Shown: piece by piece, positions 1 to 64,000 of the stretch
How positions within the stretch are numbered: position 1 is the stretch's first letter
How the letters are laid out: each line of letters begins with the position of its first letter
From: Bacteroidota bacterium
GTDB lineage: Bacteria; Bacteroidota; Bacteroidia; Chitinophagales; Chitinophagaceae
Length of the DNA: 64,000 nucleotides
Assembly: GCA_026391455.1 (NCBI GenBank)
Contig: JAPLEH010000008.1
Span: 1-64,000, forward strand
Direction: 5' to 3'
The notes under the pieces: generated by a model
The model's input: only the letters and a program-made list of their open reading frames with translations
What the model was told of the DNA's origin: nothing
Databases searched by the model: none
Position numbers and translations under genes: made by a program

Positions 1-86
1 GGAAGTACCCTCCTCTTACTGGCTACCCCTGTCCAGCTTAACGAGAACTCCATACTACTACCACAACCCCGAAATTCACCGGTTTC

Positions 87-145
87 GTTCAACATTAGGC
101 TTCATTGTTGGTGCTGCGCACCCAACGAAGCCTTAGTTGTTGGCA
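87..145 (-). repeat. attC-like site 1
   Basis: A 59-bp imperfect palindrome. The left edge is GTTCAAC at 87-93 and the right edge GTTGGCA at 139-145. Inner arms AGGCTTCATTGTTGG (97-111) and CCCAACGAAGCCT (121-133) pair around a short loop. Read on the minus strand it follows the stop codon of the 157-1200 gene by about 12 bases, the normal place for an attC site. It is the shortest and cleanest of the five sites. Confidence 0.5.
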
Positions 146-156
146 GAAGTAATAAT

Positions 157-1200
157 TTAACTCGCATTCCTTTCTCTCAACTTAAACTTTCTTGATTCAG
201 GAATTTTAATGATAGGATCTTTATTACTTTTCAATTCTTTATAGAGTATGTCCCATCTTTCAATTACATCTTCATTTGCATCATTGAAATCTTCAATTTT
301 TGTTTTATCCAATGACTTGCCATTTACATCCGAGTGCCACGAATAAATTAATTGTTCGTCGTGAAGTAATAAAAAATCATAACGTAAAGTATTAAATTCT
401 GTCTTCTTTAAATATTTAGTTTCTACACCTATATCCTTCATATTCTCCATTGCTTTAGTGTAATGGATATCTGCTTTATCTTCGGAGCCAAGAAATATTC
501 GCACAACTATCCCTCCATTTTCTATAAACTCTTTTTGAAGAAGTAAAAGCTTATTTGTAAAAAATTTATACTTGTTATCTTCATTTGTCCAAATATGAAT
601 ACTATTCGAATGAACAACTCTAGCAATTATACAATTCTCAGATAGCTCAATATCTTTGTTTTTAGCAATTTCTTTTAATTTAAGTTGTTCACTTACCAGA
701 TAATTCCAAAAATCAATGTAAGAAAAGAGAGAAAAATATTCATCTTCAATTTCAAATCCTTTAGCTTGTACTACAAATTTAGCATGGTAATTTTTTAAAA
801 GTTTTGTATAGAAGTATTTTATAAAAGGTTCAGACCTCGCCATGTGGTTCAGCAGTTTTCGTACCTTAATATCTTGATTATCTACAATGTCATGAATTTT
901 TGCTGTAGAATCAACTTTATCATATAATTGAGAAACTGATGTCTTTAACTCTAAAATAGTTTTTTCGAAACTATTTATTTTGTCAATAAGATTTTGTTGC
1001 TCTCTGCTTTTCTCACTTTTATCAAAATAATCCCAAATCAAATATCCTACTAAGAAACTAATCAAACTTCCAACTATTTCAGAACTCAAGTTCTTCCATA
1101 ATTCCTTTAAAGTTCCTCCAGATAAATTTGATGTTAAGGATATTAAGATAGCAATTGCAAGAACTACTAATGAACCTTTTATTAGATGATTTTTATTCAT
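157..1200 (-). CDS. Membrane-anchored hypothetical protein (cassette gene)
   Basis: Protein of 347 residues with no family I can name. Two hydrophobic segments lie near residues 9-25 and 42-58, followed by a charged, probably coiled-coil stretch to about residue 95. The remainder looks like a soluble alpha/beta domain. A conserved-looking block with VVRIFLGSEDKAD and YDFLLLHDEQLIYSW recalls phospholipase-D-like folds, but no HKD motif is present, so no activity is proposed. The ATG at 1200 is preferred; a longer reading begins with TTG inside the GTTGGCA core at 1242 and would translate the recombination site. It lies between two attC-like sites as a single-gene cassette. Confidence 0.75.
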   Translation of the reverse strand: MNKNHLIKGSLVVLAIAILISLTSNLSGGTLKELWKNLSSEIVGSLISFLVGYLIWDYFDKSEKSREQQNLIDKINSFEKTILELKTSVSQLYDKVDSTAKIHDIVDNQDIKVRKLLNHMARSEPFIKYFYTKLLKNYHAKFVVQAKGFEIEDEYFSLFSYIDFWNYLVSEQLKLKEIAKNKDIELSENCIIARVVHSNSIHIWTNEDNKYKFFTNKLLLLQKEFIENGGIVVRIFLGSEDKADIHYTKAMENMKDIGVETKYLKKTEFNTLRYDFLLLHDEQLIYSWHSDVNGKSLDKTKIEDFNDANEDVIERWDILYKELKSNKDPIIKIPESRKFKLRERNAS

Positions 1201-1236
1201 AAAGATGGTTAAATTAAGCGAGGGTTGATTTATTTC

Positions 1237-1433
1237 TGCCAACGGACACGGCTTGGCGATGTGGCGGCATTTGAAAATCGTCAGCCCGTAACCGCTGCTA
1301 AATTTATAACTAAAAGTTCATTGTTTATTCTATTGCCCGGCGTTATTCGTCAGCTGGAACTGAAGCCCAATAGCGAACAAAAAGCTGAGAATATATTCGT
1401 CGCCCCGCCATATTGCCAAACCGAATGTTGGCA
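1237..1433 (-). repeat. attC-like site 2
   Basis: A 197-bp site bounded by TGCCAAC (1237-1243) and GTTGGCA (1427-1433). The outer arms pair well: CGG.TTGGC.AT.TGGCGG at 1248-1267 against its complement at 1405-1423. The middle (about 130 bases) has no reading frame I trust. It lies directly 3' of the 1446-2087 gene on the minus strand, and its GTTGGCA core is immediately followed by the start region of the next gene. Confidence 0.5.
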
Positions 1434-1445
1434 GTAGTGCATTCA

Positions 1446-2087
1446 CTACTTTTGGTTTTCTGCAACATAAAGGCTCGATTTTCTTATGTCCGTTATTACC
1501 ATAAAGTACAAAATAATAGATATTAAAGAACAAGCAAACCAACCGACAAAAGGAATTAACACAGATGCTACTGTAAAAATACAAAAAGCAAGAGTCTGCC
1601 CTTTTTTTGAATAAAGTCTTTTGTCAAGTTGATGTCTGTCAATGTATGAATTTATTTGTCTTGATAGCCCAAAATATGTAATAAATATCCAATAGAAATT
1701 GAAAATTGGGATAAATAAAAAACCGACAGCTTTTGTTGGAGTCGTAATTGCATAGCCATCCGATTGAATTGATGTCCAACAATTATGTAAGAATTTCACT
1801 AAATGAACTACAAGCATAATCATACAAAGTGAAGCTAATACAACTGTCCCTATATAAAATATAAGTGAAACAATTTTAGGTATTAGAAATTCTTTGTGTA
1901 TTTCGTATTGTGATTTATATGTTTCAGAGTCAAAGCCTGTGTAAATTTCATACTTGTCAGAAAAGTAGTAATAAAGGAATGCTGAAAGTCCAATTAATGC
2001 TGATGAGATTAAGAGATAAATTACAAATCTCAAATGCTTCTTGTAGTTTTTGTCTATCAGCTCTTTCAATGAATTTTTTTCGGTCAT
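1446..2087 (-). CDS. DUF4328-like multi-pass membrane protein (cassette gene)
   Basis: Protein of 213 residues with hydrophobic segments near residues 19-40, 71-95, 122-142 and 163-195. The central motif TPTKAVGFLFIPIFNFYW followed by a Tyr/Phe-rich stretch resembles DUF4328-type membrane proteins of Bacteroidota, whose function is unknown. The ATG at 2087 is the first start after the upstream attC-like core (2133-2139). The stop at 1446 is followed within 12 bases by the next GTTGGCA core. No partner gene shares its cassette. Confidence 0.75.
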   Translation of the reverse strand: MTEKNSLKELIDKNYKKHLRFVIYLLISSALIGLSAFLYYYFSDKYEIYTGFDSETYKSQYEIHKEFLIPKIVSLIFYIGTVVLASLCMIMLVVHLVKFLHNCWTSIQSDGYAITTPTKAVGFLFIPIFNFYWIFITYFGLSRQINSYIDRHQLDKRLYSKKGQTLAFCIFTVASVLIPFVGWFACSLISIILYFMVITDIRKSSLYVAENQK

Positions 2088-2132
2088 TATCTTTTAATAT
2101 TTTGTTAGTTGAAATGTTTCGGTTTGCATTAC

Positions 2133-2260
2133 TGCCAACTCATAAATATGCGAAAGTTTACACTCCCAATCAAAATCGCATTTAATTATAATTGTTTAAA
2201 ATAAAATTCTTTACAATATATAATTCTGCCCGCCCTCCCTTTCGCAAATACCCGTTAACA
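2133..2260 (-). repeat. attC-like site 3
   Basis: A 128-bp site with TGCCAAC at 2133-2139 and GTTAACA at 2254-2260. The arms TAAATATGCGAAAG (2143-2156) and CTTTCGCAAATA (2239-2250) pair imperfectly. It shares its sequence with attC-like site 4 at 6220-6347. On the minus strand it precedes the 1446-2087 gene, so it would be the 3' site of the upstream cassette that also received the IS91-type fragment. Confidence 0.45.
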
Positions 2261-2397
2261 AACGACTATAAACCTTTATTCCCGGATATACACTCCCAAC
2301 TTACAACCTTCCCCCGCTCCCGCAATACCAAAAACAGGGTATTTTCTTACCATCCTTTCACATACTCTTTCTGCTATGGGAAACCGTAATAAAAGCT
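2139..2397. repeat. Diverged direct repeat, copy 1 of 2
   Basis: About 260 bp that align over their whole length with 6226-6481 in the same orientation. Matching landmarks include CATAAATATGCGAAAGTTTA, AACAAACGACTATAAAC, TTATTCCCGGATAT and a terminal GCCGTAATA/ACCGTAATA motif. The copies differ at roughly one base in five. Short open frames exist in both copies but their protein products are not conserved in length, so the repeat is read as non-coding cassette DNA containing an attC-like site plus about 140 bp beyond it. Confidence 0.7.
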
Positions 2398-2568
2398 CAG
2401 CTAATTTTCATATTCAAATCGCTGCATTTCATCCCTACCCTATAAGGGCAAACCCTTAGCAGACGGATTCTCATTGGCACCGGTTACTATCTCATCAGTT
2501 CCAGATCGTTGCTAATTTGTTCCGGGCGGGTTATTATCACCATTGAAATTATAGCAATACAGGTAATG

Positions 2569-2895
2569 TTCGAAATAATATTCAATAAAAACAAAGACTT
2601 CAAAACACAAATGACACTGAGTAACCCTGAATTTATCCGGCGCTTTGCTATAGATATTTTGCCATTACGTTTTGTGCGCATCCGGCATTACGGTATGCTC
2701 AGCAGTACCTGGAAGCGGGGAAAGTTTGGAGAGTTAAGAAGGCAGTTAAAAATGAATACACCTGCAATTGAAGTCAAAACAAAACTGCACTGTTGTCCTC
2801 ATTGCAAAACAGGTACCCTCATTGCCATTGCAGTCTTTGGTAAACGCGGGCCACCGCATCAGTACATATTGGCACAAAACACAATTTCCTGCTGA
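2569..2895 (+). pseudogene. IS91-family transposase, C-terminal fragment
   Basis: The frame carries TLSNPEFIRRFAID, ILPLRFVRIRHYGMLSS and a CPHCKTGTL zinc-binding motif. This is the C-terminal portion of IS91/ISCR-type Y2 rolling-circle transposases, in which the RIRHYG block precedes a CxxC. Full enzymes are about 350-400 residues; only about 110 remain, so the catalytic HUH and two-tyrosine region is lost. It is oriented against the cassette genes and sits inside the array, a decayed insertion. The stretch 2896-2984 is probably the element's right-hand non-coding end. Confidence 0.75.
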
Positions 2896-2984
2896 ATGCG
2901 GGTAAGGGAAGCTTTGTGCCTGCTATGAAAGAAAGAAGAACATTTTATACCAGTACAGCCATGACATGATGAACTCACTTTTTT

Positions 2985-2999
2985 GGAAGTACCCTCCTC
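2985..2999. repeat. 15-bp sequence shared with window start (possible IS91 end)
   Basis: GGAAGTACCCTCCTC occurs here, about 90 bp after the transposase fragment, and again at positions 1-15 of the window. The flanking bases then differ (ATTTT here, TTACT at the window start). That pattern is expected of a shared element terminus. The left flank of the first copy lies outside the window and cannot be compared. Confidence 0.4.
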
Positions 3000-3010
3000 A
3001 TTTTAAAATA

Positions 3011-3700
3011 TCACTCAAATGGAAAATAATTTTCATGATTCATCGAAATAGGGGGAGAAAGTAGCAATGAATTAAACTCCCGAGTCAAAGTGAAATTAGC
3101 ATCTCGCGGCATTGAGATGCGTTCTGCAAAGTCGGGTTGATCCTCCAAAATAATATCGCGTACTACTCCATCAACTGAAAGCCGCGTAAGTATCGGAATA
3201 AGGCAAAGTTGTCCTGATGTGGGCAATGTGTCATCGTCCTCAAACTGCCCATAATAAAACCTTACGCCATTTGCGTTATAATAAAACATTTCGGTCAAAA
3301 GATTTTCCAAAAAATCTCTAGTGTACCACATTGATCTTGTTTCTTCACTCAATCGGCCCATTGATTTCATTTCATCAGATAACAATATATACTTCTCACT
3401 AAGGTACTTTTTTATACGCTGATTAGCTAATTGCCGTCCAATAAAATACGCGGGCATAGGCAAAATACCAGTCTTTTTAATTACGTTACCTTCTTGGCTA
3501 CTTCTATTTACACTTTCTTCTTTGTCATGTATTATACTCTCAGTAAATGATGAAGTCAATTCGTTAGCTACTTCGTGTGCTTGTTCTATATCAACCATAT
3601 AGGTTTGTACTTTTTTAATAGCCTTTTGAATGCGCAAAACTACATTGCAAAGTATTGCAGCAACAGCTATTCCAACAATAAAAACTATTTCGCCTTTCAT
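3011..3700 (-). CDS. Hypothetical protein with N-terminal membrane anchor
   Basis: Protein of 229 residues that I do not recognise. Residues 4-22 form a hydrophobic anchor, the next 40 or so are polar and helical, and the C-terminal part looks globular (blocks VRFYYGQFEDDDTLP and LPISMNHE-like end). It starts one base after the stop of the 3702-4142 gene, so the two are almost certainly co-translated and form a two-gene cassette. The stop lies about 12 bases from the 15-bp IS-end-like sequence at 2985-2999, so the original 3' end may have been altered by the insertion. Confidence 0.6.
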   Translation of the reverse strand: MKGEIVFIVGIAVAAILCNVVLRIQKAIKKVQTYMVDIEQAHEVANELTSSFTESIIHDKEESVNRSSQEGNVIKKTGILPMPAYFIGRQLANQRIKKYLSEKYILLSDEMKSMGRLSEETRSMWYTRDFLENLLTEMFYYNANGVRFYYGQFEDDDTLPTSGQLCLIPILTRLSVDGVVRDIILEDQPDFAERISMPRDANFTLTREFNSLLLSPPISMNHENYFPFE

Positions 3701-3701
3701 A

Positions 3702-4142
3702 TTATTTAAAGATTATTAGATACCAAGAAACTATACAGCAAATCAGGCCCAATACTATATGAAAAAAAATATAGTCCATAACGCCAAGCCAGATAGTTAA
3801 TAAATATAGAATCAAGTTTAATAGCAGGGCTATAAGGAATTGGGTTTTCAATTTCTCTATTTCATCGTTTTTTATTGGTTTTTTCTGGAAAAGTCGATAT
3901 GAAATCTCGATCGAACCATTATTGTCTTTATACTCTGGCGCGATACTTAATATTTTACTTCTTATAAAATGATTAAAATCTAGAAATGGGAAAATCTGCC
4001 CTAAACCTAAAGCGGCGAAAGTAATCCCAATTGTGTTCCAATCCTTATCAAGTATAATTCTAATAAATAACTGTAACCCGATGGTAAACAATGGAAGGAT
4101 AATAAAAACTATCCCTTTCCCAGAGAAAATTTTATTCTTCAT
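3702..4142 (-). CDS. Small multi-pass membrane protein, unknown function
   Basis: Protein of 146 residues with hydrophobic stretches near residues 10-28, 33-50, 98-117 and 121-143 and a polar central loop. No family is recognised. It is the first gene after the GTTATAG core of attC-like site 5 on the minus strand and is followed after one base by 3011-3700. The tight pairing of a multi-pass protein with a single-anchor protein suggests that they act together at the membrane, which is inference only. Confidence 0.6.
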   Translation of the reverse strand: MKNKIFSGKGIVFIILPLFTIGLQLFIRIILDKDWNTIGITFAALGLGQIFPFLDFNHFIRSKILSIAPEYKDNNGSIEISYRLFQKKPIKNDEIEKLKTQFLIALLLNLILYLLTIWLGVMDYIFFHIVLGLICCIVSWYLIIFK

Positions 4143-4213
4143 AATGCTTTTTAATTTTTGATATATTAGTCTGGTAATTTTAAAAATAGACTAGGTGGCA
4201 GAATAATGCTTGC

Positions 4214-4344
4214 CTATAACGTTTTGGGGCTTTGCGAAGGCTGGGATTAGAAGTACGAATGTTCAAATTTAGCACAATGTTCATTAGAACTCCAAATGTT
4301 CAATTTAGCACTGAAGCCCAGTTTTTGCAAAACCCATGTTAGCT
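4214..4344 (-). repeat. attC-like site 5
   Basis: A 131-bp site between CTATAAC (4214-4220) and GTTAGCT (4338-4344). The arms GGGGCTTTGCGAAGGCTGGG (4226-4245) and CCCAGTTTTTGCAAAACCC (4317-4335) pair imperfectly. The middle contains a near-duplicated AATGTTCAAATTTAGCAC and AATGTTCAATTTAGCAC. It lies 11 bases beyond the stop of the 4356-6185 helicase gene. Confidence 0.5.
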
Positions 4345-4355
4345 GTTGTTTTTTT

Positions 4356-6185
4356 TTATTTGTGTTCATATTTTGTTTCAATTTCTGCTTTAAAGAAGTC
4401 GTCATATTTTTTGTTACCTAAATTGAAAATAACTAAATTTTTTCTTGCTCTTGTCAGTCCAGTATATATTAGTTCTGCATTTGCAAATTCTTTTTCGTCT
4501 TCTTCTTTTTCAATGAATAAAAACAATGTGTCAATTTCCCACCCTTTAAAGCTGTGAATAGTTGAAAGTTTGACAGTTCCAGTTTTCATATAAAAATGGT
4601 TCTTTCTTAATCGTCTAATTTCTTCAATTTTAGTGTTATTATCTTTGTGTTCTAAATATTCTTCTTGGCTTTCAAATGCTATTGCAGTGTTCTCGTGTTT
4701 TATAGTTCGGATTGAAAAATCTATTGCTCTTAAAATTTCTACTTTCGAACATAAAATTCCAGCGTCAGATGAATGGATTTGATTACGTTCTAAAACATTG
4801 TAAACTTTTTCAAATAAAAGGTCTGATGTAAACGAATGAAAATAATGATATTCAATTATTCTTTTCTCAAAATCAAGTTGGGACATTACTTTTAATTCGT
4901 CAGCACCATATTTAAGTCCAAAAATTGTTTTTTGAAATTTCATCGCAATGTTTCCAATGTTGCTTGCAAAACGATGTGACACATTTAATGATTTGTTCCA
5001 AACACCTGCAACTGTTCTTACAATTGGCTCGTTGTTTTCATCAAGTTCTCTTTCATAGATATTTTGTTTTTCGTCTCCAAAAACCACGAATTCTGTTTCT
5101 GAATGAGTGAAGTAAGTTGTAATAATATCTATCCAAGATTGCATATAATCTTGAATTTCATCAATTAGCACTACGTCATATTTTTTAATTTTGTCTTTCA
5201 CACTTTCAAAAAAAGAAACGTCTTGCCAAACCCCAAGGTTTTGAATTTCTAAATTGTAGTTGTTTGCTTGTGTTTTGAAAAATTGATGATAATTTGTGAT
5301 GTAAAAATTCGTCCAATTAAATTCTTCTCTTACATCACTAATTCTGTCGTGAATATAATTTTTAAGTGAAAGATTGTAAGTTAAAACTAAAATTTGGTCG
5401 TCAGTTCTTTTATAAGCATTTACAGCTCGTTTTGCCAAAACCAAAGTCTTTCCACTACCTGCAACACCTTTTATTTTTCGTCTTGGTCGTATTTCACTTC
5501 TGATTAATTCTTGCTGTTCTTTTGAATAAATTATGTTTATACCTTCTTCAATTTGATGAATTGGTGGTTTTAAGTATCGTTGAAAACTGTTGTAAAGAGT
5601 TTCGTCAAAGTAATACGATGTTTTGTTAAGCCAAAATCTTGTTAGCAAAGAATTTAGTTTGTCTTTGGTAAGTGAGTTATTACCTAAAAGTCCAAAGTAA
5701 CTTACGAATTTTTTATAAGGTTCGTCTTCTGGTTTGTTAAAGTCGTTAAGTAAAAAACTTGTCAAATTTTGTTCAGTTGCTTTGTGAAAATATACTGCAC
5801 AATTTACTGTTGCCCAATGGTTTTTACTTTTTATGCTTTTCTTAAACAGGTCTTCTAAATGTAAATGAAATAAATTTGATTTATAGTTCTCAACTTGATT
5901 TAGAGGTGATTTAATTGGTGTGTTGTCTTTTTGTAATCTCCATTTTGTTTTTTCATCTACATAATAGTGATTTAAGTTCCAGTCTTTAACTTCAATTAGC
6001 AAAACGCCACTTCCTTTTCGCATAATTGCAAAATCAGGATTGTCTCCATTAAGATATGGTTGAAAGCAAATTTCGTATGTGTCGTCTAAATTGTCCAGCA
6101 AGAAATTCAGTAAAGTCCATTCGCCTTCTGTCGGCTGGACTTTCTGTCTTTTTATTACTTCAATTGTCGGACTTAATATTGCCAT
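4356..6185 (-). CDS. NERD-like nuclease fused to SF1 (UvrD-type) helicase
   Basis: Protein of 609 residues. Residues 19-130 look like a NERD/PD-(D/E)XK nuclease with Asp51, Glu65 and Lys67 in DNPDFAI and LLIEVKDW. An SF1 motor follows: Walker A GVAGSGKT at 240-247, Walker B DEIQD at 342-346, GDEKQ, the motif V-like TIHSFKGWE and the motif VI-like YTGLTRARKNL. Family members are thought to act on DNA or RNA ends, and several similar fusions are found in defence islands; a defence role here is inference. It is AT-rich, lies between attC-like sites 5 and 4, and is the largest cargo of the array. Confidence 0.85.
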   Translation of the reverse strand: MAILSPTIEVIKRQKVQPTEGEWTLLNFLLDNLDDTYEICFQPYLNGDNPDFAIMRKGSGVLLIEVKDWNLNHYYVDEKTKWRLQKDNTPIKSPLNQVENYKSNLFHLHLEDLFKKSIKSKNHWATVNCAVYFHKATEQNLTSFLLNDFNKPEDEPYKKFVSYFGLLGNNSLTKDKLNSLLTRFWLNKTSYYFDETLYNSFQRYLKPPIHQIEEGINIIYSKEQQELIRSEIRPRRKIKGVAGSGKTLVLAKRAVNAYKRTDDQILVLTYNLSLKNYIHDRISDVREEFNWTNFYITNYHQFFKTQANNYNLEIQNLGVWQDVSFFESVKDKIKKYDVVLIDEIQDYMQSWIDIITTYFTHSETEFVVFGDEKQNIYERELDENNEPIVRTVAGVWNKSLNVSHRFASNIGNIAMKFQKTIFGLKYGADELKVMSQLDFEKRIIEYHYFHSFTSDLLFEKVYNVLERNQIHSSDAGILCSKVEILRAIDFSIRTIKHENTAIAFESQEEYLEHKDNNTKIEEIRRLRKNHFYMKTGTVKLSTIHSFKGWEIDTLFLFIEKEEDEKEFANAELIYTGLTRARKNLVIFNLGNKKYDDFFKAEIETKYEHK

Positions 6186-6219
6186 AGTTCTTGTTTGCAG
6201 TCGGGTTCGGTAAAATAAC

Positions 6220-6347
6220 AGCTAACTCATAAATATGCGAAAGTTTACACTCCCATTCAAATTCGTATTTTAACATAATTGTTTAAAATAAAATGCTTTA
6301 CAAAATCAAATTCTCCCCGCCCTCCCAATCACAAATACCCGTTAGCA
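6220..6347 (-). repeat. attC-like site 4
   Basis: A 128-bp site with AGCTAAC at 6220-6226 and GTTAGCA at 6341-6347. It aligns with attC-like site 3 (2133-2260) and like it sits just upstream, on the minus strand, of a cassette gene (4356-6185). It marks the last recognisable cassette boundary on this side. Confidence 0.45.
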
Positions 6348-6481
6348 AACGACTATAAACGTTTATTCCCGGATATGTACTTACAACTTACAAACTCCCT
6401 CCCACTCCCACCATACCAAAAACATGGTATTTTTTCACCATCCTTCCACATGTTGTTTTTCTTACGGTAAGCCGTAATACA
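6226..6481. repeat. Diverged direct repeat, copy 2 of 2
   Basis: Second copy of the 260-bp repeat at 2139-2397, same orientation. Here the repeat is followed by the 21-bp tandem array instead of the IS91 fragment. The two copies bracket about 3.8 kb of the array (the IS91 fragment, the two-gene cassette and the helicase gene), so homologous recombination between them could remove or duplicate that block. Confidence 0.7.
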
Positions 6482-6520
6482 ATCCACCCAAATTATAGTA
6501 CTCATCAGATGGTATCTAAT

Positions 6521-6835
6521 GCAGGCCAGACGAACCGTGATACATGTCCGCCACTCCCTGTTTCAAGTCCGCAGCATGGTGTTGCAGGTCAGCAGCAGTG
6601 TAATACACGTCCGCCCGATGCTGATACACGCCAGATGAACCGAAATACAGGTCCGCCCGGTGCTGATGCAGGTCCGGCGCTGTCTAATACACGTCCGCCC
6701 GATGCTGATGCAGGTCCGGCGCGGGCTAATACACGTCCGCCCCATGCTAATACACGTCCGCCGCAGGCTGATGCACGTCCGGCGCACTCAACTACACGTC
6801 AAATGAACCTTGTTACAGATCCGGAGCATGGTGTT
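6521..6835. repeat. 21-bp tandem repeat, 15 units
   Basis: Fifteen consecutive 21-base units with a consensus close to ACACGTCCGCCCGATGCTGAT, at a strictly constant period from 6521 to 6835, with a partial unit before it. Because 21 is a multiple of three, all frames can stay open. One plus frame reads TRPPDAD-type heptads and one minus frame RTCISIG-type heptads. It is GC-rich against the AT-rich cassette array next to it. Neither frame has a convincing gene context, so it is annotated as a minisatellite. Positions 6836-6923 hold nothing recognisable. Confidence 0.85.
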
Positions 6836-6923
6836 GGCCGTATGTGATTTGCTGATACAGTGCGGGTGGGGTATCATTTACCTGTTTTTCAGTTGTTTGT
6901 ATTATCGTAGTATCGTATACCCA

Positions 6924-6956
6924 TAAAAAAACCCCAGAGATAGACATCCCCGGGGT
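6924..6956 (-). terminator. Intrinsic terminator of the 6981-7880 gene
   Basis: On the minus strand ACCCC and GGGGT (6931-6956) can pair, immediately followed by a run of Ts (complement of 6925-6930). It lies 25 bases beyond the stop codon. Confidence 0.65.
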
Positions 6957-6980
6957 AAACTCGAATTCCTATATTGAAAG

Positions 6981-7880
6981 CTATTTTGGTTCCATTTCTA
7001 TATCCATCACCTCGGCCTGGCCGCGGCGTATGGGCAGGGTGGCTTCCACTGGTTTGTAGCCCTCTTTTTCATACACTACCGTGGCCATACCCAGTGGCTT
7101 TGCCGGCAGGCTGTAGCTGCCATCTTGTGCAGTGCTGCCGGTGCTGTCGCCATCTTTCAGCGTTACCGATACCTGCGTCAGGGCTGCCCCGGTGGCCTTA
7201 TCGGTTACTACACCCTCCACGCGCGTTTTACGGCGGGCCGGGTTTACCAGCGAGCGCTTTGCCTTATACTCATTGTAAAACTCGGGGTGGGTAAACTGGA
7301 AGAGCAGCATCAGCGCATCCAACTGTCCGGTAAAGATCACCTGCAGTTGCTTCAGCAATTCTGCTATCTGCATTACGGCCACCTTGCGCTCCGCCGTTAC
7401 ATTGCGCGGCTTATGCATGCGGCCTGCATAGGCATCCAGCGCCGCAGCAAAATTGCTGATCAGCAGTTCCGATACGCCGTAATCCTTCAGCGGCTCAACC
7501 AACTCCTGCGCCTTCGCGAGTATATTCGCACTCTTGGCGGTCAACTCCTTGTTGGGCCCGTAGAAAAGCTCCGACACCGTAAAGTTCATCGCCTGCTTCA
7601 GCTCTGCATCTTTTTGCTGCAAGGCATACGCGCCAATGGCCGCCGCAATAGCATTGGCCTGCAGGGCCAGATCTTCCTGGTACTGGCTTTTATCTTCCGC
7701 AATTCCCTTCAGCTTCTGCGCCTTCCGCTTGTCTGCACTTTCCAGCGCATCCAGCGTGGCCTTAGCCGATTCATAAATGGTGGCAAATGCCGGCACCGTA
7801 GCGGTGATGGCTTCATTCTGTTTTAAGTGTGCCAGCGAAAGCGCATAGGCTTTGTACCTGGCCATTTGATTAGCGTTCAT
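6981..7880 (-). CDS. Hypothetical protein with C-terminal carboxypeptidase-like regulatory domain
   Basis: Protein of 299 residues without a signal peptide. Residues 1-210 are almost entirely helical, Ala/Leu/Lys-rich and unassigned. Residues 215-299 form a carboxypeptidase-regulatory-like beta-sandwich: RVEGVVTDKATGAALTQVSV, a glycine-rich DGSYSLP turn and VVYEKEGYKPVE. Such domains are common in Bacteroidota extracytoplasmic proteins, but a cytoplasmic or non-classically exported protein is implied here. Alone on its strand with its own terminator; codon use is GC-rich compared with the adjacent cassette array. Confidence 0.8.
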   Translation of the reverse strand: MNANQMARYKAYALSLAHLKQNEAITATVPAFATIYESAKATLDALESADKRKAQKLKGIAEDKSQYQEDLALQANAIAAAIGAYALQQKDAELKQAMNFTVSELFYGPNKELTAKSANILAKAQELVEPLKDYGVSELLISNFAAALDAYAGRMHKPRNVTAERKVAVMQIAELLKQLQVIFTGQLDALMLLFQFTHPEFYNEYKAKRSLVNPARRKTRVEGVVTDKATGAALTQVSVTLKDGDSTGSTAQDGSYSLPAKPLGMATVVYEKEGYKPVEATLPIRRGQAEVMDIEMEPK

Positions 7881-8139
7881 AAAATTGGATTTTATGTTTT
7901 TGTTTTAAAAATACATGACGTTCTTCCTGCAACTAAGTGCAGTCAGAGTAAGGGGAAGTCTGTACAACAGGGAGTGGGTAACAGTTCGTATATGAACCGG
8001 GCTGCAAGATACAACGCCGTGTTTGTACTTACGCATATTCACGTGGTTGTACGGCGTGTGGATTGATAGCGGTTTGATTTTCCTTGTGAAAAACGGGTTT
8101 CTGTTTATAGAAGGTTTTTTTTGTTTTCAGAACGGGTTC

Positions 8140-8665
8140 ACGAGGTTCCATAGGTTACATAGGTTACATAAGTTTCATAGGTTGGTTAGGCCGCTGCCTG
8201 AGCGTAGCCGAAGGCAGGGTTCATAGGTTCCATAGGTTACATAAGTTGCATAGGTTGGTTAGGCCGCTGCCTGAGCGTAGCCGAAGGCAGGGTTCATAGG
8301 TTTCATAGGTTACATAAGTTGCATAGGTTGTCGAGGCCGCTACCTGAGCGTAGCCGAAGGCAGGGTTCATAGGTTCCATAGGTTCAAAAGGTTGAAGAAG
8401 TTGAAGAGGTTAAATACAGTTCGCTACTGTCTGAGCGTAGCCGAAGGCAGTGTTCATAGGTTCCATAGGTTACATAAGTTGCATAGGTTGTTGAGGCCGC
8501 TGCCTGAGCGTAGCCGAAGGCAGGTTGAATAGGTTCCATAGGCCTGCCTGCCGTAGCTTTAGCGAAGGTAGGTTCAAAAAGTTCAAGAGGTTGAATAGGT
8601 TTCATAGGTTGTTGAAGCCGCTGCCTGAGCGTAGCCGAAGGCAGCTTTCATAGGTTGAATACAGT
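8140..8665. repeat. Composite intergenic repeat cluster A
   Basis: Runs of a 9-base unit (consensus TTNCATAGG, with N varying and variants such as TTACATAAG and TTCAAGAGG) alternate with at least five copies of a palindrome-containing unit GCTGCCTGAGCGTAGCCGAAG followed by GCAGG. Blocks of the two modules are duplicated nearly exactly at about 110-bp intervals (8160-8340). No gene is present. Positions 7881-8139 between this cluster and the preceding gene hold nothing recognisable. Confidence 0.9.
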
Positions 8666-8675
8666 TTCGTTCGCT

Positions 8676-8782
8676 CTGCGAAACTTGAAGTTTCGCAGTT
8701 TTATTTTATTGCCTGTGGCAATGTTATAAATACAAATTGCCAAAGGCAATAGAATAGTGATGCCAGACTACAAGTCTGGCAT
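8676..8782. repeat. Four consecutive short perfect inverted repeats
   Basis: CTGCGAAAC.TGAA.GTTTCGCAG-type palindrome at 8676-8698, ATTGCCTGTGGCAAT at 8708-8722, ATTGCCAAAGGCAAT at 8736-8750 and ATGCCAGACT/AGTCTGGCAT at 8760-8782. All lie in the 100 bases before the antitoxin-like gene. They could be a structured leader, operator sites or REP-like units; the sequence does not decide. Confidence 0.6.
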
Positions 8783-8792
8783 AGCATTGTAA

Positions 8793-9038
8793 ATGAAAAA
8801 AAATTACCTTGGCAAAATGAACCCGTTTTATAAAAATGCTCCTCAGTTTATTACCGACAAAAAAGGAAAAAAACTTTCGGTGGTGATCTCCATTGCCGAT
8901 TACAATAAAATATTGAAAGAATTGGAGGAACTGCAAGACATCCTAATGTATGACTCCGTTAAAATGAAAAAAGAAAAATCCCAGCCATTTACCAAATACC
9001 TTCAAAAAAGAAACGGAATGCATCCCCGATCTGAATAA
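8793..9038 (+). CDS. Phd/YefM-type antitoxin-like protein (orphan)
   Basis: Protein of 81 residues. The block PQFITDKKGKKLSVVIS followed by DYNKILKELEEL matches the N-terminal DNA-binding half of Phd/YefM-like antitoxins of Bacteroidota, which normally begin close to MNPQ. A start at Met9 (8817) is therefore possible instead of 8793. These antitoxins repress their own operon and neutralise RelE/ParE or Doc toxins. No toxin gene follows: the next gene is a methyltransferase. It is either a solitary regulator or the remnant of a pair. Palindromes immediately upstream could be its operator. Confidence 0.65.
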   Translation: MKKNYLGKMNPFYKNAPQFITDKKGKKLSVVISIADYNKILKELEELQDILMYDSVKMKKEKSQPFTKYLQKRNGMHPRSE

Positions 9039-9079
9039 CTTTGGCGAAACCAGCGCTATGGTTCGTGCATACACATACC

Positions 9080-9865
9080 ATGGCAACCAACACGAATAAT
9101 ACACACCGCATGAAACGCTCCTACTGGGAAAAAATGGCCCGCTCGTACAACGATGAGATATTTGATGTACTCCACAACGATAAAAAAGCCCTGATCCGCT
9201 CCGTCATCGAACAAAACGCCTCCAAACGAAAGACCGTAATGGACATCGGCTGCGCCATCGGCAAATGGCTGCCCGTTCTCTCCCCCGCCTTTAAACAAGT
9301 AGTGGCCGTTGATATCTCCTCCAAAAACCTGGCCATCGCCCAGGCCACTTACCCGCAATACAAAAACGTACACTACCTGCGCGCCGATATGAGCGGCAAA
9401 AAAACCAGGGTACCCGCCTGCGACTTCGCTATCTGCATCAACGCCATCCTCACCCCGGATGATAAGGACAGAGCAGTGTTCTTCGCCTCCTTAAGCGCCT
9501 GTGTAAAGAAAGGGGGCCGCATCGTCATTACCATTCCCTCCCTGGAATCGTACCTGCTCACCAGCATCCTGCAACAACAATACAAGATCGACCGGTCCCT
9601 CTTCCCCCCGGAGAAAAACAGCAAAGAAGCCCTCCGCAAATGGAACAATATCCGCAAAGGCAACGCCGATATCGACGATGTACCCCACAAACATTACCTC
9701 AAAGAAGAATTGCAACTCCTCCTCTCCCGCGAAGGCTTTACCGCCGAAGCCTTTCACAAAATCGAATATGATTGGGATACGGAGTTTCTTCGCCCGCCGG
9801 GATGGTTAACTCAACAGGAGATCCGTCCCTGGGATTGGATGGTCGTCGCTGTTAAGGTTCCATAG
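9080..9865 (+). CDS. Class I SAM-dependent methyltransferase
   Basis: Protein of 261 residues from the ATG at 9080; a TTG 39 bases upstream is possible. Motif I VMDIGCAIGKW binds SAM, and VVAVDISSKNLAIA is the acidic loop (motif II). Motif III-like and IV-like strands follow (CDFAICINAIL, GGRIVITIPS). The substrate cannot be told. The last 56 coding bases (9794-9849) recur exactly at 10865-10920, and the stop codon is immediately followed by, and partly inside, the 9-base repeat family, so the natural 3' end may have been replaced. Confidence 0.85.
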   Translation: MATNTNNTHRMKRSYWEKMARSYNDEIFDVLHNDKKALIRSVIEQNASKRKTVMDIGCAIGKWLPVLSPAFKQVVAVDISSKNLAIAQATYPQYKNVHYLRADMSGKKTRVPACDFAICINAILTPDDKDRAVFFASLSACVKKGGRIVITIPSLESYLLTSILQQQYKIDRSLFPPEKNSKEALRKWNNIRKGNADIDDVPHKHYLKEELQLLLSREGFTAEAFHKIEYDWDTEFLRPPGWLTQQEIRPWDWMVVAVKVP

Positions 9866-10250
9866 GTTCAAGAGGTTGAAGAAGTTGAAGAGGTTAAATA
9901 CAGTTCGCGGCAGCGGGTTAATTAAGTTGAAGAGGTCCGTCGCCTGAATGGTGCCGGTGCCTGAGCGAAGCCGTAGGCAGGTTCCATAGGCGTGCCCGCC
10001 GTGGCGGGTTGAATACAGTTGGCGGTTGTTGGTTGCTAGTTGCCTGCCTGCCTACCTTCATTTCATTACGGCTTGCCTACCGAAATATAATGGAGGCAGG
10101 CAGGTAAACCGTAGCTTTAGCGAAGGCAGGTTTCTTGTTCTTTGTTTCTAGTTGCTGGCCATTTTTACTTGTAGCTTGCGGCTTGTAGCTGGCTGTTTGT
10201 CACTGGCTGTTTAAAGCTTGCAGCTTGTAGCTATTAGCTTGCAGCTGGCT
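9855..10250. repeat. Composite intergenic repeat cluster B
   Basis: Begins inside the stop of the methyltransferase gene with 9-base TTNCATAGG/TTCAAGAGG units, continues with an AATACAGTTCGCGG linker and palindromic CCTGCC/GGCAGG units, and ends with AGCTTGNAGCTTG and GCTGGCTGTT runs next to the OmpA-like gene. The order of modules is the same as in clusters C, D and E. No gene is present. Confidence 0.85.
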
Positions 10251-10251
10251 G

Positions 10252-10749
10252 TTACTCACTTTTCGTTAGCATTATTTCCATTCTCCGGTTAATAAAATTT
10301 GCCTGTTTCCTATCTTCCTCGCTGAGAGCCCGCATTACTGTTTCATCAATAATGGGCCTGGTATTGGGATACCCTTTAGCAGTAATTCTGTTTGCTTCAA
10401 TGCCCAGTCTCTCCAGTTCCGCCTTCATTAAGACTGCTTCGATAGGGGAAGGATCATAATGAATACCCGAAGCGTCAGTGGGTGCATGATTAGTGTGAGC
10501 ACTGATTTCTATATGAAATTGAGGATGCAATTTCAGGAAATTGATCAGGCTATCATATAATTCTTTATTAGCCCGGTAGCAGGGGGAAAACTTGCATTCG
10601 CCACCGTCCAGGATAATGGAATAGTGAAACCGGAAATAACTTCCTTTCTTCAGCGTACTGTCGGACCAACGAAATAGTTGCGAATGGGCGCTCATTAACA
10701 GATTACATAACAACAATAGGAATAATAGTCTGATGCTGCGTTTACCCAT
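10252..10749 (-). CDS. Secreted OmpA-like (peptidoglycan-binding) protein
   Basis: Protein of 165 residues with a signal peptide (residues 1-23, ending near SAHSQ). The rest resembles a single OmpA C-terminal domain: HPQFHIEISAHTNH corresponds to the second strand and GxTD-like region, ELERLGIEANRITAKGYPNT to the helix before the diagnostic glycine, and NFINRRMEIML to the NRRVE motif. OmpA domains bind peptidoglycan non-covalently in the periplasm. The domain stands alone without a barrel or lipobox. Bracketed by repeat clusters. Confidence 0.75.
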   Translation of the reverse strand: MGKRSIRLLFLLLLCNLLMSAHSQLFRWSDSTLKKGSYFRFHYSIILDGGECKFSPCYRANKELYDSLINFLKLHPQFHIEISAHTNHAPTDASGIHYDPSPIEAVLMKAELERLGIEANRITAKGYPNTRPIIDETVMRALSEEDRKQANFINRRMEIMLTKSE

Positions 10750-10864
10750 AGTACTTCGCTGTTTATATTCTCATTACCGGATCCCTCTGTATTTTCAAAT
10801 CCCTTCACTCCTCTTAAGAAACGTTGGTGTTTTTATTTTTATTGCCGGACGATTCAGTACTTGT

Positions 10865-10920
10865 CCGCCGGGATGGTTAACTCAACAGGAGATCCGTCCC
10901 TGGGATTGGATGGTCGTCGC
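10865..10920 (+). pseudogene. Duplicated 3' fragment of the methyltransferase gene
   Basis: Fifty-six bases identical to 9794-9849, encoding the C-terminal PPGWLTQQEIRPWDWM part of the methyltransferase. The upstream sequence is unrelated, and the downstream sequence again enters 9-base repeats, beginning AAGGTTC in both places. No start or motif I is present, so it is a gene fragment left by duplication or deletion. Confidence 0.8.
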
Positions 10921-10924
10921 GGAG

Positions 10925-11370
10925 AAGGTTCAAAAGGTTGCATAGGTTCAAGAGGTTCCATAGGTTAAATACAGTTCGCTGCTGCCTGAGCGTAGCCGAA
11001 GGCAGGTTACATAGGCCTGCCTGCCGTAGCTTTAGCGTAGGCAGGTTTCATAGGTTGAATAAGCCTGCCTGACGGCAGGCAGGTTGAATACAGTTCGCGG
11101 CTTTCGGTTGCTGGTTACTCGTTAGTAGTTAGTTGGCGTGCCTGCCCCTATGGGGCCCGACGTGGCGGGTTGCTGGTTTCTTGTTGCTAGTTGCTTGTAC
11201 TTTGCTTCTAGTTGCTGGCTGTTTTTACTTGCAGCTTGCAGCTGGCTGTTCCAGGCTCGCAGCTGATAGCTCGGAGCTCGAAGCCGGCTGTTTTCTTGCA
11301 GCTTGTAGCTATTAACTTGCAACTCATTTCTGGCTGTTTAAAGCTTGCAGCTTGTAGCTAGCAGCTTGCA
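10925..11370. repeat. Composite intergenic repeat cluster C
   Basis: Modules in order: 9-base units (10925-10970), AATACAGTTCGCTG linker, CTGCCTGAGCGTAGCCGAAG unit (10982-11004), another GCCTGCC...GGCAGG palindrome at 11068-11083, AATACAGTTCGCGG again, then GTTGCTGGTT, AGCTTGCAGCTGGCTGTT and AGCTTGTAGCTA runs up to the stop of the DUF2891 gene. No gene is present. Confidence 0.85.
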
Positions 11371-11372
11371 GC

Positions 11373-12467
11373 TCAAAAAGCATATACTGCAAAACTCGCC
11401 AGCCAATGCTCTCCTCCGTAACTACCACTCACTACATGAGGGAGTGCGGCTTGTAAATGATTGAAGGAGGCCCGTTGTAGAATTTTTATTCGCGGGTCCT
11501 GCCTGGGTAATGAAGAGGCAATGCCCCGCATACACCAACTGCGGCTGAAGCAAAGTCCATCGAGATGCACGATCTGCAGATCGGTGCGGTCAGATACAAT
11601 GGGCAATACCGATAAATGTTGCAACTGCTTTACCGATATAAATTCGCTGAACCATTTAATGAACGCAGCCGGAGATAATATTCTCCGCATCAGGTCGGCC
11701 TCTTCCAACGATGGCGATAAAAAATCGGATCCATTGGGCTCCCAGGCTACGGGGGCAGCTTTATCGGCCGCAAACAATTTCTTCGATGATTCGATGATCG
11801 CTTTCTCAAATACAGTTTGTTTGGCCTTGCGAGCATAGTCCAGCGCCATCACCAATCCAAACGCCGTATTCGGATGCACACCGGTACGGTTAGCATAAGT
11901 TTGCCGGGGTAAGAACTTCATCCACAACTCCACGATCTTTCGGGTCAATGGTTGCATAGCCTCCAGCCATTTCTTCGCTTCCGGATCATCCCATCCATAG
12001 AGTTCTTCATCGAGTTTCAATATCCATGCCCATCCATACGTACGCTCCCAGGAAGAAGTAAGCGGCATCGAAAAATAATTCAATTCTCCTTTGATGTTCT
12101 CTGGTGTAAGGCTCCGCGAAAGGGCTGCACGTATGGCCGGTGCTTCGGGCATAGCAGGAAATAATTTCAGCAGGCGCACCAGCATCCAATGTCCGTGTAC
12201 TGATGAATGCCAGTCGAAGCAACCATAAAATGCCGGATGCAATTGTCGCGGCAGCAATACATGATCACTGTCAGTATTCGACGTATGATTCGTTTTATTC
12301 GGAAACTCCTGCGCAATACATTTCAATGGCAACGATGCCAGATGCGATGCCCCCTGTATCGTAAGATCAAACCCCGTACTATCTTTTCGTGCCACAAACA
12401 GTTTTTCCTGAGACAGGGAGTTCAGTGCTATGAGGAGTAGGAGTTGGAGGAAGAGTATCTTTTTCAT
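11373..12467 (-). CDS. DUF2891 family secreted protein
   Basis: Protein of 364 residues. The start at 12467 begins a clear signal peptide (MKKILFLQLLLLIALNS); a frame reaching 12521 only adds LLN repeats translated from the 9-base minisatellite and is rejected. Motifs typical of DUF2891 are HPAFYGCFDWHSSVHGHWM, SSWERTYGWAWILKL and ANRTGVHPNTAFGL. The family is conserved in many bacteria and its fold resembles alpha/alpha toroids, but no reaction is established. Product probably periplasmic. Isolated between repeat clusters. Confidence 0.88.
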   Translation of the reverse strand: MKKILFLQLLLLIALNSLSQEKLFVARKDSTGFDLTIQGASHLASLPLKCIAQEFPNKTNHTSNTDSDHVLLPRQLHPAFYGCFDWHSSVHGHWMLVRLLKLFPAMPEAPAIRAALSRSLTPENIKGELNYFSMPLTSSWERTYGWAWILKLDEELYGWDDPEAKKWLEAMQPLTRKIVELWMKFLPRQTYANRTGVHPNTAFGLVMALDYARKAKQTVFEKAIIESSKKLFAADKAAPVAWEPNGSDFLSPSLEEADLMRRILSPAAFIKWFSEFISVKQLQHLSVLPIVSDRTDLQIVHLDGLCFSRSWCMRGIASSLPRQDPRIKILQRASFNHLQAALPHVVSGSYGGEHWLASFAVYAF

Positions 12468-12476
12468 GGGACGAAT

Positions 12477-12835
12477 GTAGTTTAAAAGGTTTAAAAGGTT
12501 TAAGAGGTTCAAAAGGTTCAAGAGGTTTCATAGGTTTCATAAGTTACATAGGTTGCATAAGTTGAATACAGTTCGCGGTTGCGGGTTGCTGGCTGTTCAA
12601 AGCTGATAGCTGATAGCTCGCTGCTCAAAGCTGGCTGTTTGTTACTGGCTGTTTACTTGTAGCTTGCGGCTTGTACCTTGCAACTGGCTGTTTATTTCTG
12701 GCTGTTTCATTTTCACGCAAAGAGGCAAAGAAAGGCAAAGGAATACAGAAAGTTTTATACTCCGAAAACGACCCTGTATTTCATTAGCACATCAGCACAT
12801 TAGCAAATTATCACATTCTGTATTTTAGTTTATTC
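12477..12835. repeat. Composite intergenic repeat cluster D
   Basis: From 12477: 9-base units directly abutting the 5' end of the DUF2891 gene, an AATACAGTTCGCGG linker at about 12565, GCTGGCTGTT and AGCTTGCGGCTTGTA runs to 12715, a short non-repetitive stretch (CACGCAAAGAGGCAAAGAAAG), then CATTAGCACATCAGCACATTAGC units at 12785-12820. No gene; the promoter of the 12902 gene must lie at its right edge. Confidence 0.8.
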
Positions 12836-12901
12836 CCAACTGTGGAAAAGTTTAACTCTTTCATATCATCGCATATATTGATCTTGTGAAAGATTCTCAC
12901 C

Positions 12902-13768
12902 ATGGAAACTAATAAAGAAATATCTGCCCTGTTTACCCTGATCGACGATCCGGATGAAGAAGTATTCGGATTGGTATCGAGTAAGATCGTTGATTATGGC
13001 AAACATATCATCCCCAATCTCGAACATCTCTGGGAGAACACACCCAATGAAGAAGTACAGATACGTATCGAATTACTCATTCACCGATTGCATTATAAAG
13101 ACCTGCTGGAAGATTTCCGCCAATGGAATCTGGCCGGCCATCATGATCTGATGCTGGGTGCCATGCTCGCCGGTAAGTTTCAATTTCCGGAAGTATCCAC
13201 TACACCAGTATTGCAGGAGGTGGAAAAAATAAGAAGGAATATCTGGCTCGAACTGAACAATTATCTCACCCCGCTTGAGCAGATCAATATTGTAACAAGT
13301 ATACTGTATAGTTATTACGGACTCAAAGGCACAGAAGTGAATTACAAAGAGCCGAATGAGTTTTTACTGCATAAAACGCTGGAGGCGAAAAGAGGGAATC
13401 AAATGAGTAATGGTATTCTGTACCTGATCCTCTGCGAACTGCTCGATATACCAGTACGGGCCATACAGATACCCAAACAGTTTGTGCTGGCCTATTTCAA
13501 ACCCGGCTATTCGGATGAAAGCCTGCCGAACCCCGTACAGAAAATAGAATTCTTTATCGATCCCACATCCGGCCAGGTATTCACACAGCAGGACGTAGAT
13601 AATTATTTCAAACGCATATCCGTACCACCTGTTGCCACTTACTATAAACCCCAGAAGAATAAACAAGTGATCCAATACCTCCTCGACGAACTCGGCAAAT
13701 GCTTCGACAGCGAAAAAGAAAAGTATAAGCGGATAGAACTATTGGAGATTGTGAAGTTGTTGGATTGA
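12902..13768 (+). CDS. SirB1-type transglutaminase-like / tetratricopeptide protein
   Basis: Protein of 288 residues. Residues 1-70 look like HEAT-type helices (DDPDEEVFGLVSSKI). From about residue 95 the sequence follows the SirB1 (Transglut_core2) pattern: a GTEVNYKEPNEFLLHK stretch, RGNQMSNGILYLILCELL and the region PVRAIQIPKQFVLAY. The usual nucleophile position is replaced by Met/Ser-like residues, so it is likely non-catalytic. Function in this family is unknown. Single gene with its own upstream region; no evident terminator. Confidence 0.8.
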   Translation: METNKEISALFTLIDDPDEEVFGLVSSKIVDYGKHIIPNLEHLWENTPNEEVQIRIELLIHRLHYKDLLEDFRQWNLAGHHDLMLGAMLAGKFQFPEVSTTPVLQEVEKIRRNIWLELNNYLTPLEQINIVTSILYSYYGLKGTEVNYKEPNEFLLHKTLEAKRGNQMSNGILYLILCELLDIPVRAIQIPKQFVLAYFKPGYSDESLPNPVQKIEFFIDPTSGQVFTQQDVDNYFKRISVPPVATYYKPQKNKQVIQYLLDELGKCFDSEKEKYKRIELLEIVKLLD

Positions 13769-13839
13769 GTCTCGTTCGGGTTGGAAGGTTTTTTATTTAT
13801 GGGAGTGGGTTAAAGGATGAGATCTGTTTTCAGGAGAAG

Positions 13840-14160
13840 GTTTAAGAGGTTACATAGGTTACATAGGTTGAATAGGTTGAATAAGCCTGCCTGCCGGCAG
13901 GCAGGTTGAATACAGTTCGCGGCTGACAGTTGCTTATTGGCGTGCCCGCCGTGGCGGGTTGCTTGTTATTTGTTGCTGGTTATTGGCTGTTTAAGGCTCG
14001 CAGCTTATAGCTCGCAGCTCGAAGCTCATCACTCACGCAAAGCAATACAAAAGGATTACTACTCTACAAACGCCCCTGTATTCAACTAGCATATTAGCTA
14101 ATTAGCACATTAGCTAATTCTCAAATTTCCAAATCAATTCATCATCCCAATCACCAAATT
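13840..14160. repeat. Composite intergenic repeat cluster E
   Basis: Same module order as cluster D: 9-base units, a perfect GCCTGCCTGCCGGCAGGCAGG palindrome-type unit near 13885, an AATACAGTTCGCGG linker, GTTGCTGGTT and CTCGCAGCTCGAAGC runs, CTGTATTCAACTAGC and ATTAGCTAATTAGCACATTAGC units, then AAATTTCCAAATC-type units to the stop of the oxidoreductase gene. No gene is present. Confidence 0.8.
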
Positions 14161-14166
14161 TTCAAA

Positions 14167-15609
14167 TTAAAGATCTAATTTCCAACCATCCCGGTATTCC
14201 CGTTTCACAAACTGATTCGCTTCATCAAAATTCGTCACTTTCATATTCTTCGCATCCCAGAGCAGGCGTTTGCGGCCAAGGTATTTATCATCCCATCCTT
14301 TCAGTTTGGGGTTTTTCATCAGCCAGCTACGAATGGCCAGGTTGCCCATCAGTATGCTTTCGGTAAAGGGACCGGCATATTCAAACGGTGAACTGGTAAC
14401 GCCTTTTCCATATCCGGCAATGCAGGCATTCACCCATTGCAGGTAATGCCCTTCGGGAACGCGCTTGATGGTTTCCTTCGGCATGGTCTTTTCAGTCATC
14501 AGTTTGGTAGGTAGCAAACGGGGATTGGCCCCATAGCAATCCACCAATATTTTTCCTTTCGTGCCAATGAACAATACACCACCATCCCAGTTGCCGAATT
14601 TTTCATCGGGCAATAATTCATGCGGACGCTCGGGCAGCAATCCCCCATCGTGCCAGGATACCTGAATATTGCGGTTGCTGTTCTTTACCGGATAGTTCAG
14701 ATGTATGATGGATGCAGGAGGACAGGCATCTAAGTTTTGTGAATCATTCCACATCTCTTTCCATACCGTGGCCACACTGCATTCGGCAGAATCGGGATAG
14801 TCGATGGGTAAGATGCGATAGATCGGATCCATAATATGACAGGCCATATCGCCCAATGCACCGGTACCAAAGGCCCACCAGCCGCGCCAGTTGAAGGGAA
14901 GATAAGCGGGATTGTAATCAATGGCTTTGGATGGACCGAGCCAGAGATCCCAATCGAGTTCTTTCGGCACATCAAACTTACCGGTGGGTGTGGGTATACC
15001 CTGTGGCCATACGGGCCGGTTGGTCCAGGCATGTGCTTCGTTCACCTGACCGATCATGCCGGCGTCAATCATTTCTTTGGTCTTGCGTACGCCATCCCCG
15101 GATCCGCCCTGGTTGCCCATCTGCGTCACCACTTTATATTTTTTAGCAGCCTGCGTGAGTATGCGCGCTTCGTAGATATCGTGTGTGAGGGGTTTTTGTG
15201 TATAGACATGTTTGCCCAATTGCATAGCGGCCAGTGTAGCCACAGCATGCGTATGATCGGGTGTGGAAATGGATACCGCATCGATATTATTTTTTTCTTT
15301 GGCCAGCATTTCGCGGAAGTCGCGGTAATAAGTGGCTTTGGGAAATTTCTCTACGGTGCCCTTGGCCTGGCGATCATCCACATCGCAGAGGGACACGATA
15401 TTCACATACGGGCTTTTGGCAAATTCAGCCAGGTCATTCGCACCTTTCCCCCCTGCCCCGATACCAGCTATGTTCAGTTTATCACTCGGCGCAATGAATC
15501 CTTTGCCTAATACATGGCGGGGTACAATGAAGAAGGTACCGCCGAGGATCGCTGAATTTTTCAGAAAACTACGCCTGGATATGCTGCTGCCTTTTTTTAC
15601 CGGGGTCAT
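14167..15609 (-). CDS. Gfo/Idh/MocA family oxidoreductase with Tat signal
   Basis: Protein of 480 residues. The N-terminus SISRRSFLKNSAILGG is a twin-arginine signal, so the folded, cofactor-loaded enzyme is exported. The Rossmann motif GIGAGGKGANDL binds NAD(P), and STPDHTHAVATLAAMQLGKH followed by VYTQKPLTHD is the diagnostic Gfo/Idh block with the catalytic-region Lys-Pro. The C-terminal alpha/beta domain carries GALGDMACHIMDP. Such exported members in Bacteroidota act on sugars or sugar derivatives; the substrate is unknown. Alone between repeat cluster E and a hairpin repeat. Confidence 0.92.
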   Translation of the reverse strand: MTPVKKGSSISRRSFLKNSAILGGTFFIVPRHVLGKGFIAPSDKLNIAGIGAGGKGANDLAEFAKSPYVNIVSLCDVDDRQAKGTVEKFPKATYYRDFREMLAKEKNNIDAVSISTPDHTHAVATLAAMQLGKHVYTQKPLTHDIYEARILTQAAKKYKVVTQMGNQGGSGDGVRKTKEMIDAGMIGQVNEAHAWTNRPVWPQGIPTPTGKFDVPKELDWDLWLGPSKAIDYNPAYLPFNWRGWWAFGTGALGDMACHIMDPIYRILPIDYPDSAECSVATVWKEMWNDSQNLDACPPASIIHLNYPVKNSNRNIQVSWHDGGLLPERPHELLPDEKFGNWDGGVLFIGTKGKILVDCYGANPRLLPTKLMTEKTMPKETIKRVPEGHYLQWVNACIAGYGKGVTSSPFEYAGPFTESILMGNLAIRSWLMKNPKLKGWDDKYLGRKRLLWDAKNMKVTNFDEANQFVKREYRDGWKLDL

Positions 15610-15639
15610 ATTGCTAAATTTTTATCAAGTTTACATAAA

Positions 15640-15785
15640 AAATATATAGAAATAAGTATTTTGTTAGTAAACCCGTTCCATAATGGATTTTTTACTTTTT
15701 TGTCTTAACACAAAAAAGTAACCTGCCTTTCGGTTTACCTTCCATAGGCAGGCTGGCAAAAAAAGTCAAGGCTTCAATCGCATTT
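15640..15785. repeat. Hairpin repeat copy 1, interrupted by a GCCTGCC-type unit
   Basis: Shares TAGAAATAARTAYTTTGTT, a TTTTTACTTTTTTGTCTT.ACACAAAAAAGTAA palindrome and AAAAAAGTCAAGGCTTC with 18310-18420. Between GTAAC and AAAAAAGTC this copy carries about 35 extra bases (CTGCCTTTCGGTTTACC through GGCAGGCTGGC) absent from the other copy. It sits just upstream of csaA. Confidence 0.8.
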
Positions 15786-15819
15786 TGCACTAATTCTACC
15801 GAATAATAAAAACTATAAG

Positions 15820-16155
15820 ATGACAATCAACTGGGACGATTTTGTTAAAATAGATATCCGCACCGGCACCATCATCAGTGTGAATGATTTTCCCAAAGCA
15901 CGAAAGCCGGCCTACCATCTTACCATTGATTTTGGACCCGAGATCGGTATTAAAAAATCATCGGCACAGATTACCGTGCATTATGATAAAGCAGCTTTGC
16001 TCAACCGGCAGGTGATCGCGGTGGTCAATTTCCCGCCCAAGCAGATCGCCGACTTTATCAGCGAATGCCTGGTGCTGGGTGTGTATGATGCCAACAATGA
16101 TGTAATTTTACTGAAGCCTGACACCCCTCTTGCAAACGGGCAAAAAATTGGCTGA
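15820..16155 (+). CDS. csaA: CsaA-like tRNA-binding protein
   Basis: Protein of 111 residues, the whole length being one OB-fold tRNA-binding domain (TRBD). Diagnostic blocks are FVKIDIRTGTII, KARKPAYHLTIDFGPEIG and a C-terminal NGQKIG. CsaA proteins bind tRNA non-specifically and were first described with chaperone-like, export-related activity. It overlaps the start region of the ogt gene by 8-26 bases, so the two are translationally coupled. Confidence 0.93.
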   Translation: MTINWDDFVKIDIRTGTIISVNDFPKARKPAYHLTIDFGPEIGIKKSSAQITVHYDKAALLNRQVIAVVNFPPKQIADFISECLVLGVYDANNDVILLKPDTPLANGQKIG

Positions 16156-16648
16156 GCTGCATAGCACATATTATCATTCCCCGGTAGGACTGCTGAAAAT
16201 AAGCGGTACGGAAGATTATATCAGCGAAGTGAGTTTTCATGATAAAACACAAAAGCCGGAAGGACATTCGCATAAACATATTCCTCCCCTGCTCATTCAT
16301 TGTGTGGAGCAACTGATCCAGTATTTCAACGGGCAGCGCCGCGTATTTGAATTACCATTGAATCAGGAAGGCACGCCTTTTCAGCATACGGTGTGGAATG
16401 AACTGGTGCTGATACCATTTGGAAAAACCATCAGCTATATCGAACTCGCGCGCCGTACCGGAGATACCAAGGCATCGCGGGCTGTAGCCAGTGCCAATGG
16501 AAGAAATCATATTGCGATCATTGTACCCTGCCACCGTGTGATCGGTGCCAACCGCGATCTGATCGGATATGGGGGCGGACTCTGGCGCAAGAAATGGTTG
16601 CTGGACCTGGAAGCCAAAGTGGCTTATGGGGTGCAGACCTTATTCTAG
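16130..16648 (+). CDS. ogt: Methylated-DNA--protein-cysteine S-methyltransferase
   Basis: Protein of up to 172 residues. The active-site motif IIVPCHRVIGANRDLIGYGGG contains the acceptor Cys that takes the alkyl group from O6-methylguanine, and the Asn-containing block TKASRAVASANG is the recognition-helix region. Repair is direct and suicidal. No in-frame ATG precedes the conserved N-terminus; TTG at 16130 or 16148 must serve, inside the end of csaA. The stop overlaps the convergent 16645-17001 gene by four bases. Confidence 0.93.
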   Translation: MQTGKKLAELHSTYYHSPVGLLKISGTEDYISEVSFHDKTQKPEGHSHKHIPPLLIHCVEQLIQYFNGQRRVFELPLNQEGTPFQHTVWNELVLIPFGKTISYIELARRTGDTKASRAVASANGRNHIAIIVPCHRVIGANRDLIGYGGGLWRKKWLLDLEAKVAYGVQTLF

Positions 16649-17001
16649 GGACATTGTTTTTTCGCCAATGTATCAGGAGGATTGGTACCCGTGCGGAAAA
16701 TAAAGATCTTTTGTGCCGGCAACCCCGCCCGGGTTGCATAGATGCATGCGGAGTCGGCCACCACATTCCAGTCAATACCCGAAGTATCCCGCACGGTGAT
16801 ACAAAGCGTATCAGATATACGGTTATCGCTGCAACGGCCAATACCCAAGATATAAGATTCGCGTGTTGGATAAAACCCATTCCGGAATATAGCTACCTTT
16901 TCACAATCACCTGTACATAGTTCTACCCGTTTGGTAGCAATAAAGCTAAATGCATAGACGAAAAGTATAAAGGCCAGCAGGAGGAAACGGTATCTTTTCA
17001 T
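16645..17001 (-). CDS. Small secreted/anchored hypothetical protein, paralog A
   Basis: Protein of 118 residues with an N-terminal hydrophobic segment (residues 5-23), then a soluble part with four or five cysteines (LCTGDCEK, GRCSDN, DTLCITV, ADSACIY, KKQCP). It is a tandem paralog of the next gene upstream (17018-17368), sharing SDTLC, VSDTTGIDWN-like and PPDTLAKK.CP blocks. Paired cysteines suggest a disulfide-stabilised periplasmic domain. Last gene of the cdd operon. No known family recognised. Confidence 0.75.
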   Translation of the reverse strand: MKRYRFLLLAFILFVYAFSFIATKRVELCTGDCEKVAIFRNGFYPTRESYILGIGRCSDNRISDTLCITVRDTSGIDWNVVADSACIYATRAGLPAQKIFIFRTGTNPPDTLAKKQCP

Positions 17002-17017
17002 GGTTATGATTTACTTA

Positions 17018-17368
17018 TCAGGGACATACTTTTTTTGCCAATGTATCCGGCGGTGTCGCTCCTGATTTAATGATAAATATTTTTTGACGGGGGAGCCCGT
17101 TTTGTGAAGCCACCATACAAGCAGTATCCGCAAAAAGGTTCCAGTCTATTCCGGTGGTATCACTTACAAACACACAAAGTGTATCCGACCCCTGTCGGTT
17201 GGTGCAGCGATACAGGGTGGAGACATAGGGCCTGTTAAGCCTCAAATTCATGAAGGTCTGATTTGTGCGTTCGCAATCATTATCACATTTATCCGGTGTG
17301 GAAGTGGCGATATAAAGTCCTGCATAAACAAACAGGATCAGTACCAATAGGAAGTGTTTTGTTTTCAT
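17018..17368 (-). CDS. Small secreted/anchored hypothetical protein, paralog B
   Basis: Protein of 116 residues from the ATG at 17368 (MKTKHFLLVLILFVYAG begins the hydrophobic segment); 51 bases of extra upstream frame overlap the preceding gene and are rejected. It shares the cysteine pattern and the C-terminal PPDTLAKKVCP with paralog A, 16 bases downstream. The start codon overlaps or abuts the stop of 17370-17768, so translation is probably coupled. Confidence 0.75.
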   Translation of the reverse strand: MKTKHFLLVLILFVYAGLYIATSTPDKCDNDCERTNQTFMNLRLNRPYVSTLYRCTNRQGSDTLCVFVSDTTGIDWNLFADTACMVASQNGLPRQKIFIIKSGATPPDTLAKKVCP

Positions 17369-17369
17369 G

Positions 17370-17768
17370 TTACCTGGCTTTAAACATCCATGACAATCCG
17401 AAGGCTGATAACGCTGCAATCAGGTCGGCCCAATCCAGCGTAAAGCCTGGCAAGGCCCAGCCCTGCAGGAGTTCGGAAAGCAGGATGATTAAAAATACGA
17501 AAAGCGTAAAATACGGCAAAGGGCGATCCTGGGCTTTCTGCCATATAAACAAGGCGGCTGACAAGGAATACGACCAGCAAAAATCAGGGCCGGAAAAAAC
17601 GAGCAGGCGTTGCCAATCGTTCATTTCACTTACCGGTATAAGAGGGGTATGATGGCCGGTCCAGCGAATGACAGCCACCTCTGGTCTGAAAAAATAATAG
17701 ATAGCGAAACCAATAACAAGGGGCAATACACAGTGCAGCAAAAGGCGGATCAGTAAGCGGGCATTCAT
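17370..17768 (-). CDS. Small multi-pass membrane protein (VanZ-like topology)
   Basis: Protein of 132 residues with about four hydrophobic helices. The C-terminal LSELLQGWALPGFTLDWADL resembles the E(L)xQ...DxxDxxxN region of VanZ-like proteins, where a conserved Gln and Asp occur at similar places; the family assignment is tentative. The ATG at 17768 overlaps the cdd stop in an ATGA-type junction, so it belongs to the cdd operon. Confidence 0.7.
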   Translation of the reverse strand: MNARLLIRLLLHCVLPLVIGFAIYYFFRPEVAVIRWTGHHTPLIPVSEMNDWQRLLVFSGPDFCWSYSLSAALFIWQKAQDRPLPYFTLFVFLIILLSELLQGWALPGFTLDWADLIAALSAFGLSWMFKAR

Positions 17769-18250
17769 TTCAATTCGTTGCTGGTAAAAGCAAACGGCAG
17801 TAATTGGATCGCAGATTGTATCACAAGTACCTTTCCTTCCATACCACCGAGTATAAGCCGGATGGGTTTGTGAATGCGCCCTTCGTATTCGAGCAGGGCC
17901 TGGCGGCACATGCCACAGGGAGATATGGGATGATCGCTCTTGATGGAATCACTATTGTAACTGATGGCCAGTGTATCGATAGCTATGCCGGGAAACAAGG
18001 TGGCCGCATTGCCCAGTAATACCCTTTCTGCGCATATACCTACGGGATAAGATGCATTTTCCTGATTGGTACCGGCCACCACTTCCCCGTTAGCAAGCAT
18101 GGCGGCAGCCCCCACAAAAAAATTGGAATAGGGCGCGTAGGCGGTTTCGGTCAGCAACCGGGCTTCATTGAGCAGCCAGGCGTCCTTTTCATTCAGTTCG
18201 CTGCTGTCGGCGTATTCTTCAAAAGTGAATTCAAATTTATTTTCCTTCAT
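17765..18250 (-). CDS. cdd: Cytidine deaminase
   Basis: Protein of 161 residues, within the usual range for the homotetrameric class. AYAPYSNFFVGAA is the substrate-binding entry, GICAERV contains the zinc Cys and the catalytic Glu, and PCGMCRQAL supplies the two further zinc cysteines. It deaminates cytidine and deoxycytidine to the uridines for pyrimidine salvage. The ATG at 18250 is chosen; the longer frame to 18301 runs into a terminator hairpin. First gene of a four-gene minus-strand operon. Confidence 0.93.
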   Translation of the reverse strand: MKENKFEFTFEEYADSSELNEKDAWLLNEARLLTETAYAPYSNFFVGAAAMLANGEVVAGTNQENASYPVGICAERVLLGNAATLFPGIAIDTLAISYNSDSIKSDHPISPCGMCRQALLEYEGRIHKPIRLILGGMEGKVLVIQSAIQLLPFAFTSNELK

Positions 18251-18271
18251 GTACACGATTCGTTTAAAGAC

Positions 18272-18301
18272 AAAAATGCCCCTGAAAATCATCAAGGGCA
18301 T
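18272..18301 (-). terminator. Intrinsic terminator upstream of cdd
   Basis: On the minus strand ATGCCCTTGAT pairs with a TCAGGGGCAT arm and is followed by TTTTTG. It lies between the repeat element downstream of lepB and the cdd start, so it could end transcription arriving from lepB. Confidence 0.55.
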
Positions 18302-18309
18302 CTAAAGTT

Positions 18310-18560
18310 AGTTTATTTTATAGAAATAAATACTTTGTTCTAGAACCTCTTCCACAAAGGGTTTTTACTTTTTTGTCTTGACACAAAAAAGTAACAAAAA
18401 AGTCAAGGCTTCGGAAAAATGACTAAAAATTTTGAAACAAGCCTAAACCCGGCGAACTCGCCGCCAGTTTCGTTTAAATTAGATATACTGCCGGCTCAGA
18501 CAGCGCCGGCTTTTTACGGCTTATTTCAAAATTTTCTTAACGTCATTTTTCCGAGGCCAG
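18310..18560. repeat. Structured intergenic repeat, hairpin repeat copy 2
   Basis: Left part (18310-18410) matches 15640-15785, including the TACTTTTTTGTCTTGACACAAAAAAGTA palindrome. The right part is a long imperfect inverted repeat: CGGAAAAATGAC...AATTTTGAAACAAGCC (18412-18443) pairs with 18518-18553. A GC-rich hairpin GCCGGCTCAGACAGCGCCGGC (18490-18510) lies at its centre. No coding frame. It resembles a MITE-like or REP-like element or a structured RNA. Confidence 0.75.
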
Positions 18561-18597
18561 CGTCTGTCGCAGTTGCGCTAATTTGACCTGTTTCAAG

Positions 18598-20169
18598 TTA
18601 TTTTATAATGCGGAACAACCGTTTCCATCGTGGTCCGCCATCCCAACTGAACCAGATCATCCAGGCTTTGCCCACGATCCGGTCTTCCGGCACAAAGCCC
18701 CAATAGCGGCTGTCCTGCGATTTATGCCGGTTATCTCCCATCATCCAGTAATAATCCATTTTAAAGGTATAAGAACTGGCTTCCTGTCCGTTGAGGTAAA
18801 CTTTGCCATTCTTTTGTTCCCAGTTATTACCTTCATATACTTCGATGCAACGCTTGTACAAAGGAATGTTTTGAGGAGTAAGCTGTACAGTGCCTCCTTT
18901 TTTGGGTACCCAAATGGAGGCAAAATTATCGGCGGTATTGTGGTAGTACGTGGTATCATACGGGAATACCCTGCCGCTCCGGGTAGAGTCTATTTCTTTA
19001 TTGATGGAATTGGGCAATACACCATTCATCTTTTTCAGCTTTTCCAATTCATCCAGTGTAAGGTTCACTTTATAATAATTGGAAGAAATGGTTTGAAAGT
19101 CATACGCGCCGCTGCTTTGTTCGTTTTGATTCAATGATATGCCCGCCGCTTTCAGGTCATCTTCCGCTATCAGTTTACTACTGTTGAAATAATAATAGGT
19201 GGCGGATGTGGGTGACACAAAGGCTTTCTGTCCATTGATATACAAAATACCATTTTCAATACGGAGCGAATCACCTGCGATGGCCACACAACGTTTGATA
19301 TAATTATCCGATTTATCCACCGGGTGTACCGCTAAGGGTTGAAATTCCGGATTATCCAATACACTTTGTCTGGCCTGCTCATAACTGATGCCCGGGTTTG
19401 CATTGAGCGTGCCCCTCACTAAATCATAATAGGGTACCGCCGACTGAAACTCCGGTCTGTTTACTACCGTATCTCCTTCGGGGAAATTAAATACTACCGC
19501 ATCATTGCGCTTTACTGGTTGGGCAAACCAACGGATATAGGGCAGCTTGATCCATTCCAGGTATGATTTGCGGCTGGATCCAAAAGGCAGGTAATTATGT
19601 ACAAAGGGAAAAGATAAAGGGGTATTGGGTATTCGGGGACCGTAGCTCATTTTACTTACAAATAAAAAGTCTTTTACCAGCAAGGTCTTCTCCATCGACG
19701 AACTGGGAATGGTATAGGCTTCAAATACAAATGTGCGGATCAGTGTGGCGGCTACTACGGCAAAAATGGCTGCATCCACCCATTCTCTCCAGCCTTCTTT
19801 TTTATGCTTCTTTACGCCTTCGGGGCCAATGTACCGGGGATCTTCCTTGTAGGCAAGATAAGGAAAATAGATGGGTGCGGCGAGCGATGCAGCCGCGTGT
19901 GCGCCGAAACCGAATTTGCAAAACAACTTGACAAACTCGATAAAGATGCCCGGGCTGATGAACCATCCCACTACGGGAATGAATTGCCAGAATACCCAAT
20001 GCTTGGGCCTTTGTGCCAGCCCCTGCATGATCCAGGTATTGTAAAAGGGTACATAGGCTTTCCAGGGCTCCACGCCGGCCTTCGCAAATAATTTCGCGAA
20101 GCCAAAGGAGGGCAGAAAAACAATTAGCGTTCCGATAAGGTAAACGATCAGTAAATGTTGTATAGGCAT
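18598..20169 (-). CDS. lepB: Signal peptidase I
   Basis: Protein of 523 residues. Several hydrophobic segments occupy residues 1-110, and the anchor before the catalytic domain lies at about 131-148. PSSSMEKTL places the nucleophile at Ser158, NYIKRCVAIAGDSL gives the general base Lys292, and MGDNRHKSQDSRYWGFVP is the third conserved box. A long insertion of about 150 residues between the second and third boxes is typical of Bacteroidota enzymes. It cleaves Sec and Tat signal peptides on the outer face of the inner membrane. Monocistronic in appearance. Confidence 0.95.
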   Translation of the reverse strand: MPIQHLLIVYLIGTLIVFLPSFGFAKLFAKAGVEPWKAYVPFYNTWIMQGLAQRPKHWVFWQFIPVVGWFISPGIFIEFVKLFCKFGFGAHAAASLAAPIYFPYLAYKEDPRYIGPEGVKKHKKEGWREWVDAAIFAVVAATLIRTFVFEAYTIPSSSMEKTLLVKDFLFVSKMSYGPRIPNTPLSFPFVHNYLPFGSSRKSYLEWIKLPYIRWFAQPVKRNDAVVFNFPEGDTVVNRPEFQSAVPYYDLVRGTLNANPGISYEQARQSVLDNPEFQPLAVHPVDKSDNYIKRCVAIAGDSLRIENGILYINGQKAFVSPTSATYYYFNSSKLIAEDDLKAAGISLNQNEQSSGAYDFQTISSNYYKVNLTLDELEKLKKMNGVLPNSINKEIDSTRSGRVFPYDTTYYHNTADNFASIWVPKKGGTVQLTPQNIPLYKRCIEVYEGNNWEQKNGKVYLNGQEASSYTFKMDYYWMMGDNRHKSQDSRYWGFVPEDRIVGKAWMIWFSWDGGPRWKRLFRIIK

Positions 20170-20320
20170 GAGCCGTATTTTATTGCTGGCAAAAATATCG
20201 TAAATATATGCTTATCAAAAGGCTTAACTAAAAAGTTTTGTGAAACAGCGGCCAAATACAGATTTCAACCGGCAGGCTGCGCATACCGCATTATGAACGG
20301 GTGCTAATGCCTGCGTCAGT

Positions 20321-21481
20321 TCATTTGGGCATCACATAATTCCGCACATCTTCGGGAGTAATGGTTTTGCCAGACAATATCACGAGTCGCTCCACTACGT
20401 TGCGCAATTCACGGATATTACCGGTCCAGTTGTATTCCTGAAGTAATGTGATGGCGTCGGGCTCAATGGGCTTTCGTGCTATGCCATAATCGGCACATAT
20501 ATCGGTGAGAAACTGGTCGGCGATCATGGGTATATCATCCCTTCTGTCGTTGAGAGAGGGAACATGGATCAATATCACACTGAGGCGGTGATAGAGGTCG
20601 AGACGGAAATTCTTTGCGTCCACTTCTTTCAGCAGGTCCTTATTGGTAGCTGCTATTACCCGCACATCCACACTGATATCTTTATCGGCCCCTACGCGGG
20701 TGATCTTTCCTTCCTGCAAGGCCCGCAGTACTTTGGCCTGAGCCGATGCACTCATATCCCCGATCTCATCGAGGAAGAGGGTGCCTCCGCTGGCCGATTC
20801 AAATTTCCCAATGCGTTGTTTGATCGCAGATGTGAAAGACCCTTTCTCATGGCCAAACAATTCGCTTTCGATCAGTTCGCTGGGAATGGCCGCACAGTTC
20901 ACTTCCACAATGGGTCCGTTGGCCCGGTTGCTTTTTTCATGCACCCAACGGGCTACGAGTTCTTTACCCACCCCGTTTTCTCCGGTAATGAGTATGCGCG
21001 CATCCGTGGGCGCTACTTTATCAATGGTTTCTTTTATCTTTTTAATGGGAGCTGATTCGCCAATCATTTCCTGCACGCGGCTTACTTTTCGTTTCAGCAC
21101 TTTGGTTTCCGTGATCAGATTGCTTTTATCCATCGCATTGCGGATGGTGATCAACAAACGGTTCAGATCCGGTGGTTTGGAAATATAATCGTAGGCCCCT
21201 TTCTTCACCGCTTCCACGGCCGTTTCAATATTACCATGGCCGGAGATCATAATGATGGGTACATCCGGGTTTATCTCCACTGCTTTTTGCAAAAACTCAA
21301 TCCCGTCCAGCTTCGGCATTTTGATATCGCAGAGCACGAGATCATAACTCTTCTCCTTGAATTTCTTCAATCCTTCTTCCCCATCGGAAGCTTCGTCGAT
21401 CTTATAGCCTTCAAAAGAAAGAATCTCGGTGAGCGTTTTACGTATCGCCTTCTCATCGTCAATTATCAGCAGATCTGCCAT
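20321..21481 (-). CDS. NtrC-type response regulator, atypical (no Fis domain)
   Basis: Protein of 386 residues. Receiver domain at residues 1-120 with LVLCDIKMP (phospho-acceptor Asp) and a Lys in YDYISKPPD. The AAA+ sigma-54-activation domain follows: Walker A GENGVGKE, Walker B GTLFLDEIG, and LYHRLSVILIHVPSL. The sigma-54-contacting loop reads GSFTSA instead of GAFTGA. The chain stops at VRNYVMPK just after the AAA+ lid, without a Fis-type helix-turn-helix. DNA contact and sigma-54 use are therefore both doubtful. No sensor kinase is adjacent. Confidence 0.9.
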   Translation of the reverse strand: MADLLIIDDEKAIRKTLTEILSFEGYKIDEASDGEEGLKKFKEKSYDLVLCDIKMPKLDGIEFLQKAVEINPDVPIIMISGHGNIETAVEAVKKGAYDYISKPPDLNRLLITIRNAMDKSNLITETKVLKRKVSRVQEMIGESAPIKKIKETIDKVAPTDARILITGENGVGKELVARWVHEKSNRANGPIVEVNCAAIPSELIESELFGHEKGSFTSAIKQRIGKFESASGGTLFLDEIGDMSASAQAKVLRALQEGKITRVGADKDISVDVRVIAATNKDLLKEVDAKNFRLDLYHRLSVILIHVPSLNDRRDDIPMIADQFLTDICADYGIARKPIEPDAITLLQEYNWTGNIRELRNVVERLVILSGKTITPEDVRNYVMPK

Positions 21482-21502
21482 TCAGAGTTGTTTCTTACAA
21501 AG

Positions 21503-21960
21503 TTAAGGGTTCGACAGGTTCGAGAGGTTGCATAGGTTCCATAGGTTACATAGGTTCCATAGGTTCCATAGGTTACATAGGTTTAAGAGGTTCAAGAGGT
21601 TCAAGAGGTTCAAGAAGTTTAAGAGGTTTAAGAGGTTCAAGAGGCTTGCCTGCCGAAGCTTAAGCGTAGGTAGGTTGTTGAGGTCTGCCTGCCCTTTGGG
21701 CTGCCTGAGCGTAGCCGAAGGCAGGTTCAAGAGGTTCCATAGGTTCAAGAAGTTCCATAGGTTGTTGAGGCATGCCTGCCCTTTGGGCTGCCTGAGCGTA
21801 GCCTGCTGCCTGAGCGTAGCCGAAGGCAGGCAGGTAAACCGTGGCGGGTTGCGGGTTTCTTGCAGCTTGAAGCTTGCTGCTTGCAGCTTGAAGCTGAAAG
21901 CTGGCTGTTGGCTGCTGGCTGTTCAAAGCTCGTAGCTGACAGCTCGCGGCTCGAGGCTTG
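21503..21960. repeat. Composite intergenic repeat cluster F
   Basis: Starts about 20 bases upstream of the response-regulator gene. More than 15 units of the 9-base module (TTCCATAGG, TTACATAGG, TTCAAGAGG) run from 21505 to about 21640. CTGCCTGAGCGTAGCCGAAG units follow with GCCTGCCCTTTGGGCTG duplicated, then AGCTTGAAGCTTGCTGC and GCTGGCTGTTGGCTG runs. In one minus frame it reads as an LNL/NLW tripeptide repeat, which is a by-product. No gene is present between 21482 and 22165. Confidence 0.9.
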
Positions 21961-21963
21961 TAT

Positions 21964-21996
21964 ATAAAAAATAGAAGCCGGGTAGAAACCCAGCTT
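21964..21996. repeat. Inverted repeat (possible bidirectional terminator)
   Basis: GAAGCCGGGT and ACCCAGCTTC pair around AGAA. A-rich sequence lies to the left and GTTTTAAAA to the right, so either strand could terminate here. It lies beyond the pdhB terminator and before repeat cluster F. Confidence 0.4.
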
Positions 21997-22113
21997 CGTT
22001 TTAAAATCCAATATCCTATGAAAAACCGTTACAAAGATGCATGTTTTGGGGCGAAACGCTGCACGGTTGACGAAAAATATTTATCCATAGTAAATTTCCT
22101 TGCAATCGGATGC

Positions 22114-22140
22114 AAAGAAAAAGCCCTGACAAACAGGGCT
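22114..22140 (-). terminator. Intrinsic terminator of pdhB
   Basis: AGCCCTG and CAGGGCT (22122-22140) form a 7-bp stem with a 5-base loop, followed on the minus strand by TTTTTCTTT. It lies 26 bases beyond the pdhB stop codon. Confidence 0.75.
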
Positions 22141-22165
22141 TCGCAATAAAAATATTGAGACAGGA

Positions 22166-23155
22166 TTATTTTACCTGATACATCACTTCTTTTACCAGTT
22201 TTACGGTACGTGGTACATCCGGTAATGCGGCTGCCACGAGGTTGGGTGCATAGTGCAGGGGTGCGTCTGCTGCTGTGATCCTGCGGATCGGTGCATCCAG
22301 GTAATCGAATCCTTCTTTTTGTATACGATAGGTGATCTCGGAAGAAACAGAAGCAAATGGCCATTGTTCTTCCACGATCACGAGGCGGTTGGTCTTTTTT
22401 ACACTTTCCAGAATGGTCATCCAGTCGAGCGGACGAATGGTGCGCAGGTCGATCACTTCCGCACTGATGCCTTCTTTTTCCAGCTCTGCTGCGGCGCCCA
22501 ATGCTACTTTCATCATTTTATTGAAAGAAACGATGGTCACATCTCTTCCGGCCCTTTTGATGTCTGCCTTACCCAGTTCGATATAATATTCTTCTTCGGG
22601 CACTTCTGATTTATCGCCATACATCAGCTCACTTTCCATGAACATCACGGGATCTTCTTCATAGCGGATGGCCTGTTTCAGCAATCCTTTTGCATCATAA
22701 CCATTGCTGGGTGATACCACTTTTATTCCGGGAATATTGGCATACAAAGCTTCAAAGGCTGTAGAGTGCTGGGCACCCAACTGACCGGCAGATCCGTTTC
22801 CTCCGCGAAAAACGATAGGACAAGAAATCTGCCCACCACTCATTGCCAGCATTTTAGAAGCGGTATTTAATATTTGATCTAAAGCCAGTACGGCAAAGTT
22901 CCAGGTCATAAATTCCACGATGGGGCGCAATCCGTTTTGCGCAGAGCCCACCCCGATAGCGGTAAAACCCAGTTCAGAGATCGGTGTATCGATAACCCGC
23001 CTGGGGCCGAATTCGGCCAGCATACCCTGGCTTACTTTATAGGCACCGTTGTATTCCGCAACTTCCTCCCCCATCAGGTATACCCGCTCATCCCGTCTCA
23101 TTTCTTCGCTCATTGCTTCCCGCAGCGCGTCCCTGAATGCAATTAATCTGGCCAT
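22166..23155 (-). CDS. pdhB: Pyruvate dehydrogenase E1 component, beta subunit
   Basis: Protein of 329 residues, the usual length of separate E1-beta chains. MGEEVAEYNGAYKVSQGM with TPISELGFTAIGVG, then EFMTWNFAVLALDQI and GNGSAGQLGAQHSTAFEA, are family signatures; the Glu of the first block contacts thiamine diphosphate. The C-terminal transketolase domain carries VVEEQWPFASVSSEI-type sequence. With E1-alpha it decarboxylates pyruvate for acetyl-CoA formation. E1-alpha, E2 and E3 are not in the window, so the subunits are encoded separately. Its own terminator follows. Confidence 0.95.
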   Translation of the reverse strand: MARLIAFRDALREAMSEEMRRDERVYLMGEEVAEYNGAYKVSQGMLAEFGPRRVIDTPISELGFTAIGVGSAQNGLRPIVEFMTWNFAVLALDQILNTASKMLAMSGGQISCPIVFRGGNGSAGQLGAQHSTAFEALYANIPGIKVVSPSNGYDAKGLLKQAIRYEEDPVMFMESELMYGDKSEVPEEEYYIELGKADIKRAGRDVTIVSFNKMMKVALGAAAELEKEGISAEVIDLRTIRPLDWMTILESVKKTNRLVIVEEQWPFASVSSEITYRIQKEGFDYLDAPIRRITAADAPLHYAPNLVAAALPDVPRTVKLVKEVMYQVK

Positions 23156-23250
23156 TATAGCTTGTTTTTTAGGTGGGCAAATTTAAGTGAGATGGTGGAT
23201 AAAACCTAAAATTGAACGGGCTTATGCCTCCTTTACACTGATTTGATAAC

Positions 23251-23287
23251 ACAAACGCCGGTTATGATTCACATAACCGGCGTTTGT
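23251..23287 (-). terminator. Strong hairpin after the 23307-23936 lipoprotein gene
   Basis: A perfect 16-bp stem (ACAAACGCCGGTTATG with its complement) closes a five-base ATTCA loop 20 bases beyond the lipoprotein stop. The T-run is weak (GTTATC), so it may act as an mRNA 3' stabiliser as well as a terminator. Confidence 0.6.
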
Positions 23288-23306
23288 AAATAATTAAATG
23301 GTATGC

Positions 23307-23936
23307 TTAGTTTTCCTCCAGACAACCGTCTTTATATTTTTCAATAATCCTGTCCACCTCCGCATCTGTAAGATTGGATGCTTGCTTGTAATCAGGATAG
23401 AGGCTTTCAATGCGGTTGAGCATACAGTCGCAATAGCTTTGCGATACAGCCCTGCTTTTACCCTTTTTCATAGCTGAGCCTACACAACTGGAGATAAACC
23501 CGTCCTTTTCTGACTGGGGCCAGTTGCTGCCGGTATTACTTACCTCACCGGAGTTGCCACCTAACTCTTTTCTGCATTCATTTCCTAACCTTTTTCCTTC
23601 CTCAAAAGAAGTCTTCCGGTCCATCTCCGCATAGGAACTATATAATTTGCTGAACTTCTCTATCAGGCAGGGGCACATTTTGGCACCTTCTTCGGGGCGG
23701 TCTTTAAAGGTTTCCGCACACTGGTCTTCCAGTTTCTTTATATCTGAAGCTGACCAGGCGGATTCACTATATCCGGTATTCTTTGAATCTTCTTTATCTT
23801 CTTTGTCTCCTTTATCCTTGGAATCGGAGCCCAGGTAATCGTCTTTTTCTTTTATACCAGTATCAGCCTTGGGTTTATTATTATTACAGGCGGTTAAGAG
23901 GCTGATTGCTGTCAGCATAATGAACAGTCGTTTCAT
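23307..23936 (-). CDS. Lipoprotein with duplicated Cys-rich module
   Basis: Protein of 209 residues. The signal ends in a lipobox, SLLTAC, so the mature N-terminus is lipidated. A linker of about 30 Asp/Lys/Glu residues follows (GDKEDKEDSKN). Two related modules then occur: QCAETFKDRPEEGAKMCPC with a C-terminal Tyr-containing helix, and SCVGSAMKKGKSRAVSQSYCDC with MLNRIESLYPDY. Each has the pattern Cys, about 15-17 residues, Cys-x-Cys. No known domain is recognised. Probably an outer-membrane or periplasmic lipoprotein. Monocistronic. Confidence 0.8.
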   Translation of the reverse strand: MKRLFIMLTAISLLTACNNNKPKADTGIKEKDDYLGSDSKDKGDKEDKEDSKNTGYSESAWSASDIKKLEDQCAETFKDRPEEGAKMCPCLIEKFSKLYSSYAEMDRKTSFEEGKRLGNECRKELGGNSGEVSNTGSNWPQSEKDGFISSCVGSAMKKGKSRAVSQSYCDCMLNRIESLYPDYKQASNLTDAEVDRIIEKYKDGCLEEN

Positions 23937-24049
23937 TTTGGTTGTGTTTTGGTTAGGTTGAAGATAGGCAAAATTTATCCGCTGTATATAACACTTTTGA
24001 GGGATGTGTACATGTTGCAGGAAAAAATGGAGGCATCACCGACAGTATA

Positions 24050-25165
24050 CTACTGCCCTATCTGGAATTTCTCGCCCAGTTGATTGGCGCGGAAAAACTG
24101 CCCGTTCTCATATAGCAGTCCTTCCGAAAATCCCTTTACATGATGTACATCGGTATTGAATAATTTGCCACCAAAAAGCGAACTGATCGTATCAGAGACC
24201 ACGGTATGTCCGGTGGCAATGTATTTTACTTTGTAGAGTTGTAATGTACTATCCACCTGTGCCGGCGTGGCTTTCACTTTCCCGGTATAATATCCCCTGT
24301 ACCAAAAGGGACCATAGTCGCTGAACAGTAACTCCACTTTTATATCCTTATACTTGAAGGTGGTATCCGGATACCAGGGTCTTGCCAGTTTATTTATTTT
24401 AGATGCCGCAATATCCATAGAATTCAGTTCGGCAGAAATACCTCCGTGTGCAAACAGTATATCGCCCACTTTTTCCACGATGTTCTTTGTGCGCAGCCAT
24501 CGGCCGAGTTCACTATTTTCTGCAAAGAGTGCCGCGTATTGTTCATTCAGCAGGCCGGCATTTTCCATGTATTTGGGGTGTACATACCGGAAATCATTGC
24601 TCATATTCATGATCTCATGGTTGCCCAATACAAAATGCACATAACCGCCGGCTGCTTTGGCTTTTGCTTCCAGGGAATAGATCAGCCAGAGTACTTCGGT
24701 TACATGATCTCCCCGGTCGAAGAAATCGCCGGTCAGTACGAGGTGGCCATTGCCAAAGGTCCAGTTATACTGTTTGTCGATGATGCCATTGCCCATGAGT
24801 AATTTCCGAAAGGCCCGGAAATTTCCCTCAATATCTGAAATGATGAATATTTTTTTTACATCAGGAAATTCAGTCTTTTCATTTTCTAATACCTTCTGCA
24901 GGGGTACGGTAAATATTTCACCAGGTTCATCGCTGGCTACCCGTACCGATGTATTGGCTTTCTGATCGAGTTGGAAGCTATCTGTTTGTATGGTCTTGAA
25001 TCCATTGTCTTCAAAAATATAATGGACATAAGCCATATTGTTCTTATACATCACATAGGGGCCGTCATAGAGATTGCCAGCAGGAGGCAATTTGCCGCAG
25101 TTATCATCAGGCAGCATGAAGCCGGCGATCAGGAAAGGAAGTATGGTGAAAATAGTTATCCGCAT
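24050..25165 (-). CDS. Exported PPP-type metallophosphoesterase (Shewanella-like phosphatase)
   Basis: Protein of 371 residues with a short signal peptide (MRITIFTILPFLIAGFML). Metal-site motifs in order: ISDIEGNFRAF (GDxHG variant with Glu in place of His), LTGDFFDRGDHV, LGNHEIMN, AHGGIS and ATGHTVVSD. This order and spacing define the Shewanella-like branch of the PPP phosphatases, which dephosphorylate proteins in characterised members. The first motif's Glu substitution is shared by related bacterial sequences in my recollection. Probably periplasmic. Single gene. Confidence 0.88.
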   Translation of the reverse strand: MRITIFTILPFLIAGFMLPDDNCGKLPPAGNLYDGPYVMYKNNMAYVHYIFEDNGFKTIQTDSFQLDQKANTSVRVASDEPGEIFTVPLQKVLENEKTEFPDVKKIFIISDIEGNFRAFRKLLMGNGIIDKQYNWTFGNGHLVLTGDFFDRGDHVTEVLWLIYSLEAKAKAAGGYVHFVLGNHEIMNMSNDFRYVHPKYMENAGLLNEQYAALFAENSELGRWLRTKNIVEKVGDILFAHGGISAELNSMDIAASKINKLARPWYPDTTFKYKDIKVELLFSDYGPFWYRGYYTGKVKATPAQVDSTLQLYKVKYIATGHTVVSDTISSLFGGKLFNTDVHHVKGFSEGLLYENGQFFRANQLGEKFQIGQ

Positions 25166-25275
25166 GTGGCACTAAAATAATGATTTGCAGGAAAGACTGC
25201 TGAATGATGAAAATGGGTTGCTTTACTGTACTCTAATTTATGTTATTTGAGCTGAAATCCGGGTTTGTCTGCTGC

Positions 25276-25725
25276 TCAGTTTACTCCCCTTACCTTTTGC
25301 CAATCTGAATACGCCATTTCAAACCGGATCTCTCCTTTTCCGTACACACCTGTTTCAATCCACCCGGCTTTCCGGTAAAATCCTTCGGCCCTGGTACCCG
25401 GTGTAGTGCTTAACCAGCAGGTGTTGGTAGTTTGTTCGAAATACCAATCCATCATCTGATCATGCAGTTGGCGGCCGATTCCATTTTTTTCATATGCGGG
25501 ATCAATGAATAAAGCCCATACATTTTTATCGGTCAGGCTTACGATCGAAAAACCGATGATAGCATCTTCATTTGTGGCCACCCAGCCCTTTCCGCGCCGG
25601 AGGATATAGTCCAGCACATCTGCATCGGGTACCAGTGAGGGATCAGACAAAATATTCTCTTTTACCACATGTCGTACCCGCTGTATTCCTTTCACATCGT
25701 CTGCTATTGCTATCCGTATTTGCAT
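25276..25725 (-). CDS. GNAT family N-acetyltransferase (A)
   Basis: Protein of 149 residues from the ATG at 25725; a TTG two codons upstream is possible. LFIDPAYEKNGIGRQLHDQMMDW is the acetyl-CoA-binding motif A (R/Q-x-x-G-x-G/A form), preceded by IGFSIVSL and followed by WLSTTPGTRAEGFYRKAGW. The acceptor is unknown. Starts six bases after the stop of the second acetyltransferase gene, so the two form an operon. Confidence 0.9.
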   Translation of the reverse strand: MQIRIAIADDVKGIQRVRHVVKENILSDPSLVPDADVLDYILRRGKGWVATNEDAIIGFSIVSLTDKNVWALFIDPAYEKNGIGRQLHDQMMDWYFEQTTNTCWLSTTPGTRAEGFYRKAGWIETGVYGKGEIRFEMAYSDWQKVRGVN

Positions 25726-25731
25726 AGTCAA

Positions 25732-26298
25732 TTATTGAACTGGTGTACCCGGGTTCAGGCAGGAATACACCAGGGTATCTTCAAATTTGCCGTTGTAATA
25801 AAAATCTTCTTTAAAATGTGCTTCCTTCACAAAACCGGAGACTTCGAGTAATGCAGCGGATGCGCGGTTTCCCGGACTCAACCTTGCTTCCACCGAATGT
25901 AAACCCATCACCTGAAATCCGTACTCCATCACTTTATTGACCGCCTCGCGCATATAGCCTTTTTTCCAGTAAGCCGGAGCCAGCAAATAACCGAGTTCAG
26001 CCCGGTAATGTTCTTTTTGCAAATGCCAGTAAGTGATTGTACCAGCCAATTTGCCGGGGAATGATTTCAGTTCAATCCCCCACAATATCCCTTCATTTCT
26101 TACGATATTCCCATCAATCCGTTTGATGAATTGAACCGCTTCGTCCATGGTCTTTACCGGGTCGCGCCCCAGGTATTGTAAAATGGCAGGATCGGAGCGA
26201 AAATAAAACAGTTCGGGCGCGTCTTTCATCGTTATCCGCCGCAAGAGCAGCCTTTCTGTTTCCAATACCGGAAAAGGGTAAAAAAAGGGGTTCAGCAT
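25732..26298 (-). CDS. GNAT family N-acetyltransferase (B), RimJ/RimL type
   Basis: Protein of 188 residues. The beginning PVLETERLLLRRITMKDAPEL is the RimJ/RimL hallmark, GYLLAPAYWKKGYMREAV is the acetyl-CoA motif and SVEARLSPGNRASAALLEVSGF is motif B. Members modify ribosomal protein N-termini or small amines; the target cannot be deduced. First gene of the two-acetyltransferase operon. Confidence 0.9.
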   Translation of the reverse strand: MLNPFFYPFPVLETERLLLRRITMKDAPELFYFRSDPAILQYLGRDPVKTMDEAVQFIKRIDGNIVRNEGILWGIELKSFPGKLAGTITYWHLQKEHYRAELGYLLAPAYWKKGYMREAVNKVMEYGFQVMGLHSVEARLSPGNRASAALLEVSGFVKEAHFKEDFYYNGKFEDTLVYSCLNPGTPVQ

Positions 26299-26493
26299 GC
26301 GAATTGTGAATAAATAATGGATTCTACCATTTATTGGGGCTAAAATACCTGAAAACCGGCGATTTACGATTTTTTAGCCCGGATTGGGTTACCTTTTTTC
26401 CATTCCGGTATTAACCGCTGATTGCCCGCCTGGCTTTTGAAGCCGATGAATTTCCAAGAAACTAATCATTAACTGAACCCAAAAAACCATCAT

Positions 26494-26784
26494 ATGGTAC
26501 AAAAGACCTATTTTAAGACTAAAGACTATTGCAAAGTAAAATTCTCTTTTAAAGTTGAAAATGCAGAAACGATCGAGATCCTGGGCCTCAACAGCGACTG
26601 GGAAAACTCCATTGTGATGAGTAAAAAGAAAGATGGCAGTTTTTCTGCAGATGTAAATCTTCCAAAAGACACTACCCATGAATTCAAATACCTGGTAAAT
26701 GAAACTGAATGGCTGAATGAACCCGAAGCCGATACCGTAGCACCCAACGTATATGGTGGTACGAACAGTGTTATTTCCCTTTAA
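26494..26784 (+). CDS. Stand-alone CBM48-like glycogen-binding domain protein
   Basis: Protein of 96 residues consisting of one early-set/AMPK-beta-type domain. The sequence VKFSFKVENAETIEILGLNSDW is the N-terminal sheet, the GSFSADVNLPKDTTHEFKYLV segment the binding loop, and ETEWLNEPEADTV the strand with the conserved Asn and Trp. CBM48 domains bind alpha-glucans; a solitary version likely scaffolds or regulates starch/glycogen enzymes (inference). An intrinsic terminator follows. Confidence 0.85.
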   Translation: MVQKTYFKTKDYCKVKFSFKVENAETIEILGLNSDWENSIVMSKKKDGSFSADVNLPKDTTHEFKYLVNETEWLNEPEADTVAPNVYGGTNSVISL

Positions 26785-26821
26785 TTTTTTCTTTTCTTAA
26801 TTTTTATAAAGTTTAATCTTT

Positions 26822-26845
26822 AAAGGCCCGGTTCTCCGGGCCTTT
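26822..26845 (+). terminator. Intrinsic terminator after the CBM48 gene
   Basis: AAAGGCCCGG and CCGGGCCTTT form a perfect 10-bp stem around TTCT. The following T tract is short (TTTAG). Confidence 0.7.
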
Positions 26846-27010
26846 AGCATACCCTGCCATTGCGCGGTTCCGTTGCAGCGACAGCTTCTTCCCGACATTC
26901 GGGATAAATTCATTACCTTTAATGTAATCTGCCGAAAACAATAGCACCTTTTCCCCAGACCGGCCGGAGGCCGATCCTCCGATTCAATCGTTAATCAAAC
27001 GCAATACAAT

Positions 27011-27457
27011 ATGGCAGAAACCTGGAATAAAAAAGAAAGGGAAAAGAAAAAACAACAGTTAAAGAAAGAGAAAGCAGAAAAGAAAAAAGAACGCAAAGAA
27101 TCATCCAAAGATGGAAAAAGCTTTGATGATATGCTTGCTTATCTCGATGAAAATGGAAACCTCACTTCCAAACCTCCCGATCCATCCAGGAAAATTGAAG
27201 TAAAGCTGGAAGACATCGAAATCGGTGTTCCCAAACAATTACCAATTAACCCCGCCGATCTTATCCGCAAAGGCATCGTTACCTTTTTCAACCAGTCAAA
27301 AGGATATGGTTTCATAAAAGATATGGTTACCCAGGAAAGTGTGTTCGTTCACATCAATTCACTCTCCGGTGAGATCAAAGAGAATAACCGCGTAACATTT
27401 GAAGTGGAAATGGGCCCCAAAGGTGCCAATGCAGTGAATGTAAAAGTGGTGAAATAA
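27011..27457 (+). CDS. Cold-shock domain protein with charged N-terminal extension
   Basis: Protein of 148 residues. The first 40 residues are nearly all Lys and Glu (ERKKKEKEKQ-like), a predicted charged helix. The C-terminal 65 residues form a cold-shock domain: KGIVTFFNQSKGYGFIKD (RNP1-like) and ESVFVHINSL (RNP2-like). CSD proteins bind single-stranded RNA or DNA and melt secondary structure. The AAAGAAAGGG-rich start is adenine-biased, which aids initiation in this phylum. Convergent with the ABC gene, 15 bases apart. Confidence 0.9.
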   Translation: MAETWNKKEREKKKQQLKKEKAEKKKERKESSKDGKSFDDMLAYLDENGNLTSKPPDPSRKIEVKLEDIEIGVPKQLPINPADLIRKGIVTFFNQSKGYGFIKDMVTQESVFVHINSLSGEIKENNRVTFEVEMGPKGANAVNVKVVK

Positions 27458-27472
27458 TCGCTTCTTATCGTT

Positions 27473-28462
27473 TTATCCATTCAACAACCAGGGATTATTC
27501 AGCCCGGCTGATACAGATACTTCATCACCCGGCTGCAAGGTGGAAATAGCGCTTTGCACCTGCAATAGCTGTTCGCCGGCCTGTATTATAATCATCGAAT
27601 AGGAACCATAATACAGTACTTGTTTTACTTTCCCTTTGATATTCGGTTCATCGCTATTCACCAGCAGTAGTTGTTCCGGACGGAGAAGGGCTTTATTTTC
27701 TTTAGGGTTCACCCATCCGTTGCCCCATAATGCCTTTGCAGTATTTGCTGAAATGATATTATAAGGGCCGAATAATCCGGCCACGTATTCATTATCCGGA
27801 TAACGGTATAAGGCAGAAGGTGATCCTTCCTGTACGATCTTCCCTTCTTTCAGTACCAATACCCTGTCTGCCCAGGAAAGCATATCGGCAGCTTCATGTG
27901 ATACCAATATCATATTCGTATGTAACTCCTGATATACATCGTGCAAAACAGCACGGATGATGGCCCGATGGTGTGTATCGAGATTGGAATAAGGTTCATC
28001 GAGCAACAGCAGGTCGGGCGAACGCGTAAGCCAGGCTGCGAGTACGATCCGTTGTCTTTCTCCACCCGAAAGCTGCGTGGTTTTCCGTTTCAACAAATGA
28101 TCGATACGGCATAACTGGTAGATTCGGGTAGCGTCTTGTTCCGGCAACAAGTTGCGGCTCTCGAGTTCTTCTTCCACGCGATAGTTATTGCGTAATTCAA
28201 AATGCTGACTCAGGTAAGCGATGCGGGGATGACCCGGAATCAGTTTTTCCCAGGGGCCCAACACCCGCTGTCCTTCAAAAAAAACGGCCCCTTCATCAGG
28301 TTGTAAAAGACCGCCGATTAGTTTCAGGAGTGTGGTTTTACCTGAGCCTGTTTCTCCGGCAATAGCGATACGTTCTCCGGGTGGCAGGGTAAAATGAATA
28401 TCCTGCAGCAGGTAGTTATTCGATTCTTTCTTAGCAAGATGTTGTACGGACAGCAGATCCAT
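27473..28462 (-). CDS. ABC transporter ATP-binding protein with TOBE-like C-terminus
   Basis: Protein of 329 residues. Walker A GETGSGKTTLLKL, signature LSGGERQRIVLAAW, Walker B LLLLDEPYSNLD, switch His in ILVSHEAADML. After residue 240 a regulatory part with LLRPEQLL and a TOBE-like beta-barrel (IKGKVKQVLYYGSYSMIII) places it with the sulfate/molybdate/iron or sugar importers. No permease or binding-protein gene is adjacent, so the partner is elsewhere. Co-oriented with the upstream DUF6370 gene (16-base gap), probably one operon. Confidence 0.9.
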   Translation of the reverse strand: MDLLSVQHLAKKESNNYLLQDIHFTLPPGERIAIAGETGSGKTTLLKLIGGLLQPDEGAVFFEGQRVLGPWEKLIPGHPRIAYLSQHFELRNNYRVEEELESRNLLPEQDATRIYQLCRIDHLLKRKTTQLSGGERQRIVLAAWLTRSPDLLLLDEPYSNLDTHHRAIIRAVLHDVYQELHTNMILVSHEAADMLSWADRVLVLKEGKIVQEGSPSALYRYPDNEYVAGLFGPYNIISANTAKALWGNGWVNPKENKALLRPEQLLLVNSDEPNIKGKVKQVLYYGSYSMIIIQAGEQLLQVQSAISTLQPGDEVSVSAGLNNPWLLNG

Positions 28463-28478
28463 GGATAGAAGTATGGAT

Positions 28479-28832
28479 CTAATTCTTTTTCGGTTCCGGT
28501 TTCAGCAATTTAAAATAGGTGGCTTTGAAACGGTTGTTCACTATTTCGCCCTGTACTTCAGCTTTACGGATGGCTTCACAAAAACCATCTGCACCATGTG
28601 CATCGCCGTGCTCATCGATACTGGTACCATCCACGAAATACGCTTTGCCATTGATACGAACGGCCAGTTCACATCCTTTGCCAGGCATTTTGAAATTACA
28701 TTCACCGCAGGATGCTTCCACAACCTGTATCTTTTTGGTGGAATCGGGAACAGCTATTTTATTGGGAGTCTGCTGTGCCGATGCGGTATTTACGATAAAA
28801 AAAGCGGCCAGAATGAGGAAGAATGCTTTCAT
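28479..28832 (-). CDS. DUF6370-like secreted cysteine protein
   Basis: Protein of 117 residues with a signal peptide (MKAFFLILAAFFIVNTASAQ). Mature part: ASCGECNFKMPGKGCELAVRI, a DGTSIDEHGDAHGADGFC stretch with two His and one Cys, and IRKAEVQGEIVNN. The Cys/His pattern suggests metal binding in the periplasm; the family's role is not established. Located 16 bases upstream of the ABC ATPase gene on the same strand; a shared function in metal handling is only a possibility. Confidence 0.75.
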   Translation of the reverse strand: MKAFFLILAAFFIVNTASAQQTPNKIAVPDSTKKIQVVEASCGECNFKMPGKGCELAVRINGKAYFVDGTSIDEHGDAHGADGFCEAIRKAEVQGEIVNNRFKATYFKLLKPEPKKN

Positions 28833-29113
28833 ATTTGTCAGTTTATTAACGGTGCAAACTTACAGAAAAAAGACCAACCGGACAGAAAGGGCTGTCAATC
28901 AGCAATTAAAGCAAAAACGGATACGCCGGGAAATAGAAAATAAATCTCATCCATCAGGGATAATAGCCTATCTTTAATATGTGATACAGCGTTATCTCAT
29001 CATTCAGTTTTGATCGTTGCATTCTTACTCTTCCCTTTAGTAACAATCCCTCCTTCATACTTTTTGCTGCGAGCCTTTGTCACGGCATTTATTTTATATT
29101 TAAATTTTATTTT

Positions 29114-29383
29114 ATGAACATGTATGTTTCAAACCTGAGTTTTCATACCGGGGATGACGAGCTTCGCAAATTATTTGAACAGTTTGGTATCGTTTCTTCA
29201 GCAAAAGTAATCACCGACCGAGATACAGGCAGAAGCCGTGGTTTTGGCTTTGTGGAAATGAAGTCGGATGATGAAGCCAATAAAGCGATCAAAGGTCTCA
29301 ATAACATGGAAGTGGAAGGACGCGCTATGTCTGTATCCATCGCCCGTGAAAAGGCCCCCCGTTCAGACAACAAAAGATGGTAA
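29114..29383 (+). CDS. Small RNA-binding protein, single RRM domain
   Basis: Protein of 89 residues, one RNA recognition motif. RNP2 is MYVSNL near the start, and RNP1 is RGFGFVEM. VITDRDTGRSRG is the loop between them. Such stand-alone RRM proteins occur in Bacteroidota and Cyanobacteria and act on mRNA at low temperature or in stress in studied members. A 280-bp AT-rich upstream region without a gene (28833-29113) should hold its promoter and leader. Confidence 0.95.
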   Translation: MNMYVSNLSFHTGDDELRKLFEQFGIVSSAKVITDRDTGRSRGFGFVEMKSDDEANKAIKGLNNMEVEGRAMSVSIAREKAPRSDNKRW

Positions 29384-29580
29384 TACTATAAGGCTTTCGC
29401 AGCGTATTAAAGGTTCATTCCCATTACACTTCTTAAGCATGCATTATATTCTTGATTTCCGGAGCAGCCCGTCTGTCTCCGGAAATTTAAATGTACCAAC
29501 CCCACAGGTTGTTTTACCCCATTTCCCGTTCCTGATTCCCGTCATATACCGAACGGATACACCGGTTTAACTTAGTAGCG

Positions 29581-30654
29581 ATGAAACGTTCTGTCATAAC
29601 AGGCACCGGAGCCTATATACCTCCCGTAGTGCAGCATAATACTGATTTTGCAAAGCAGGTCTTTTATGCAGAAAACAATGAACCCCTGCCGGTTTCCCCG
29701 CAAGTGGTAGTGGAAAAATTCAAACAAATCACCGGAATAGAAGAAAGACGATATACCACCGATGATCTCAACACATCGGATATCGGTGCCATAGCGGCCC
29801 GTGCTGCCCTGGAGGATAGCGGTGTCGATCCGGAATCCATTGACCAACTCATCGTGGCCCATAATTTCGGCAACGTTTACAAACACACTATTCAGTCAGA
29901 CGCGGTGCCTTCACTGGCCGGTTTGATCAAACACCAGTTGGGTATCCGCAATCCGCAATGTGTGGCTTATGACATTTTATTTGGCTGTCCCGGCTGGGTG
30001 CAGGGCATGATTCATGCAGATGCCTTCTTTAAAGCGGGGATCGCTTCCAAAGCATTGGTAATAGGCGCAGAAACCCTTTCCCGGGTGATTGATATGTATG
30101 ATCGTGACAGTATGATCTTCAGTGACGGGGCCGGTGCGGCCGTGCTTGAATACAAAGACAGCTCCGAACAGGGATCCGGCATATTGGGTATGGCCGCTCA
30201 ATCACATGCCGTGGATGAAGTAAATTATATACATATGGGGCATTCTTATTTTCCCGGCAGCGATCCGCATGTACGATTCATCAAAATGAAAGGACGGAAG
30301 GTATATGAATATGCCATGAAATATGTACCCCTCGCTATGAAGGAATGTCTGGATAAAAATAATATTCCGATTGAAGCGGTGAAAAAGGTCTTCATTCACC
30401 AGGCCAATGAAAAGATGGACGAGGGTATTATCAGGCGATTATACCAGTTATACGGCATCGCTGAGCATCCGCCTCATATAATGCCGATGAGTATTCATTG
30501 GCTGGGCAATAGTTCAGTAGCCACCATTCCCACCCTGTACGACCTGGTACGAAAAGGCCAGGTGCCACATCATCAGTTGAATACCGGTGATGTGATCCTG
30601 TTTGCCTCTGTCGGTGCAGGTATGAATATTAACGCTGTCTGTTACCGCTATTAA
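29581..30654 (+). CDS. 3-oxoacyl-ACP synthase III-like protein
   Basis: Protein of 357 residues with the thiolase fold. FGCPGWVQG provides the active-site Cys, IHQANEKMDE the catalytic His, and WLGNSSVATIPTL the catalytic Asn. SDGAGAAVLEY is the typical N-terminal half closing block. FabH starts fatty acid synthesis from acetyl-CoA; the ITGIEERRYTTDD block fits this branch. Another locus may carry the housekeeping fabH, so a role in special fatty acids is possible. The last 26 bases overlap the convergent rhlE gene. Confidence 0.88.
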   Translation: MKRSVITGTGAYIPPVVQHNTDFAKQVFYAENNEPLPVSPQVVVEKFKQITGIEERRYTTDDLNTSDIGAIAARAALEDSGVDPESIDQLIVAHNFGNVYKHTIQSDAVPSLAGLIKHQLGIRNPQCVAYDILFGCPGWVQGMIHADAFFKAGIASKALVIGAETLSRVIDMYDRDSMIFSDGAGAAVLEYKDSSEQGSGILGMAAQSHAVDEVNYIHMGHSYFPGSDPHVRFIKMKGRKVYEYAMKYVPLAMKECLDKNNIPIEAVKKVFIHQANEKMDEGIIRRLYQLYGIAEHPPHIMPMSIHWLGNSSVATIPTLYDLVRKGQVPHHQLNTGDVILFASVGAGMNINAVCYRY

Positions 30655-31936
30655 AATGCATGCCCGTTTGCCGGCGACGGTTGAACGAACCCGAAGGCCG
30701 GTTGCCCGCCGTTTGAAAATTCCTTTTGATAGAGGGTTGTCCTTTTACCAATACGGGTTTTGAAAGTGTATTCACTTCACTTATTTCCATGTCAACCGGT
30801 GTTTGCGATACCGGTATTTTCTTTTTAATCAGCTTTTGTATATCGTTCAAAAACTCTCTTTCACTGTGATCGCAGAAGGAGATGGCGATACCTGATGCCC
30901 CTGCCCTGCCGGTACGGCCGATACGGTGTACATAGGTTTCGGGTACATTGGGCAGTTCATAATTCAATACATGGCTCAGTTCATCAATATCAATACCCCT
31001 GGCTGCAATATCTGTGGCTACAAGAACACGGGTAGTGCGGGTTTTGAAATTCTGAAGCGCATTTTGCCGGGCATTCTGCGATTTATTTCCATGTATGGCT
31101 TCGGTACGGATACCGGCCGCATTCAGGATCTTAGCCAGTTTATCGGCCGCATGTTTCATTTGTGTAAACACCAGCAGGGATTTAATAGCATCATCCTGCA
31201 GAATTTTTTTCAGCAGGTCCTGCTTGCGTTGTTTGTCAATAAAATAAACTGACTGCTGAATGATATCTACTGTAGACGAAGGAGGTGTTACTTCCACTTT
31301 CGCCGGATTAGTAAGCAATACCGCTGCCAGTTGTTTTATTTCAGTTGGCATTGTTGCTGAGAAGAACAAGGTCTGACGTTTGGCGGGGAGATGCGAGATG
31401 ATGCGTTTTACATCATGTACAAAACCCATATCCAGCATGCGGTCTGCTTCATCCAAAATGAAAAACTTAATATCTGCCAGGGATATGATGCGTTGCTGCA
31501 TCAGGTCGAGCAATCGTCCCGGTGTAGCCACCAGTATATCCACGCCGTTGCGGATCGCCTGCACCTGGTTGTGCTGGGATACACCGCCAAAAATTACTTT
31601 ATGCCGGAACGGAAGATAAAAACCATAAGACGCAATACTCTCTCCGATCTGGATGGCCAGTTCGCGGGTAGGCGTGAGAATAAGCGTTTGAATACGTCTC
31701 GATGGATGCGGGGGCTTACTATCTCTTTCAGCAAGCAATTTTGCATACATCAATTGTAATACCGGAATGGTGAACGCGGCTGTTTTACCAGTACCCGTTT
31801 GGGCACAGCCAAGCAGATCGCGTTGTTGCAGCACGAGGGGTATGGCCTGTTGCTGAATAGGTGTGGGGGTATCGTACCCTTCTTTGCTCAGGGCCCTTAA
31901 TATGGGCTCAATGAGCTGTAAATTCTTAAATGACAC
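30629..31936 (-). CDS. rhlE: DEAD-box ATP-dependent RNA helicase (RhlE type)
   Basis: Protein of 435 residues, GTG start. Motifs in order: the Q motif TPIQQQAIP, CAQTGTGKTAAF, PTRELAIQ, LDEADRMLDMG, FFSATMP, and the VATDIAARGIDID and YVHRIGRTGRAG motifs. The C-terminal tail after about residue 375 is basic and Arg/Asn-rich (RRRQTGMHF), a probable RNA-contact region. It unwinds RNA in ribosome assembly or mRNA decay. The 3' end overlaps the convergent FabH-like gene by 26 bases, and a 270-base region without a gene lies upstream. Confidence 0.95.
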   Translation of the reverse strand: MSFKNLQLIEPILRALSKEGYDTPTPIQQQAIPLVLQQRDLLGCAQTGTGKTAAFTIPVLQLMYAKLLAERDSKPPHPSRRIQTLILTPTRELAIQIGESIASYGFYLPFRHKVIFGGVSQHNQVQAIRNGVDILVATPGRLLDLMQQRIISLADIKFFILDEADRMLDMGFVHDVKRIISHLPAKRQTLFFSATMPTEIKQLAAVLLTNPAKVEVTPPSSTVDIIQQSVYFIDKQRKQDLLKKILQDDAIKSLLVFTQMKHAADKLAKILNAAGIRTEAIHGNKSQNARQNALQNFKTRTTRVLVATDIAARGIDIDELSHVLNYELPNVPETYVHRIGRTGRAGASGIAISFCDHSEREFLNDIQKLIKKKIPVSQTPVDMEISEVNTLSKPVLVKGQPSIKRNFQTAGNRPSGSFNRRRQTGMHFNSGNRQR

Positions 31937-32104
31937 TATAAAATATTTTATTGAAAAAATGTGATAAGGCTGCCCTGAACAGGCACATTATCCGCCTTAG
32001 GTTAAAACATCACAGTATTTGAGGAGGATTGAAACTACACAAAAACGGGAGCGCAATAACGATAAGAAATGCAAAGATATGGATTCTTTACGGGATTGTG
32101 GGAT

Positions 32105-32205
32105 TTATTTGGTTGCTGGCTGTTTACTTGCAGCTTGTAGCTAGCGGCTGTTATCTGGCTGTTCAAAGCTCGAGGCTCGCAGCTCGAAGCTTGTAGCTTG
32201 CATCT
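32105..32205. repeat. Composite repeat cluster G (AGCTTG module only)
   Basis: GTTGCTGGCTGTTTACTTG, AGCTTGTAGCTAGCGGCTGTT and CTCGAGGCTCGCAGCTCGAAGC units abut the stop codon of the channel gene. The 9-base and palindromic modules seen elsewhere are absent here. Confidence 0.75.
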
Positions 32206-32208
32206 CAC

Positions 32209-33183
32209 TTAACCGGCATGGTAGGCTCTCCAGATAAAAAGAACATTGAGCAGCACATAGCTTATCAGGATAAATATTGCAGCCCGGTTGTCTACGCGGC
32301 GCGCCAGATCAATTTTATTTTGTTTGATAAGCCGGAGTGAATATGCATTTTCTGCCACGCCCAATAAGATATAAAACAAGGTGATGCCATGCAGCATATC
32401 CACGAGTGTAAAAGAAGATGATTCGGGAAGCGATGAATCAATGATGTATTTATTACCGATCACCGCAAAGAGGGAACCCACACTCAAGCCAAACCGCGAA
32501 TCCATACCATCTGCATGAATATAAAAACAAAGAAAGGAAATCAGGAAAGCTACGTACATACCCAGAAACATTTTCCAGAATAAGCCTCCGGCATCACGGG
32601 TAATGGATAAGCGCACCCGGAAAGCACTATAGGCAGTTTGTGGTTTGGCTAAACTTTCGTCCCCAAAACCCGTTTCGTATTTTCTGATATTCGTATTTAT
32701 GATACAACTGTCGATATTCCAGCCCCGGAGGGTGAAACGCGGATCATAATTTTCTCCTACTGTATCGGGCATAAAAACAAGACTACGGGAATCATACTGT
32801 GAATTTTCAATGGACAGCCGCAGTTTCTGTACATCAAAGGGAAAATTGCCAATCTTCCAGGAGTCTTTCATCACACATTGCATTTTCATCTGCATATAGA
32901 TCCTGTCGCCACTGGAATCAATCGTGGAAAAGGATTTGTCTACCGATTTTGCACTGGGCACTTCGAGGTTATTAAGAAAGTCGAAATCCTTGTTTTTGTA
33001 TTTCAGCCAAAGCCAGAACGTGATGGTGAATTCTTTCTGCTTGAAATCAATATCATGGATACTGGTAATATAGATGCCGGTATACACGGTGTCTGGTTTA
33101 TCAGGGGCAGCCTGTATCTGCAACGCAGGAGCTAAAATCAATAAGGTGGTCAGTACCCCACCCAACCAGGTTTTCTTCAACAT
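32209..33183 (-). CDS. Pentameric ligand-gated ion channel homolog
   Basis: Protein of 324 residues with a signal peptide (residues 1-25). The beta-rich extracellular domain carries FTITFWLWLKYKN, then WKIGNFPFDVQKLRLSIEN, the region equivalent to the Cys-loop (FPFD) without its cysteines, as in other bacterial members. Four hydrophobic segments follow near 208-230, 234-255, 264-285 and 300-320; the second would line the pore and carries GLSVGSLFAVIG. Relatives GLIC and ELIC are cation channels. Ligand and selectivity cannot be deduced. Monocistronic. Confidence 0.85.
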   Translation of the reverse strand: MLKKTWLGGVLTTLLILAPALQIQAAPDKPDTVYTGIYITSIHDIDFKQKEFTITFWLWLKYKNKDFDFLNNLEVPSAKSVDKSFSTIDSSGDRIYMQMKMQCVMKDSWKIGNFPFDVQKLRLSIENSQYDSRSLVFMPDTVGENYDPRFTLRGWNIDSCIINTNIRKYETGFGDESLAKPQTAYSAFRVRLSITRDAGGLFWKMFLGMYVAFLISFLCFYIHADGMDSRFGLSVGSLFAVIGNKYIIDSSLPESSSFTLVDMLHGITLFYILLGVAENAYSLRLIKQNKIDLARRVDNRAAIFILISYVLLNVLFIWRAYHAG

Positions 33184-33268
33184 GGGCTGTGTTTATGACT
33201 GTAAGATAGAAAATCAGGCACCATTGCCAAACAAAACTTTTTATCCGGCTCACACCACAATCCGGTGT

Positions 33269-33739
33269 TTACAATTCCTGTATGGCGGACCGGTAATCGT
33301 ATTGCAGATCTTCGTGTAGTAAGGCGAGTGCTTTATGAATTCGCTTCACCTGATTATTGTATAAATTCTGTACAACCGGGTAGCGGTCGATGGGCAGTTT
33401 GGTAGCTTGCATGGACCGGCAATAGTCGATCAGCAATTCCACTTCAGCCCCCGGCAAACCACAATACCGGATATATTTATTGATGATCCGGAGAATTTTA
33501 CGAAGTGTTTTTTTGGCAAAATATACATTGGTGGTATTTACTTCTTCAAACAGGGATGCCATTTCCTGTTTTACCGATTCGATATAGGCAGTGGTGTCGT
33601 GCGATTCAAACAACAGGTAGGTGAGCAATTCCTTATTCTCTTTTTTAAACCGGGCCAGGCGCAGGCAAAGTTCCTGCACTTTGGCAGGAGGTGTGGCGGC
33701 CAATTCCTGTTTGAGTTCACTGATAGTAGCAGTCTTCAT
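33269..33739 (-). CDS. Conserved helical hypothetical protein
   Basis: Protein of 156 residues, wholly helical in appearance, with a long basic and leucine-rich middle (KKTLRKILRIINKYIRY) and no signal peptide. No family recognised; the absence of low-complexity sequence and the clean upstream ATG support a real gene. Next to the cupin-like gene (19-base gap, same strand), possibly co-transcribed with it. Confidence 0.7.
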   Translation of the reverse strand: MKTATISELKQELAATPPAKVQELCLRLARFKKENKELLTYLLFESHDTTAYIESVKQEMASLFEEVNTTNVYFAKKTLRKILRIINKYIRYCGLPGAEVELLIDYCRSMQATKLPIDRYPVVQNLYNNQVKRIHKALALLHEDLQYDYRSAIQEL

Positions 33740-33758
33740 ATGAATGGTCTACATTTTA

Positions 33759-34421
33759 TTACCTGATCTCGATCAATATGAGTAAAACCGGGCCGTTGCC
33801 GGCAGGTGAGAGATGGAAATTTGCGCCCTGTGAAATAAAAAGGAAGTCCCCTCCTTTCAGGGATCGCTGATCATTGGTGGGGAGGTTTTCATATTTCAAT
33901 TCTCCTGCCACCAGCTCCGCCACCATCGGCCGCGGCCCCGTTATCATTTCGCCCCTAAGAGATTCTTTGGTGAGTTGATATACAACTACCCGTTCATTCT
34001 CGTATAAAACCGGAAACGGCAGTGGTGAGAATTCCTTATTGGGCTGGTAGCCACTGAGCAATTCTATATCTGTAACATGGAAGGGTACGGTATCAATATT
34101 GGCCACGCGGTGTATCAATGTATCATTTACAAATGAACGGTACCAGGATTTTCCAGGCACAGATATATCCTCTATCCATGTCTTGCCCCTTTCCTGTGCT
34201 GCCGTCTTGGTTTTTGTGAAATGTAAAAAAACAGATGGCGTGGAATGAATATGGAATTGGGTGGTATCTCCGGGTTGGAGCCACACATTCAGCAGGCGTA
34301 TATATTTGTTTTCCAATACCGGCGGGTGAAAAGGCTCTTTACTCACCTGCACCTGTGCGGTGGCTGTCAATGAAAGGAAGCAGATAAATACCAGGAATAT
34401 ATATCGGAGTGATCGTCTCAT
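33759..34421 (-). CDS. Secreted cupin-like protein
   Basis: Protein of 220 residues with a signal peptide (residues 1-22, ending in TATAQ). Two probable beta-barrel cupin halves. LQPGDTTQFHIHSTPSVFLH in the first half has His residues in the metal-site positions, and the second half has SLKGGDFLFISQGANFHL. Function unknown. It precedes 33269-33739 on the same strand. Confidence 0.75.
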   Translation of the reverse strand: MRRSLRYIFLVFICFLSLTATAQVQVSKEPFHPPVLENKYIRLLNVWLQPGDTTQFHIHSTPSVFLHFTKTKTAAQERGKTWIEDISVPGKSWYRSFVNDTLIHRVANIDTVPFHVTDIELLSGYQPNKEFSPLPFPVLYENERVVVYQLTKESLRGEMITGPRPMVAELVAGELKYENLPTNDQRSLKGGDFLFISQGANFHLSPAGNGPVLLILIEIR

Positions 34422-34490
34422 ATTGCAATCTAGTGATTTTTAGCATACCCGGTTTCGGGTTCAGGATCTCGACATTGCTTAATTTTGGAC

Positions 34491-35132
34491 ATGCAAAACA
34501 AAAAAAGAAATCACGTGTATCGAATCTTACTGATGATGGTGGTATTCATCCAATCAGAAAGTGTACAGGCCCAGGATAGTTGCTCGATTTGGGTTCGTGA
34601 GGCACATTTATATATGGACTCGGGCCATTATAAAACGGTGATATTGCTGACTGATAAATGCCTGGCCGAAAATCCTGCCCATGCTGAAGCCTGTAACCTG
34701 CGGGGTTGTGCCACCATTCTGCAGGGCGCTATCAATCATGTGAGTCATAATTGGGAAGCGGTAACTTATTTTAACAGGGCCATTGCTGCCGACAGCACGC
34801 ATCCTTATTATTTAAATAACAGAGGCTGGGCTTATCAAACGCTGGAAGAGTACACCCGCGCCATCAATGATTTTCGTAAAGCAGCTAAACTCGATACCGG
34901 TAATGTAGTTTTGGAAGGGAATATTTTACGCCAGTATTTTATCCGAAATAAAAATAAAGAAGCCCTCTCTCTTTGCAATAAACTGATCGCCCGATTTCCT
35001 GAAAACGGATATGCCTGGTATGTAAGAGGGCAACTGAAAAGAGATTACCTCCACCATTATGCAGAAGGGAATAAAGATGTAAAAAAGGGAGAAGAATTGG
35101 GATGGCAACAGGGATATAACTTAATGTATTAA
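34491..35132 (+). CDS. Secreted tetratricopeptide repeat protein
   Basis: Protein of 213 residues from the ATG at 34491 (a TTG two codons upstream lies in frame). The N-terminal segment RILLMMVVFIQSESVQAQ is a signal peptide. About four TPR units follow, for example AHLYMDSGHYKTVILLTD and YLNNRGWAYQTLEEYTRAIN, with the usual Trp, Gly, Tyr and Ala positions. TPRs mediate protein interactions; no partner is evident. Divergent from the cupin gene. Confidence 0.85.
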   Translation: MQNKKRNHVYRILLMMVVFIQSESVQAQDSCSIWVREAHLYMDSGHYKTVILLTDKCLAENPAHAEACNLRGCATILQGAINHVSHNWEAVTYFNRAIAADSTHPYYLNNRGWAYQTLEEYTRAINDFRKAAKLDTGNVVLEGNILRQYFIRNKNKEALSLCNKLIARFPENGYAWYVRGQLKRDYLHHYAEGNKDVKKGEELGWQQGYNLMY

Positions 35133-35245
35133 ATAATATTCAACCCCTGTACCAGCAACAGCTATTCGGCAATTGACCAACCGTCTTTGCTTAGAAAGGC
35201 GGCATCAATACAACTGCTATCTTAGATTTTGCAGGTGGTACTAAA

Positions 35246-37117
35246 ATGTTGTCTTACCTTTCCGGCTTTCAACTCATTACATTCATGCATCCGCATCTTA
35301 CGAATTTATTGCAGTGTATAGACCTCGAGGAAAAAGAACAGGCGCAACGCTATAACCTGTCAGAAAATCATACCCTGAAAGCACTGAAGTCCGAGGGCCT
35401 CGCGCTTCATCCGCTGATCATTACCCGTAAAAATTTCGGTTATGCCGATTACCCGGAGATCAGTTTTAAACTCGCTTTCCCACCTGAAGCCAACCTTTTT
35501 CGCGATGGAGCGGCCATTGAATGTTTTTTCCCCGGTGAGGAACCGGTAAAAGGAGTATTGCTCGCGCTGGATGGCAAGAATGGGGAATTCCGGTTGTTTG
35601 CCCCCGACTTTCCCGACTGGATCGAAGAGGATGGCGTCGGCATCAAGCTTTCTCCCGATACCCGGACTACCAGCATCATGAAAAAAACATTGCAGGAACT
35701 GGAACAAAACAAACCGCTGTACCGACTGTTTGAACAATTACACCAACCTGTAAATACGATAGGGCAGAAAATCAACCTAACACCAGCCCGTTTCAACTTT
35801 CATAACGAGCGGCTCAATGAAAGCCAGCAGCAGGCCGTGAATGCCATTTTACAAAACGACGACCTGACCGTAGTACATGGCCCTCCCGGTACAGGCAAAA
35901 CCACTACTCTGGTGGAAGCCATTTTGCAATTGGTGCGCCAAGGAGAAAAAGTACTCGTAACCGCACCGAGCAATACAGCCGTGGATAATATCGCTAAAGG
36001 TCTGTTACAACAGGGCATCCGCCTGCTGCGTGTGGGTAATACGAGTAAAGTAGATGAAGCGGTGTTTCCGCATACCCCGGAAGGAAGGCTCAACAATAGC
36101 AAACAACTCAAAGAGATCAAACAACTGAAGATACGTGCCGAAGAATTCAGAAGGATGGCGCTGAAGTATAAACGAAGTTTTGGAAAGGCAGAACGGGAAC
36201 AACGTAATCTGTTGTTCAAAGAAGTTCGTTCCATACGGGCAGAGATCAAACAACTGCAGCAATACAATGAAGAAAAATTACTGGATGAAGCGGATGTAAT
36301 TGCAGGCACCCCGATCGGTCTTTATGATGCAGATATTACTAACCGGCATTTTCAAACATTGGTCATGGATGAAGCAGGGCAATGTATCGAACCATTGGCC
36401 TGGTGTGTGTTTCCCTTTGCCGATAAGATCGTGCTGGCCGGCGATCACTGGCAACTCCCTCCTACTGTATTGAGCAATGAAGCGGCATTGAAAGGCTTTA
36501 ACCGTTCGGTATTGGAGACTGCCATCTATAAGACGGCCGCAGTTTATCTGTTGAATATTCAATACCGGATGCGTGCAGCCATTGCCGGATTCAGCAGTCA
36601 GTATTTTTATGAAGGCAAATTATTCCCCGCTCCGCATTTACAAAACAGTGGTACGCATATTACATTCATTGATACCGCAGGCTCCGGCTTTCAGGAAAAA
36701 CACGGCCCCGATGGAGTAAGTCTCCAAAATGAAGGAGAATTACAAGTAGTGCAAAAGTTGCTGGAAAGCGAATATACCGATCATGTACATATAGCTTTCA
36801 TTTCACCTTATGCAGGGCAGGTAGCCGCTGCCAGAGAACTGTTGCCCCGTGAAATCAGGATCAGTACGATCGATAGCTTCCAGGGGCAGGAAAAAGAAAC
36901 GGTGATCGTATCACTGGTGCGCAGCAATGATGAGGGGGTGATTGGATTCTTAAAGGATTATCGGAGAATGAATGTGGCAATCACCCGGGCCAAAGAAAAC
37001 CTGATTGTGATCGGCGACAGCGCCACTATCGGAAATGACAAGTTCTATAATGAATTTCTGAGTTATGTGGAAGCCAATGGCCAATACCGAACGGTATGGG
37101 AATTTGAACTGTTATAG
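35246..37117 (+). CDS. SF1 helicase, IGHMBP2/UPF1-like
   Basis: Protein of 623 residues. An N-terminal OB-like region of about 160 residues precedes the motor. Motif I GPPGTGKTTTLVE, motif II MDEAGQCIE (DEAG form typical of Upf1-like), motif III GDHWQLPPT, motif IV YRM, motif V TIDSFQGQEKE and motif VI RMNVAITRAKE are all present. Eukaryotic members unwind DNA or RNA 5' to 3'; bacterial relatives are little studied. Start at 35246 is used; ATG at 35285 (Met14) is an alternative. Monocistronic. Confidence 0.9.
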   Translation: MLSYLSGFQLITFMHPHLTNLLQCIDLEEKEQAQRYNLSENHTLKALKSEGLALHPLIITRKNFGYADYPEISFKLAFPPEANLFRDGAAIECFFPGEEPVKGVLLALDGKNGEFRLFAPDFPDWIEEDGVGIKLSPDTRTTSIMKKTLQELEQNKPLYRLFEQLHQPVNTIGQKINLTPARFNFHNERLNESQQQAVNAILQNDDLTVVHGPPGTGKTTTLVEAILQLVRQGEKVLVTAPSNTAVDNIAKGLLQQGIRLLRVGNTSKVDEAVFPHTPEGRLNNSKQLKEIKQLKIRAEEFRRMALKYKRSFGKAEREQRNLLFKEVRSIRAEIKQLQQYNEEKLLDEADVIAGTPIGLYDADITNRHFQTLVMDEAGQCIEPLAWCVFPFADKIVLAGDHWQLPPTVLSNEAALKGFNRSVLETAIYKTAAVYLLNIQYRMRAAIAGFSSQYFYEGKLFPAPHLQNSGTHITFIDTAGSGFQEKHGPDGVSLQNEGELQVVQKLLESEYTDHVHIAFISPYAGQVAAARELLPREIRISTIDSFQGQEKETVIVSLVRSNDEGVIGFLKDYRRMNVAITRAKENLIVIGDSATIGNDKFYNEFLSYVEANGQYRTVWEFELL

Positions 37118-37148
37118 TGCAGGCTTCATTCACCTATTCATCAGGTGA

Positions 37149-37898
37149 TCATATTTGTGCCCCCAGTGCTTTCAATAATTGGGGCTTATAGGTAGCAGAC
37201 ACTTCTATTTCCGAACCATCCTGCAGGGTAATAAAGCCACCAGCGCTTTTGGAATAGGACTTGATAAATTGGGCATTTACGATAAAGGAACGATGTACCC
37301 TGATAAAGGGTGCATCCAATATTTCATCAAAATGTTTTAAAAATTTACAGATCAACTTAAATCCGCCCTGCGCAAAATATACTTCCGTAAAATTGCCTTT
37401 GGCCTGCAGTTTGGTAATGGTCTCTGTTTTAATGACATCAAAACCTTGCAGCGTAGGCAAAATAATCTGTTGTTTATCTGGTTTTTGTTTCAGGTTATCC
37501 AGTAAGATGCGGGTACGGCTGAATTCCTCTTCTTTCAAAAGTGATTCCTGCACTTTATTCACTGCCGCCACCAGTTCGGATATATCTATAGGTTTGAGGA
37601 TATAATAGGCTGCGCTTTTATTCAATGCCTTCAGGGAATATTCCGCATAGGCTGTAATGAAAATGGTTTCAAATTGCTGATCCTGGCAGGCTTCCAGAAT
37701 ATCGAACGCATTTCCGAAGGGCATTTCTACATCCAGGAAAACCAGTTGTGGCTTCAGCTCTTTGATCATGGGCACGGCTTCTTTGATATGCTGTGCCTGG
37801 CCGATGAGTTCCACCACCGGGCAATATTTTTTCAGGTAATTTTCCAGCACATTCCGTGCAATCAGTTCATCATCTACAATGATACTTTTAATCCTCAT
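37149..37898 (-). CDS. LytTR-type response regulator
   Basis: Protein of 249 residues. Receiver domain with VVDDE at the start, LVFLDVEMP (phospho-Asp) and YILKPIDIS (conserved Lys). The C-terminal LytTR domain carries FTEVYFAQGGFKLICK and VHRSFIVNAQFIKSYSKSAGG, and binds DNA through beta-strands. It overlaps the 3' end of the kinase gene by 11 bases, so the two proteins are a co-translated pair. Targets unknown. Confidence 0.94.
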   Translation of the reverse strand: MRIKSIIVDDELIARNVLENYLKKYCPVVELIGQAQHIKEAVPMIKELKPQLVFLDVEMPFGNAFDILEACQDQQFETIFITAYAEYSLKALNKSAAYYILKPIDISELVAAVNKVQESLLKEEEFSRTRILLDNLKQKPDKQQIILPTLQGFDVIKTETITKLQAKGNFTEVYFAQGGFKLICKFLKHFDEILDAPFIRVHRSFIVNAQFIKSYSKSAGGFITLQDGSEIEVSATYKPQLLKALGAQI

Positions 37899-39738
37899 GA
37901 GCAATTTGTTTTAGTAATGGCACCATAATGCGTACCCGCACCCCTCTTTCAGGAGATTGTTTGTCCTCTACTGTACAGGTAATATTCTGGTGATATAATT
38001 CATTGAGTATACTGATACGTTCGTGGGTGTTAGTGATTCCCCTTCCGGAATGCTTTTGCTGGTTTACTGTTTTGCTTTTTTTACTGGCTTCTATCCCTAT
38101 TCCGTTATCTTCCACCAGTATCTCCATCCCTTTGGCTGTTTTGGTAAAACTCAGTTGCAACATGCCTTTATCTTCGATATAACGCAGTCCGTGCCAGATA
38201 GAATTTTCCAGGTGTGGCTGTATCAGCATTCCGGGTAAATAAAATCCTTCACTTGCATACAAGGCATCATCAATATGGATAGTAAAATCGAATTTATCCG
38301 GAAAACGGCTTTTTTCCAGTTCGAGGTAATGCTGTAGGAGTTCGGTTTCCTTTGAAAAAAGTACAAAATCATTTTTGGAATTCTCCATTACCCGGCGCAT
38401 CAGGGTAGAGAAACGGGTGAGGTAGCGATTCGCTTCCAATTCATTGTTATTGGCAATAAACTGGTTGATACTGTTCAGGCTGTTGAAGATAAAATGGGGA
38501 TTCATTTCCCGGCGAAGGGATTGCAGGGCGATCTTTTTATTACGGATCCGTAATTTTTTTAGCGTGAATAAAACAAAGGCCGACAGCAGGGCCAGGATCA
38601 CCACGGAACCGATAAGCCAGTAATTGAAGATATTTTTCCGGCGGATCAGGTCATCCTTCAATGCTTTTTCTGATTCCAGTTGCTGGATGCGGTTTTCTGT
38701 TTCGCCAATGATGCGATCATCGATCAGGGAACTGTCTTTACTGATCACCACAGGGAGTTGCAGTAAGAAGTCTTTGTACAGTTTCAGGCTTTTATCTTTT
38801 TTGCCGGTCACCTGGTATATACTATCCAGTCTTTCCACACTGCGACGGGCTTCGAGTGTATGGCCATTTCGCACCGAAAGCTGGTAGGATTCCATCAATA
38901 ACCGGATGGCCGTGCTGTCTTCTTTTTTCTGAATATAAATATCCGCCAGCGACGTAATCTCTTTTGCCTGGAAGGCTGTGGAATTTTGCACAAAGGGTTG
39001 TTGCAACAACTGCTTCTTGGTTTGAATAGCACTGTCGTAATTATTATTACTCAGGTACACATCGGTGATCCGCTGGTTGTAATACATGGCCTGCGAAGGA
39101 ATATTCTGCGTTATCTGGTAAGCAGAATTGAACGATTTTAATGCGGCAGCCGGCTGATGCGCTTTGACATTGACCAACCCGGAACGGTTGAGGTTGGCCA
39201 CAATTTCATTGGTATCCTTTGATTGCAATAAAAGGGACAGGTTATCCCGGAGGAATTTTTGCTGTACTTTCAGCGAATCGGCAAATTTCAACCGGTCTTT
39301 GTCATTAATGTTGAGTGAGTTGGAATACATGTCACCCGACTTAAAACTATTCTTTCCGGCTACTTCATAATTGGAAATCGCTTCAGTGTTTTTATGCTGG
39401 TCTTCCTGTACCCTGGCCAAAGCGCGGCTGCTGCGGGCCACTCCATCCGGATCGCCTGCTTTTTCGAAGAGGTCTTTTGATTTTTTGTAGTAGACCTCAC
39501 TGCGGGGAAGGTCTCCTTTTTCATAATAAGATTCACCCAGATCAAAATAACCACTGGCCAGTGTGTCTTTATTGCCATTTTCCAGACCTGCTTCTATTTT
39601 CCGGGAAGCATTCTGAATTTTCTTCTTGGAGTTGCTCTCGTATTTCTCCACTTTGGGGTTCGATTGGGCAAAACTAAGCTGGCCGATGGTGGTCAGCAAA
39701 AACAGACAGGCCCCGTATGTGATCCCTTTGTGAAACAA
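37888..39738 (-). CDS. LytS-type sensor histidine kinase with TPR sensor region
   Basis: Protein of 616 residues, apparent TTG start (an upstream stop in frame excludes longer forms). Signal-like segment at the N-terminus, then about six TPR-like repeats in the periplasm, one membrane helix near residue 375, then the His_kinase domain MNPHFIFNSLNSINQFI with the phospho-acceptor His. The ATPase domain has MLIQPHLENSIWHGL and VEDNGIGIE. With 37149-37898 it forms a two-component system. Confidence 0.93.
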   Translation of the reverse strand: MFHKGITYGACLFLLTTIGQLSFAQSNPKVEKYESNSKKKIQNASRKIEAGLENGNKDTLASGYFDLGESYYEKGDLPRSEVYYKKSKDLFEKAGDPDGVARSSRALARVQEDQHKNTEAISNYEVAGKNSFKSGDMYSNSLNINDKDRLKFADSLKVQQKFLRDNLSLLLQSKDTNEIVANLNRSGLVNVKAHQPAAALKSFNSAYQITQNIPSQAMYYNQRITDVYLSNNNYDSAIQTKKQLLQQPFVQNSTAFQAKEITSLADIYIQKKEDSTAIRLLMESYQLSVRNGHTLEARRSVERLDSIYQVTGKKDKSLKLYKDFLLQLPVVISKDSSLIDDRIIGETENRIQQLESEKALKDDLIRRKNIFNYWLIGSVVILALLSAFVLFTLKKLRIRNKKIALQSLRREMNPHFIFNSLNSINQFIANNNELEANRYLTRFSTLMRRVMENSKNDFVLFSKETELLQHYLELEKSRFPDKFDFTIHIDDALYASEGFYLPGMLIQPHLENSIWHGLRYIEDKGMLQLSFTKTAKGMEILVEDNGIGIEASKKSKTVNQQKHSGRGITNTHERISILNELYHQNITCTVEDKQSPERGVRVRIMVPLLKQIAHED

Positions 39739-39880
39739 TACGAATATTTTACCCTACAAAATAACAGTATTTAAGGGCAACTTCATTTTTTCCCACCAAG
39801 CCGGAAGCCCTTTTCACACAGTTTGGCCCCATAGCGCCCCTGAGTGACGCTATTTTTAACTTCTGATTAAAAGGATAGCC

Positions 39881-40846
39881 ATGAAAAATATTTCTTTCCT
39901 CATAGTAGTACTCCTCTGCTGGGCCTTACCATCGGTGGCACAATTGAAGGCAGACAACCTGAATACGCCCTTTGCGGATTCCAGCCGTACGCCCCGGGCG
40001 GGTTATGCCAGCGCATACAAAAACATGAAGATCTACTTTATAAAAGCCCGACCTTCCCTGTATAAAGAATTTGCCAATATGGGCAACTACACTTCATTTG
40101 AAAAGGCATTGAACACCGCAAGCATAAAAGTGGAAGAAGTGTCTTCTGGTGGTTCGGTAAACACCCTTCGCTTTAAGAATACTTCCAAAGACACCATTAT
40201 TATCGGCATGGGGGATATTGTAAAAGGGGGCAAACAAGACAGGGTGATTGAAAAAGATACGCTTATTTGCCCGGGGCAAACCATGATGCTGCCCGTGTAT
40301 TGTGTGGAACATGGCCGCTGGACACCCAGCAGTACGGGTACAACATTTACTGCCTATCACAGCAATATCAATAATGTGGTAAGGAAGAGCATGGTAAAAG
40401 AAAAAAGCCAGGGGAAAGTATGGGACAATGTTGGCCTCATCAATAGCAATATGGGAACCGTGACCAATACGGGAACCTATACGGCCGTAACACAATCCGA
40501 TGAATACAATAAAAAACTGAAAGAATACAAAGATGCGTTTACCAAAGAGCTGGTAAAAGATTCCACCATTGTGGGTATGCTGGCGGTAACGGGTGATCGC
40601 ATCATTGGTTGCGATATCTATGGCACGCCGCAATTGTTTCGTGACAATGCGCCGAATATCCTCAGTTCTTATATTTCGGAAGCTTTGTATGATGGTAAAC
40701 CTGTTACGATTAAAGAAGAAAAAGTTTCGGAGTACATCAATACACTGCTGGCCAATGAAGAAAAGCAGGATCAACTGTTGGAAAACAATGGCCGGAGTTT
40801 AAAAATAAACGGAAAAAAAGTAAAGATCACGGCTTTTGATAACTAA
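39881..40846 (+). CDS. ARPP-1/DUF6569-like secreted protein
   Basis: Protein of 321 residues with a signal peptide ([21 protein letters not shown]). A predicted beta-rich domain contains [29 protein letters not shown] and [13 protein letters not shown], the conserved core of the ARG-and-rhodanese-phosphatase-associated (ARPP-1) family. A Lys/Glu-rich C-terminal helix follows ([19 protein letters not shown]). The family's role is unknown. A good terminator at 40929-40952 follows. Confidence 0.75.
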
Positions 40847-40928
40847 ACCTTACCTGTAATTGTTCAGTAACAGGATGTCCCTATGCTATCAGCGAGTAAG
40901 CCTTTCTGACCCTATGTGATAGCAACGA

Positions 40929-40952
40929 CCTCCGCTTTATGCGGAGGTTTTT
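40929..40952 (+). terminator. Intrinsic terminator of the 39881-40846 gene
   Basis: CCTCCGC and GCGGAGG form a 7-bp GC-rich stem with a TTTAT loop, followed by TTTTT. Confidence 0.85.
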
Positions 40953-41010
40953 GTATAACTATACAGATCAGTATTTCTGTAAAGAAATAGAAGCAGCGGC
41001 CCCGCTTCCG

Positions 41011-42939
41011 TTAAAGCTGTATCAATGCTTTTACTTTCCGTATCAATGGAATGAGGCTGATGAATTTGATATTGATGAATTCATAGTGGCGGGTGAGCAA
41101 TTGGGTCACGGCGGTATCTTTAAACAGAATGGCTTTATTAAAGCATTCGAGCGCTTTTTCCGAAGCTCCGGCTTTTGCATAATCCATTCCCATCCAGAGA
41201 TCCGAAATGTATTCGCCGGATTTTTTCATCACGCGATAATACTCATCTACTTCTGCTACCAGCATACTGTGATCGCGGTCGCGGTAAAAGCGAACCAGCC
41301 CGGGGTTTTCTGCTTTTTCCGCCGCAGTGATCGCTTCTTCTTTTCGATTGAAATACCAATAGAGCCTTGACAAATTGGTATACCGTTGTTTTTGCATAGT
41401 AGGATCATATGCGGTACGGGTAATGAGTTCATGCTGCAGGCGTATGGCTTCCTCCTGATCATTATTGGCCGCCAGTGCATTGATTTTATTCTGAATAAGA
41501 TAATCCCAGGAGGCATTGATCTCACTTCCCTGATTGAATATCTTCATCGCTTCATCTTTCTCCCCTTTTGCTTCCAGTAAAATACTCAGCCAGAGGTATA
41601 CGTTGGATTGATTGGCATCCATGGCGATAGAAGTGCGGTAGCTTTTTTCCGCTTCTGCCCATTCGAAGTTTTGATGATACCAGTATCCGAGTGAAGCCTG
41701 AATTTCTCCGGAATAGGCATCGAGTGAAAGGGCAGTATCGATATGATTTTTGGCCACCATCAGCATGATGCCGGGATCCTGGTAGCCGCGGTACGATGCC
41801 AGTAAATATGTATTGGCCAAGCCCGCATATGCGATCGCAAAATTGGGATCTTTATTGACGGCCTGCTGAAAGAGTTCGCGTGCAATGAGCAGATCGGTGC
41901 GGTTTCTTTTTTCCACCAAAAATTTACCGCGCAGGTACAGATCATAGGCCTGCATATCCTGTGTAGGTTTATCACCCAGATTGGTATTTTCGTTTTGCGA
42001 TATCTCTGTATTCAGTACGGCAGCAATAGCTATGGCCACTTCCCGCTGTATGGAAAAGATATCATCAAAAGAACGGTCGTAGGATTCGGCCCAGCGGTGT
42101 TCATCGGTCTTTGCATTAATGAGCTGTGCCGTAATACGTACCTGCTGACCATGACGCTGTACACTGCCCTCGAGAATGAAGGCCACGCCCAATTCGGCCC
42201 CGATCTCCGTTACCGGCTTAGGGTTATTCTTATATTGCATAACCGAAGTGCGGGAGATCACTTTCAGTGATTTTATTTTCGACAATTGTGTGATGATATC
42301 TTCGGTAAGCCCGTCACTGAAATATTCCTGCTGCTGATCGCTGCTCATATTCGCAAAAGGAAGCACTGCAATTCCATTTTCTGCAATGGGTTTGGGTGCC
42401 ACTTTGCTGAGGTCCAATTTTGGCGTTACAGGTTTACTATAGGGAGTGATGAGCTCATAAATGCGAACAGGTTCCTTCACATTTTTCAGTACCTCTTTTC
42501 CGATGAGTACCGACTCCAGCCCCGTTTTATTGGTAATGTTGATTGATACCATTTCGGAAATATAAATGCCGCCGGCGGGGGCCAATGCCTGAATGCGGGA
42601 TGCGATATTCACTACATCGCCGAATACATTTCCATCGTGCAACAGGACATCTCCCATATGAATACCGATACGCACCGGCACATGTGGGTCTTCGTGCAGA
42701 TCGGTTTGCAGTAATTTGGCAAATTCGGCCGCATCGGTTGCACTCCTGAAAAGTAACAGGGAGCCATCGCCATAGTACTGAACCATTTTACCTTCCAGTT
42801 CCTCCGCGATAGCTTCCAGCGAATGCCTGAATCGGTTGATTTTTTCCACGGCATCCATTTCATCTTTCTGCATCATTGCAGTATAACCAACTACGTCCGC
42901 AAAAACGATTGCAGCGAGTTGGTGTGTATTCTCCGACAT
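41011..42939 (-). CDS. Class III adenylate cyclase with C-terminal TPR domain
   Basis: Protein of 642 residues. Cyclase domain at about residues 8-170: AIVFADVVGYTAMM and VQYYGDGSLLLF carry the two metal-binding Asp residues, and GIHMGDVLLHDGNVFGDVVNIASRI is the typical central block. A linker leads to a FlgO/TolB-like domain (IAVLPFANMSSDQQ, YFSDGLTEDIITQL) and about six TPR units to the C-terminus. The combination is common in soil bacteria. It would make cAMP in response to an unknown signal; no receptor gene is adjacent. Confidence 0.93.
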   Translation of the reverse strand: MSENTHQLAAIVFADVVGYTAMMQKDEMDAVEKINRFRHSLEAIAEELEGKMVQYYGDGSLLLFRSATDAAEFAKLLQTDLHEDPHVPVRIGIHMGDVLLHDGNVFGDVVNIASRIQALAPAGGIYISEMVSINITNKTGLESVLIGKEVLKNVKEPVRIYELITPYSKPVTPKLDLSKVAPKPIAENGIAVLPFANMSSDQQQEYFSDGLTEDIITQLSKIKSLKVISRTSVMQYKNNPKPVTEIGAELGVAFILEGSVQRHGQQVRITAQLINAKTDEHRWAESYDRSFDDIFSIQREVAIAIAAVLNTEISQNENTNLGDKPTQDMQAYDLYLRGKFLVEKRNRTDLLIARELFQQAVNKDPNFAIAYAGLANTYLLASYRGYQDPGIMLMVAKNHIDTALSLDAYSGEIQASLGYWYHQNFEWAEAEKSYRTSIAMDANQSNVYLWLSILLEAKGEKDEAMKIFNQGSEINASWDYLIQNKINALAANNDQEEAIRLQHELITRTAYDPTMQKQRYTNLSRLYWYFNRKEEAITAAEKAENPGLVRFYRDRDHSMLVAEVDEYYRVMKKSGEYISDLWMGMDYAKAGASEKALECFNKAILFKDTAVTQLLTRHYEFINIKFISLIPLIRKVKALIQL

Positions 42940-43153
42940 ATATTATTGAAGTTGGAGGGGCAAATTACTGAAAAAGCAGGTATAACAGGTTTATATCCTG
43001 AGTAAAGCAGATTGGCACTTATTGTAATGTCATGATTAAAAGGGCCCTATTTCCTATTACATTTTATAAAAGGGGACATACGTATAGTAAAAGGATTTAA
43101 TGCAAAATATTTAACCCCTAAAAGGGCTGAAAAGACCATCGGTTGATCTGTGT

Positions 43154-44449
43154 TTATAATTCAACCGGTTTCAACATCAGGCGCTCCCAGCCGGCATATT
43201 TATTTTTGAGCAGTTGTACTTTTTTAGGGTAAATCGTAAGCAGGTTGTTTTTTTCACCCGGGTCTGCATTGAGGTCAAAGAGAAATTCGCCTTCTTCTGT
43301 CATGATCCATTTCCACTTGCCGTGGCGTATGGCTTTTTGATGAAACTCCTGGGAGAGTCTCCAGTAAAATGTACGGGGCTTTATTTTTTTGATATTGCTT
43401 AAATACGGAAGCAGATTGATTCCATCCAGCGGAAATGCAGGATCTGCTTTTGCATGGGCGGCTGCCAGGATGGTGGCGGTCCAATCCATAGTAATGGCGG
43501 GCTGCAAACTCACACTACCTGCATGCAGTTGACCGGCCCATCGTACAATAGCCGGTTCACGGATACCCCCATCACATACGGTTTCTTTTTTCCCGCGGTA
43601 TATGCCCATGTCCGAAAATTCCTCTCCCCCATTATCACTGGTAAATATGATGAGGGTATTTTTCGAAAGACCATTGCTATCCACGGCCGCGATGATCCGG
43701 CCCACTGCTTCATCCAGGCTTTTTACCATGGCAGCAAACCGGGAAGGGGTGCCGCCCTTATGCCAGTTGAGGGTATCCGGATAAGCCGGATCATTCGGTC
43801 CTTGCCAGGGCCAGTGTGGTGCATTGAATTGTACACTCAGGAAGAATGGGCGCTGGTGCGTCTGCCGGATCAGGCTCACTACTTTGTCGGCCCATATATC
43901 CGTGAGATAACCATTACGTATAACCGGGGTTTCATTTTCATAGAGGTCGGGTATTCCTTTGGGATTTTTGTGCGATACATAATCGATGCCTCCGGCATTG
44001 AAGCCAAAAAAATAATCAAATCCATTTTTATTCGGACTGTATTTGGGGTCATAGCCAAGATGCCATTTACCTACCAGGTATGTTTCATATCCCGCTTTCC
44101 GCAACAACGTCGGAAGCGAAGTGTAGTCAGGGGTGAGCCCCACGATACTGTCTTTATGCCCCCAGCGCAATGGTTCCATTAACCCAACCGGTGTACGGGC
44201 GGGGTAACGACCGGTCATGAACGAAGTACGGGTGGGTGTACAAAGCGGTGCTCCGGCATAGGCATTCATCAGTTTCACCCCTTGCTCTGCCAAGTGGTCG
44301 AGGTGCGGTGTGCTGTACTCTTTCCGGCCATAACAACTGAGGTCTGCATAACCGAGATCGTCGGCCATGATGTAGATGATGTTGGGTTTTTGCTGGGCAG
44401 CGAGAAAATAAGAAAGCAACAAAAGATGCAGCATGAATAGAAATTTCAT
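43154..44449 (-). CDS. Type I (FGly) sulfatase
   Basis: Protein of 431 residues with a signal peptide (first 18 residues). Metal site DDLGYADLSC at residues 28-37. The FGly motif CTPTRTSFMTGR contains the Cys that a maturase converts to formylglycine. NAPHWPWQGP and FTSDNGGEEF supply further site residues. Such sulfatases remove sulfate from glycans or other esters in the periplasm or outside. The maturase is not in the window. Confidence 0.93.
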   Translation of the reverse strand: MKFLFMLHLLLLSYFLAAQQKPNIIYIMADDLGYADLSCYGRKEYSTPHLDHLAEQGVKLMNAYAGAPLCTPTRTSFMTGRYPARTPVGLMEPLRWGHKDSIVGLTPDYTSLPTLLRKAGYETYLVGKWHLGYDPKYSPNKNGFDYFFGFNAGGIDYVSHKNPKGIPDLYENETPVIRNGYLTDIWADKVVSLIRQTHQRPFFLSVQFNAPHWPWQGPNDPAYPDTLNWHKGGTPSRFAAMVKSLDEAVGRIIAAVDSNGLSKNTLIIFTSDNGGEEFSDMGIYRGKKETVCDGGIREPAIVRWAGQLHAGSVSLQPAITMDWTATILAAAHAKADPAFPLDGINLLPYLSNIKKIKPRTFYWRLSQEFHQKAIRHGKWKWIMTEEGEFLFDLNADPGEKNNLLTIYPKKVQLLKNKYAGWERLMLKPVEL

Positions 44450-44731
44450 ATCCTGAATTTAATGCCGGCATGTTTATACACATGCAAGTTTAGTGGTAAC
44501 GAATATCGGCAATTAAGAGCATACACTTAAAACGAAAAATTAGTTGTGTATTCGGGCTGCAAAATAGAATGATATGCAGCAAAAAAATTAAATTACAAGA
44601 CAATCATTAAACATCAATAAACCTTAACATCCATTCAAAAAAACCTTCCGGACAATCCAGCATTTTTATTTACAGGCCCGTCCACTCCATTTTAACAAAG
44701 AGGTATTTATTCATTTTTTAAATCAAAAAAC

Positions 44732-44971
44732 ATGAAGACATTACAATCAATGGAGCTTTCAAAAAAAGAAATGAAAGAAGTAAAAGGGGCCTATTGGCAA
44801 CTCGGTTCTGTAAATACAAAAGCATGGGGTGATGGCACCAATGGAGCTGACACCTATCTTGACGGCATGTATGCAGGACACGACAACCCATCCGGAACAC
44901 TTGGTGGAGACAGTTGGAGATTTTTTGGTACTTCTGTGCCACAACAGCCCCCCGTGATACGAATAATGTAA
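44732..44971 (+). CDS. RiPP precursor peptide 1
   Basis: Precursor of 79 residues. Leader SMELSKKEMKEVKGA is shared with the other four, and cleavage after Ala20 would give a core of 59 residues. The core differs most from the rest: it has KAWGDGTNGADTYLDG, MYAGHDNPSGTLGGDSW and a proline-rich end (PQQPPVIRIM). It keeps the same Asp/Ser/Thr positions as the paralogs. Intergenic spacing to the next precursor is 68 bases, longer than between 2, 3 and 4. Confidence 0.85.
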   Translation: MKTLQSMELSKKEMKEVKGAYWQLGSVNTKAWGDGTNGADTYLDGMYAGHDNPSGTLGGDSWRFFGTSVPQQPPVIRIM

Positions 44972-45039
44972 CATACCTGCATTCATAACAGCAGGGGAAA
45001 ATTATTCATTTTATTTAATCACCCATAAAATAGTAAAAC

Positions 45040-45282
45040 ATGAAATCATTACAATCAATGCAGCTTTCAAAAAAAGAAATGAAAGAAGTAAAAGGAGCCC
45101 GATGGGTAGTTGGGGCTAATACGGAAGCCTGGGGCGACGGAAGTAATGGAGCCACGACACTTTTGGATGGCGTGCCCTGGACTCATGACAATTCTTCCGG
45201 CAGCCTTTTTGGCGACAGTTGGGCTTATTACAGAACGGCTGTGGTAACAGAGCCGGGTACATTGAAGATCAGCAAAAAATAA
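45040..45282 (+). CDS. RiPP precursor peptide 2
   Basis: Precursor of 80 residues. Leader as in the others to Ala20. Core has NTEAWGDGSNGATTLLDG, then PWTHDNSSGSLFGDSW and AYYRTAV, ending KISKK. It is nearly identical to precursor 3 (six or so differences in the core), the two forming a recent duplication with a 282-base unit that includes the 39-base spacer. Confidence 0.85.
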   Translation: MKSLQSMQLSKKEMKEVKGARWVVGANTEAWGDGSNGATTLLDGVPWTHDNSSGSLFGDSWAYYRTAVVTEPGTLKISKK

Positions 45283-45321
45283 CATCACACAACCATTTTC
45301 CCATACATAAAAACAACAACT

Positions 45322-45564
45322 ATGCAGACCCTCCAATCAATGCAACTCTCCAAAAAAGAAATGAAAGAAGTAAAAGGTGCCCGCTGGGTAGTAGGATCCA
45401 ACACGGAAGCCTGGGGTGACGGAAGTAATGGAGCTACGACACTCCTCGATGGTGATCCTATAGGGCACGACAACTCATCCGGCAGCCTTTTTGGTGACAG
45501 TTGGGCTTATTACAGAACCGCGGTGATATCTGAACCCGGCACACTGAAGATCAGCAAGAAATAA
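45322..45564 (+). CDS. RiPP precursor peptide 3
   Basis: Precursor of 80 residues. Core with NTEAWGDGSNGATTLLDG, DPIGHDNSSGSLFGDSW and AYYRTAVISEPGTLKISKK-type end. Differences from precursor 2 cluster in the segment between LDG and HD (PWT versus PIG) and just after the leader. Spacers on both sides are almost identical (CACACAACCATTTT motif). Confidence 0.85.
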   Translation: MQTLQSMQLSKKEMKEVKGARWVVGSNTEAWGDGSNGATTLLDGDPIGHDNSSGSLFGDSWAYYRTAVISEPGTLKISKK

Positions 45565-45603
45565 CTTCACACAACCATTTTTCCATACATAAAAACAACA
45601 ACT

Positions 45604-45849
45604 ATGCAGACCCTCCAATCTATGCAACTCTCCAAAAAAGAAATGAAAGAAGTAAAAGGTGCCCGCTGGATCGTTGGCGATAATACCTCCGCGTATGGCG
45701 ACGGAAGCAATGGCGCTACCACCTACCTGGATGGCATGAACATCGGGCATGACGCTTCATCCGGAAGTCTTGCCGGCGACAGTTGGGCCTATTTCAGAAC
45801 AGCCGTAGAACCTCAGGCTGGTGTTTTGAAACTCACATCCCGTAAATAA
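45604..45849 (+). CDS. RiPP precursor peptide 4
   Basis: Precursor of 81 residues. Core has NTSAYGDGSNGATTYLDG (Tyr in place of Trp), MNIGHDASSGSLAGDSW, AYFRTAV and a divergent C-terminus (EPQAGVLKLTSRK). It shares the 5' spacer and first codons with precursor 3. The Trp-to-Tyr change shows that this aromatic site tolerates substitution while all Asp, Ser and Thr ring candidates are kept. Confidence 0.85.
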   Translation: MQTLQSMQLSKKEMKEVKGARWIVGDNTSAYGDGSNGATTYLDGMNIGHDASSGSLAGDSWAYFRTAVEPQAGVLKLTSRK

Positions 45850-45928
45850 ACATTGTAACCGGTCATTTAAATATTGACCCGGTAAGTATTGATTTCAACC
45901 CCTTTTTGTAAAACAAAAAATCATCAAC

Positions 45929-46171
45929 ATGGAATCATTATCATCAATGCAACTCTCGAAAAAAGAAATGAAAGAAGTAAAAGGTGCTTACTGGATTACA
46001 GGAGCTAATACTGCGGCCTGGGGCGATGGCAGCAACGGCTCGTCTACCTACCTCGATGGCATGCCGATCGGCCAGGACGGATCTTCCGGAACGCTGGAAG
46101 GTGATAGCTGGAGATACTATGCCACACTGAGTGTACCCCAACAGGGCGTTTTGAAAGTGTCCAGGAAATAA
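45929..46171 (+). CDS. RiPP precursor peptide 5
   Basis: Precursor of 80 residues. Leader begins MESLSSMQ but then keeps LSKKEMKEVKGA. Core has NTAAWGDGSNGSSTYLDG, MPIGQDGSSGTLEGDSW (Gln in place of the His before Asp) and a PQQGVLKVSRK end. The longer 79-base spacer before it and a terminator-like hairpin 20 bases after it set it at the end of the precursor group. Confidence 0.85.
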   Translation: MESLSSMQLSKKEMKEVKGAYWITGANTAAWGDGSNGSSTYLDGMPIGQDGSSGTLEGDSWRYYATLSVPQQGVLKVSRK

Positions 46172-46190
46172 CCCCGGGAATTTCTGTAAA

Positions 46191-46227
46191 AAAAAGAGAT
46201 TGCTATCTACATGCAATCTCTTTTTTT
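46191..46227 (+). terminator. Terminator-like hairpin between precursors and maturase genes
   Basis: AGAGATTGC and GCAATCTCT pair perfectly (extendable through A/T pairs) with a TATCTACAT loop, followed by TTTTTTTC. It lies between the last precursor and the ATP-grasp gene 38 bases further on. Partial read-through would make precursor mRNA more abundant than enzyme mRNA. Confidence 0.8.
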
Positions 46228-46264
46228 CACACCTAACATTTAGTCCTGACTAAACACATCATTT

Positions 46265-47236
46265 ATGGTTCTCATTAACAGCATTGGAGGAGACGTAAGT
46301 ACGACCGATATTATGCGGTGGCTCCGCCATTTTGGTATGCCCGCTCTGCGCCTCAGTGAGAAAGATCAAATTACAAATGTACTGTTGGGAGAAAACAACA
46401 GCTTTGAGATTACGATCAATAACAATATCAGCGTCCGGTCGGATGCTTTACGGAGTTATTGGTACAGAAGAGGGCAGCTCAATATTGCAGTAATCGGCAA
46501 AGCCGGAAAAAAAATAAATTCAGTGCTTCAACAGGAAACTGATCATTACCTGAGAAATGATCATGCCATTCTGCTTACATTTATTTACAATGAGCTGGCC
46601 AAAAAAAAACATATTGGAAGTTTTGACCGATGCACTTTTGTAAACAAGCTGGTCAATCTTTCGAAGGCAGAATCGGCAGGACTACTCACTCCGCGTACAA
46701 TCGTTACAGGATCCCGGAAAGAGTTACTTCAATTCATTTCGGAGTGCAAACAGGTAATTACCAAGCCCGTAGCCGAAAGCTTTTATTATCATAGCGGGAA
46801 TTACTGGTTGCCTTCGTATACAAAAACAATTACCGCTGCTGCTGCACGCAGATTGCCCTCCGCGTTCGGCCATTCACTTTTTCAGCAACGAATTGAAAAA
46901 AAAATAGAGATCCGTTCATTTTATCTGAATGGCCAATTCAGCAGCATGGCCATCTTTTCTCAAAATGACAGCAAAACAACAGACGACTTCAGGGATTATA
47001 ATTATGAAAAACCCAACCGCGTGGTTCCCTATCAGTTGCCCCGGATGATCGAAGAAAAACTTGATTTAGTGATGAGAGACCTCGCCTATGAATCGGGTTC
47101 GATTGACATTTTACTCGACCCGTCCGGGCAATACTATTTTCTTGAAATTAACCCGGTGGGACAATTTGGCTTTTTATCTCTGCAGTGTAACCATAAAATT
47201 GAAAAAAAAATCGCCCAATATTTAGCCGATGAGTGA
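46265..47236 (+). CDS. ATP-grasp peptide maturase (grasp-with-spasm type)
   Basis: Protein of 323 residues, the length of graspetide ligases. The ATP-binding site is marked by KQVITKPVAESFYY and the C-terminal EINPVGQFGFLS, where the Glu and Asn bind magnesium. SIGGDVSTTDIM at the N-terminus matches the precursor-recognising region of this class. It would activate Asp/Glu side chains as acyl phosphates and join them to Ser/Thr or Lys. The stop overlaps the start of the next gene (ATGAGTGA). Confidence 0.88.
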   Translation: MVLINSIGGDVSTTDIMRWLRHFGMPALRLSEKDQITNVLLGENNSFEITINNNISVRSDALRSYWYRRGQLNIAVIGKAGKKINSVLQQETDHYLRNDHAILLTFIYNELAKKKHIGSFDRCTFVNKLVNLSKAESAGLLTPRTIVTGSRKELLQFISECKQVITKPVAESFYYHSGNYWLPSYTKTITAAAARRLPSAFGHSLFQQRIEKKIEIRSFYLNGQFSSMAIFSQNDSKTTDDFRDYNYEKPNRVVPYQLPRMIEEKLDLVMRDLAYESGSIDILLDPSGQYYFLEINPVGQFGFLSLQCNHKIEKKIAQYLADE

Positions 47237-47441
47237 GCAAAAAATGGCCAAAGAACTGGCCGCCTTACAAAAAAACAACCCTTTTCTGCCGGCCATGTTT
47301 CATTTTATGAAACCCCGGCGGCGTGAATATTACCTGCGCAGTCATAAAAAAGCCAGGATGATCAACATAGATCAGTATGGCACCAAAGAATTCATTGTAA
47401 AACCATTCTATAAAAAAATATCCAGAATATACCATGGTTGA
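47229..47441 (+). CDS. Small conserved-looking protein between the two maturases
   Basis: Protein of 70 residues, very basic and aromatic (FHFMKPRRREYYLRSHKKARM), without a signal peptide or membrane helix. It overlaps the ATP-grasp gene by eight bases at its start and the SPASM gene by eight at its end, so it is translated as part of the unit. I do not recognise it. A role as an adaptor for the leader or maturases is possible; it might equally be a non-essential spacer ORF, but the double overlap argues for a real gene. Confidence 0.65.
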   Translation: MSEQKMAKELAALQKNNPFLPAMFHFMKPRRREYYLRSHKKARMINIDQYGTKEFIVKPFYKKISRIYHG

Positions 47442-48465
47442 ATATGATAAATATATCATACTGTTTGCCAATTGTATTCTTTGCAAAGGCGCCAGCCGGA
47501 CGATGTTGTATGATCCGCAACGCAACGACTACGAATTACTCCCAAACGAACTATATGACGTGCTGACAACCTCCGGAAGAGAACGCACCGCAGGTGAAAT
47601 TGCGGCCCATTTCAATGAGGAAGACCGGCATCATTTTGATGAATACCTGCATTTCCTTCATAAAAAAGAATATATTTTTTTCTGTACCCGGGAAGAGTTA
47701 GACTGCTTTCCGCAAATTGATGATGAATGGGAATGGCCGGCTCTGATCACCAATGCGATCATTGATGTACGAAAAAACAGCAAGCATAATTTAAAAAAAA
47801 TATTCGGGGAGCTGGATGAACTGGGCTGCGAACACTTGCAAATAAGATGTTACGATCCATTACCTCTCTTTTTTTTCCAAAAAAACCTGGCATATCTATA
47901 TGGCACGATCATCAATAATGTGGAGTTGCTGGTATGTTACAACCCAAAAGAGGCTGACAACGTTACCTTCTATAGTCCTTTATTGAATTATGGAAGTATC
48001 AGTTCATTGGTTGTACACAGTGCTCCTGTTGAAAAGCGTATTGCACAAAAGACAGACCAACAATTTATCTCAGTAAAAGAAGAGATCACCGGGGAACATC
48101 ATTGCGGCCTCATCGGAGAGAAGTATTTTTCACTTACCCTGCCACATATACTGGAATCTAAAACCCGGAATACCTGCCTGCATAAAAAAATATCGGTAGA
48201 TGCAGAAGGTCATATCAGGAATTGTCCGAGCCTTCCCCAATCATATGGCCATGTGCGTACCGATAGCCTGGTGGAAGTGGTTAAAGAGGGAAAAATAAAA
48301 GAACTATGGGACCTGCATAAAGGGCAGGTGGAAGTATGCAGAGACTGTGAATTCCGGATGATCTGCACCGATTGCAGGGCTTACCGCAGTGCTGAAAACA
48401 TTTATTCCAAACCTGGCAAATGCAATTACGATCCTTATACGAATACCTGGGGCAACCAGAGCTGA
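47434..48465 (+). CDS. SPASM-domain peptide maturase (no radical-SAM triad)
   Basis: Protein of 343 residues. The N-terminal part shows LFANCILCKGASRTMLYD with CxxC but no CxxxCxxC radical-SAM motif. The C-terminal SPASM region has NTCLHKKISVDAEGHIRNCPS, then CRDCEFRMICTDCRAY and a last Cys in KCNYDPY, enough for two iron-sulfur clusters. In grasp-with-spasm loci this protein accompanies the ATP-grasp enzyme and may bind precursor or hold the clusters. It could act as a partner rather than a catalyst; the sequence cannot decide. Confidence 0.85.
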   Translation: MVEYDKYIILFANCILCKGASRTMLYDPQRNDYELLPNELYDVLTTSGRERTAGEIAAHFNEEDRHHFDEYLHFLHKKEYIFFCTREELDCFPQIDDEWEWPALITNAIIDVRKNSKHNLKKIFGELDELGCEHLQIRCYDPLPLFFFQKNLAYLYGTIINNVELLVCYNPKEADNVTFYSPLLNYGSISSLVVHSAPVEKRIAQKTDQQFISVKEEITGEHHCGLIGEKYFSLTLPHILESKTRNTCLHKKISVDAEGHIRNCPSLPQSYGHVRTDSLVEVVKEGKIKELWDLHKGQVEVCRDCEFRMICTDCRAYRSAENIYSKPGKCNYDPYTNTWGNQS

Positions 48466-48480
48466 TAACCGTAATCGACT

Positions 48481-50709
48481 ATGGCTAAATCGAAATTTTC
48501 ATTTTATCATCAGACAGCATTTACTGACTGCGGCCCCGCCTGTCTGAAAATGATTGCCCTTTATTATGGTAAACAGATCCGGATAGAGACTCTCCGGCAT
48601 TTGAGCGGTATTGCAAAGGATGGTGTGAGCCTGCTGGGAATAGCAGAAGCCGCCGAACAAACCGGCTTTGAAGCCTCAGGTGTACGCCTGACCTATGAGC
48701 AGCTTTTCTCTCTTGGAAATTTTCCCTGCATTGCCCATTGGGAGCAAAATCATTTCGTCGTTATTGTGAATAAAGCCGGTTCCACCATTTTAGTTGCAGA
48801 CCCGGGCAAAGGAATGTTAGAACTCAGCGAGAAAGAATTTCTGAGCAAATGGCTGGCTGAAGACAGTACTGCGGAATCAGGTAAAGGGATTGTGCTGCTG
48901 CTGAAGCCAGGCAAAGCGTTCTTTGAAAGGCCGGATGAAAAAGATACCCAAACCGGGTGGGGAGTTTTGTTGCGTTATCTTGTCAATTACCGCAAATACA
49001 TTATACAGGTTATTCTCGGGTTACTAATTGCCAGCCTGCTTCAATTGGTGATTCCGTTGTTAACAAAACTGATAGTGGATAAAGGAATCGGGGGTAAAAA
49101 CCTGTCCTTGATCTATCTCGTAGTGATCGCTCAATTTGCGCTCATGCTTAGCAGAACGGGCGTTGAATTTTTGCGAAGCAGAATACTCTTATTTATCAGT
49201 ACCCGGATCAGCCTTACCATATTGTCTGATTTCTGGACAAAAATGCTTCGGCTACCCCTATCATTTTACGACACTAAAATGAGCGGAGATGTAATGCAGC
49301 GTGTGGGAGATCAAAAGCGGATTGAAAATTTCCTTACCGGCAGTACTCTGAATATTTTATTCTCCCTGTTTACACTGGCTATGTTCTCAGTTTTGTTTCT
49401 GCTGTACAACTGGCGAATCTACCTCATATTTATGGGTGCCACCGTACTCTATTTTTTCTGGATCCGTTATTTTTTACGCAGCCGAAGAAAGATTGATTTC
49501 GAGCAATTTGATACCGGGGCCAGGGAGAATACAGCCACTATCGAGCTGATTCAGGGCATGCAGGACATAAAATTATATAATGCCGAAAACTATTTCCGTT
49601 GGAAGTGGGAAGAAATACAGGTTAGTTCGTTTCGGCTCACATACAAAAGCCTATCTCTCAGCCAGCGACAGGAAGCCGGTGCGCTGCTTATTAATGAAGG
49701 AAAGAACATTATCATCACGCTGCTGGCGGCCACTGCTGTGGTAAATAATGAAATGTCACTGGGAGCCATGGTAGCCATGCAGTATATTCTGGGACAAGTA
49801 TCTTCGCCGGTTGATCAACTCGTTGCATTCTCGCAGCATGCTCAGGATGCGGGCATCAGTTTGGAACGATTTTCTGAGATCAATGCACAGGCCGATGAAG
49901 AACACCCAGATGCGGTATATGAAAATGATTTGTCTGGCGGACGTTCCATTCATATCCGCAATCTTTATTTTAAATATCCCGGAGCGGGTAATGACTATGT
50001 TTTAAAGAACTTTTCACTCGAAATTCCTGAAAACAAAATCACTGCAATCGTGGGTATGAGCGGCAACGGCAAAACGACATTGCTTAAGCTCCTGTTGCGG
50101 TTTTATCAGCAATATGAAGGCAGTATCACCGTGGGCAACGGTAATATCCCTTTTGAAAAAATAGCACCTTCTTTCTGGAGAAGCCATTGCGGCAGTGTAC
50201 TGCAGGATAGTTATATTTTCAATGAAAGTATCAGAAAAAATATAGCAGTAGGTGAAACGGAAGCAGATGAAGAAAAATTACTGCAGGCCTGCAAAGTTGC
50301 CAATATAGCTGATTATATTCTTTCGCTTCCTCAACAATTCGATACAAAGATAGGTCCGGAAGGGTCCGGCATCAGCGGTGGGCAGAAACAGCGGATACTC
50401 ATTGCCAGGGCCGTATACCGTTCACCTGCATTCATTTTTTTTGACGAAGCCACGAACTCACTAGACGCCAATAATGAGAACCTTATTCTGAAACATCTGC
50501 AATCCTTCTTCCGGGACAGAACTGTTGTTATCGTTGCCCACCGGATGAGCACCATTAAGCATGCAGATAAAATAGTGGTGATTGAAAATGGTGAAGTGGC
50601 CGAAGAAGGCACGCATAGCGAACTGCTTGATTTACATAGCAAATACTACCAGCTTATTAAAAATCAAATGAATGACGATAATATTTATAAAAGTGAACTG
50701 AACATTTGA
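48481..50709 (+). CDS. Peptidase-containing ABC transporter (C39 protease plus exporter)
   Basis: Protein of 742 residues. The C39 domain at residues 1-130 has FTDCGPACLKM with Cys17 as nucleophile (Gln11 upstream), IAHWEQNHFVVI with the catalytic His and VADPGKG with the Asp. Six membrane helices span roughly 170-430. The ATPase has GMSGNGKTTLLKL, ISGGQKQRILIARA and FIFFDEATNSLD. It would cut the leader after the Gly19-Ala20 site of the precursors and export the modified core. Confidence 0.95.
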   Translation: MAKSKFSFYHQTAFTDCGPACLKMIALYYGKQIRIETLRHLSGIAKDGVSLLGIAEAAEQTGFEASGVRLTYEQLFSLGNFPCIAHWEQNHFVVIVNKAGSTILVADPGKGMLELSEKEFLSKWLAEDSTAESGKGIVLLLKPGKAFFERPDEKDTQTGWGVLLRYLVNYRKYIIQVILGLLIASLLQLVIPLLTKLIVDKGIGGKNLSLIYLVVIAQFALMLSRTGVEFLRSRILLFISTRISLTILSDFWTKMLRLPLSFYDTKMSGDVMQRVGDQKRIENFLTGSTLNILFSLFTLAMFSVLFLLYNWRIYLIFMGATVLYFFWIRYFLRSRRKIDFEQFDTGARENTATIELIQGMQDIKLYNAENYFRWKWEEIQVSSFRLTYKSLSLSQRQEAGALLINEGKNIIITLLAATAVVNNEMSLGAMVAMQYILGQVSSPVDQLVAFSQHAQDAGISLERFSEINAQADEEHPDAVYENDLSGGRSIHIRNLYFKYPGAGNDYVLKNFSLEIPENKITAIVGMSGNGKTTLLKLLLRFYQQYEGSITVGNGNIPFEKIAPSFWRSHCGSVLQDSYIFNESIRKNIAVGETEADEEKLLQACKVANIADYILSLPQQFDTKIGPEGSGISGGQKQRILIARAVYRSPAFIFFDEATNSLDANNENLILKHLQSFFRDRTVVIVAHRMSTIKHADKIVVIENGEVAEEGTHSELLDLHSKYYQLIKNQMNDDNIYKSELNI

Positions 50710-51233
50710 TGATGAATATCAACATACATAACAATGACATTCCGGATAAGGTGAAAGATGAAAGAAGCAGCGTGCTTCATTCGTATATTTCAGAAAACCA
50801 GCCTTTTTATATCCGCTGGGGGATGTTTGCGGTGGCCGGCCTGATCATCATTATCATCGTTACCTCCCTGTTGATACGGGTACGTGCTGAAACTTTGTTG
50901 AATGGCCGTCTTACCATACTTACACCACCGGCCAACCCATTGCAGCCAGAAGCGGAAATAATCATAGCCGGTAAGCAACCTGCTTTATGTGCGTTAAAAC
51001 CTGGTGAAAAAATCAGGCTTAGTATACCCGTCAAACCGGAGGGTGACCGTTTACATTTGAATAGTCGTGTTCAACAAAATTATTGCGGTGAAATCAACAG
51101 GCTGAAACTTGCCCTCGACACCGGCGGGCTGGCTACCTTTTTAAAGGAGTGGGATAAAAAACCCGGTGAACCTGTGCAGATACAATTCAAAAGTGGCCGG
51201 GTGTCTCTTTTTTCTTACCTGTACAGAATGTAG
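50709..51233 (+). CDS. Short HlyD-like membrane protein
   Basis: Protein of 174 residues, starting at the ATGATG that overlaps the exporter stop (TGATG). One membrane helix spans residues 35-58. The periplasmic part has a few beta-strand motifs (PGEKIRLSIPV) as in HlyD family adaptors, but the long coiled-coil hairpin of about 200 residues is absent. Either a minimised adaptor or a new accessory. Position after the exporter supports export function. The next gene, 60 bases away, is probably outside the locus. Confidence 0.7.
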   Translation: MMNINIHNNDIPDKVKDERSSVLHSYISENQPFYIRWGMFAVAGLIIIIIVTSLLIRVRAETLLNGRLTILTPPANPLQPEAEIIIAGKQPALCALKPGEKIRLSIPVKPEGDRLHLNSRVQQNYCGEINRLKLALDTGGLATFLKEWDKKPGEPVQIQFKSGRVSLFSYLYRM

Positions 51234-51293
51234 GGTTAGGCGGGGCTTCCGTATCTTTATTGCCTGATCTGTCAATCATCAGTAAAAAATTTT

Positions 51294-52529
51294 ATGGCCA
51301 GATTCTTTATTCTTCCCGCAGCCGGAATAATAGCAGCATTAAGCACGCATTGTGTGAACAGGGCTTCTACTACCAATGAAATTCCCAGTAGCGATACTTC
51401 GAAGCTTCCGCCGGTGGAAGTACAAAAGCCCAATACCAATTATAAATCTGCCGTTGGCGGGCAAACCAGGATCGGCGCTGTAAAGACATCCACTCCCTAT
51501 AAAGTAGAAAAGATAGCAGATAAACTCGATCGTCCCTGGGCGATTATCCCTATGCCGGATGGAAGCCTGCTGGTGAATCATAAGTCAGGTTATATGCAAA
51601 TCTTTACCAGCCAGGGCAAACTGGTTAAAAAGATCACAGGTTTACCGGCCGTTGATGACGGAGGCCAGGGCGGCTTACTTGATGTGACATTGGATCCGCA
51701 ATACGCAAAAAACAATACCATTTACTGGAGTTTTTCAGAAAAACAGGGACGCGGCAATCTCATGGCCGTAGCCAAAGGACAGTTGAATGTAACGGCAGGA
51801 ACCGTTGACAACCCGACTGTCATCTTCAGGGCCACCCCTGCACTGAACAGTAATCTGCATTTTGGTTCAAGATTGCTATTCGATAAGAATGGTTACCTGT
51901 TTGTAAGTACAGGCGAACGATCTATTCTCGAAGGAAGGGCCCAGGCACAATTGCTGAGCTCCGGATTAGGTAAGATATTCCGTATTACCAAAGAGGGCAA
52001 ACCTGCTCCGGGCAATCCCTTTGTCAACCAGGCTGGTGCCATGCCCGAAATATATGCGTATGGTGTCCGCAATCCGCAAAGTCTGGATATACACCCGGTA
52101 ACCGGTGAACTATGGGAAGCTGAATTCGGACCACGTGGTGGCGATGAGCTTAATATCATCAAAGCAGGAAAGAACTATGGCTGGCCCGTTATCACTTATG
52201 GCCTCGAATACAGCGGCAAACCCATTGGAGATGCCATTCAGCAAAAAGCAGGAATGGAACAACCCGTTTATTACTGGGATCCGGTGCTCTCCCCCAGTGG
52301 CATGGTCTTTTATAAGGGCAATGCTATTCCCGAATGGAAAAACAATCTTTTTATCTGCGGGCTCAGCAGCGCTCATATCGCACGACTGGTGATCGTCAAT
52401 AATAGAGTGGTGGGTGAAGAGCGATTGCTCGAAGATAAGCGTGACCGCTTCCGGGATGTGGCGTATCAGAATGGTGAACTGTATACTGTGACCGATTCGG
52501 GGGCGATGTATAAGATCAGTAAGAAATGA
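51294..52529 (+). CDS. PQQ-dependent sugar (glucose/sorbosone) dehydrogenase-like protein
   Basis: Protein of 411 residues with an N-terminal signal. A beta-propeller of the GSDH type is marked by LDRPWAIIPMPDGSLLV, GGQGGLLDVTLDPQYAKN, RNPQSLDIHPVTGELWEAEFGPRGGDELN and YYWDPVLSPSGMVFY, carrying the PQQ-binding Arg and Asp positions. It oxidises aldoses or similar compounds in the periplasm. Monocistronic; nothing ties it to the RiPP locus except proximity. Confidence 0.9.
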   Translation: MARFFILPAAGIIAALSTHCVNRASTTNEIPSSDTSKLPPVEVQKPNTNYKSAVGGQTRIGAVKTSTPYKVEKIADKLDRPWAIIPMPDGSLLVNHKSGYMQIFTSQGKLVKKITGLPAVDDGGQGGLLDVTLDPQYAKNNTIYWSFSEKQGRGNLMAVAKGQLNVTAGTVDNPTVIFRATPALNSNLHFGSRLLFDKNGYLFVSTGERSILEGRAQAQLLSSGLGKIFRITKEGKPAPGNPFVNQAGAMPEIYAYGVRNPQSLDIHPVTGELWEAEFGPRGGDELNIIKAGKNYGWPVITYGLEYSGKPIGDAIQQKAGMEQPVYYWDPVLSPSGMVFYKGNAIPEWKNNLFICGLSSAHIARLVIVNNRVVGEERLLEDKRDRFRDVAYQNGELYTVTDSGAMYKISKK

Positions 52530-52534
52530 GAGAA

Positions 52535-52632
52535 TTAGATAATGTGGGAATGTGAAAATGTGGAAATGTGAAAATGAAATACAGTTAGTTTGGAAATTTT
52601 GTAATTGGATAATTTGATAATGTGGGAATGGA
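52535..52632. repeat. AT-rich short repeat (ATGTGGAAATGTG)
   Basis: GATAATGTGGGAATGTGAAAATG, then TGTGGAAATGTGAAAATG, and again GATAATGTGGGAATG at the end, with ATACAGTTAG between. Similar in style to the ATTAGCACATTAGC units of clusters D and E. No gene is present. Confidence 0.6.
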
Positions 52633-53316
52633 TTAGCGTAAGATATACCATACTCCGCCGATGCTTTGCCGGTAGTCGCCTGATTTCAAAATACCCCTGG
52701 CACCACGGATATCAAGAGAGTTGTACCAGTTGAAACTGTATGAGCCAATTGTTTTTACCAGCCCGCGTATCATTTTATCATCAAAAGGTGTAAAGTAAGT
52801 GATATTCGTGCTGCCCACAGTTTTTAGTTTTCCCCGCAGTGACTCTTCATCAAATGAATTATAATAATTCAGTACAAGACTTCCGATATTTTTTATTTTC
52901 CCTTTCAGTGCAACATTATCATAGTCGGAATAGTAATCGAAATTGAGCGAACCGGCCATACGGATCTTACCGGCTTTGAATTTATCTTCCGATGCGGTAT
53001 AATAAAAAAAGGTGCAAGTGCCAATGCTTCTCACTTTGCCTCTCGATAGTGAATCCGCCTCATTGCCATAGTAATCCACCCGGCCCATATAGGGCTGCAG
53101 TTTGGGTGCGAAATAATTACTCCGGTTTGCCATCACTTCATTACCCCACTCCATGATCTTACCATCCGGAGTTATACGAATTAATATATTCTGATCCACC
53201 AGCAACGAATAGTAAGAAAGGTTTTCACCACCTGCCAGTGTAACCTGCGCCAGTTGCTGGGCATAAATGGTTCCGGCCAGCAATACTCCTGCGATCAAAA
53301 CAGCAATCTTTTTCAT
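52633..53316 (-). CDS. Secreted protein with five 24-residue repeats
   Basis: Protein of 227 residues from the ATG at 53316, with signal MKKIAVLIAGVLLAGTIYAQ. The C-terminal half holds at least five tandem repeats of about 24 residues built on GK(I/L)K(N/T)(I/V)GS...(F/I)(N/T)YY(N/T)xxD, each probably one beta-hairpin. Such repeats could stack into a beta-solenoid or trace an outer-membrane-linked surface structure. No known family is recognised. The 14 extra N-terminal codons of the longer frame are rejected because they precede the signal. Confidence 0.75.
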   Translation of the reverse strand: MKKIAVLIAGVLLAGTIYAQQLAQVTLAGGENLSYYSLLVDQNILIRITPDGKIMEWGNEVMANRSNYFAPKLQPYMGRVDYYGNEADSLSRGKVRSIGTCTFFYYTASEDKFKAGKIRMAGSLNFDYYSDYDNVALKGKIKNIGSLVLNYYNSFDEESLRGKLKTVGSTNITYFTPFDDKMIRGLVKTIGSYSFNWYNSLDIRGARGILKSGDYRQSIGGVWYILR

Positions 53317-53463
53317 AACATTCAGTCTATGGAATAAAAATACATTTTTCCCGGACAATAACCTGATAACAAAATACAGGCAGTTGTTTCCTAAGATAAG
53401 AACAATGCCTTGTTAAAAGCTGGTAAACCGCATAACTGGAGGAAAAGGAACCCTTACTCCCAC

Positions 53464-53940
53464 TCAGTCTGCATCCCGGTTTAACCGACCTGAGGCCGAT
53501 TCTTTTTTACCGGTGGCCGGTACCAGTTCCCCGATCTTGCCCAGCCCCCTGGGTGGCATATTATTGTATACACATTCATACTCACCGGCCCGTACTTTAT
53601 AGGTTTCATGCCAAATGCCCACATCGCCGTTGCTTTTGATTTTGGTATTAAATGCTTTCCAGGCCGGATAATGTTGCCCATCCCGGTCTTTGGCATAGGC
53701 TTCGAGGTGTTCGAAGGAACGCCAGTACATCACGATCGTACGGGAACTAAACTCCACACCCAAAAATCCGGTTTGGGATTTATCCTTGCTATGCAGCTCT
53801 TTCATCATTTTCTGCATGGCCATAGCTACCGGCCACCATTTATGAATTTTCCAAAAACGGTTGATGCGCATGCCAATAAGGAAGACTACAAAATCGCCTT
53901 CCAATTTTACGGTCATGCGCTGTTTGATGATTTTTGCCAT
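53464..53940 (-). CDS. DUF4188 family protein
   Basis: Protein of 158 residues starting at 53940 ([16 protein letters not shown]). [22 protein letters not shown] and [25 protein letters not shown] are the family signature, a ferredoxin-like dimeric barrel similar to monooxygenases of the antibiotic biosynthesis type. A reaction has not been established. The ATG with a better context than the longer frame is chosen. Single gene. Confidence 0.88.
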
Positions 53941-54047
53941 ACGAATGATTGAATGATTAACAGAAAATAGAATGCCCATGGGTTATCCGCAGGTCCTTGT
54001 ATGGAATTTGCGGGAACAGCTATACCGCTGATCTGCCACGTTATCCC

Positions 54048-56918
54048 TTACTGCATGATCAGCTTACCCGCATCCAGTAGCGTACCGTCGGCTGTCAATA
54101 ACCGGTAAAAATATAATCCAGCCGGCAGTGACCCGGCTTTGATGATCCCCGGCATTTCGGTATAACTTCTCACCAGCCGACCGCTCATGTCGAGTAGTTG
54201 CAGGCGGCTGCTGTTGGGTATTCCCTGCAGGAGTACATAATTGACCGTTGTATTCCGGCCCGAAGGATTGGGATAAAATATAATTTTCTGCTTGCCCGAA
54301 CTCAGCAAAGAAATGATTTCTGAATAAACCGTTGCGCCATTCTTCAACCGGATACGCGCACGCCAGTAACTGGTACCGGATGGAATTTCGTTTATACGTA
54401 ACTGGTAGATGAGCCCGGTTCCGTTTACTTTGAGCCCGCCGGCGGTTTGCAACAGCCCCCCTCCTCCCGTTACGCGCTCGAAATAGATTGAATCGGTATA
54501 ACTGGCGATACTCAGTTCCAGAATAAGATCCAGTTTATTCTCATCCTGCAGTGTATAATAAAACGTTTTATAAAAACATTTTACCCCCTGCTGGGTGATA
54601 TCATACGCCACACTACGGGCAGCAGGTAAACCGTTAGATAATACCGGCTCGACCGCATATACCGAGTTCGGATAGCTGGTCCTGTTCAACACTACAAAAC
54701 TATCGGTCACATTCAGAATGGGCTTCAAATATGGGCTGTCAATCAAGGTGTATAGCCGGTAACTGTTCGCATACACATGTTTATTCCATGAAAGCCGGAA
54801 TGAATCGGCGCAAAGAAAATCAACCACTGGTCTTATAACCGGACTGATAATAAAATCAGCAGAAAAGAAATCGCCAAATCCTGTTTCCATTTTCAACCTG
54901 CCCGTACTGGCGGTGTCTTTTACCGGCCAGCGATAAAGGTTGGTGTATACTTTATGTGCGGATTTGAGTAATTGCCAGCTAGTGCCGTTATTATAACTGA
55001 TGTACAAATCGCCAGTTGTATTGGTATCGGCTACAAAGGTCTTCCAGCGAATATCCAGGTTGGCATTCTCCACCCGGTTGATATCTGATGCATGAATGGG
55101 GCTGGTAAAATGAAAGGTATTCAGTGTATCCGTTTGGATGGCCACATGAAAGAGAAGGTTATTGGTGGCAATAGCAGTACCATTAACGCGGACCAGATAA
55201 TTTCCGGCATTTGGCAAAGAAATGCTGACCTGCTCTGCGGTGTTCAGCGAATCTCTTTTTCGGATGGGTTCTTTACGCAAAGAGTCCGCATTGGCGGCCA
55301 CGCTTAATACCCAGGGTTTGTATACTGTACCGGTACTGAGTTGCACCAGTTCCAGGTCAGCATCATTCACCAACGCTTTGTTATTATTTACACCGGCTGT
55401 GCTATCCGTCCATGCAAGTGTAATGCGGACCTGAGCTGTATTGGCAGGTACGGTTATTGGCAAAGACCATTGTTGGCCCTGTGCTACCGAACCTGTTGCA
55501 TATTGTTTTTGTTGCAGCGCCCGTATCGCACCATAACTGTTCAACATGCCATAACCGGTCTTATAATCGATACCGGCCGTATTCACATCATCCGTTGTAT
55601 TATAAAGCAATGCTTTTACCAGTGAGGCAGGTGGTAATTGCTGGCTGTTGCTGTCTGCATATACTTGTTGTAGTACCGCAATGGTACCGCTCACAATCGC
55701 TGCTGCATCCGACGTACCATTGGTCCCCAGCGCCACGAGTTGTGGTGCGATGCGCCCGTCGTACAGGGGGCCGGCCGAACTTTCTGCAGGTATATTTCCT
55801 TTATTGTCAATGGCACCAATTGTTAGAATATTTTTTGCTGCTTTGAAATTGCCTGTAATATTGGCAAAACCCGGCAGGTTTGCATAGCGGCCATCGGTTG
55901 CCGAACGGATACCACTATTGCCGGATGAAAATACATGCAGGATATTTTTATTGAGCCAGGTCTGTGCATCATAACTTACGGCCTCTGCCCCGTAAAAAGA
56001 TTGAATGATGGTGCCATAGGAATGATTTTGAACGGAGACATTGGATGCATTGAGTACAGCCAGGTTGTCTGTAAAAAGATTGGCGAAAGTAGATGAGAAA
56101 AAGGAACAGCCCCACGCTATTCCCCGGCCATCGTAAAAACTATTTCCGCTCCCTCCAATGATAGAAGAGATGACCGTAGCATGGTATTCCGTAGCCGGGG
56201 CGGCGATGGTTGAATTTAATACCCGTTTGTACAAATCCAGATCGGTGGGTTCCATGCGTTGTTCTTTCACTCCAACTACCCTGTTCTTCCCATTGGCACC
56301 GGGTATGAGATAATCCACTGCATTGATACCATGAAAGGAACGGTTGTACCCGATGATATTGGTTTCGGTATGTGGCTCTACCCGTATATCTGCAAATATT
56401 ACATCGGGTAAAGGTATAATATGATGCTTTACCCAATCAGCATCGGCAAGCACCAGTATGGAATTAGCTAATTCATTTTCACCGATCAGCACTACCTTTT
56501 CACCCTGGTTTGCCAACTCTTCTTTCAACGCATTCGTATTGGAGCTGGTGAGTATGAATATTTTTTTTGCACGTGAATTTGTTGTGAAAAAACGGTCTGC
56601 TGAAAATGAAATTTTCCAATCGTTGTTGGCGGGTGCCATTTTTTGAACAGCATGAATGGCTTCTAATTGTGCCTGATCAACCACTTTAATAATCGCAGTA
56701 CGGGCATCCAGTTGCCGGATTATATTTTGTGGAGGCGATTTCGTTTCATCCCAACTGCAGATATAGTAAGGTCGTTGGTTATTAAAAGAGTGTTCTCCGC
56801 TAAGGGCATATCTGGAAAAGAAATCCTGGCCAGCACTTATCTGACTTATGAATAAAAACAGCAGGCAACCAGCAATCCGGCTGCGGAACTTAATCCGGTT
56901 TACGATTGGAATGTGCAT
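54048..56918 (-). CDS. Secreted S8 subtilase with T9SS sorting domain
   Basis: Protein of 956 residues. Signal peptide at the N-terminus (residues 1-31). The S8 domain has a His in TEYHATVISSIIGG and Ser in GTNGTSDAAAIVSG. The Asp motif is changed: RVVGVKEQRMEPTDLDL instead of VxDxG. Fibronectin-like parts follow, ending in a type-A T9SS C-terminal domain (FYPNPSGRNTTVNYVLLQ, LPAGLYFYRLL). It should be exported through the outer membrane and cleaved or anchored at the surface. Substrate unknown. Confidence 0.88.
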   Translation of the reverse strand: MHIPIVNRIKFRSRIAGCLLFLFISQISAGQDFFSRYALSGEHSFNNQRPYYICSWDETKSPPQNIIRQLDARTAIIKVVDQAQLEAIHAVQKMAPANNDWKISFSADRFFTTNSRAKKIFILTSSNTNALKEELANQGEKVVLIGENELANSILVLADADWVKHHIIPLPDVIFADIRVEPHTETNIIGYNRSFHGINAVDYLIPGANGKNRVVGVKEQRMEPTDLDLYKRVLNSTIAAPATEYHATVISSIIGGSGNSFYDGRGIAWGCSFFSSTFANLFTDNLAVLNASNVSVQNHSYGTIIQSFYGAEAVSYDAQTWLNKNILHVFSSGNSGIRSATDGRYANLPGFANITGNFKAAKNILTIGAIDNKGNIPAESSAGPLYDGRIAPQLVALGTNGTSDAAAIVSGTIAVLQQVYADSNSQQLPPASLVKALLYNTTDDVNTAGIDYKTGYGMLNSYGAIRALQQKQYATGSVAQGQQWSLPITVPANTAQVRITLAWTDSTAGVNNNKALVNDADLELVQLSTGTVYKPWVLSVAANADSLRKEPIRKRDSLNTAEQVSISLPNAGNYLVRVNGTAIATNNLLFHVAIQTDTLNTFHFTSPIHASDINRVENANLDIRWKTFVADTNTTGDLYISYNNGTSWQLLKSAHKVYTNLYRWPVKDTASTGRLKMETGFGDFFSADFIISPVIRPVVDFLCADSFRLSWNKHVYANSYRLYTLIDSPYLKPILNVTDSFVVLNRTSYPNSVYAVEPVLSNGLPAARSVAYDITQQGVKCFYKTFYYTLQDENKLDLILELSIASYTDSIYFERVTGGGGLLQTAGGLKVNGTGLIYQLRINEIPSGTSYWRARIRLKNGATVYSEIISLLSSGKQKIIFYPNPSGRNTTVNYVLLQGIPNSSRLQLLDMSGRLVRSYTEMPGIIKAGSLPAGLYFYRLLTADGTLLDAGKLIMQ

Positions 56919-56994
56919 ATATCTGTGCAGGAATAATATTAAAATTACAAGTTGCTGGTGATCCGGAATAATTTTGTGTAATCTAAGTTATGCT

Positions 56995-57035
56995 GAAAAA
57001 AAGAAAATCCCTTTCTGTGTCAGAAAGGGATTTTC
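56995..57035 (-). terminator. Intrinsic terminator of the M57 peptidase gene
   Basis: GAAAATCCCTTTCTG pairs perfectly over 15 bases with CAGAAAGGGATTTTC around TGT, followed on the minus strand by TTTTTTT. It lies 17 bases after the stop. Confidence 0.85.
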
Positions 57036-57051
57036 GGGAAAAATCAAATTT

Positions 57052-57894
57052 TTAGTATACATACTGCAAAGCAACACCATCGGCAGAGCTGAATGCAGGG
57101 CTGCCATTGGTACAAGCCATCATCCAGGAGTTATATGTTCCGGTAACGGTGGTGGGTGTACCGGGGATCCAGATAGCACCAACTCCTGCTGAGCCTTCGT
57201 TTGCGTTCTGACCGCAGCTTGAACGGTTCATATAATCCGTGTGACGGAAACCAATGCAATGGCCGAGCTCATGGGCAATTACTTCATCTGCTTTGTTGGC
57301 TGTATTCAAATAACTGGTGGCGCAACTGCTGGTGCTGAGGGTGAATCCGGGAGAAGGATTTCCGCTTGCAGAGGGGAATCCGGCAGCCTGACCGAGAATA
57401 CAACCTCCGGTGGAAGTGGTGCCCAGGTTGGCCCCGGTGATCACGATATTTCCACCACTGGTTACACGCTGAAACTGAATTTTCAGGCCATAGCTATTGT
57501 AACGGGCCAATGCCTGATCAAGTCCGGTAGAATAATAAGCAGGAAAACCCGATCCCAGTCGCACGGTGATCACCCGTACGCCGGTAGCCGGTGTGCTCAC
57601 AACGTTGGTAGTACGATAATGTTCTTCGTTTGCTACGATCATTTCATGTGCCGGTGAAGTGCCGGTCATTTCACGTAACTGATCTGGGGTAAGAAGGATA
57701 TCACCTTCGATAAGATAATTCCCGTCTGTTGTTTTTTCAGCCCAGTTGCCATTGAATCCCGCAGATACCACCAGGTTCTTTTCTTCCTGTGATAACGCGC
57801 GGGGATCTGCGGGAGTAGAAACTGATTTGGTACAACTGGCAAATGCGCCGGTTACTAATAATGCCATACTGACTTTGGAAAAGAGTGCTTTCAT
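57052..57894 (-). CDS. M57-like (dual-action HEIGH) metalloprotease lipoprotein
   Basis: Protein of 280 residues. Signal with lipobox AFASC (Cys20) gives a lipidated mature N-terminus. VIAHELGHCIGFRHTDYMN is the HExxHxxxxxH zinc site; GCILGQAAGFPSASG and CATSYLNTANKADE precede it. Members of the M57 group are secreted proteases of unknown substrate. The terminator follows the gene. Located between two predicted secreted proteins (subtilase and TIR), probably independent. Confidence 0.88.
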   Translation of the reverse strand: MKALFSKVSMALLVTGAFASCTKSVSTPADPRALSQEEKNLVVSAGFNGNWAEKTTDGNYLIEGDILLTPDQLREMTGTSPAHEMIVANEEHYRTTNVVSTPATGVRVITVRLGSGFPAYYSTGLDQALARYNSYGLKIQFQRVTSGGNIVITGANLGTTSTGGCILGQAAGFPSASGNPSPGFTLSTSSCATSYLNTANKADEVIAHELGHCIGFRHTDYMNRSSCGQNANEGSAGVGAIWIPGTPTTVTGTYNSWMMACTNGSPAFSSADGVALQYVY

Positions 57895-58164
57895 TGTTTA
57901 GAAGGTTTGGTTTTGGGAAAAAAGTATTAGAATCCTAATATAATGATAAAATAATCTCACGAACAAATGTTCAGGTTTTATTTTATTCACATCCTGTCAG
58001 TTATGACAATTAAAGAGTAAAAAGCGAAATACCGAATGTGGTTTCTACGAAGGTGTTTCGGTTACACATTGCCGTTGGTAAGAGTTTGCCCTTATCTGCA
58101 CATTGGGTGTTCCAACATGCTGCTGGTATTCCGATTTTGATACTACCTAGAAGGGATGCGACCA

Positions 58165-59292
58165 TTAATTACCTTCTATCAGCTTGGCAATAGCTCTGGC
58201 AACACTGGTATAGGCTTCATCTTTTCGGGTAAAACGTTGTACCGGTTTACCATCTTTGGGCAATACCAGTAATTTGGCAAATGGCATCATATCCCAGAGA
58301 CAGTCTTTGAGGATTACTGATATGGCCACGGCTTCGTCCTTTTCTTCCCGCTCAAGTGCCGTTTTCATTTCAATACCATAACAATAATCGGATGCGATAA
58401 AGCTGGCGCTGATCAGCATGATGATGATACCACTCTTATTCAGGTTTTCATTGATCACATTCTCATATTTCTCCCCTGCTTCGATCATACGGTCATTCCA
58501 GGTGCTGATCATACCCAACCGCTGAAGCATAGATAAATGTTCGAGTAGTTTGTCTTTATATTTTTCATCTTCGTGTGCGTAGGAAATAAATACCTGAGTT
58601 CCTTTACCGATCGCAGGCCGGTTACGAACCGGTTGTGCGGGTGCCGGATCGGGTATACTTTCCAATTCAGCACGGGCTTCTTCCATTTCAGGATTGGGAG
58701 GGCTCAAAAAATTCTGCTCTTTAGAAGATGCCATTGACAATACACCCAGTATTTGTTGTACATCCGAATAAATGGCTTTGGACGCTTCATCCGGTGGGTT
58801 TTTCTGCAATCTTTCTCTACAAGCCGGACACAGATGTCCTTTGCGCATTCCATCATCCACCCTTGTTTTATCCATCAAAAAATCATTCACACAGCCCAGT
58901 CTTTCCTTGTGCTCTACGGCATCCCAGGGTATAACAAAATCCATGAGTATACCGCAAATAAAATAAACCAATCCATTTTCCGCTGGCAGGCTGGTAAAAT
59001 AAGGCCATCCAAAAAAGGAGATGATGATCAACTGTTTTTCTTCTTCGTAAAAATAGTTGTTGTCATATTGTGTATCGGTAATCAGCAATATGTAATCCTG
59101 ATCTCCCAGAGAAGGTTTTATATTCCGAAGATACTTTGAATGGGTTTTCGGACAACTGATCAATTCGTCCGGCGCCTGGTAATCCAGCTTCAGGTGTTCA
59201 AATTTTACTGAGGTACACAAACTATTGAGTTGCCGGGTTAGTTTTGGCAACTTCAATTTTAGCGTATTGTCCTGGGCAAGTATGAATTTCAT
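58165..59292 (-). CDS. TIR-domain protein with N-terminal Cys-motif domain
   Basis: Protein of 375 residues. The N-terminal 220 residues have no named family: an unusual block CVNDFLMDKTRVDDGMRK is followed by GHLCPACRE, a CxxC. The TIR domain at about residues 228-375 starts with TQVFISYAHEDEKYKD and has SASFIASDYCYGIEMKTAL, where the Glu in IEM is the NADase candidate. Bacterial TIR proteins with sensor domains act as abortive-infection effectors; here no other defence gene is adjacent. The charged C-terminal tail is typical. Confidence 0.85.
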   Translation of the reverse strand: MKFILAQDNTLKLKLPKLTRQLNSLCTSVKFEHLKLDYQAPDELISCPKTHSKYLRNIKPSLGDQDYILLITDTQYDNNYFYEEEKQLIIISFFGWPYFTSLPAENGLVYFICGILMDFVIPWDAVEHKERLGCVNDFLMDKTRVDDGMRKGHLCPACRERLQKNPPDEASKAIYSDVQQILGVLSMASSKEQNFLSPPNPEMEEARAELESIPDPAPAQPVRNRPAIGKGTQVFISYAHEDEKYKDKLLEHLSMLQRLGMISTWNDRMIEAGEKYENVINENLNKSGIIIMLISASFIASDYCYGIEMKTALEREEKDEAVAISVILKDCLWDMMPFAKLLVLPKDGKPVQRFTRKDEAYTSVARAIAKLIEGN

Positions 59293-59437
59293 ATATCGTT
59301 CGTTAGGTCAATTTTTATTCGGCATGTGCCGAGAATCCGTTTTCAATACATATCTCTAATATACATTGTTCCGCCGGACTTTCAGCAGGGTGAAAGGCCG
59401 GCCAGCTTAATATCTTTTCTTTCGGTAACTTTCCTTT

Positions 59438-62182
59438 ATGAAAATGCTGCTTTGTTTGCTTTTAATTTATTGCCAGATTGGTTATGCGCAGTCGCCAGAT
59501 ACCCTGAACGGTTATGACAAAAAGATCGCCGGTGATGAGATCAGTTATTTTTCCCACCTGCACCAGTTTGCGAATACGGCTCTGCTGACCCGTATGAATG
59601 GCTCCATGCCCATTAGCTGGCAGAGCCCTCTTTATACCGGCAACCAGGAGATGATCACCTATGAATTATTGCTTGGTCACTCCACAGGTACCAGTACCGG
59701 CGAAAGGCATTTTGACTGCCTGCTCAATGGGGAAAAACTATTTACCATTACCACACCCATGCACCAGAAAGGAAAATACCAGTTGCAGGGGCAGGGAAAC
59801 AAAAACAGTGCGTACCGTTTTATACACGAAGAATATGATGTAAATGGAGATGCATTTGGTAGGTTTTATATTACTTTACCCGCCCGCCTGGTAAAATCAG
59901 CAGCCCGCTTTACCATCAATGGGCTGAATGAGAACAGCCGCGACTGGCTCATGATCTTTATGTATCACCGTGGGCTGAAACTGATTACCCAACCTACTAA
60001 TCTGGTAACCCGGAAAGAAAACAGGCGGCAACTGAATGTGTTTGTGGATAATCCCTATCCGGATCAAACTCCTTTTTCCTTCCACACAACGGCTGGCGAT
60101 TTTACAGCCTCTCTGACACACGGTTACAATTCATTGCAATTTCCCGCTTATGATCCGACATTTACCGGCACATCAGAAGTAGCGTTTCTGATCAACCATA
60201 GAGACACGATAAAGCGATCCATTTCCTTATCGCCTGTCAAAAATTATATCTTCTGCATCATCCATCATTCGCATAATGATATTGGCTATTCTCATCTGCA
60301 AACGGAAGTGGAGCAGATTCAAAACAGGAATATCCGTGCCGCCATTGCCTGGGCCGGGAAAACACAAACAGGAAAGGAAAAGCCGATATGGCATATTGAA
60401 TCGCTCTGGGCCGTGGAGAATTTTCTGAAGACAGCCGCCCCTGCCGAAGAACAGGCTTTTGTACAAGCCGTAAAAAATGGAAATATTGTTTTATCGGCCA
60501 ACTATGCTAATGTGCTTACGGGGCTTTGCCAATTGAATGAACTGAACTGGATGACAGAATACGCAAGACAGTTAAGCGCCCGCTATGGAATTACCATTTC
60601 CAATGCCATGATTACTGATATACCCGGCATATCCCGGTCTGCCATGCAATCCTATGTTACTAATCATATCCCCTACCTTTCGCTGGGGCCCAATTATATT
60701 CAAAATATGCCTGATCATGGCGATCGGGTGGGTGGTGTGATTAATGAACAGGGCGATCAATTATTTTACTGGAAACCTTTTTTCTACAGCAATGACCGCT
60801 TACTGGTATGGACGGCCGGCAAAGGGTATTCCTTCTTTCATGGTATTACTGATAGTGAGAAACAGGCCGCATGGGAAAAACGAATCTCCGACTACTGCAA
60901 TGAACTCACGGAAAAAAATTATCCTTATGATCTGGTACAGCTCAGATATACCAAAAATGCGGATAACGGTCCGGTAGATTCCCAGCTAACTCAGTTTGTA
61001 GAAAACTGGAACCAGCTATATAGTGCTCCGCAACTACGGGTGAGTTCTGTGGATGCTTTATTCCGTGAAATGGAAAAAAAATATGGCAGTCAGATACCCA
61101 TACGTACCGGAGAGATAAGCCCTTATTGGGAAGATGGCGCTTTTTCCACGGCAATAGAAGAAATGCAGGCCCGCAATTTGGTACAACAGACGCTGTCGCT
61201 GGAAACACAAGCGAAACGCAACGATCAACTTGAACTCATCTATCCGGATTTGTATGCGCTGCATAAAAACCTGGTGTTGTTTCATGAGCATACCTGGGGA
61301 GCCTGGTGCAGTGTTTCGGATCCTGAAAATCCCTTTACCACGGAGCAATGGCGGATCAAAAAATCATTTCTGGATTCGGCAATAGTCATTTACAAGAAGC
61401 TGAAAGCAAAAATGGAGTTAAACGCAGAAAACGGACATATATCGCACCGGATAGTTCCTGAAAGGGTTGCTGAAGGAACTGTATTACCGGTAAGCCGTTA
61501 TACAGTGGATCCGGTGCATGGTGGATTATCTTCTATTTTAGTGAATGGTAAAAATCCGGTTGCGGCAAACGAATCGTATTTCTTTTTTGAGCCGGTATAT
61601 GCCTTGGGCCTTAACCCCATGAAAATATACCGGCCGATACTCCAACAGTCACGTATAACCGAAAATACCTCCGACTATCTGACTACTGTGGTAACGGCTA
61701 CGCTTCCCTCCATCGATTCGCTGACCATGACCTATACCCTGTCGAAAAAAGATGGCCGGCTTACCTGCAGGTATCGCTTTTACAAGAAAAAAGAAACCGA
61801 CAAGGAATCCCTGCATATTGCTTTTCCGTTTGCTATGCAGCAACCAGTCATTGAATACAGTACGCCCTATGACCGGTTGCGCTTTAATCGCGACCAATTG
61901 CCCGGATCCAACCGTGAATTCGTATGCGTGGAAAATGATATTACCGTAGCGGCCAATGGCCTTAAAGCGGTACTCTCCTCCCCTTCACTTTGCCTTTATG
62001 AAGTGGGCAGTATCATTGATGAGAACAAAGTGAATGGTGCCAAAGTATGGAAGCGGGAAAACCCTTTTCCTTCTTCTCTTTTTCTCTATGTACTGAACAA
62101 TTACTGGCATACTAATTATAAAGCCTACCAGGAGGGGTGGATGGAATTTGAAGTGGAACTGCAATTCCAGCATGAAAAATGA
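59438..62182 (+). CDS. GH38-like secreted glycosidase-type protein
   Basis: Protein of 914 residues with a signal peptide (MKMLLCLLLIYCQIGYAQ). The catalytic-type motif IHHSHNDIGYSHLQTEVEQ resembles the HxHxD metal/nucleophile region of alpha-mannosidases (GH38/DUF5054). IWHIESLWAVENFLK and SANYANVLTGLCQLNELNW follow as in the N-terminal barrel. A beta-sandwich C-terminal part is predicted. Substrate probably a mannose-type glycan, by analogy. Divergent from the TIR gene. Confidence 0.75.
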   Translation: MKMLLCLLLIYCQIGYAQSPDTLNGYDKKIAGDEISYFSHLHQFANTALLTRMNGSMPISWQSPLYTGNQEMITYELLLGHSTGTSTGERHFDCLLNGEKLFTITTPMHQKGKYQLQGQGNKNSAYRFIHEEYDVNGDAFGRFYITLPARLVKSAARFTINGLNENSRDWLMIFMYHRGLKLITQPTNLVTRKENRRQLNVFVDNPYPDQTPFSFHTTAGDFTASLTHGYNSLQFPAYDPTFTGTSEVAFLINHRDTIKRSISLSPVKNYIFCIIHHSHNDIGYSHLQTEVEQIQNRNIRAAIAWAGKTQTGKEKPIWHIESLWAVENFLKTAAPAEEQAFVQAVKNGNIVLSANYANVLTGLCQLNELNWMTEYARQLSARYGITISNAMITDIPGISRSAMQSYVTNHIPYLSLGPNYIQNMPDHGDRVGGVINEQGDQLFYWKPFFYSNDRLLVWTAGKGYSFFHGITDSEKQAAWEKRISDYCNELTEKNYPYDLVQLRYTKNADNGPVDSQLTQFVENWNQLYSAPQLRVSSVDALFREMEKKYGSQIPIRTGEISPYWEDGAFSTAIEEMQARNLVQQTLSLETQAKRNDQLELIYPDLYALHKNLVLFHEHTWGAWCSVSDPENPFTTEQWRIKKSFLDSAIVIYKKLKAKMELNAENGHISHRIVPERVAEGTVLPVSRYTVDPVHGGLSSILVNGKNPVAANESYFFFEPVYALGLNPMKIYRPILQQSRITENTSDYLTTVVTATLPSIDSLTMTYTLSKKDGRLTCRYRFYKKKETDKESLHIAFPFAMQQPVIEYSTPYDRLRFNRDQLPGSNREFVCVENDITVAANGLKAVLSSPSLCLYEVGSIIDENKVNGAKVWKRENPFPSSLFLYVLNNYWHTNYKAYQEGWMEFEVELQFQHEK

Positions 62183-62188
62183 GCCCGT

Positions 62189-62677
62189 TTATTTCAGTAA
62201 TAACAGTTGCCCGATATGATTGGCCATGTGGTTGGTACGGCTGATGAGCACATTCATTTTATTGCGATGCGGTTCTTTCGTAAAGTCTTCTGGTGATACA
62301 GCCATATGCCTGCCGAGCCATTCGTCTGCATTCATTTTATCAAATGCCATATTGAGTGCTGCGTTCACCACATCCAGCCGCTGCCGGAGTTCTGTCACCG
62401 GCGGAAAGTTATGTCCTGATTTATCCGGGCTTTTGATGAAGGGTTCTTCCATATCCGGATATAATTTGTCGCCAATACCCAGCAAGGGGAGCATCGCATC
62501 GCTTACGGCAATAAGATGCCCGAGCAGGTAGGCACCTGTGTTTTTGCCTGGAGCTATTTCGTTATGCAGTTTTTGATTGTCAACTGATTCAAGAAACTGC
62601 ATTAAATATTTATTCTGTGCATCCCATGCGGTACGGGTCATTTTAACAAGGAGTTCTGCCTGCTGATTGGTGGCCAT
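62189..62677 (-). CDS. DinB family protein
   Basis: Protein of 162 residues, a four-helix bundle. Metal-site His positions are HL in YLLGHLIAVSD and the pair in RTNHMANHIGQ. Members are metal-dependent hydrolases or thiol transferases; the substrate is not known. It is convergent with the GH38-like gene (six-base gap). Confidence 0.9.
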   Translation of the reverse strand: MATNQQAELLVKMTRTAWDAQNKYLMQFLESVDNQKLHNEIAPGKNTGAYLLGHLIAVSDAMLPLLGIGDKLYPDMEEPFIKSPDKSGHNFPPVTELRQRLDVVNAALNMAFDKMNADEWLGRHMAVSPEDFTKEPHRNKMNVLISRTNHMANHIGQLLLLK

Positions 62678-62707
62678 ATCATTTAATTTGAAATAAATAT
62701 ACTACTC

Positions 62708-63118
62708 TTATTTATCTTCTTCCTCTTGCGCTTCAGGAATATCTTTCGTTTCAGATTCGTCGATCATTTCGGTAGTAAGGTCTTCGAGGTCCATAATATA
62801 GCTGTTACGACGGCTCACTTTTCCAGCAAGGGAATAAATAAAAAAGGATATGATGCCGGTCAGGATAAGTAATAGCCCCAGGAGCATTCCGAGGGATTTA
62901 TAGGTATCCGGTGTTGTATTTTCTTTGTTTTTATCAATAATAAAACTGATAATATTTTGTCCGACCGCAGCATTAATAATCATAGCAACGCCTAAAATAA
63001 ATGCGGTCATTCCGATGAGTCCGAACAAGGTACGGTAAACGAATACCAGGATGCTGTTACGGATGATACTGGGACGATGTTCCTGCAACGATTCCAGGCG
63101 TTCTTTATAACTCTTCAT
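62708..63118 (-). CDS. Small membrane protein with two hydrophobic segments
   Basis: Protein of 136 residues. Hydrophobic segments near residues 31-52 and 76-96 flank a short polar loop. The C-terminal tail is acidic (AQEEEDK). Function unknown. Lies 30 bases upstream of dinB on the same strand, possibly an operon. Confidence 0.7.
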   Translation of the reverse strand: MKSYKERLESLQEHRPSIIRNSILVFVYRTLFGLIGMTAFILGVAMIINAAVGQNIISFIIDKNKENTTPDTYKSLGMLLGLLLILTGIISFFIYSLAGKVSRRNSYIMDLEDLTTEMIDESETKDIPEAQEEEDK

Positions 63119-63302
63119 ACGGCTGATAATTTCACTGAAAATTAGCGGCTCTTTACTTGCAAGACAATACCATATTTTAGGTATTTATTGTGGAAATACT
63201 ATTTTTTATCAGCAAAAAAAACACAAGAAGTTGGTACGGTATGCGGCAACACCTCTTAACTGTTAAGACAGGTTGGAGTGGGATCATCTAGTTTAAAGCA
63301 GG

Positions 63303-63659
63303 TTAGGATGGCCCCAATTCGGCATACCGGTATTTCATGTTTTTACAAAAAGACTTTAGTTCCTGGCGGAAATCGCGGATTCTCCTATTTTCGCTTCCCA
63401 TCCATTCGCCGAAAAAAATGCTCCCACTTGCCCCGCCAGCGATCAGTTCGAGCATTACGCTCCCGGTAGTCGCTGCTGAAAGATCCAATCGGATGCAAAC
63501 CATTAATTGGTTTCCATTCAGTACGCTGAAATCTTCATATACTCGCAACAAACCGCCCGGATATTCACTTTCATAAGCTTCCTTATGAAATTCCCGGATG
63601 AATTGGATTACCGGTACTGTTAGATTTTCTCCATAGATGGTGAATCGCTGCGCAACCAT
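63303..63659 (-). CDS. Hypothetical protein, unknown family
   Basis: Protein of 118 residues without a signal peptide. Mixed alpha/beta composition: TIYGENLTVPVIQFIREFHK, then GNQLMVCIRLDLSAATTG, GASGSIFFGEW and a basic helix SFCKNMKYRYAEL. No recognised family. Located 27 bases from the stop of urocanate hydratase in the same orientation, so co-transcription is likely. Confidence 0.65.
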   Translation of the reverse strand: MVAQRFTIYGENLTVPVIQFIREFHKEAYESEYPGGLLRVYEDFSVLNGNQLMVCIRLDLSAATTGSVMLELIAGGASGSIFFGEWMGSENRRIRDFRQELKSFCKNMKYRYAELGPS

Positions 63660-63686
63660 ATGCTATACTTTTCTGTTGATCCAAAC

Positions 63687-64000
63687 TCATCCCGAAATAC
63701 GCTGTTGCAAATCGAGGTTATTTTTTGCAGCGGTGTCTTTCGCAATCTCATATCCGGCATCAGCATGCCGTATCACTCCCATGCCCGGATCATTGCGCAA
63801 TACTCTTTTCAATCTTTCTTCTGCGTCGGCAGTACCATCTGCTACAATGACCATACCGGCATGAATACTGTAGCCCATTCCTACCCCACCGCCATGATGC
63901 AGGCTTACCCAACTGGCACCACCTGCGGTGTTCACCAGTGCATTGAGTATCGGCCAGTCGGCCACAGCATCACTGCCATCCAGCATGGATTCTGTTTCGC
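63687..64000 (-). CDS. hutU: Urocanate hydratase, C-terminal part (cut by window edge)
   Basis: Reading continues to the window edge, where [19 protein letters not shown] is encoded; about 104 residues are present of an expected 550-680. [20 protein letters not shown] is the family signature. NAD-dependent enzyme of the histidine degradation pathway: urocanate to imidazolone propionate. The rest of the pathway lies outside the window. Followed by the small gene 63303-63659. Confidence 0.93.

Follow-up and report, generated by a model that had tools for sequence, protein, structure and literature searches.

Graspetide loci of 'branch 5', a Bacteroidota group, were outlined by Makarova 2022 (PMC8939145). 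In that paper's account of the branch, an ATP-grasp ligase is paired with a SPASM protein (TIGR04193) that is treated as a radical SAM enzyme, a small protein of the LPL family, of unknown role, is encoded directly upstream of the SPASM gene, and a 'cluster 23' protein is present in almost all loci. The precursors lie upstream of the ligase, are often several and diverse, and typically carry conserved cysteines. An enzyme set of this kind has been described but has received little study, and a search of the open-licence literature found no experimentally characterised grasp-with-spasm product.

Two other systems offer partial comparisons. For rosaritide, the report of Carter 2026 (PMC13097080) describes a graspetide synthetase that gave no product without its partner protein (MirC/MirB). 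The N-terminal domain of the rosaritide partner weakly resembles a RiPP recognition element (RRE). The locus studied here may share with that system a synthetase needing a partner, but MirC is PpiC/SurA-like rather than a SPASM protein, the host is Micromonospora and the core is another one. The chryseoviridin ligase CdnC (PDB 7mgv) is related to the ligase of our locus (E 2.3e-15), and chryseoviridin also comes from Bacteroidota with several precursors per locus; however, its precursor family differs, and the passages on CdnC in PMC8939145 describe no SPASM partner.

Our locus lies in a 64,000-nucleotide stretch of DNA (hereafter the window) from a bacterium that is probably one of the Chitinophagaceae, and belongs to branch 5 as that branch is presented in PMC8939145, sharing with it the Bacteroidota host, the ligase, the SPASM protein, the small protein upstream of the latter and multiple precursors upstream of the ligase. 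It probably also corresponds to 'group 14', which the account in PMC13097080 defines by a published sequence-similarity network. As the class is already in print in PMC8939145, it is only the core family that is new. The window departs from the published picture of the branch in two respects: its cores have no cysteine, and its SPASM family lacks the radical-SAM motif in every row examined.

Organisation of the locus

The locus comprises the following features, all on the forward strand.

44732-44971 (+): precursor 1, 79 aa (ORF and alignment); leader residues 1-20, predicted core from 44792
45040-45282 (+): precursor 2, 80 aa (ORF and alignment); predicted core from 45100
45322-45564 (+): precursor 3, 80 aa (ORF and alignment); predicted core from 45382
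45604-45849 (+): precursor 4, 81 aa (ORF and alignment); predicted core from 45664
45929-46171 (+): precursor 5, 80 aa (ORF and alignment); predicted core from 45989
46189-46227 (+): terminator-like hairpin with a T-rich 3' arm (folding), separating the precursors from the enzyme genes
46265-47236 (+): ATP-grasp graspetide synthetase, 323 aa (TIGR04192, 279.2 bits, cut-off 230)
47229-47441 (+): LPL-type small accessory protein, 70 aa (ORF between the ligase and SPASM genes)
47434-48465 (+): SPASM-domain protein, 343 aa (TIGR04193, 299.2 bits, cut-off 175)
48481-50709 (+): C39-peptidase ABC exporter, 742 aa (Pfam Peptidase_C39, ABC_membrane and ABC_tran)
50709-51233, approximately (+): membrane protein, about 174 aa (ORF with a hydrophobic stretch at the N-terminus)

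The TIGR04192 and TIGR04193 equivalog models both score above cut-off in neighbouring genes. This bears out the first-pass annotation, which had proposed a grasp-with-spasm RiPP locus of graspetide type in which one enzyme set serves several precursors, with ligase, SPASM protein and C39 exporter downstream of the precursors; that annotation had overlooked the 70-aa LPL-type gene and the hairpin. It is likely that the cluster makes graspetides, with the ligase closing macrolactones, the SPASM and LPL-type proteins acting as non-catalytic partners, and the C39 exporter cleaving and exporting the products. Judged from the genes, five related ring-closed peptides would probably be made with one enzyme set. 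By analogy with the graspetide class, these peptides may serve in competition or in protease inhibition.

Precursor peptides

The five tandem precursors have the common leader that had been reported for them, SKKEMKEVKGA being identical in all five, and the core motifs GDG(S/T)NG, LDG, (H/Q)D, SG(S/T)L and GDSW are likewise present in each. Precursors 2 to 5 are 62-64% identical to precursor 1, and the alignment has 39 invariant columns. We take the leader to be of the double-glycine type, with the consensus L9-S10-x-x-E13-M14-x-x-V17-x-G19-A20. Its matches to two leader families stay below cut-off, with 16-17 bits for NF047798 in all five precursors (cut-off 23.5) and 13.5 and 14.4 bits for TIGR04149 in the two precursors among the matches listed (cut-off 25). 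Unlike the branch 5 enzymes, which are known, the core matched no family of NCBIfam or Pfam above cut-off, and to the extent of that profile search the earlier remark that the cores resemble no known product stands. Cysteine is absent from all five cores, which excludes Cys-based thioethers for them.

Within core residues 21-68, synonymous sites are near saturation (pooled pS 0.76 against pN 0.23), and dN/dS in the leader is 0.09. Selection thus holds the amino acids, and the likeness among the precursors is not due to chance. Diversifying selection on the core was considered and rejected, since pN is lower than pS in all ten core pairs. The residues beyond position 68 are more loosely held than the leader (dN/dS 0.32), as might be expected if some of the five copies were decayed or unexpressed and only one or two products were made. 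All five are nevertheless intact, with leader and core, and the pN-to-pS relation just given holds for every pair, so that we regard such decay as improbable.

Relatives of the core and the positions that persist

The core was found again in three other loci (L102, L107 and L108; core-profile E 3.5e-8 to 5.2e-8), all in metagenome-assembled genomes of Bacteroidia. In each of them the precursor lies 56-70 bases upstream of the ligase, and the order precursor, ligase, small ORF, SPASM gene is kept. In quick trees, the ligase and the SPASM protein of the window group with their counterparts from these loci (SH-aLRT 96 and 91, respectively).

Searches with wider sets gave few matches. The full-length precursor alignment found no relatives in the genome contigs, a set from which the genome of the window may be missing, and among 394 genomes of the family it matched that genome alone. 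The core alignment likewise found only the own genome among 396 genomes of the order, and two matches among 395 genomes of the class (the three sets overlap): the own genome, and a marginal one (E 4.5e-4) that was rejected as a precursor, lying inside a 407-aa open frame unlike a precursor. From these sequences, the core family looks new and rare.

Seven positions are kept in all eight cores, namely Asp44, Asp51, Asp60, Thr29, Thr41, Ser54 and Ser/Thr56. Asp34 and Ser61 are not kept in the three relatives, where GDG(S/T)NG is absent. The invariance of acidic and hydroxyl positions claimed by the first-pass annotation therefore holds within the window but does not extend to the remote relatives, which keep neither the Asp of GDG(S/T)NG nor the Ser of GDSW. 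Of 25 columns fixed in the window cores, the relatives keep 7 of the 11 with Asp, Glu, Ser or Thr and 7 of the 14 others (Fisher p 0.69). A chemical bias in core conservation was accordingly rejected as not significant, and conservation alone does not single out the ester sites.

Glycine and other columns are no less well kept than those with Asp, Ser and Thr, which would also suit peptides that are exported largely linear, for metal binding or signalling, while the ligase serves another substrate. The GDG(S/T)NG motif of the window cores, which we take to resemble calcium-loop motifs, points the same way. Yet the relatives that lack this motif still have a precursor directly upstream of the ligase, and all three preserve the gene order, which makes a linear product highly improbable.

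Three further loci touch on these groupings. L109 also falls in the window set in the ligase tree, and its precursor differs; L167 does so in the SPASM tree, its ligase row being partial and close to a contig start. L100 has a short core with TTYIDGMNMGED at its end (E 0.0062), and it is counted as a possible distant relative only, because its ligase does not group with that of the window.

Ring closure by the ATP-grasp ligase

Besides its TIGR04192 score, the ligase matches solved chains of AMdnB (7m4s), CdnC and three others. Across the 39 ligases of the window and other loci, the ATP-site residues K167, Q207, E215, R217, D281 and N296 are present in every one, D241 in 38 and R243 in 36. Together, the family model, the solved relatives and the ATP site identify a ligase of the graspetide-synthetase type. 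The eight cores in turn all offer what a graspetide precursor has, conserved Asp/Glu acceptors together with Ser/Thr/Lys donors.

In the graspetide reading, the ligase would phosphorylate Asp side chains of the core and then close macrolactones with Ser or Thr. From the conserved positions we infer Asp44, Asp51 and Asp60 as acceptors, with donors among Thr29, Thr41, Ser54 and Ser/Thr56. Three macrolactone esters per peptide are thus predicted from sequence, a mass change of -54 Da, to which Asp34 would perhaps add a fourth ester in the window peptides. With five natural variants of one core and three remote homologues, the locus narrows the ring positions worth testing.

The SPASM protein and its small partner

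The SPASM protein of the window scores above cut-off for the SPASM domain model (TIGR04085, 28.6 bits, cut-off 27), and among genome contigs 545 candidate stretches carry a gene for a relative. The Pfam SPASM family (PF13186) was found in 45 of 70 aligned members, the window's own protein not among them, and the cysteine pattern CxxCx5CxxC in 68 of the 70. The CxxxCxxC motif of radical SAM/SPASM maturases is absent from all 70 rows of that alignment and from all 37 rows of a second, largely separate set that was not chosen by closeness to the window. The 'two maturases' of the first-pass annotation are thus doubtful: the SPASM protein is there, but without the radical-SAM motif. For this reason we read it as more likely a helper, or non-catalytic partner.

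One may still ask whether this protein acts as a genuine second maturase, introducing an extra modification (for instance an oxidation or a C-C or C-O link) through iron-sulfur clusters without a radical-SAM site. Its seven SPASM cysteines (248, 264, 302, 305, 311, 314 and 330 in the window), together with Cys14, Cys132 and Cys224, occur in 67-70 of the 70 rows, which is more than a pure scaffold would seem to need; the branch 5 account in PMC8939145 also assumes that SPASM enzymes modify these peptides. Without CxxxCxxC in either set, however, radical-SAM chemistry is not expected; Cys224, 248, 264 and 314 occur in just 25 of the 37 rows, so that, across the family, the cluster ligands can be dispensed with, and the cysteine-free cores leave no place for a Cys thioether. 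A second maturase is therefore unlikely.

The small ORF directly upstream of the SPASM gene overlaps both the ligase gene and the SPASM gene by 8 bases. Of 117 ligase-SPASM pairs, that of the window among them, 115 have an ORF in this position; SPASM ORFs below 280 aa, such as those of L085 and L088, where the frame is split, were left out of this count, as was L076, which yielded no ligase. The protein is poorly conserved (15-35% identity between the window and the others), with P21, K62, I64 and S65 present in at least 90% of 57 aligned rows. Compared by the description in PMC8939145, it fits the published LPL family.

Returning to the non-catalytic reading, the SPASM and LPL-type proteins would serve either to present the precursor or to activate the ligase. 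By eye, the N-terminus of the SPASM protein looked promising for an RRE, but the comparisons lend this no support: aligned with five PqqD sequences, it gave an hhalign score of 15.15, which 2 of 40 shuffled profiles exceeded, and of the 53 Pfam families for the 70 members, the 25 listed do not include PqqD. We put forward only tentatively that grasp-with-spasm systems are three-protein machines, in which a SPASM protein no longer capable of radical-SAM chemistry and an LPL-type peptide jointly provide, in trans, both the binding of the leader and the activation of the ligase. If true, such a machine separates recognition from catalysis, and one ligase accepts five precursors in the window and unrelated precursors in sister loci. 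The locus makes the roles of both partners directly testable.

Hairpin, exporter and membrane protein

The hairpin between precursors and ligase has a folding energy of -20 kcal/mol and a z of -7.84 (0 of 200 shuffles as stable) for a stretch chosen around it; for the full 160-base region upstream of the ligase, z is -4.0. The consensus scan did not list it. Six hand-picked relatives, the three core relatives included, also fold a hairpin at this place; across the family, however, 114 loci have a median z of -0.87 upstream of the ligase against -0.82 in 110 control regions (p 0.68). A family rule was rejected for lack of enrichment, and the hairpin is thus kept as a local feature of the window, a possible attenuator.

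The exporter has Peptidase_C39 (3.5e-34), ABC_membrane (1.1e-29) and ABC_tran (8.3e-26) domains. It would cut after Gly19-Ala20 and export cores of 59-61 residues. The first ATG of the membrane-protein gene overlaps the exporter's stop codon. The short HlyD-like gene described earlier does exist as an ORF, but it matches no NCBIfam family and nothing above cut-off in Pfam, its HlyD identity resting on weak phmmer matches (E 0.002, 0.021 and 0.044) to three ORFs in relatives. Two of these (L073 and L139) have a similar N-terminus, with W-G and a transmembrane stretch, and the protein is possibly a shortened HlyD-type adaptor.

Precursors and predicted ester sites

The first-pass annotation had placed in the window five tandem precursor genes with a common leader and core, followed 3' by genes for a ligase, a SPASM protein and an exporter. 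The ORFs and an alignment of the five copies bear out the precursors, and the ORFs and family profile matches the enzymes and exporter. Selection acts on the amino acid sequence of the core (residues 21-68), where pooled pS is 0.76 against a pN of 0.23; the leader (residues 1-20) of the five copies has a dN/dS of 0.09. Cysteine is absent from all five cores and lysine is confined to the C-terminus in four of them, so that lactones are likelier than lactams in the products.

With a full-length precursor profile, no match was found beyond the window's own genome, either in the genome contigs or in the family (1 of 394 genomes, its own). A core profile searched against ORFs of the grasp-with-spasm loci collected for comparison (L-numbers) recovered three relatives, with E values of 3.5e-8 to 5.2e-8:

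L102, 7477-7731: precursor relative, core profile match
L107, 1150-1404: precursor relative, core profile match
L108, 7433-7687: precursor relative, core profile match

Each lies 56-70 bases upstream of a ligase gene and has a leader that is unlike the window's and ends in GG. Since L107 and L108 encode near-identical ligases, and likewise near-identical SPASM proteins, these loci amount to two independent comparisons, not three. Thirteen core positions are invariant in all eight sequences (G25, T29, G33, T41, D44, G45, D51, S54, G55, L57, G59, D60 and W62), and position 56 is Ser or Thr in all eight. Because Asp44, Asp51 and Asp60 are invariant while Asp34 (Pro, Thr and Pro in the relatives) and Ser61 (Ser, Ile and Arg) vary, we predict three conserved esters with these three aspartates as acceptors. 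This is a prediction rather than a demonstration, since the Asp/Glu/Ser/Thr columns are no better conserved in the relatives (7/11 kept) than the other columns (7/14).

The copies (44732-46168) are mosaic, the closest partner of a copy by leader DNA differing from its closest by core DNA. Copies 3 and 4 agree in 37/39 bases of the preceding spacer, 59/60 of the leader and 96/141 of the core, and copies 1 and 2 in 56/60 and 84/141 of leader and core; copies 2 and 3 share the most similar core (114/141) with a leader of 50/60. Reassortment of leaders and cores, or leader conversion, would explain this pattern. Between the last precursor and the ligase lies a very stable hairpin (46189-46227) with a T-rich 3' arm, which may limit expression of the enzymes relative to the precursors.

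The ligase, the SPASM protein and the small ORF

The ligase matches TIGR04192 (279 bits), and its solved relatives are 7m4s (AMdnB), 5ig8, 5ig9, 7mgv (CdnC) and 9bou. Among 39 ligases (the window and L057-L094), K167, Q207, E215, R217, D281 and N296 are kept in all, D241 and E294 in 38 and R243 in 36. Residues 241-243 of the window's ligase read D-F-R; a DFR motif is called critical by Carter 2026 (PMC13097080).

The SPASM protein matches TIGR04193 (299 bits), and cluster binding by it is putative. The CxxxCxxC motif was found in 0/70 rows of an alignment of its close relatives (A5) and in 0/37 rows of more than 300 residues in a largely separate, less filtered set. In A5, CxxCx5CxxC is present in 68/70 rows and Cys248, 264, 302, 305, 311, 314 and 330 are each kept in 67-70. 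In the 37-row set, Cys302, 305, 311 and 330 occur in 35, and Cys224, 248, 264 and 314 in only 25; their absence from the remaining 12 indicates that a subfamily with fewer predicted cluster ligands exists. This observation concerns 30 to 40% of the A2-A5 set compared with L057-L094. Besides the radical motif, then, some family members also lack certain cluster ligands, which fits a structural role better than a catalytic one. For the first 98 residues of the window's protein, an RRE match was not supported, either among the Pfam families listed (25 of 53) or by hhalign against five PqqD sequences (2 of 40 shuffled profiles scored higher).

A 70-residue ORF (47229-47441), overlooked in the first-pass annotation, has an 8-base overlap with each of its neighbours, the ligase and SPASM genes. 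Our survey covered the window, 38 loci (L057-L094, with L057 from the window's own genome) and 79 more (L095-L173, the best 79 of 545), from which a script took 117 ligase-SPASM pairs. The window's own pair is among these, and L061 and L133 are one locus entered twice, so that at least one is duplicated. Under a permissive rule, 115 of the 117 have an ORF of 40-130 residues in the gap, although the ORF chosen in L060 was out of frame and a 66-residue candidate exists there; in the exceptions, L146 and L106, the SPASM frame as called extends back across the gap. At least 90% of 57 aligned rows retain Pro21 and, at the C-terminus, the K-x-I-S of a FYKPISK-like motif. Makarova 2022 (PMC8939145) gives the name LPL to small proteins of such position and motif type. 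The window's ORF is most similar to those of L102 and L107 (35% identity each).

Enzyme phylogeny and distribution

The ligase tree groups the window with L102, L107, L108, L129 and L109 (SH-aLRT 96), and the SPASM tree with L102, L107, L108, L129 and L167 (SH-aLRT 91). As both trees place the window with the core-sharing loci, a given type of core and its enzymes seem to go together. The L129 locus begins 160 bases 5' of its ligase, too short a stretch to show a precursor, and the L109 precursor is of another kind. In all three loci with related precursors, an ORF of 580-602 residues adjoins the exporter:

L102, 12353-14098: CarboxypepD_reg-like domain (Pfam)
L107, 3712-5454: no NCBIfam match (NCBIfam scan only)
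L108, 9995-11803: CarboxypepD_reg-like domain (Pfam)

The genes flanking the window's cluster have no evident link to it:

41011-42939, minus strand: Guanylate_cyc with TPR repeats (Pfam)
43154-44449, minus strand: Sulfatase (Pfam)
51294-52529, plus strand: GSDH, glucose/sorbosone dehydrogenase (Pfam)

The core profile matched 1 of 396 order genomes, the window's own, and 2 of 395 class genomes, its own and one marginal match that we rejected as a precursor relative. TIGR04193 matched 16 of 195 family genomes and 30 of 395 phylum genomes, both totals counting the window's own; in each set, 12 of the matched genomes scored above cut-off. The term 'grasp-with-spasm' was not found in the open-licence literature searched, and TIGR04193 was found in one paper; the available texts of Makarova 2022 (PMC8939145) and Carter 2026 (PMC13097080) treat the class but name no characterised product, and for the 24 graspetide groups the literature cites Ramesh 2021.

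The window's own genome has a second grasp-with-spasm locus, L057 (G000:C9:172000-185674):

3310-3522, strand opposite to the enzymes: 70-residue double-glycine ORF with Cys, which may be the precursor
5248-6276, minus strand: SPASM gene
6535-7602, minus strand: ligase, in a different part of the ligase tree from the window's

Six further loci come from MAGs labelled Acidobacteriota (five) or Gemmatimonadota (one), namely L105, L113, L146, L148, L149 and L110, for which gene transfer or binning error is possible. In the ligase tree, L149 stands apart from the other five, which cluster with each other and with a single Bacteroidota row.
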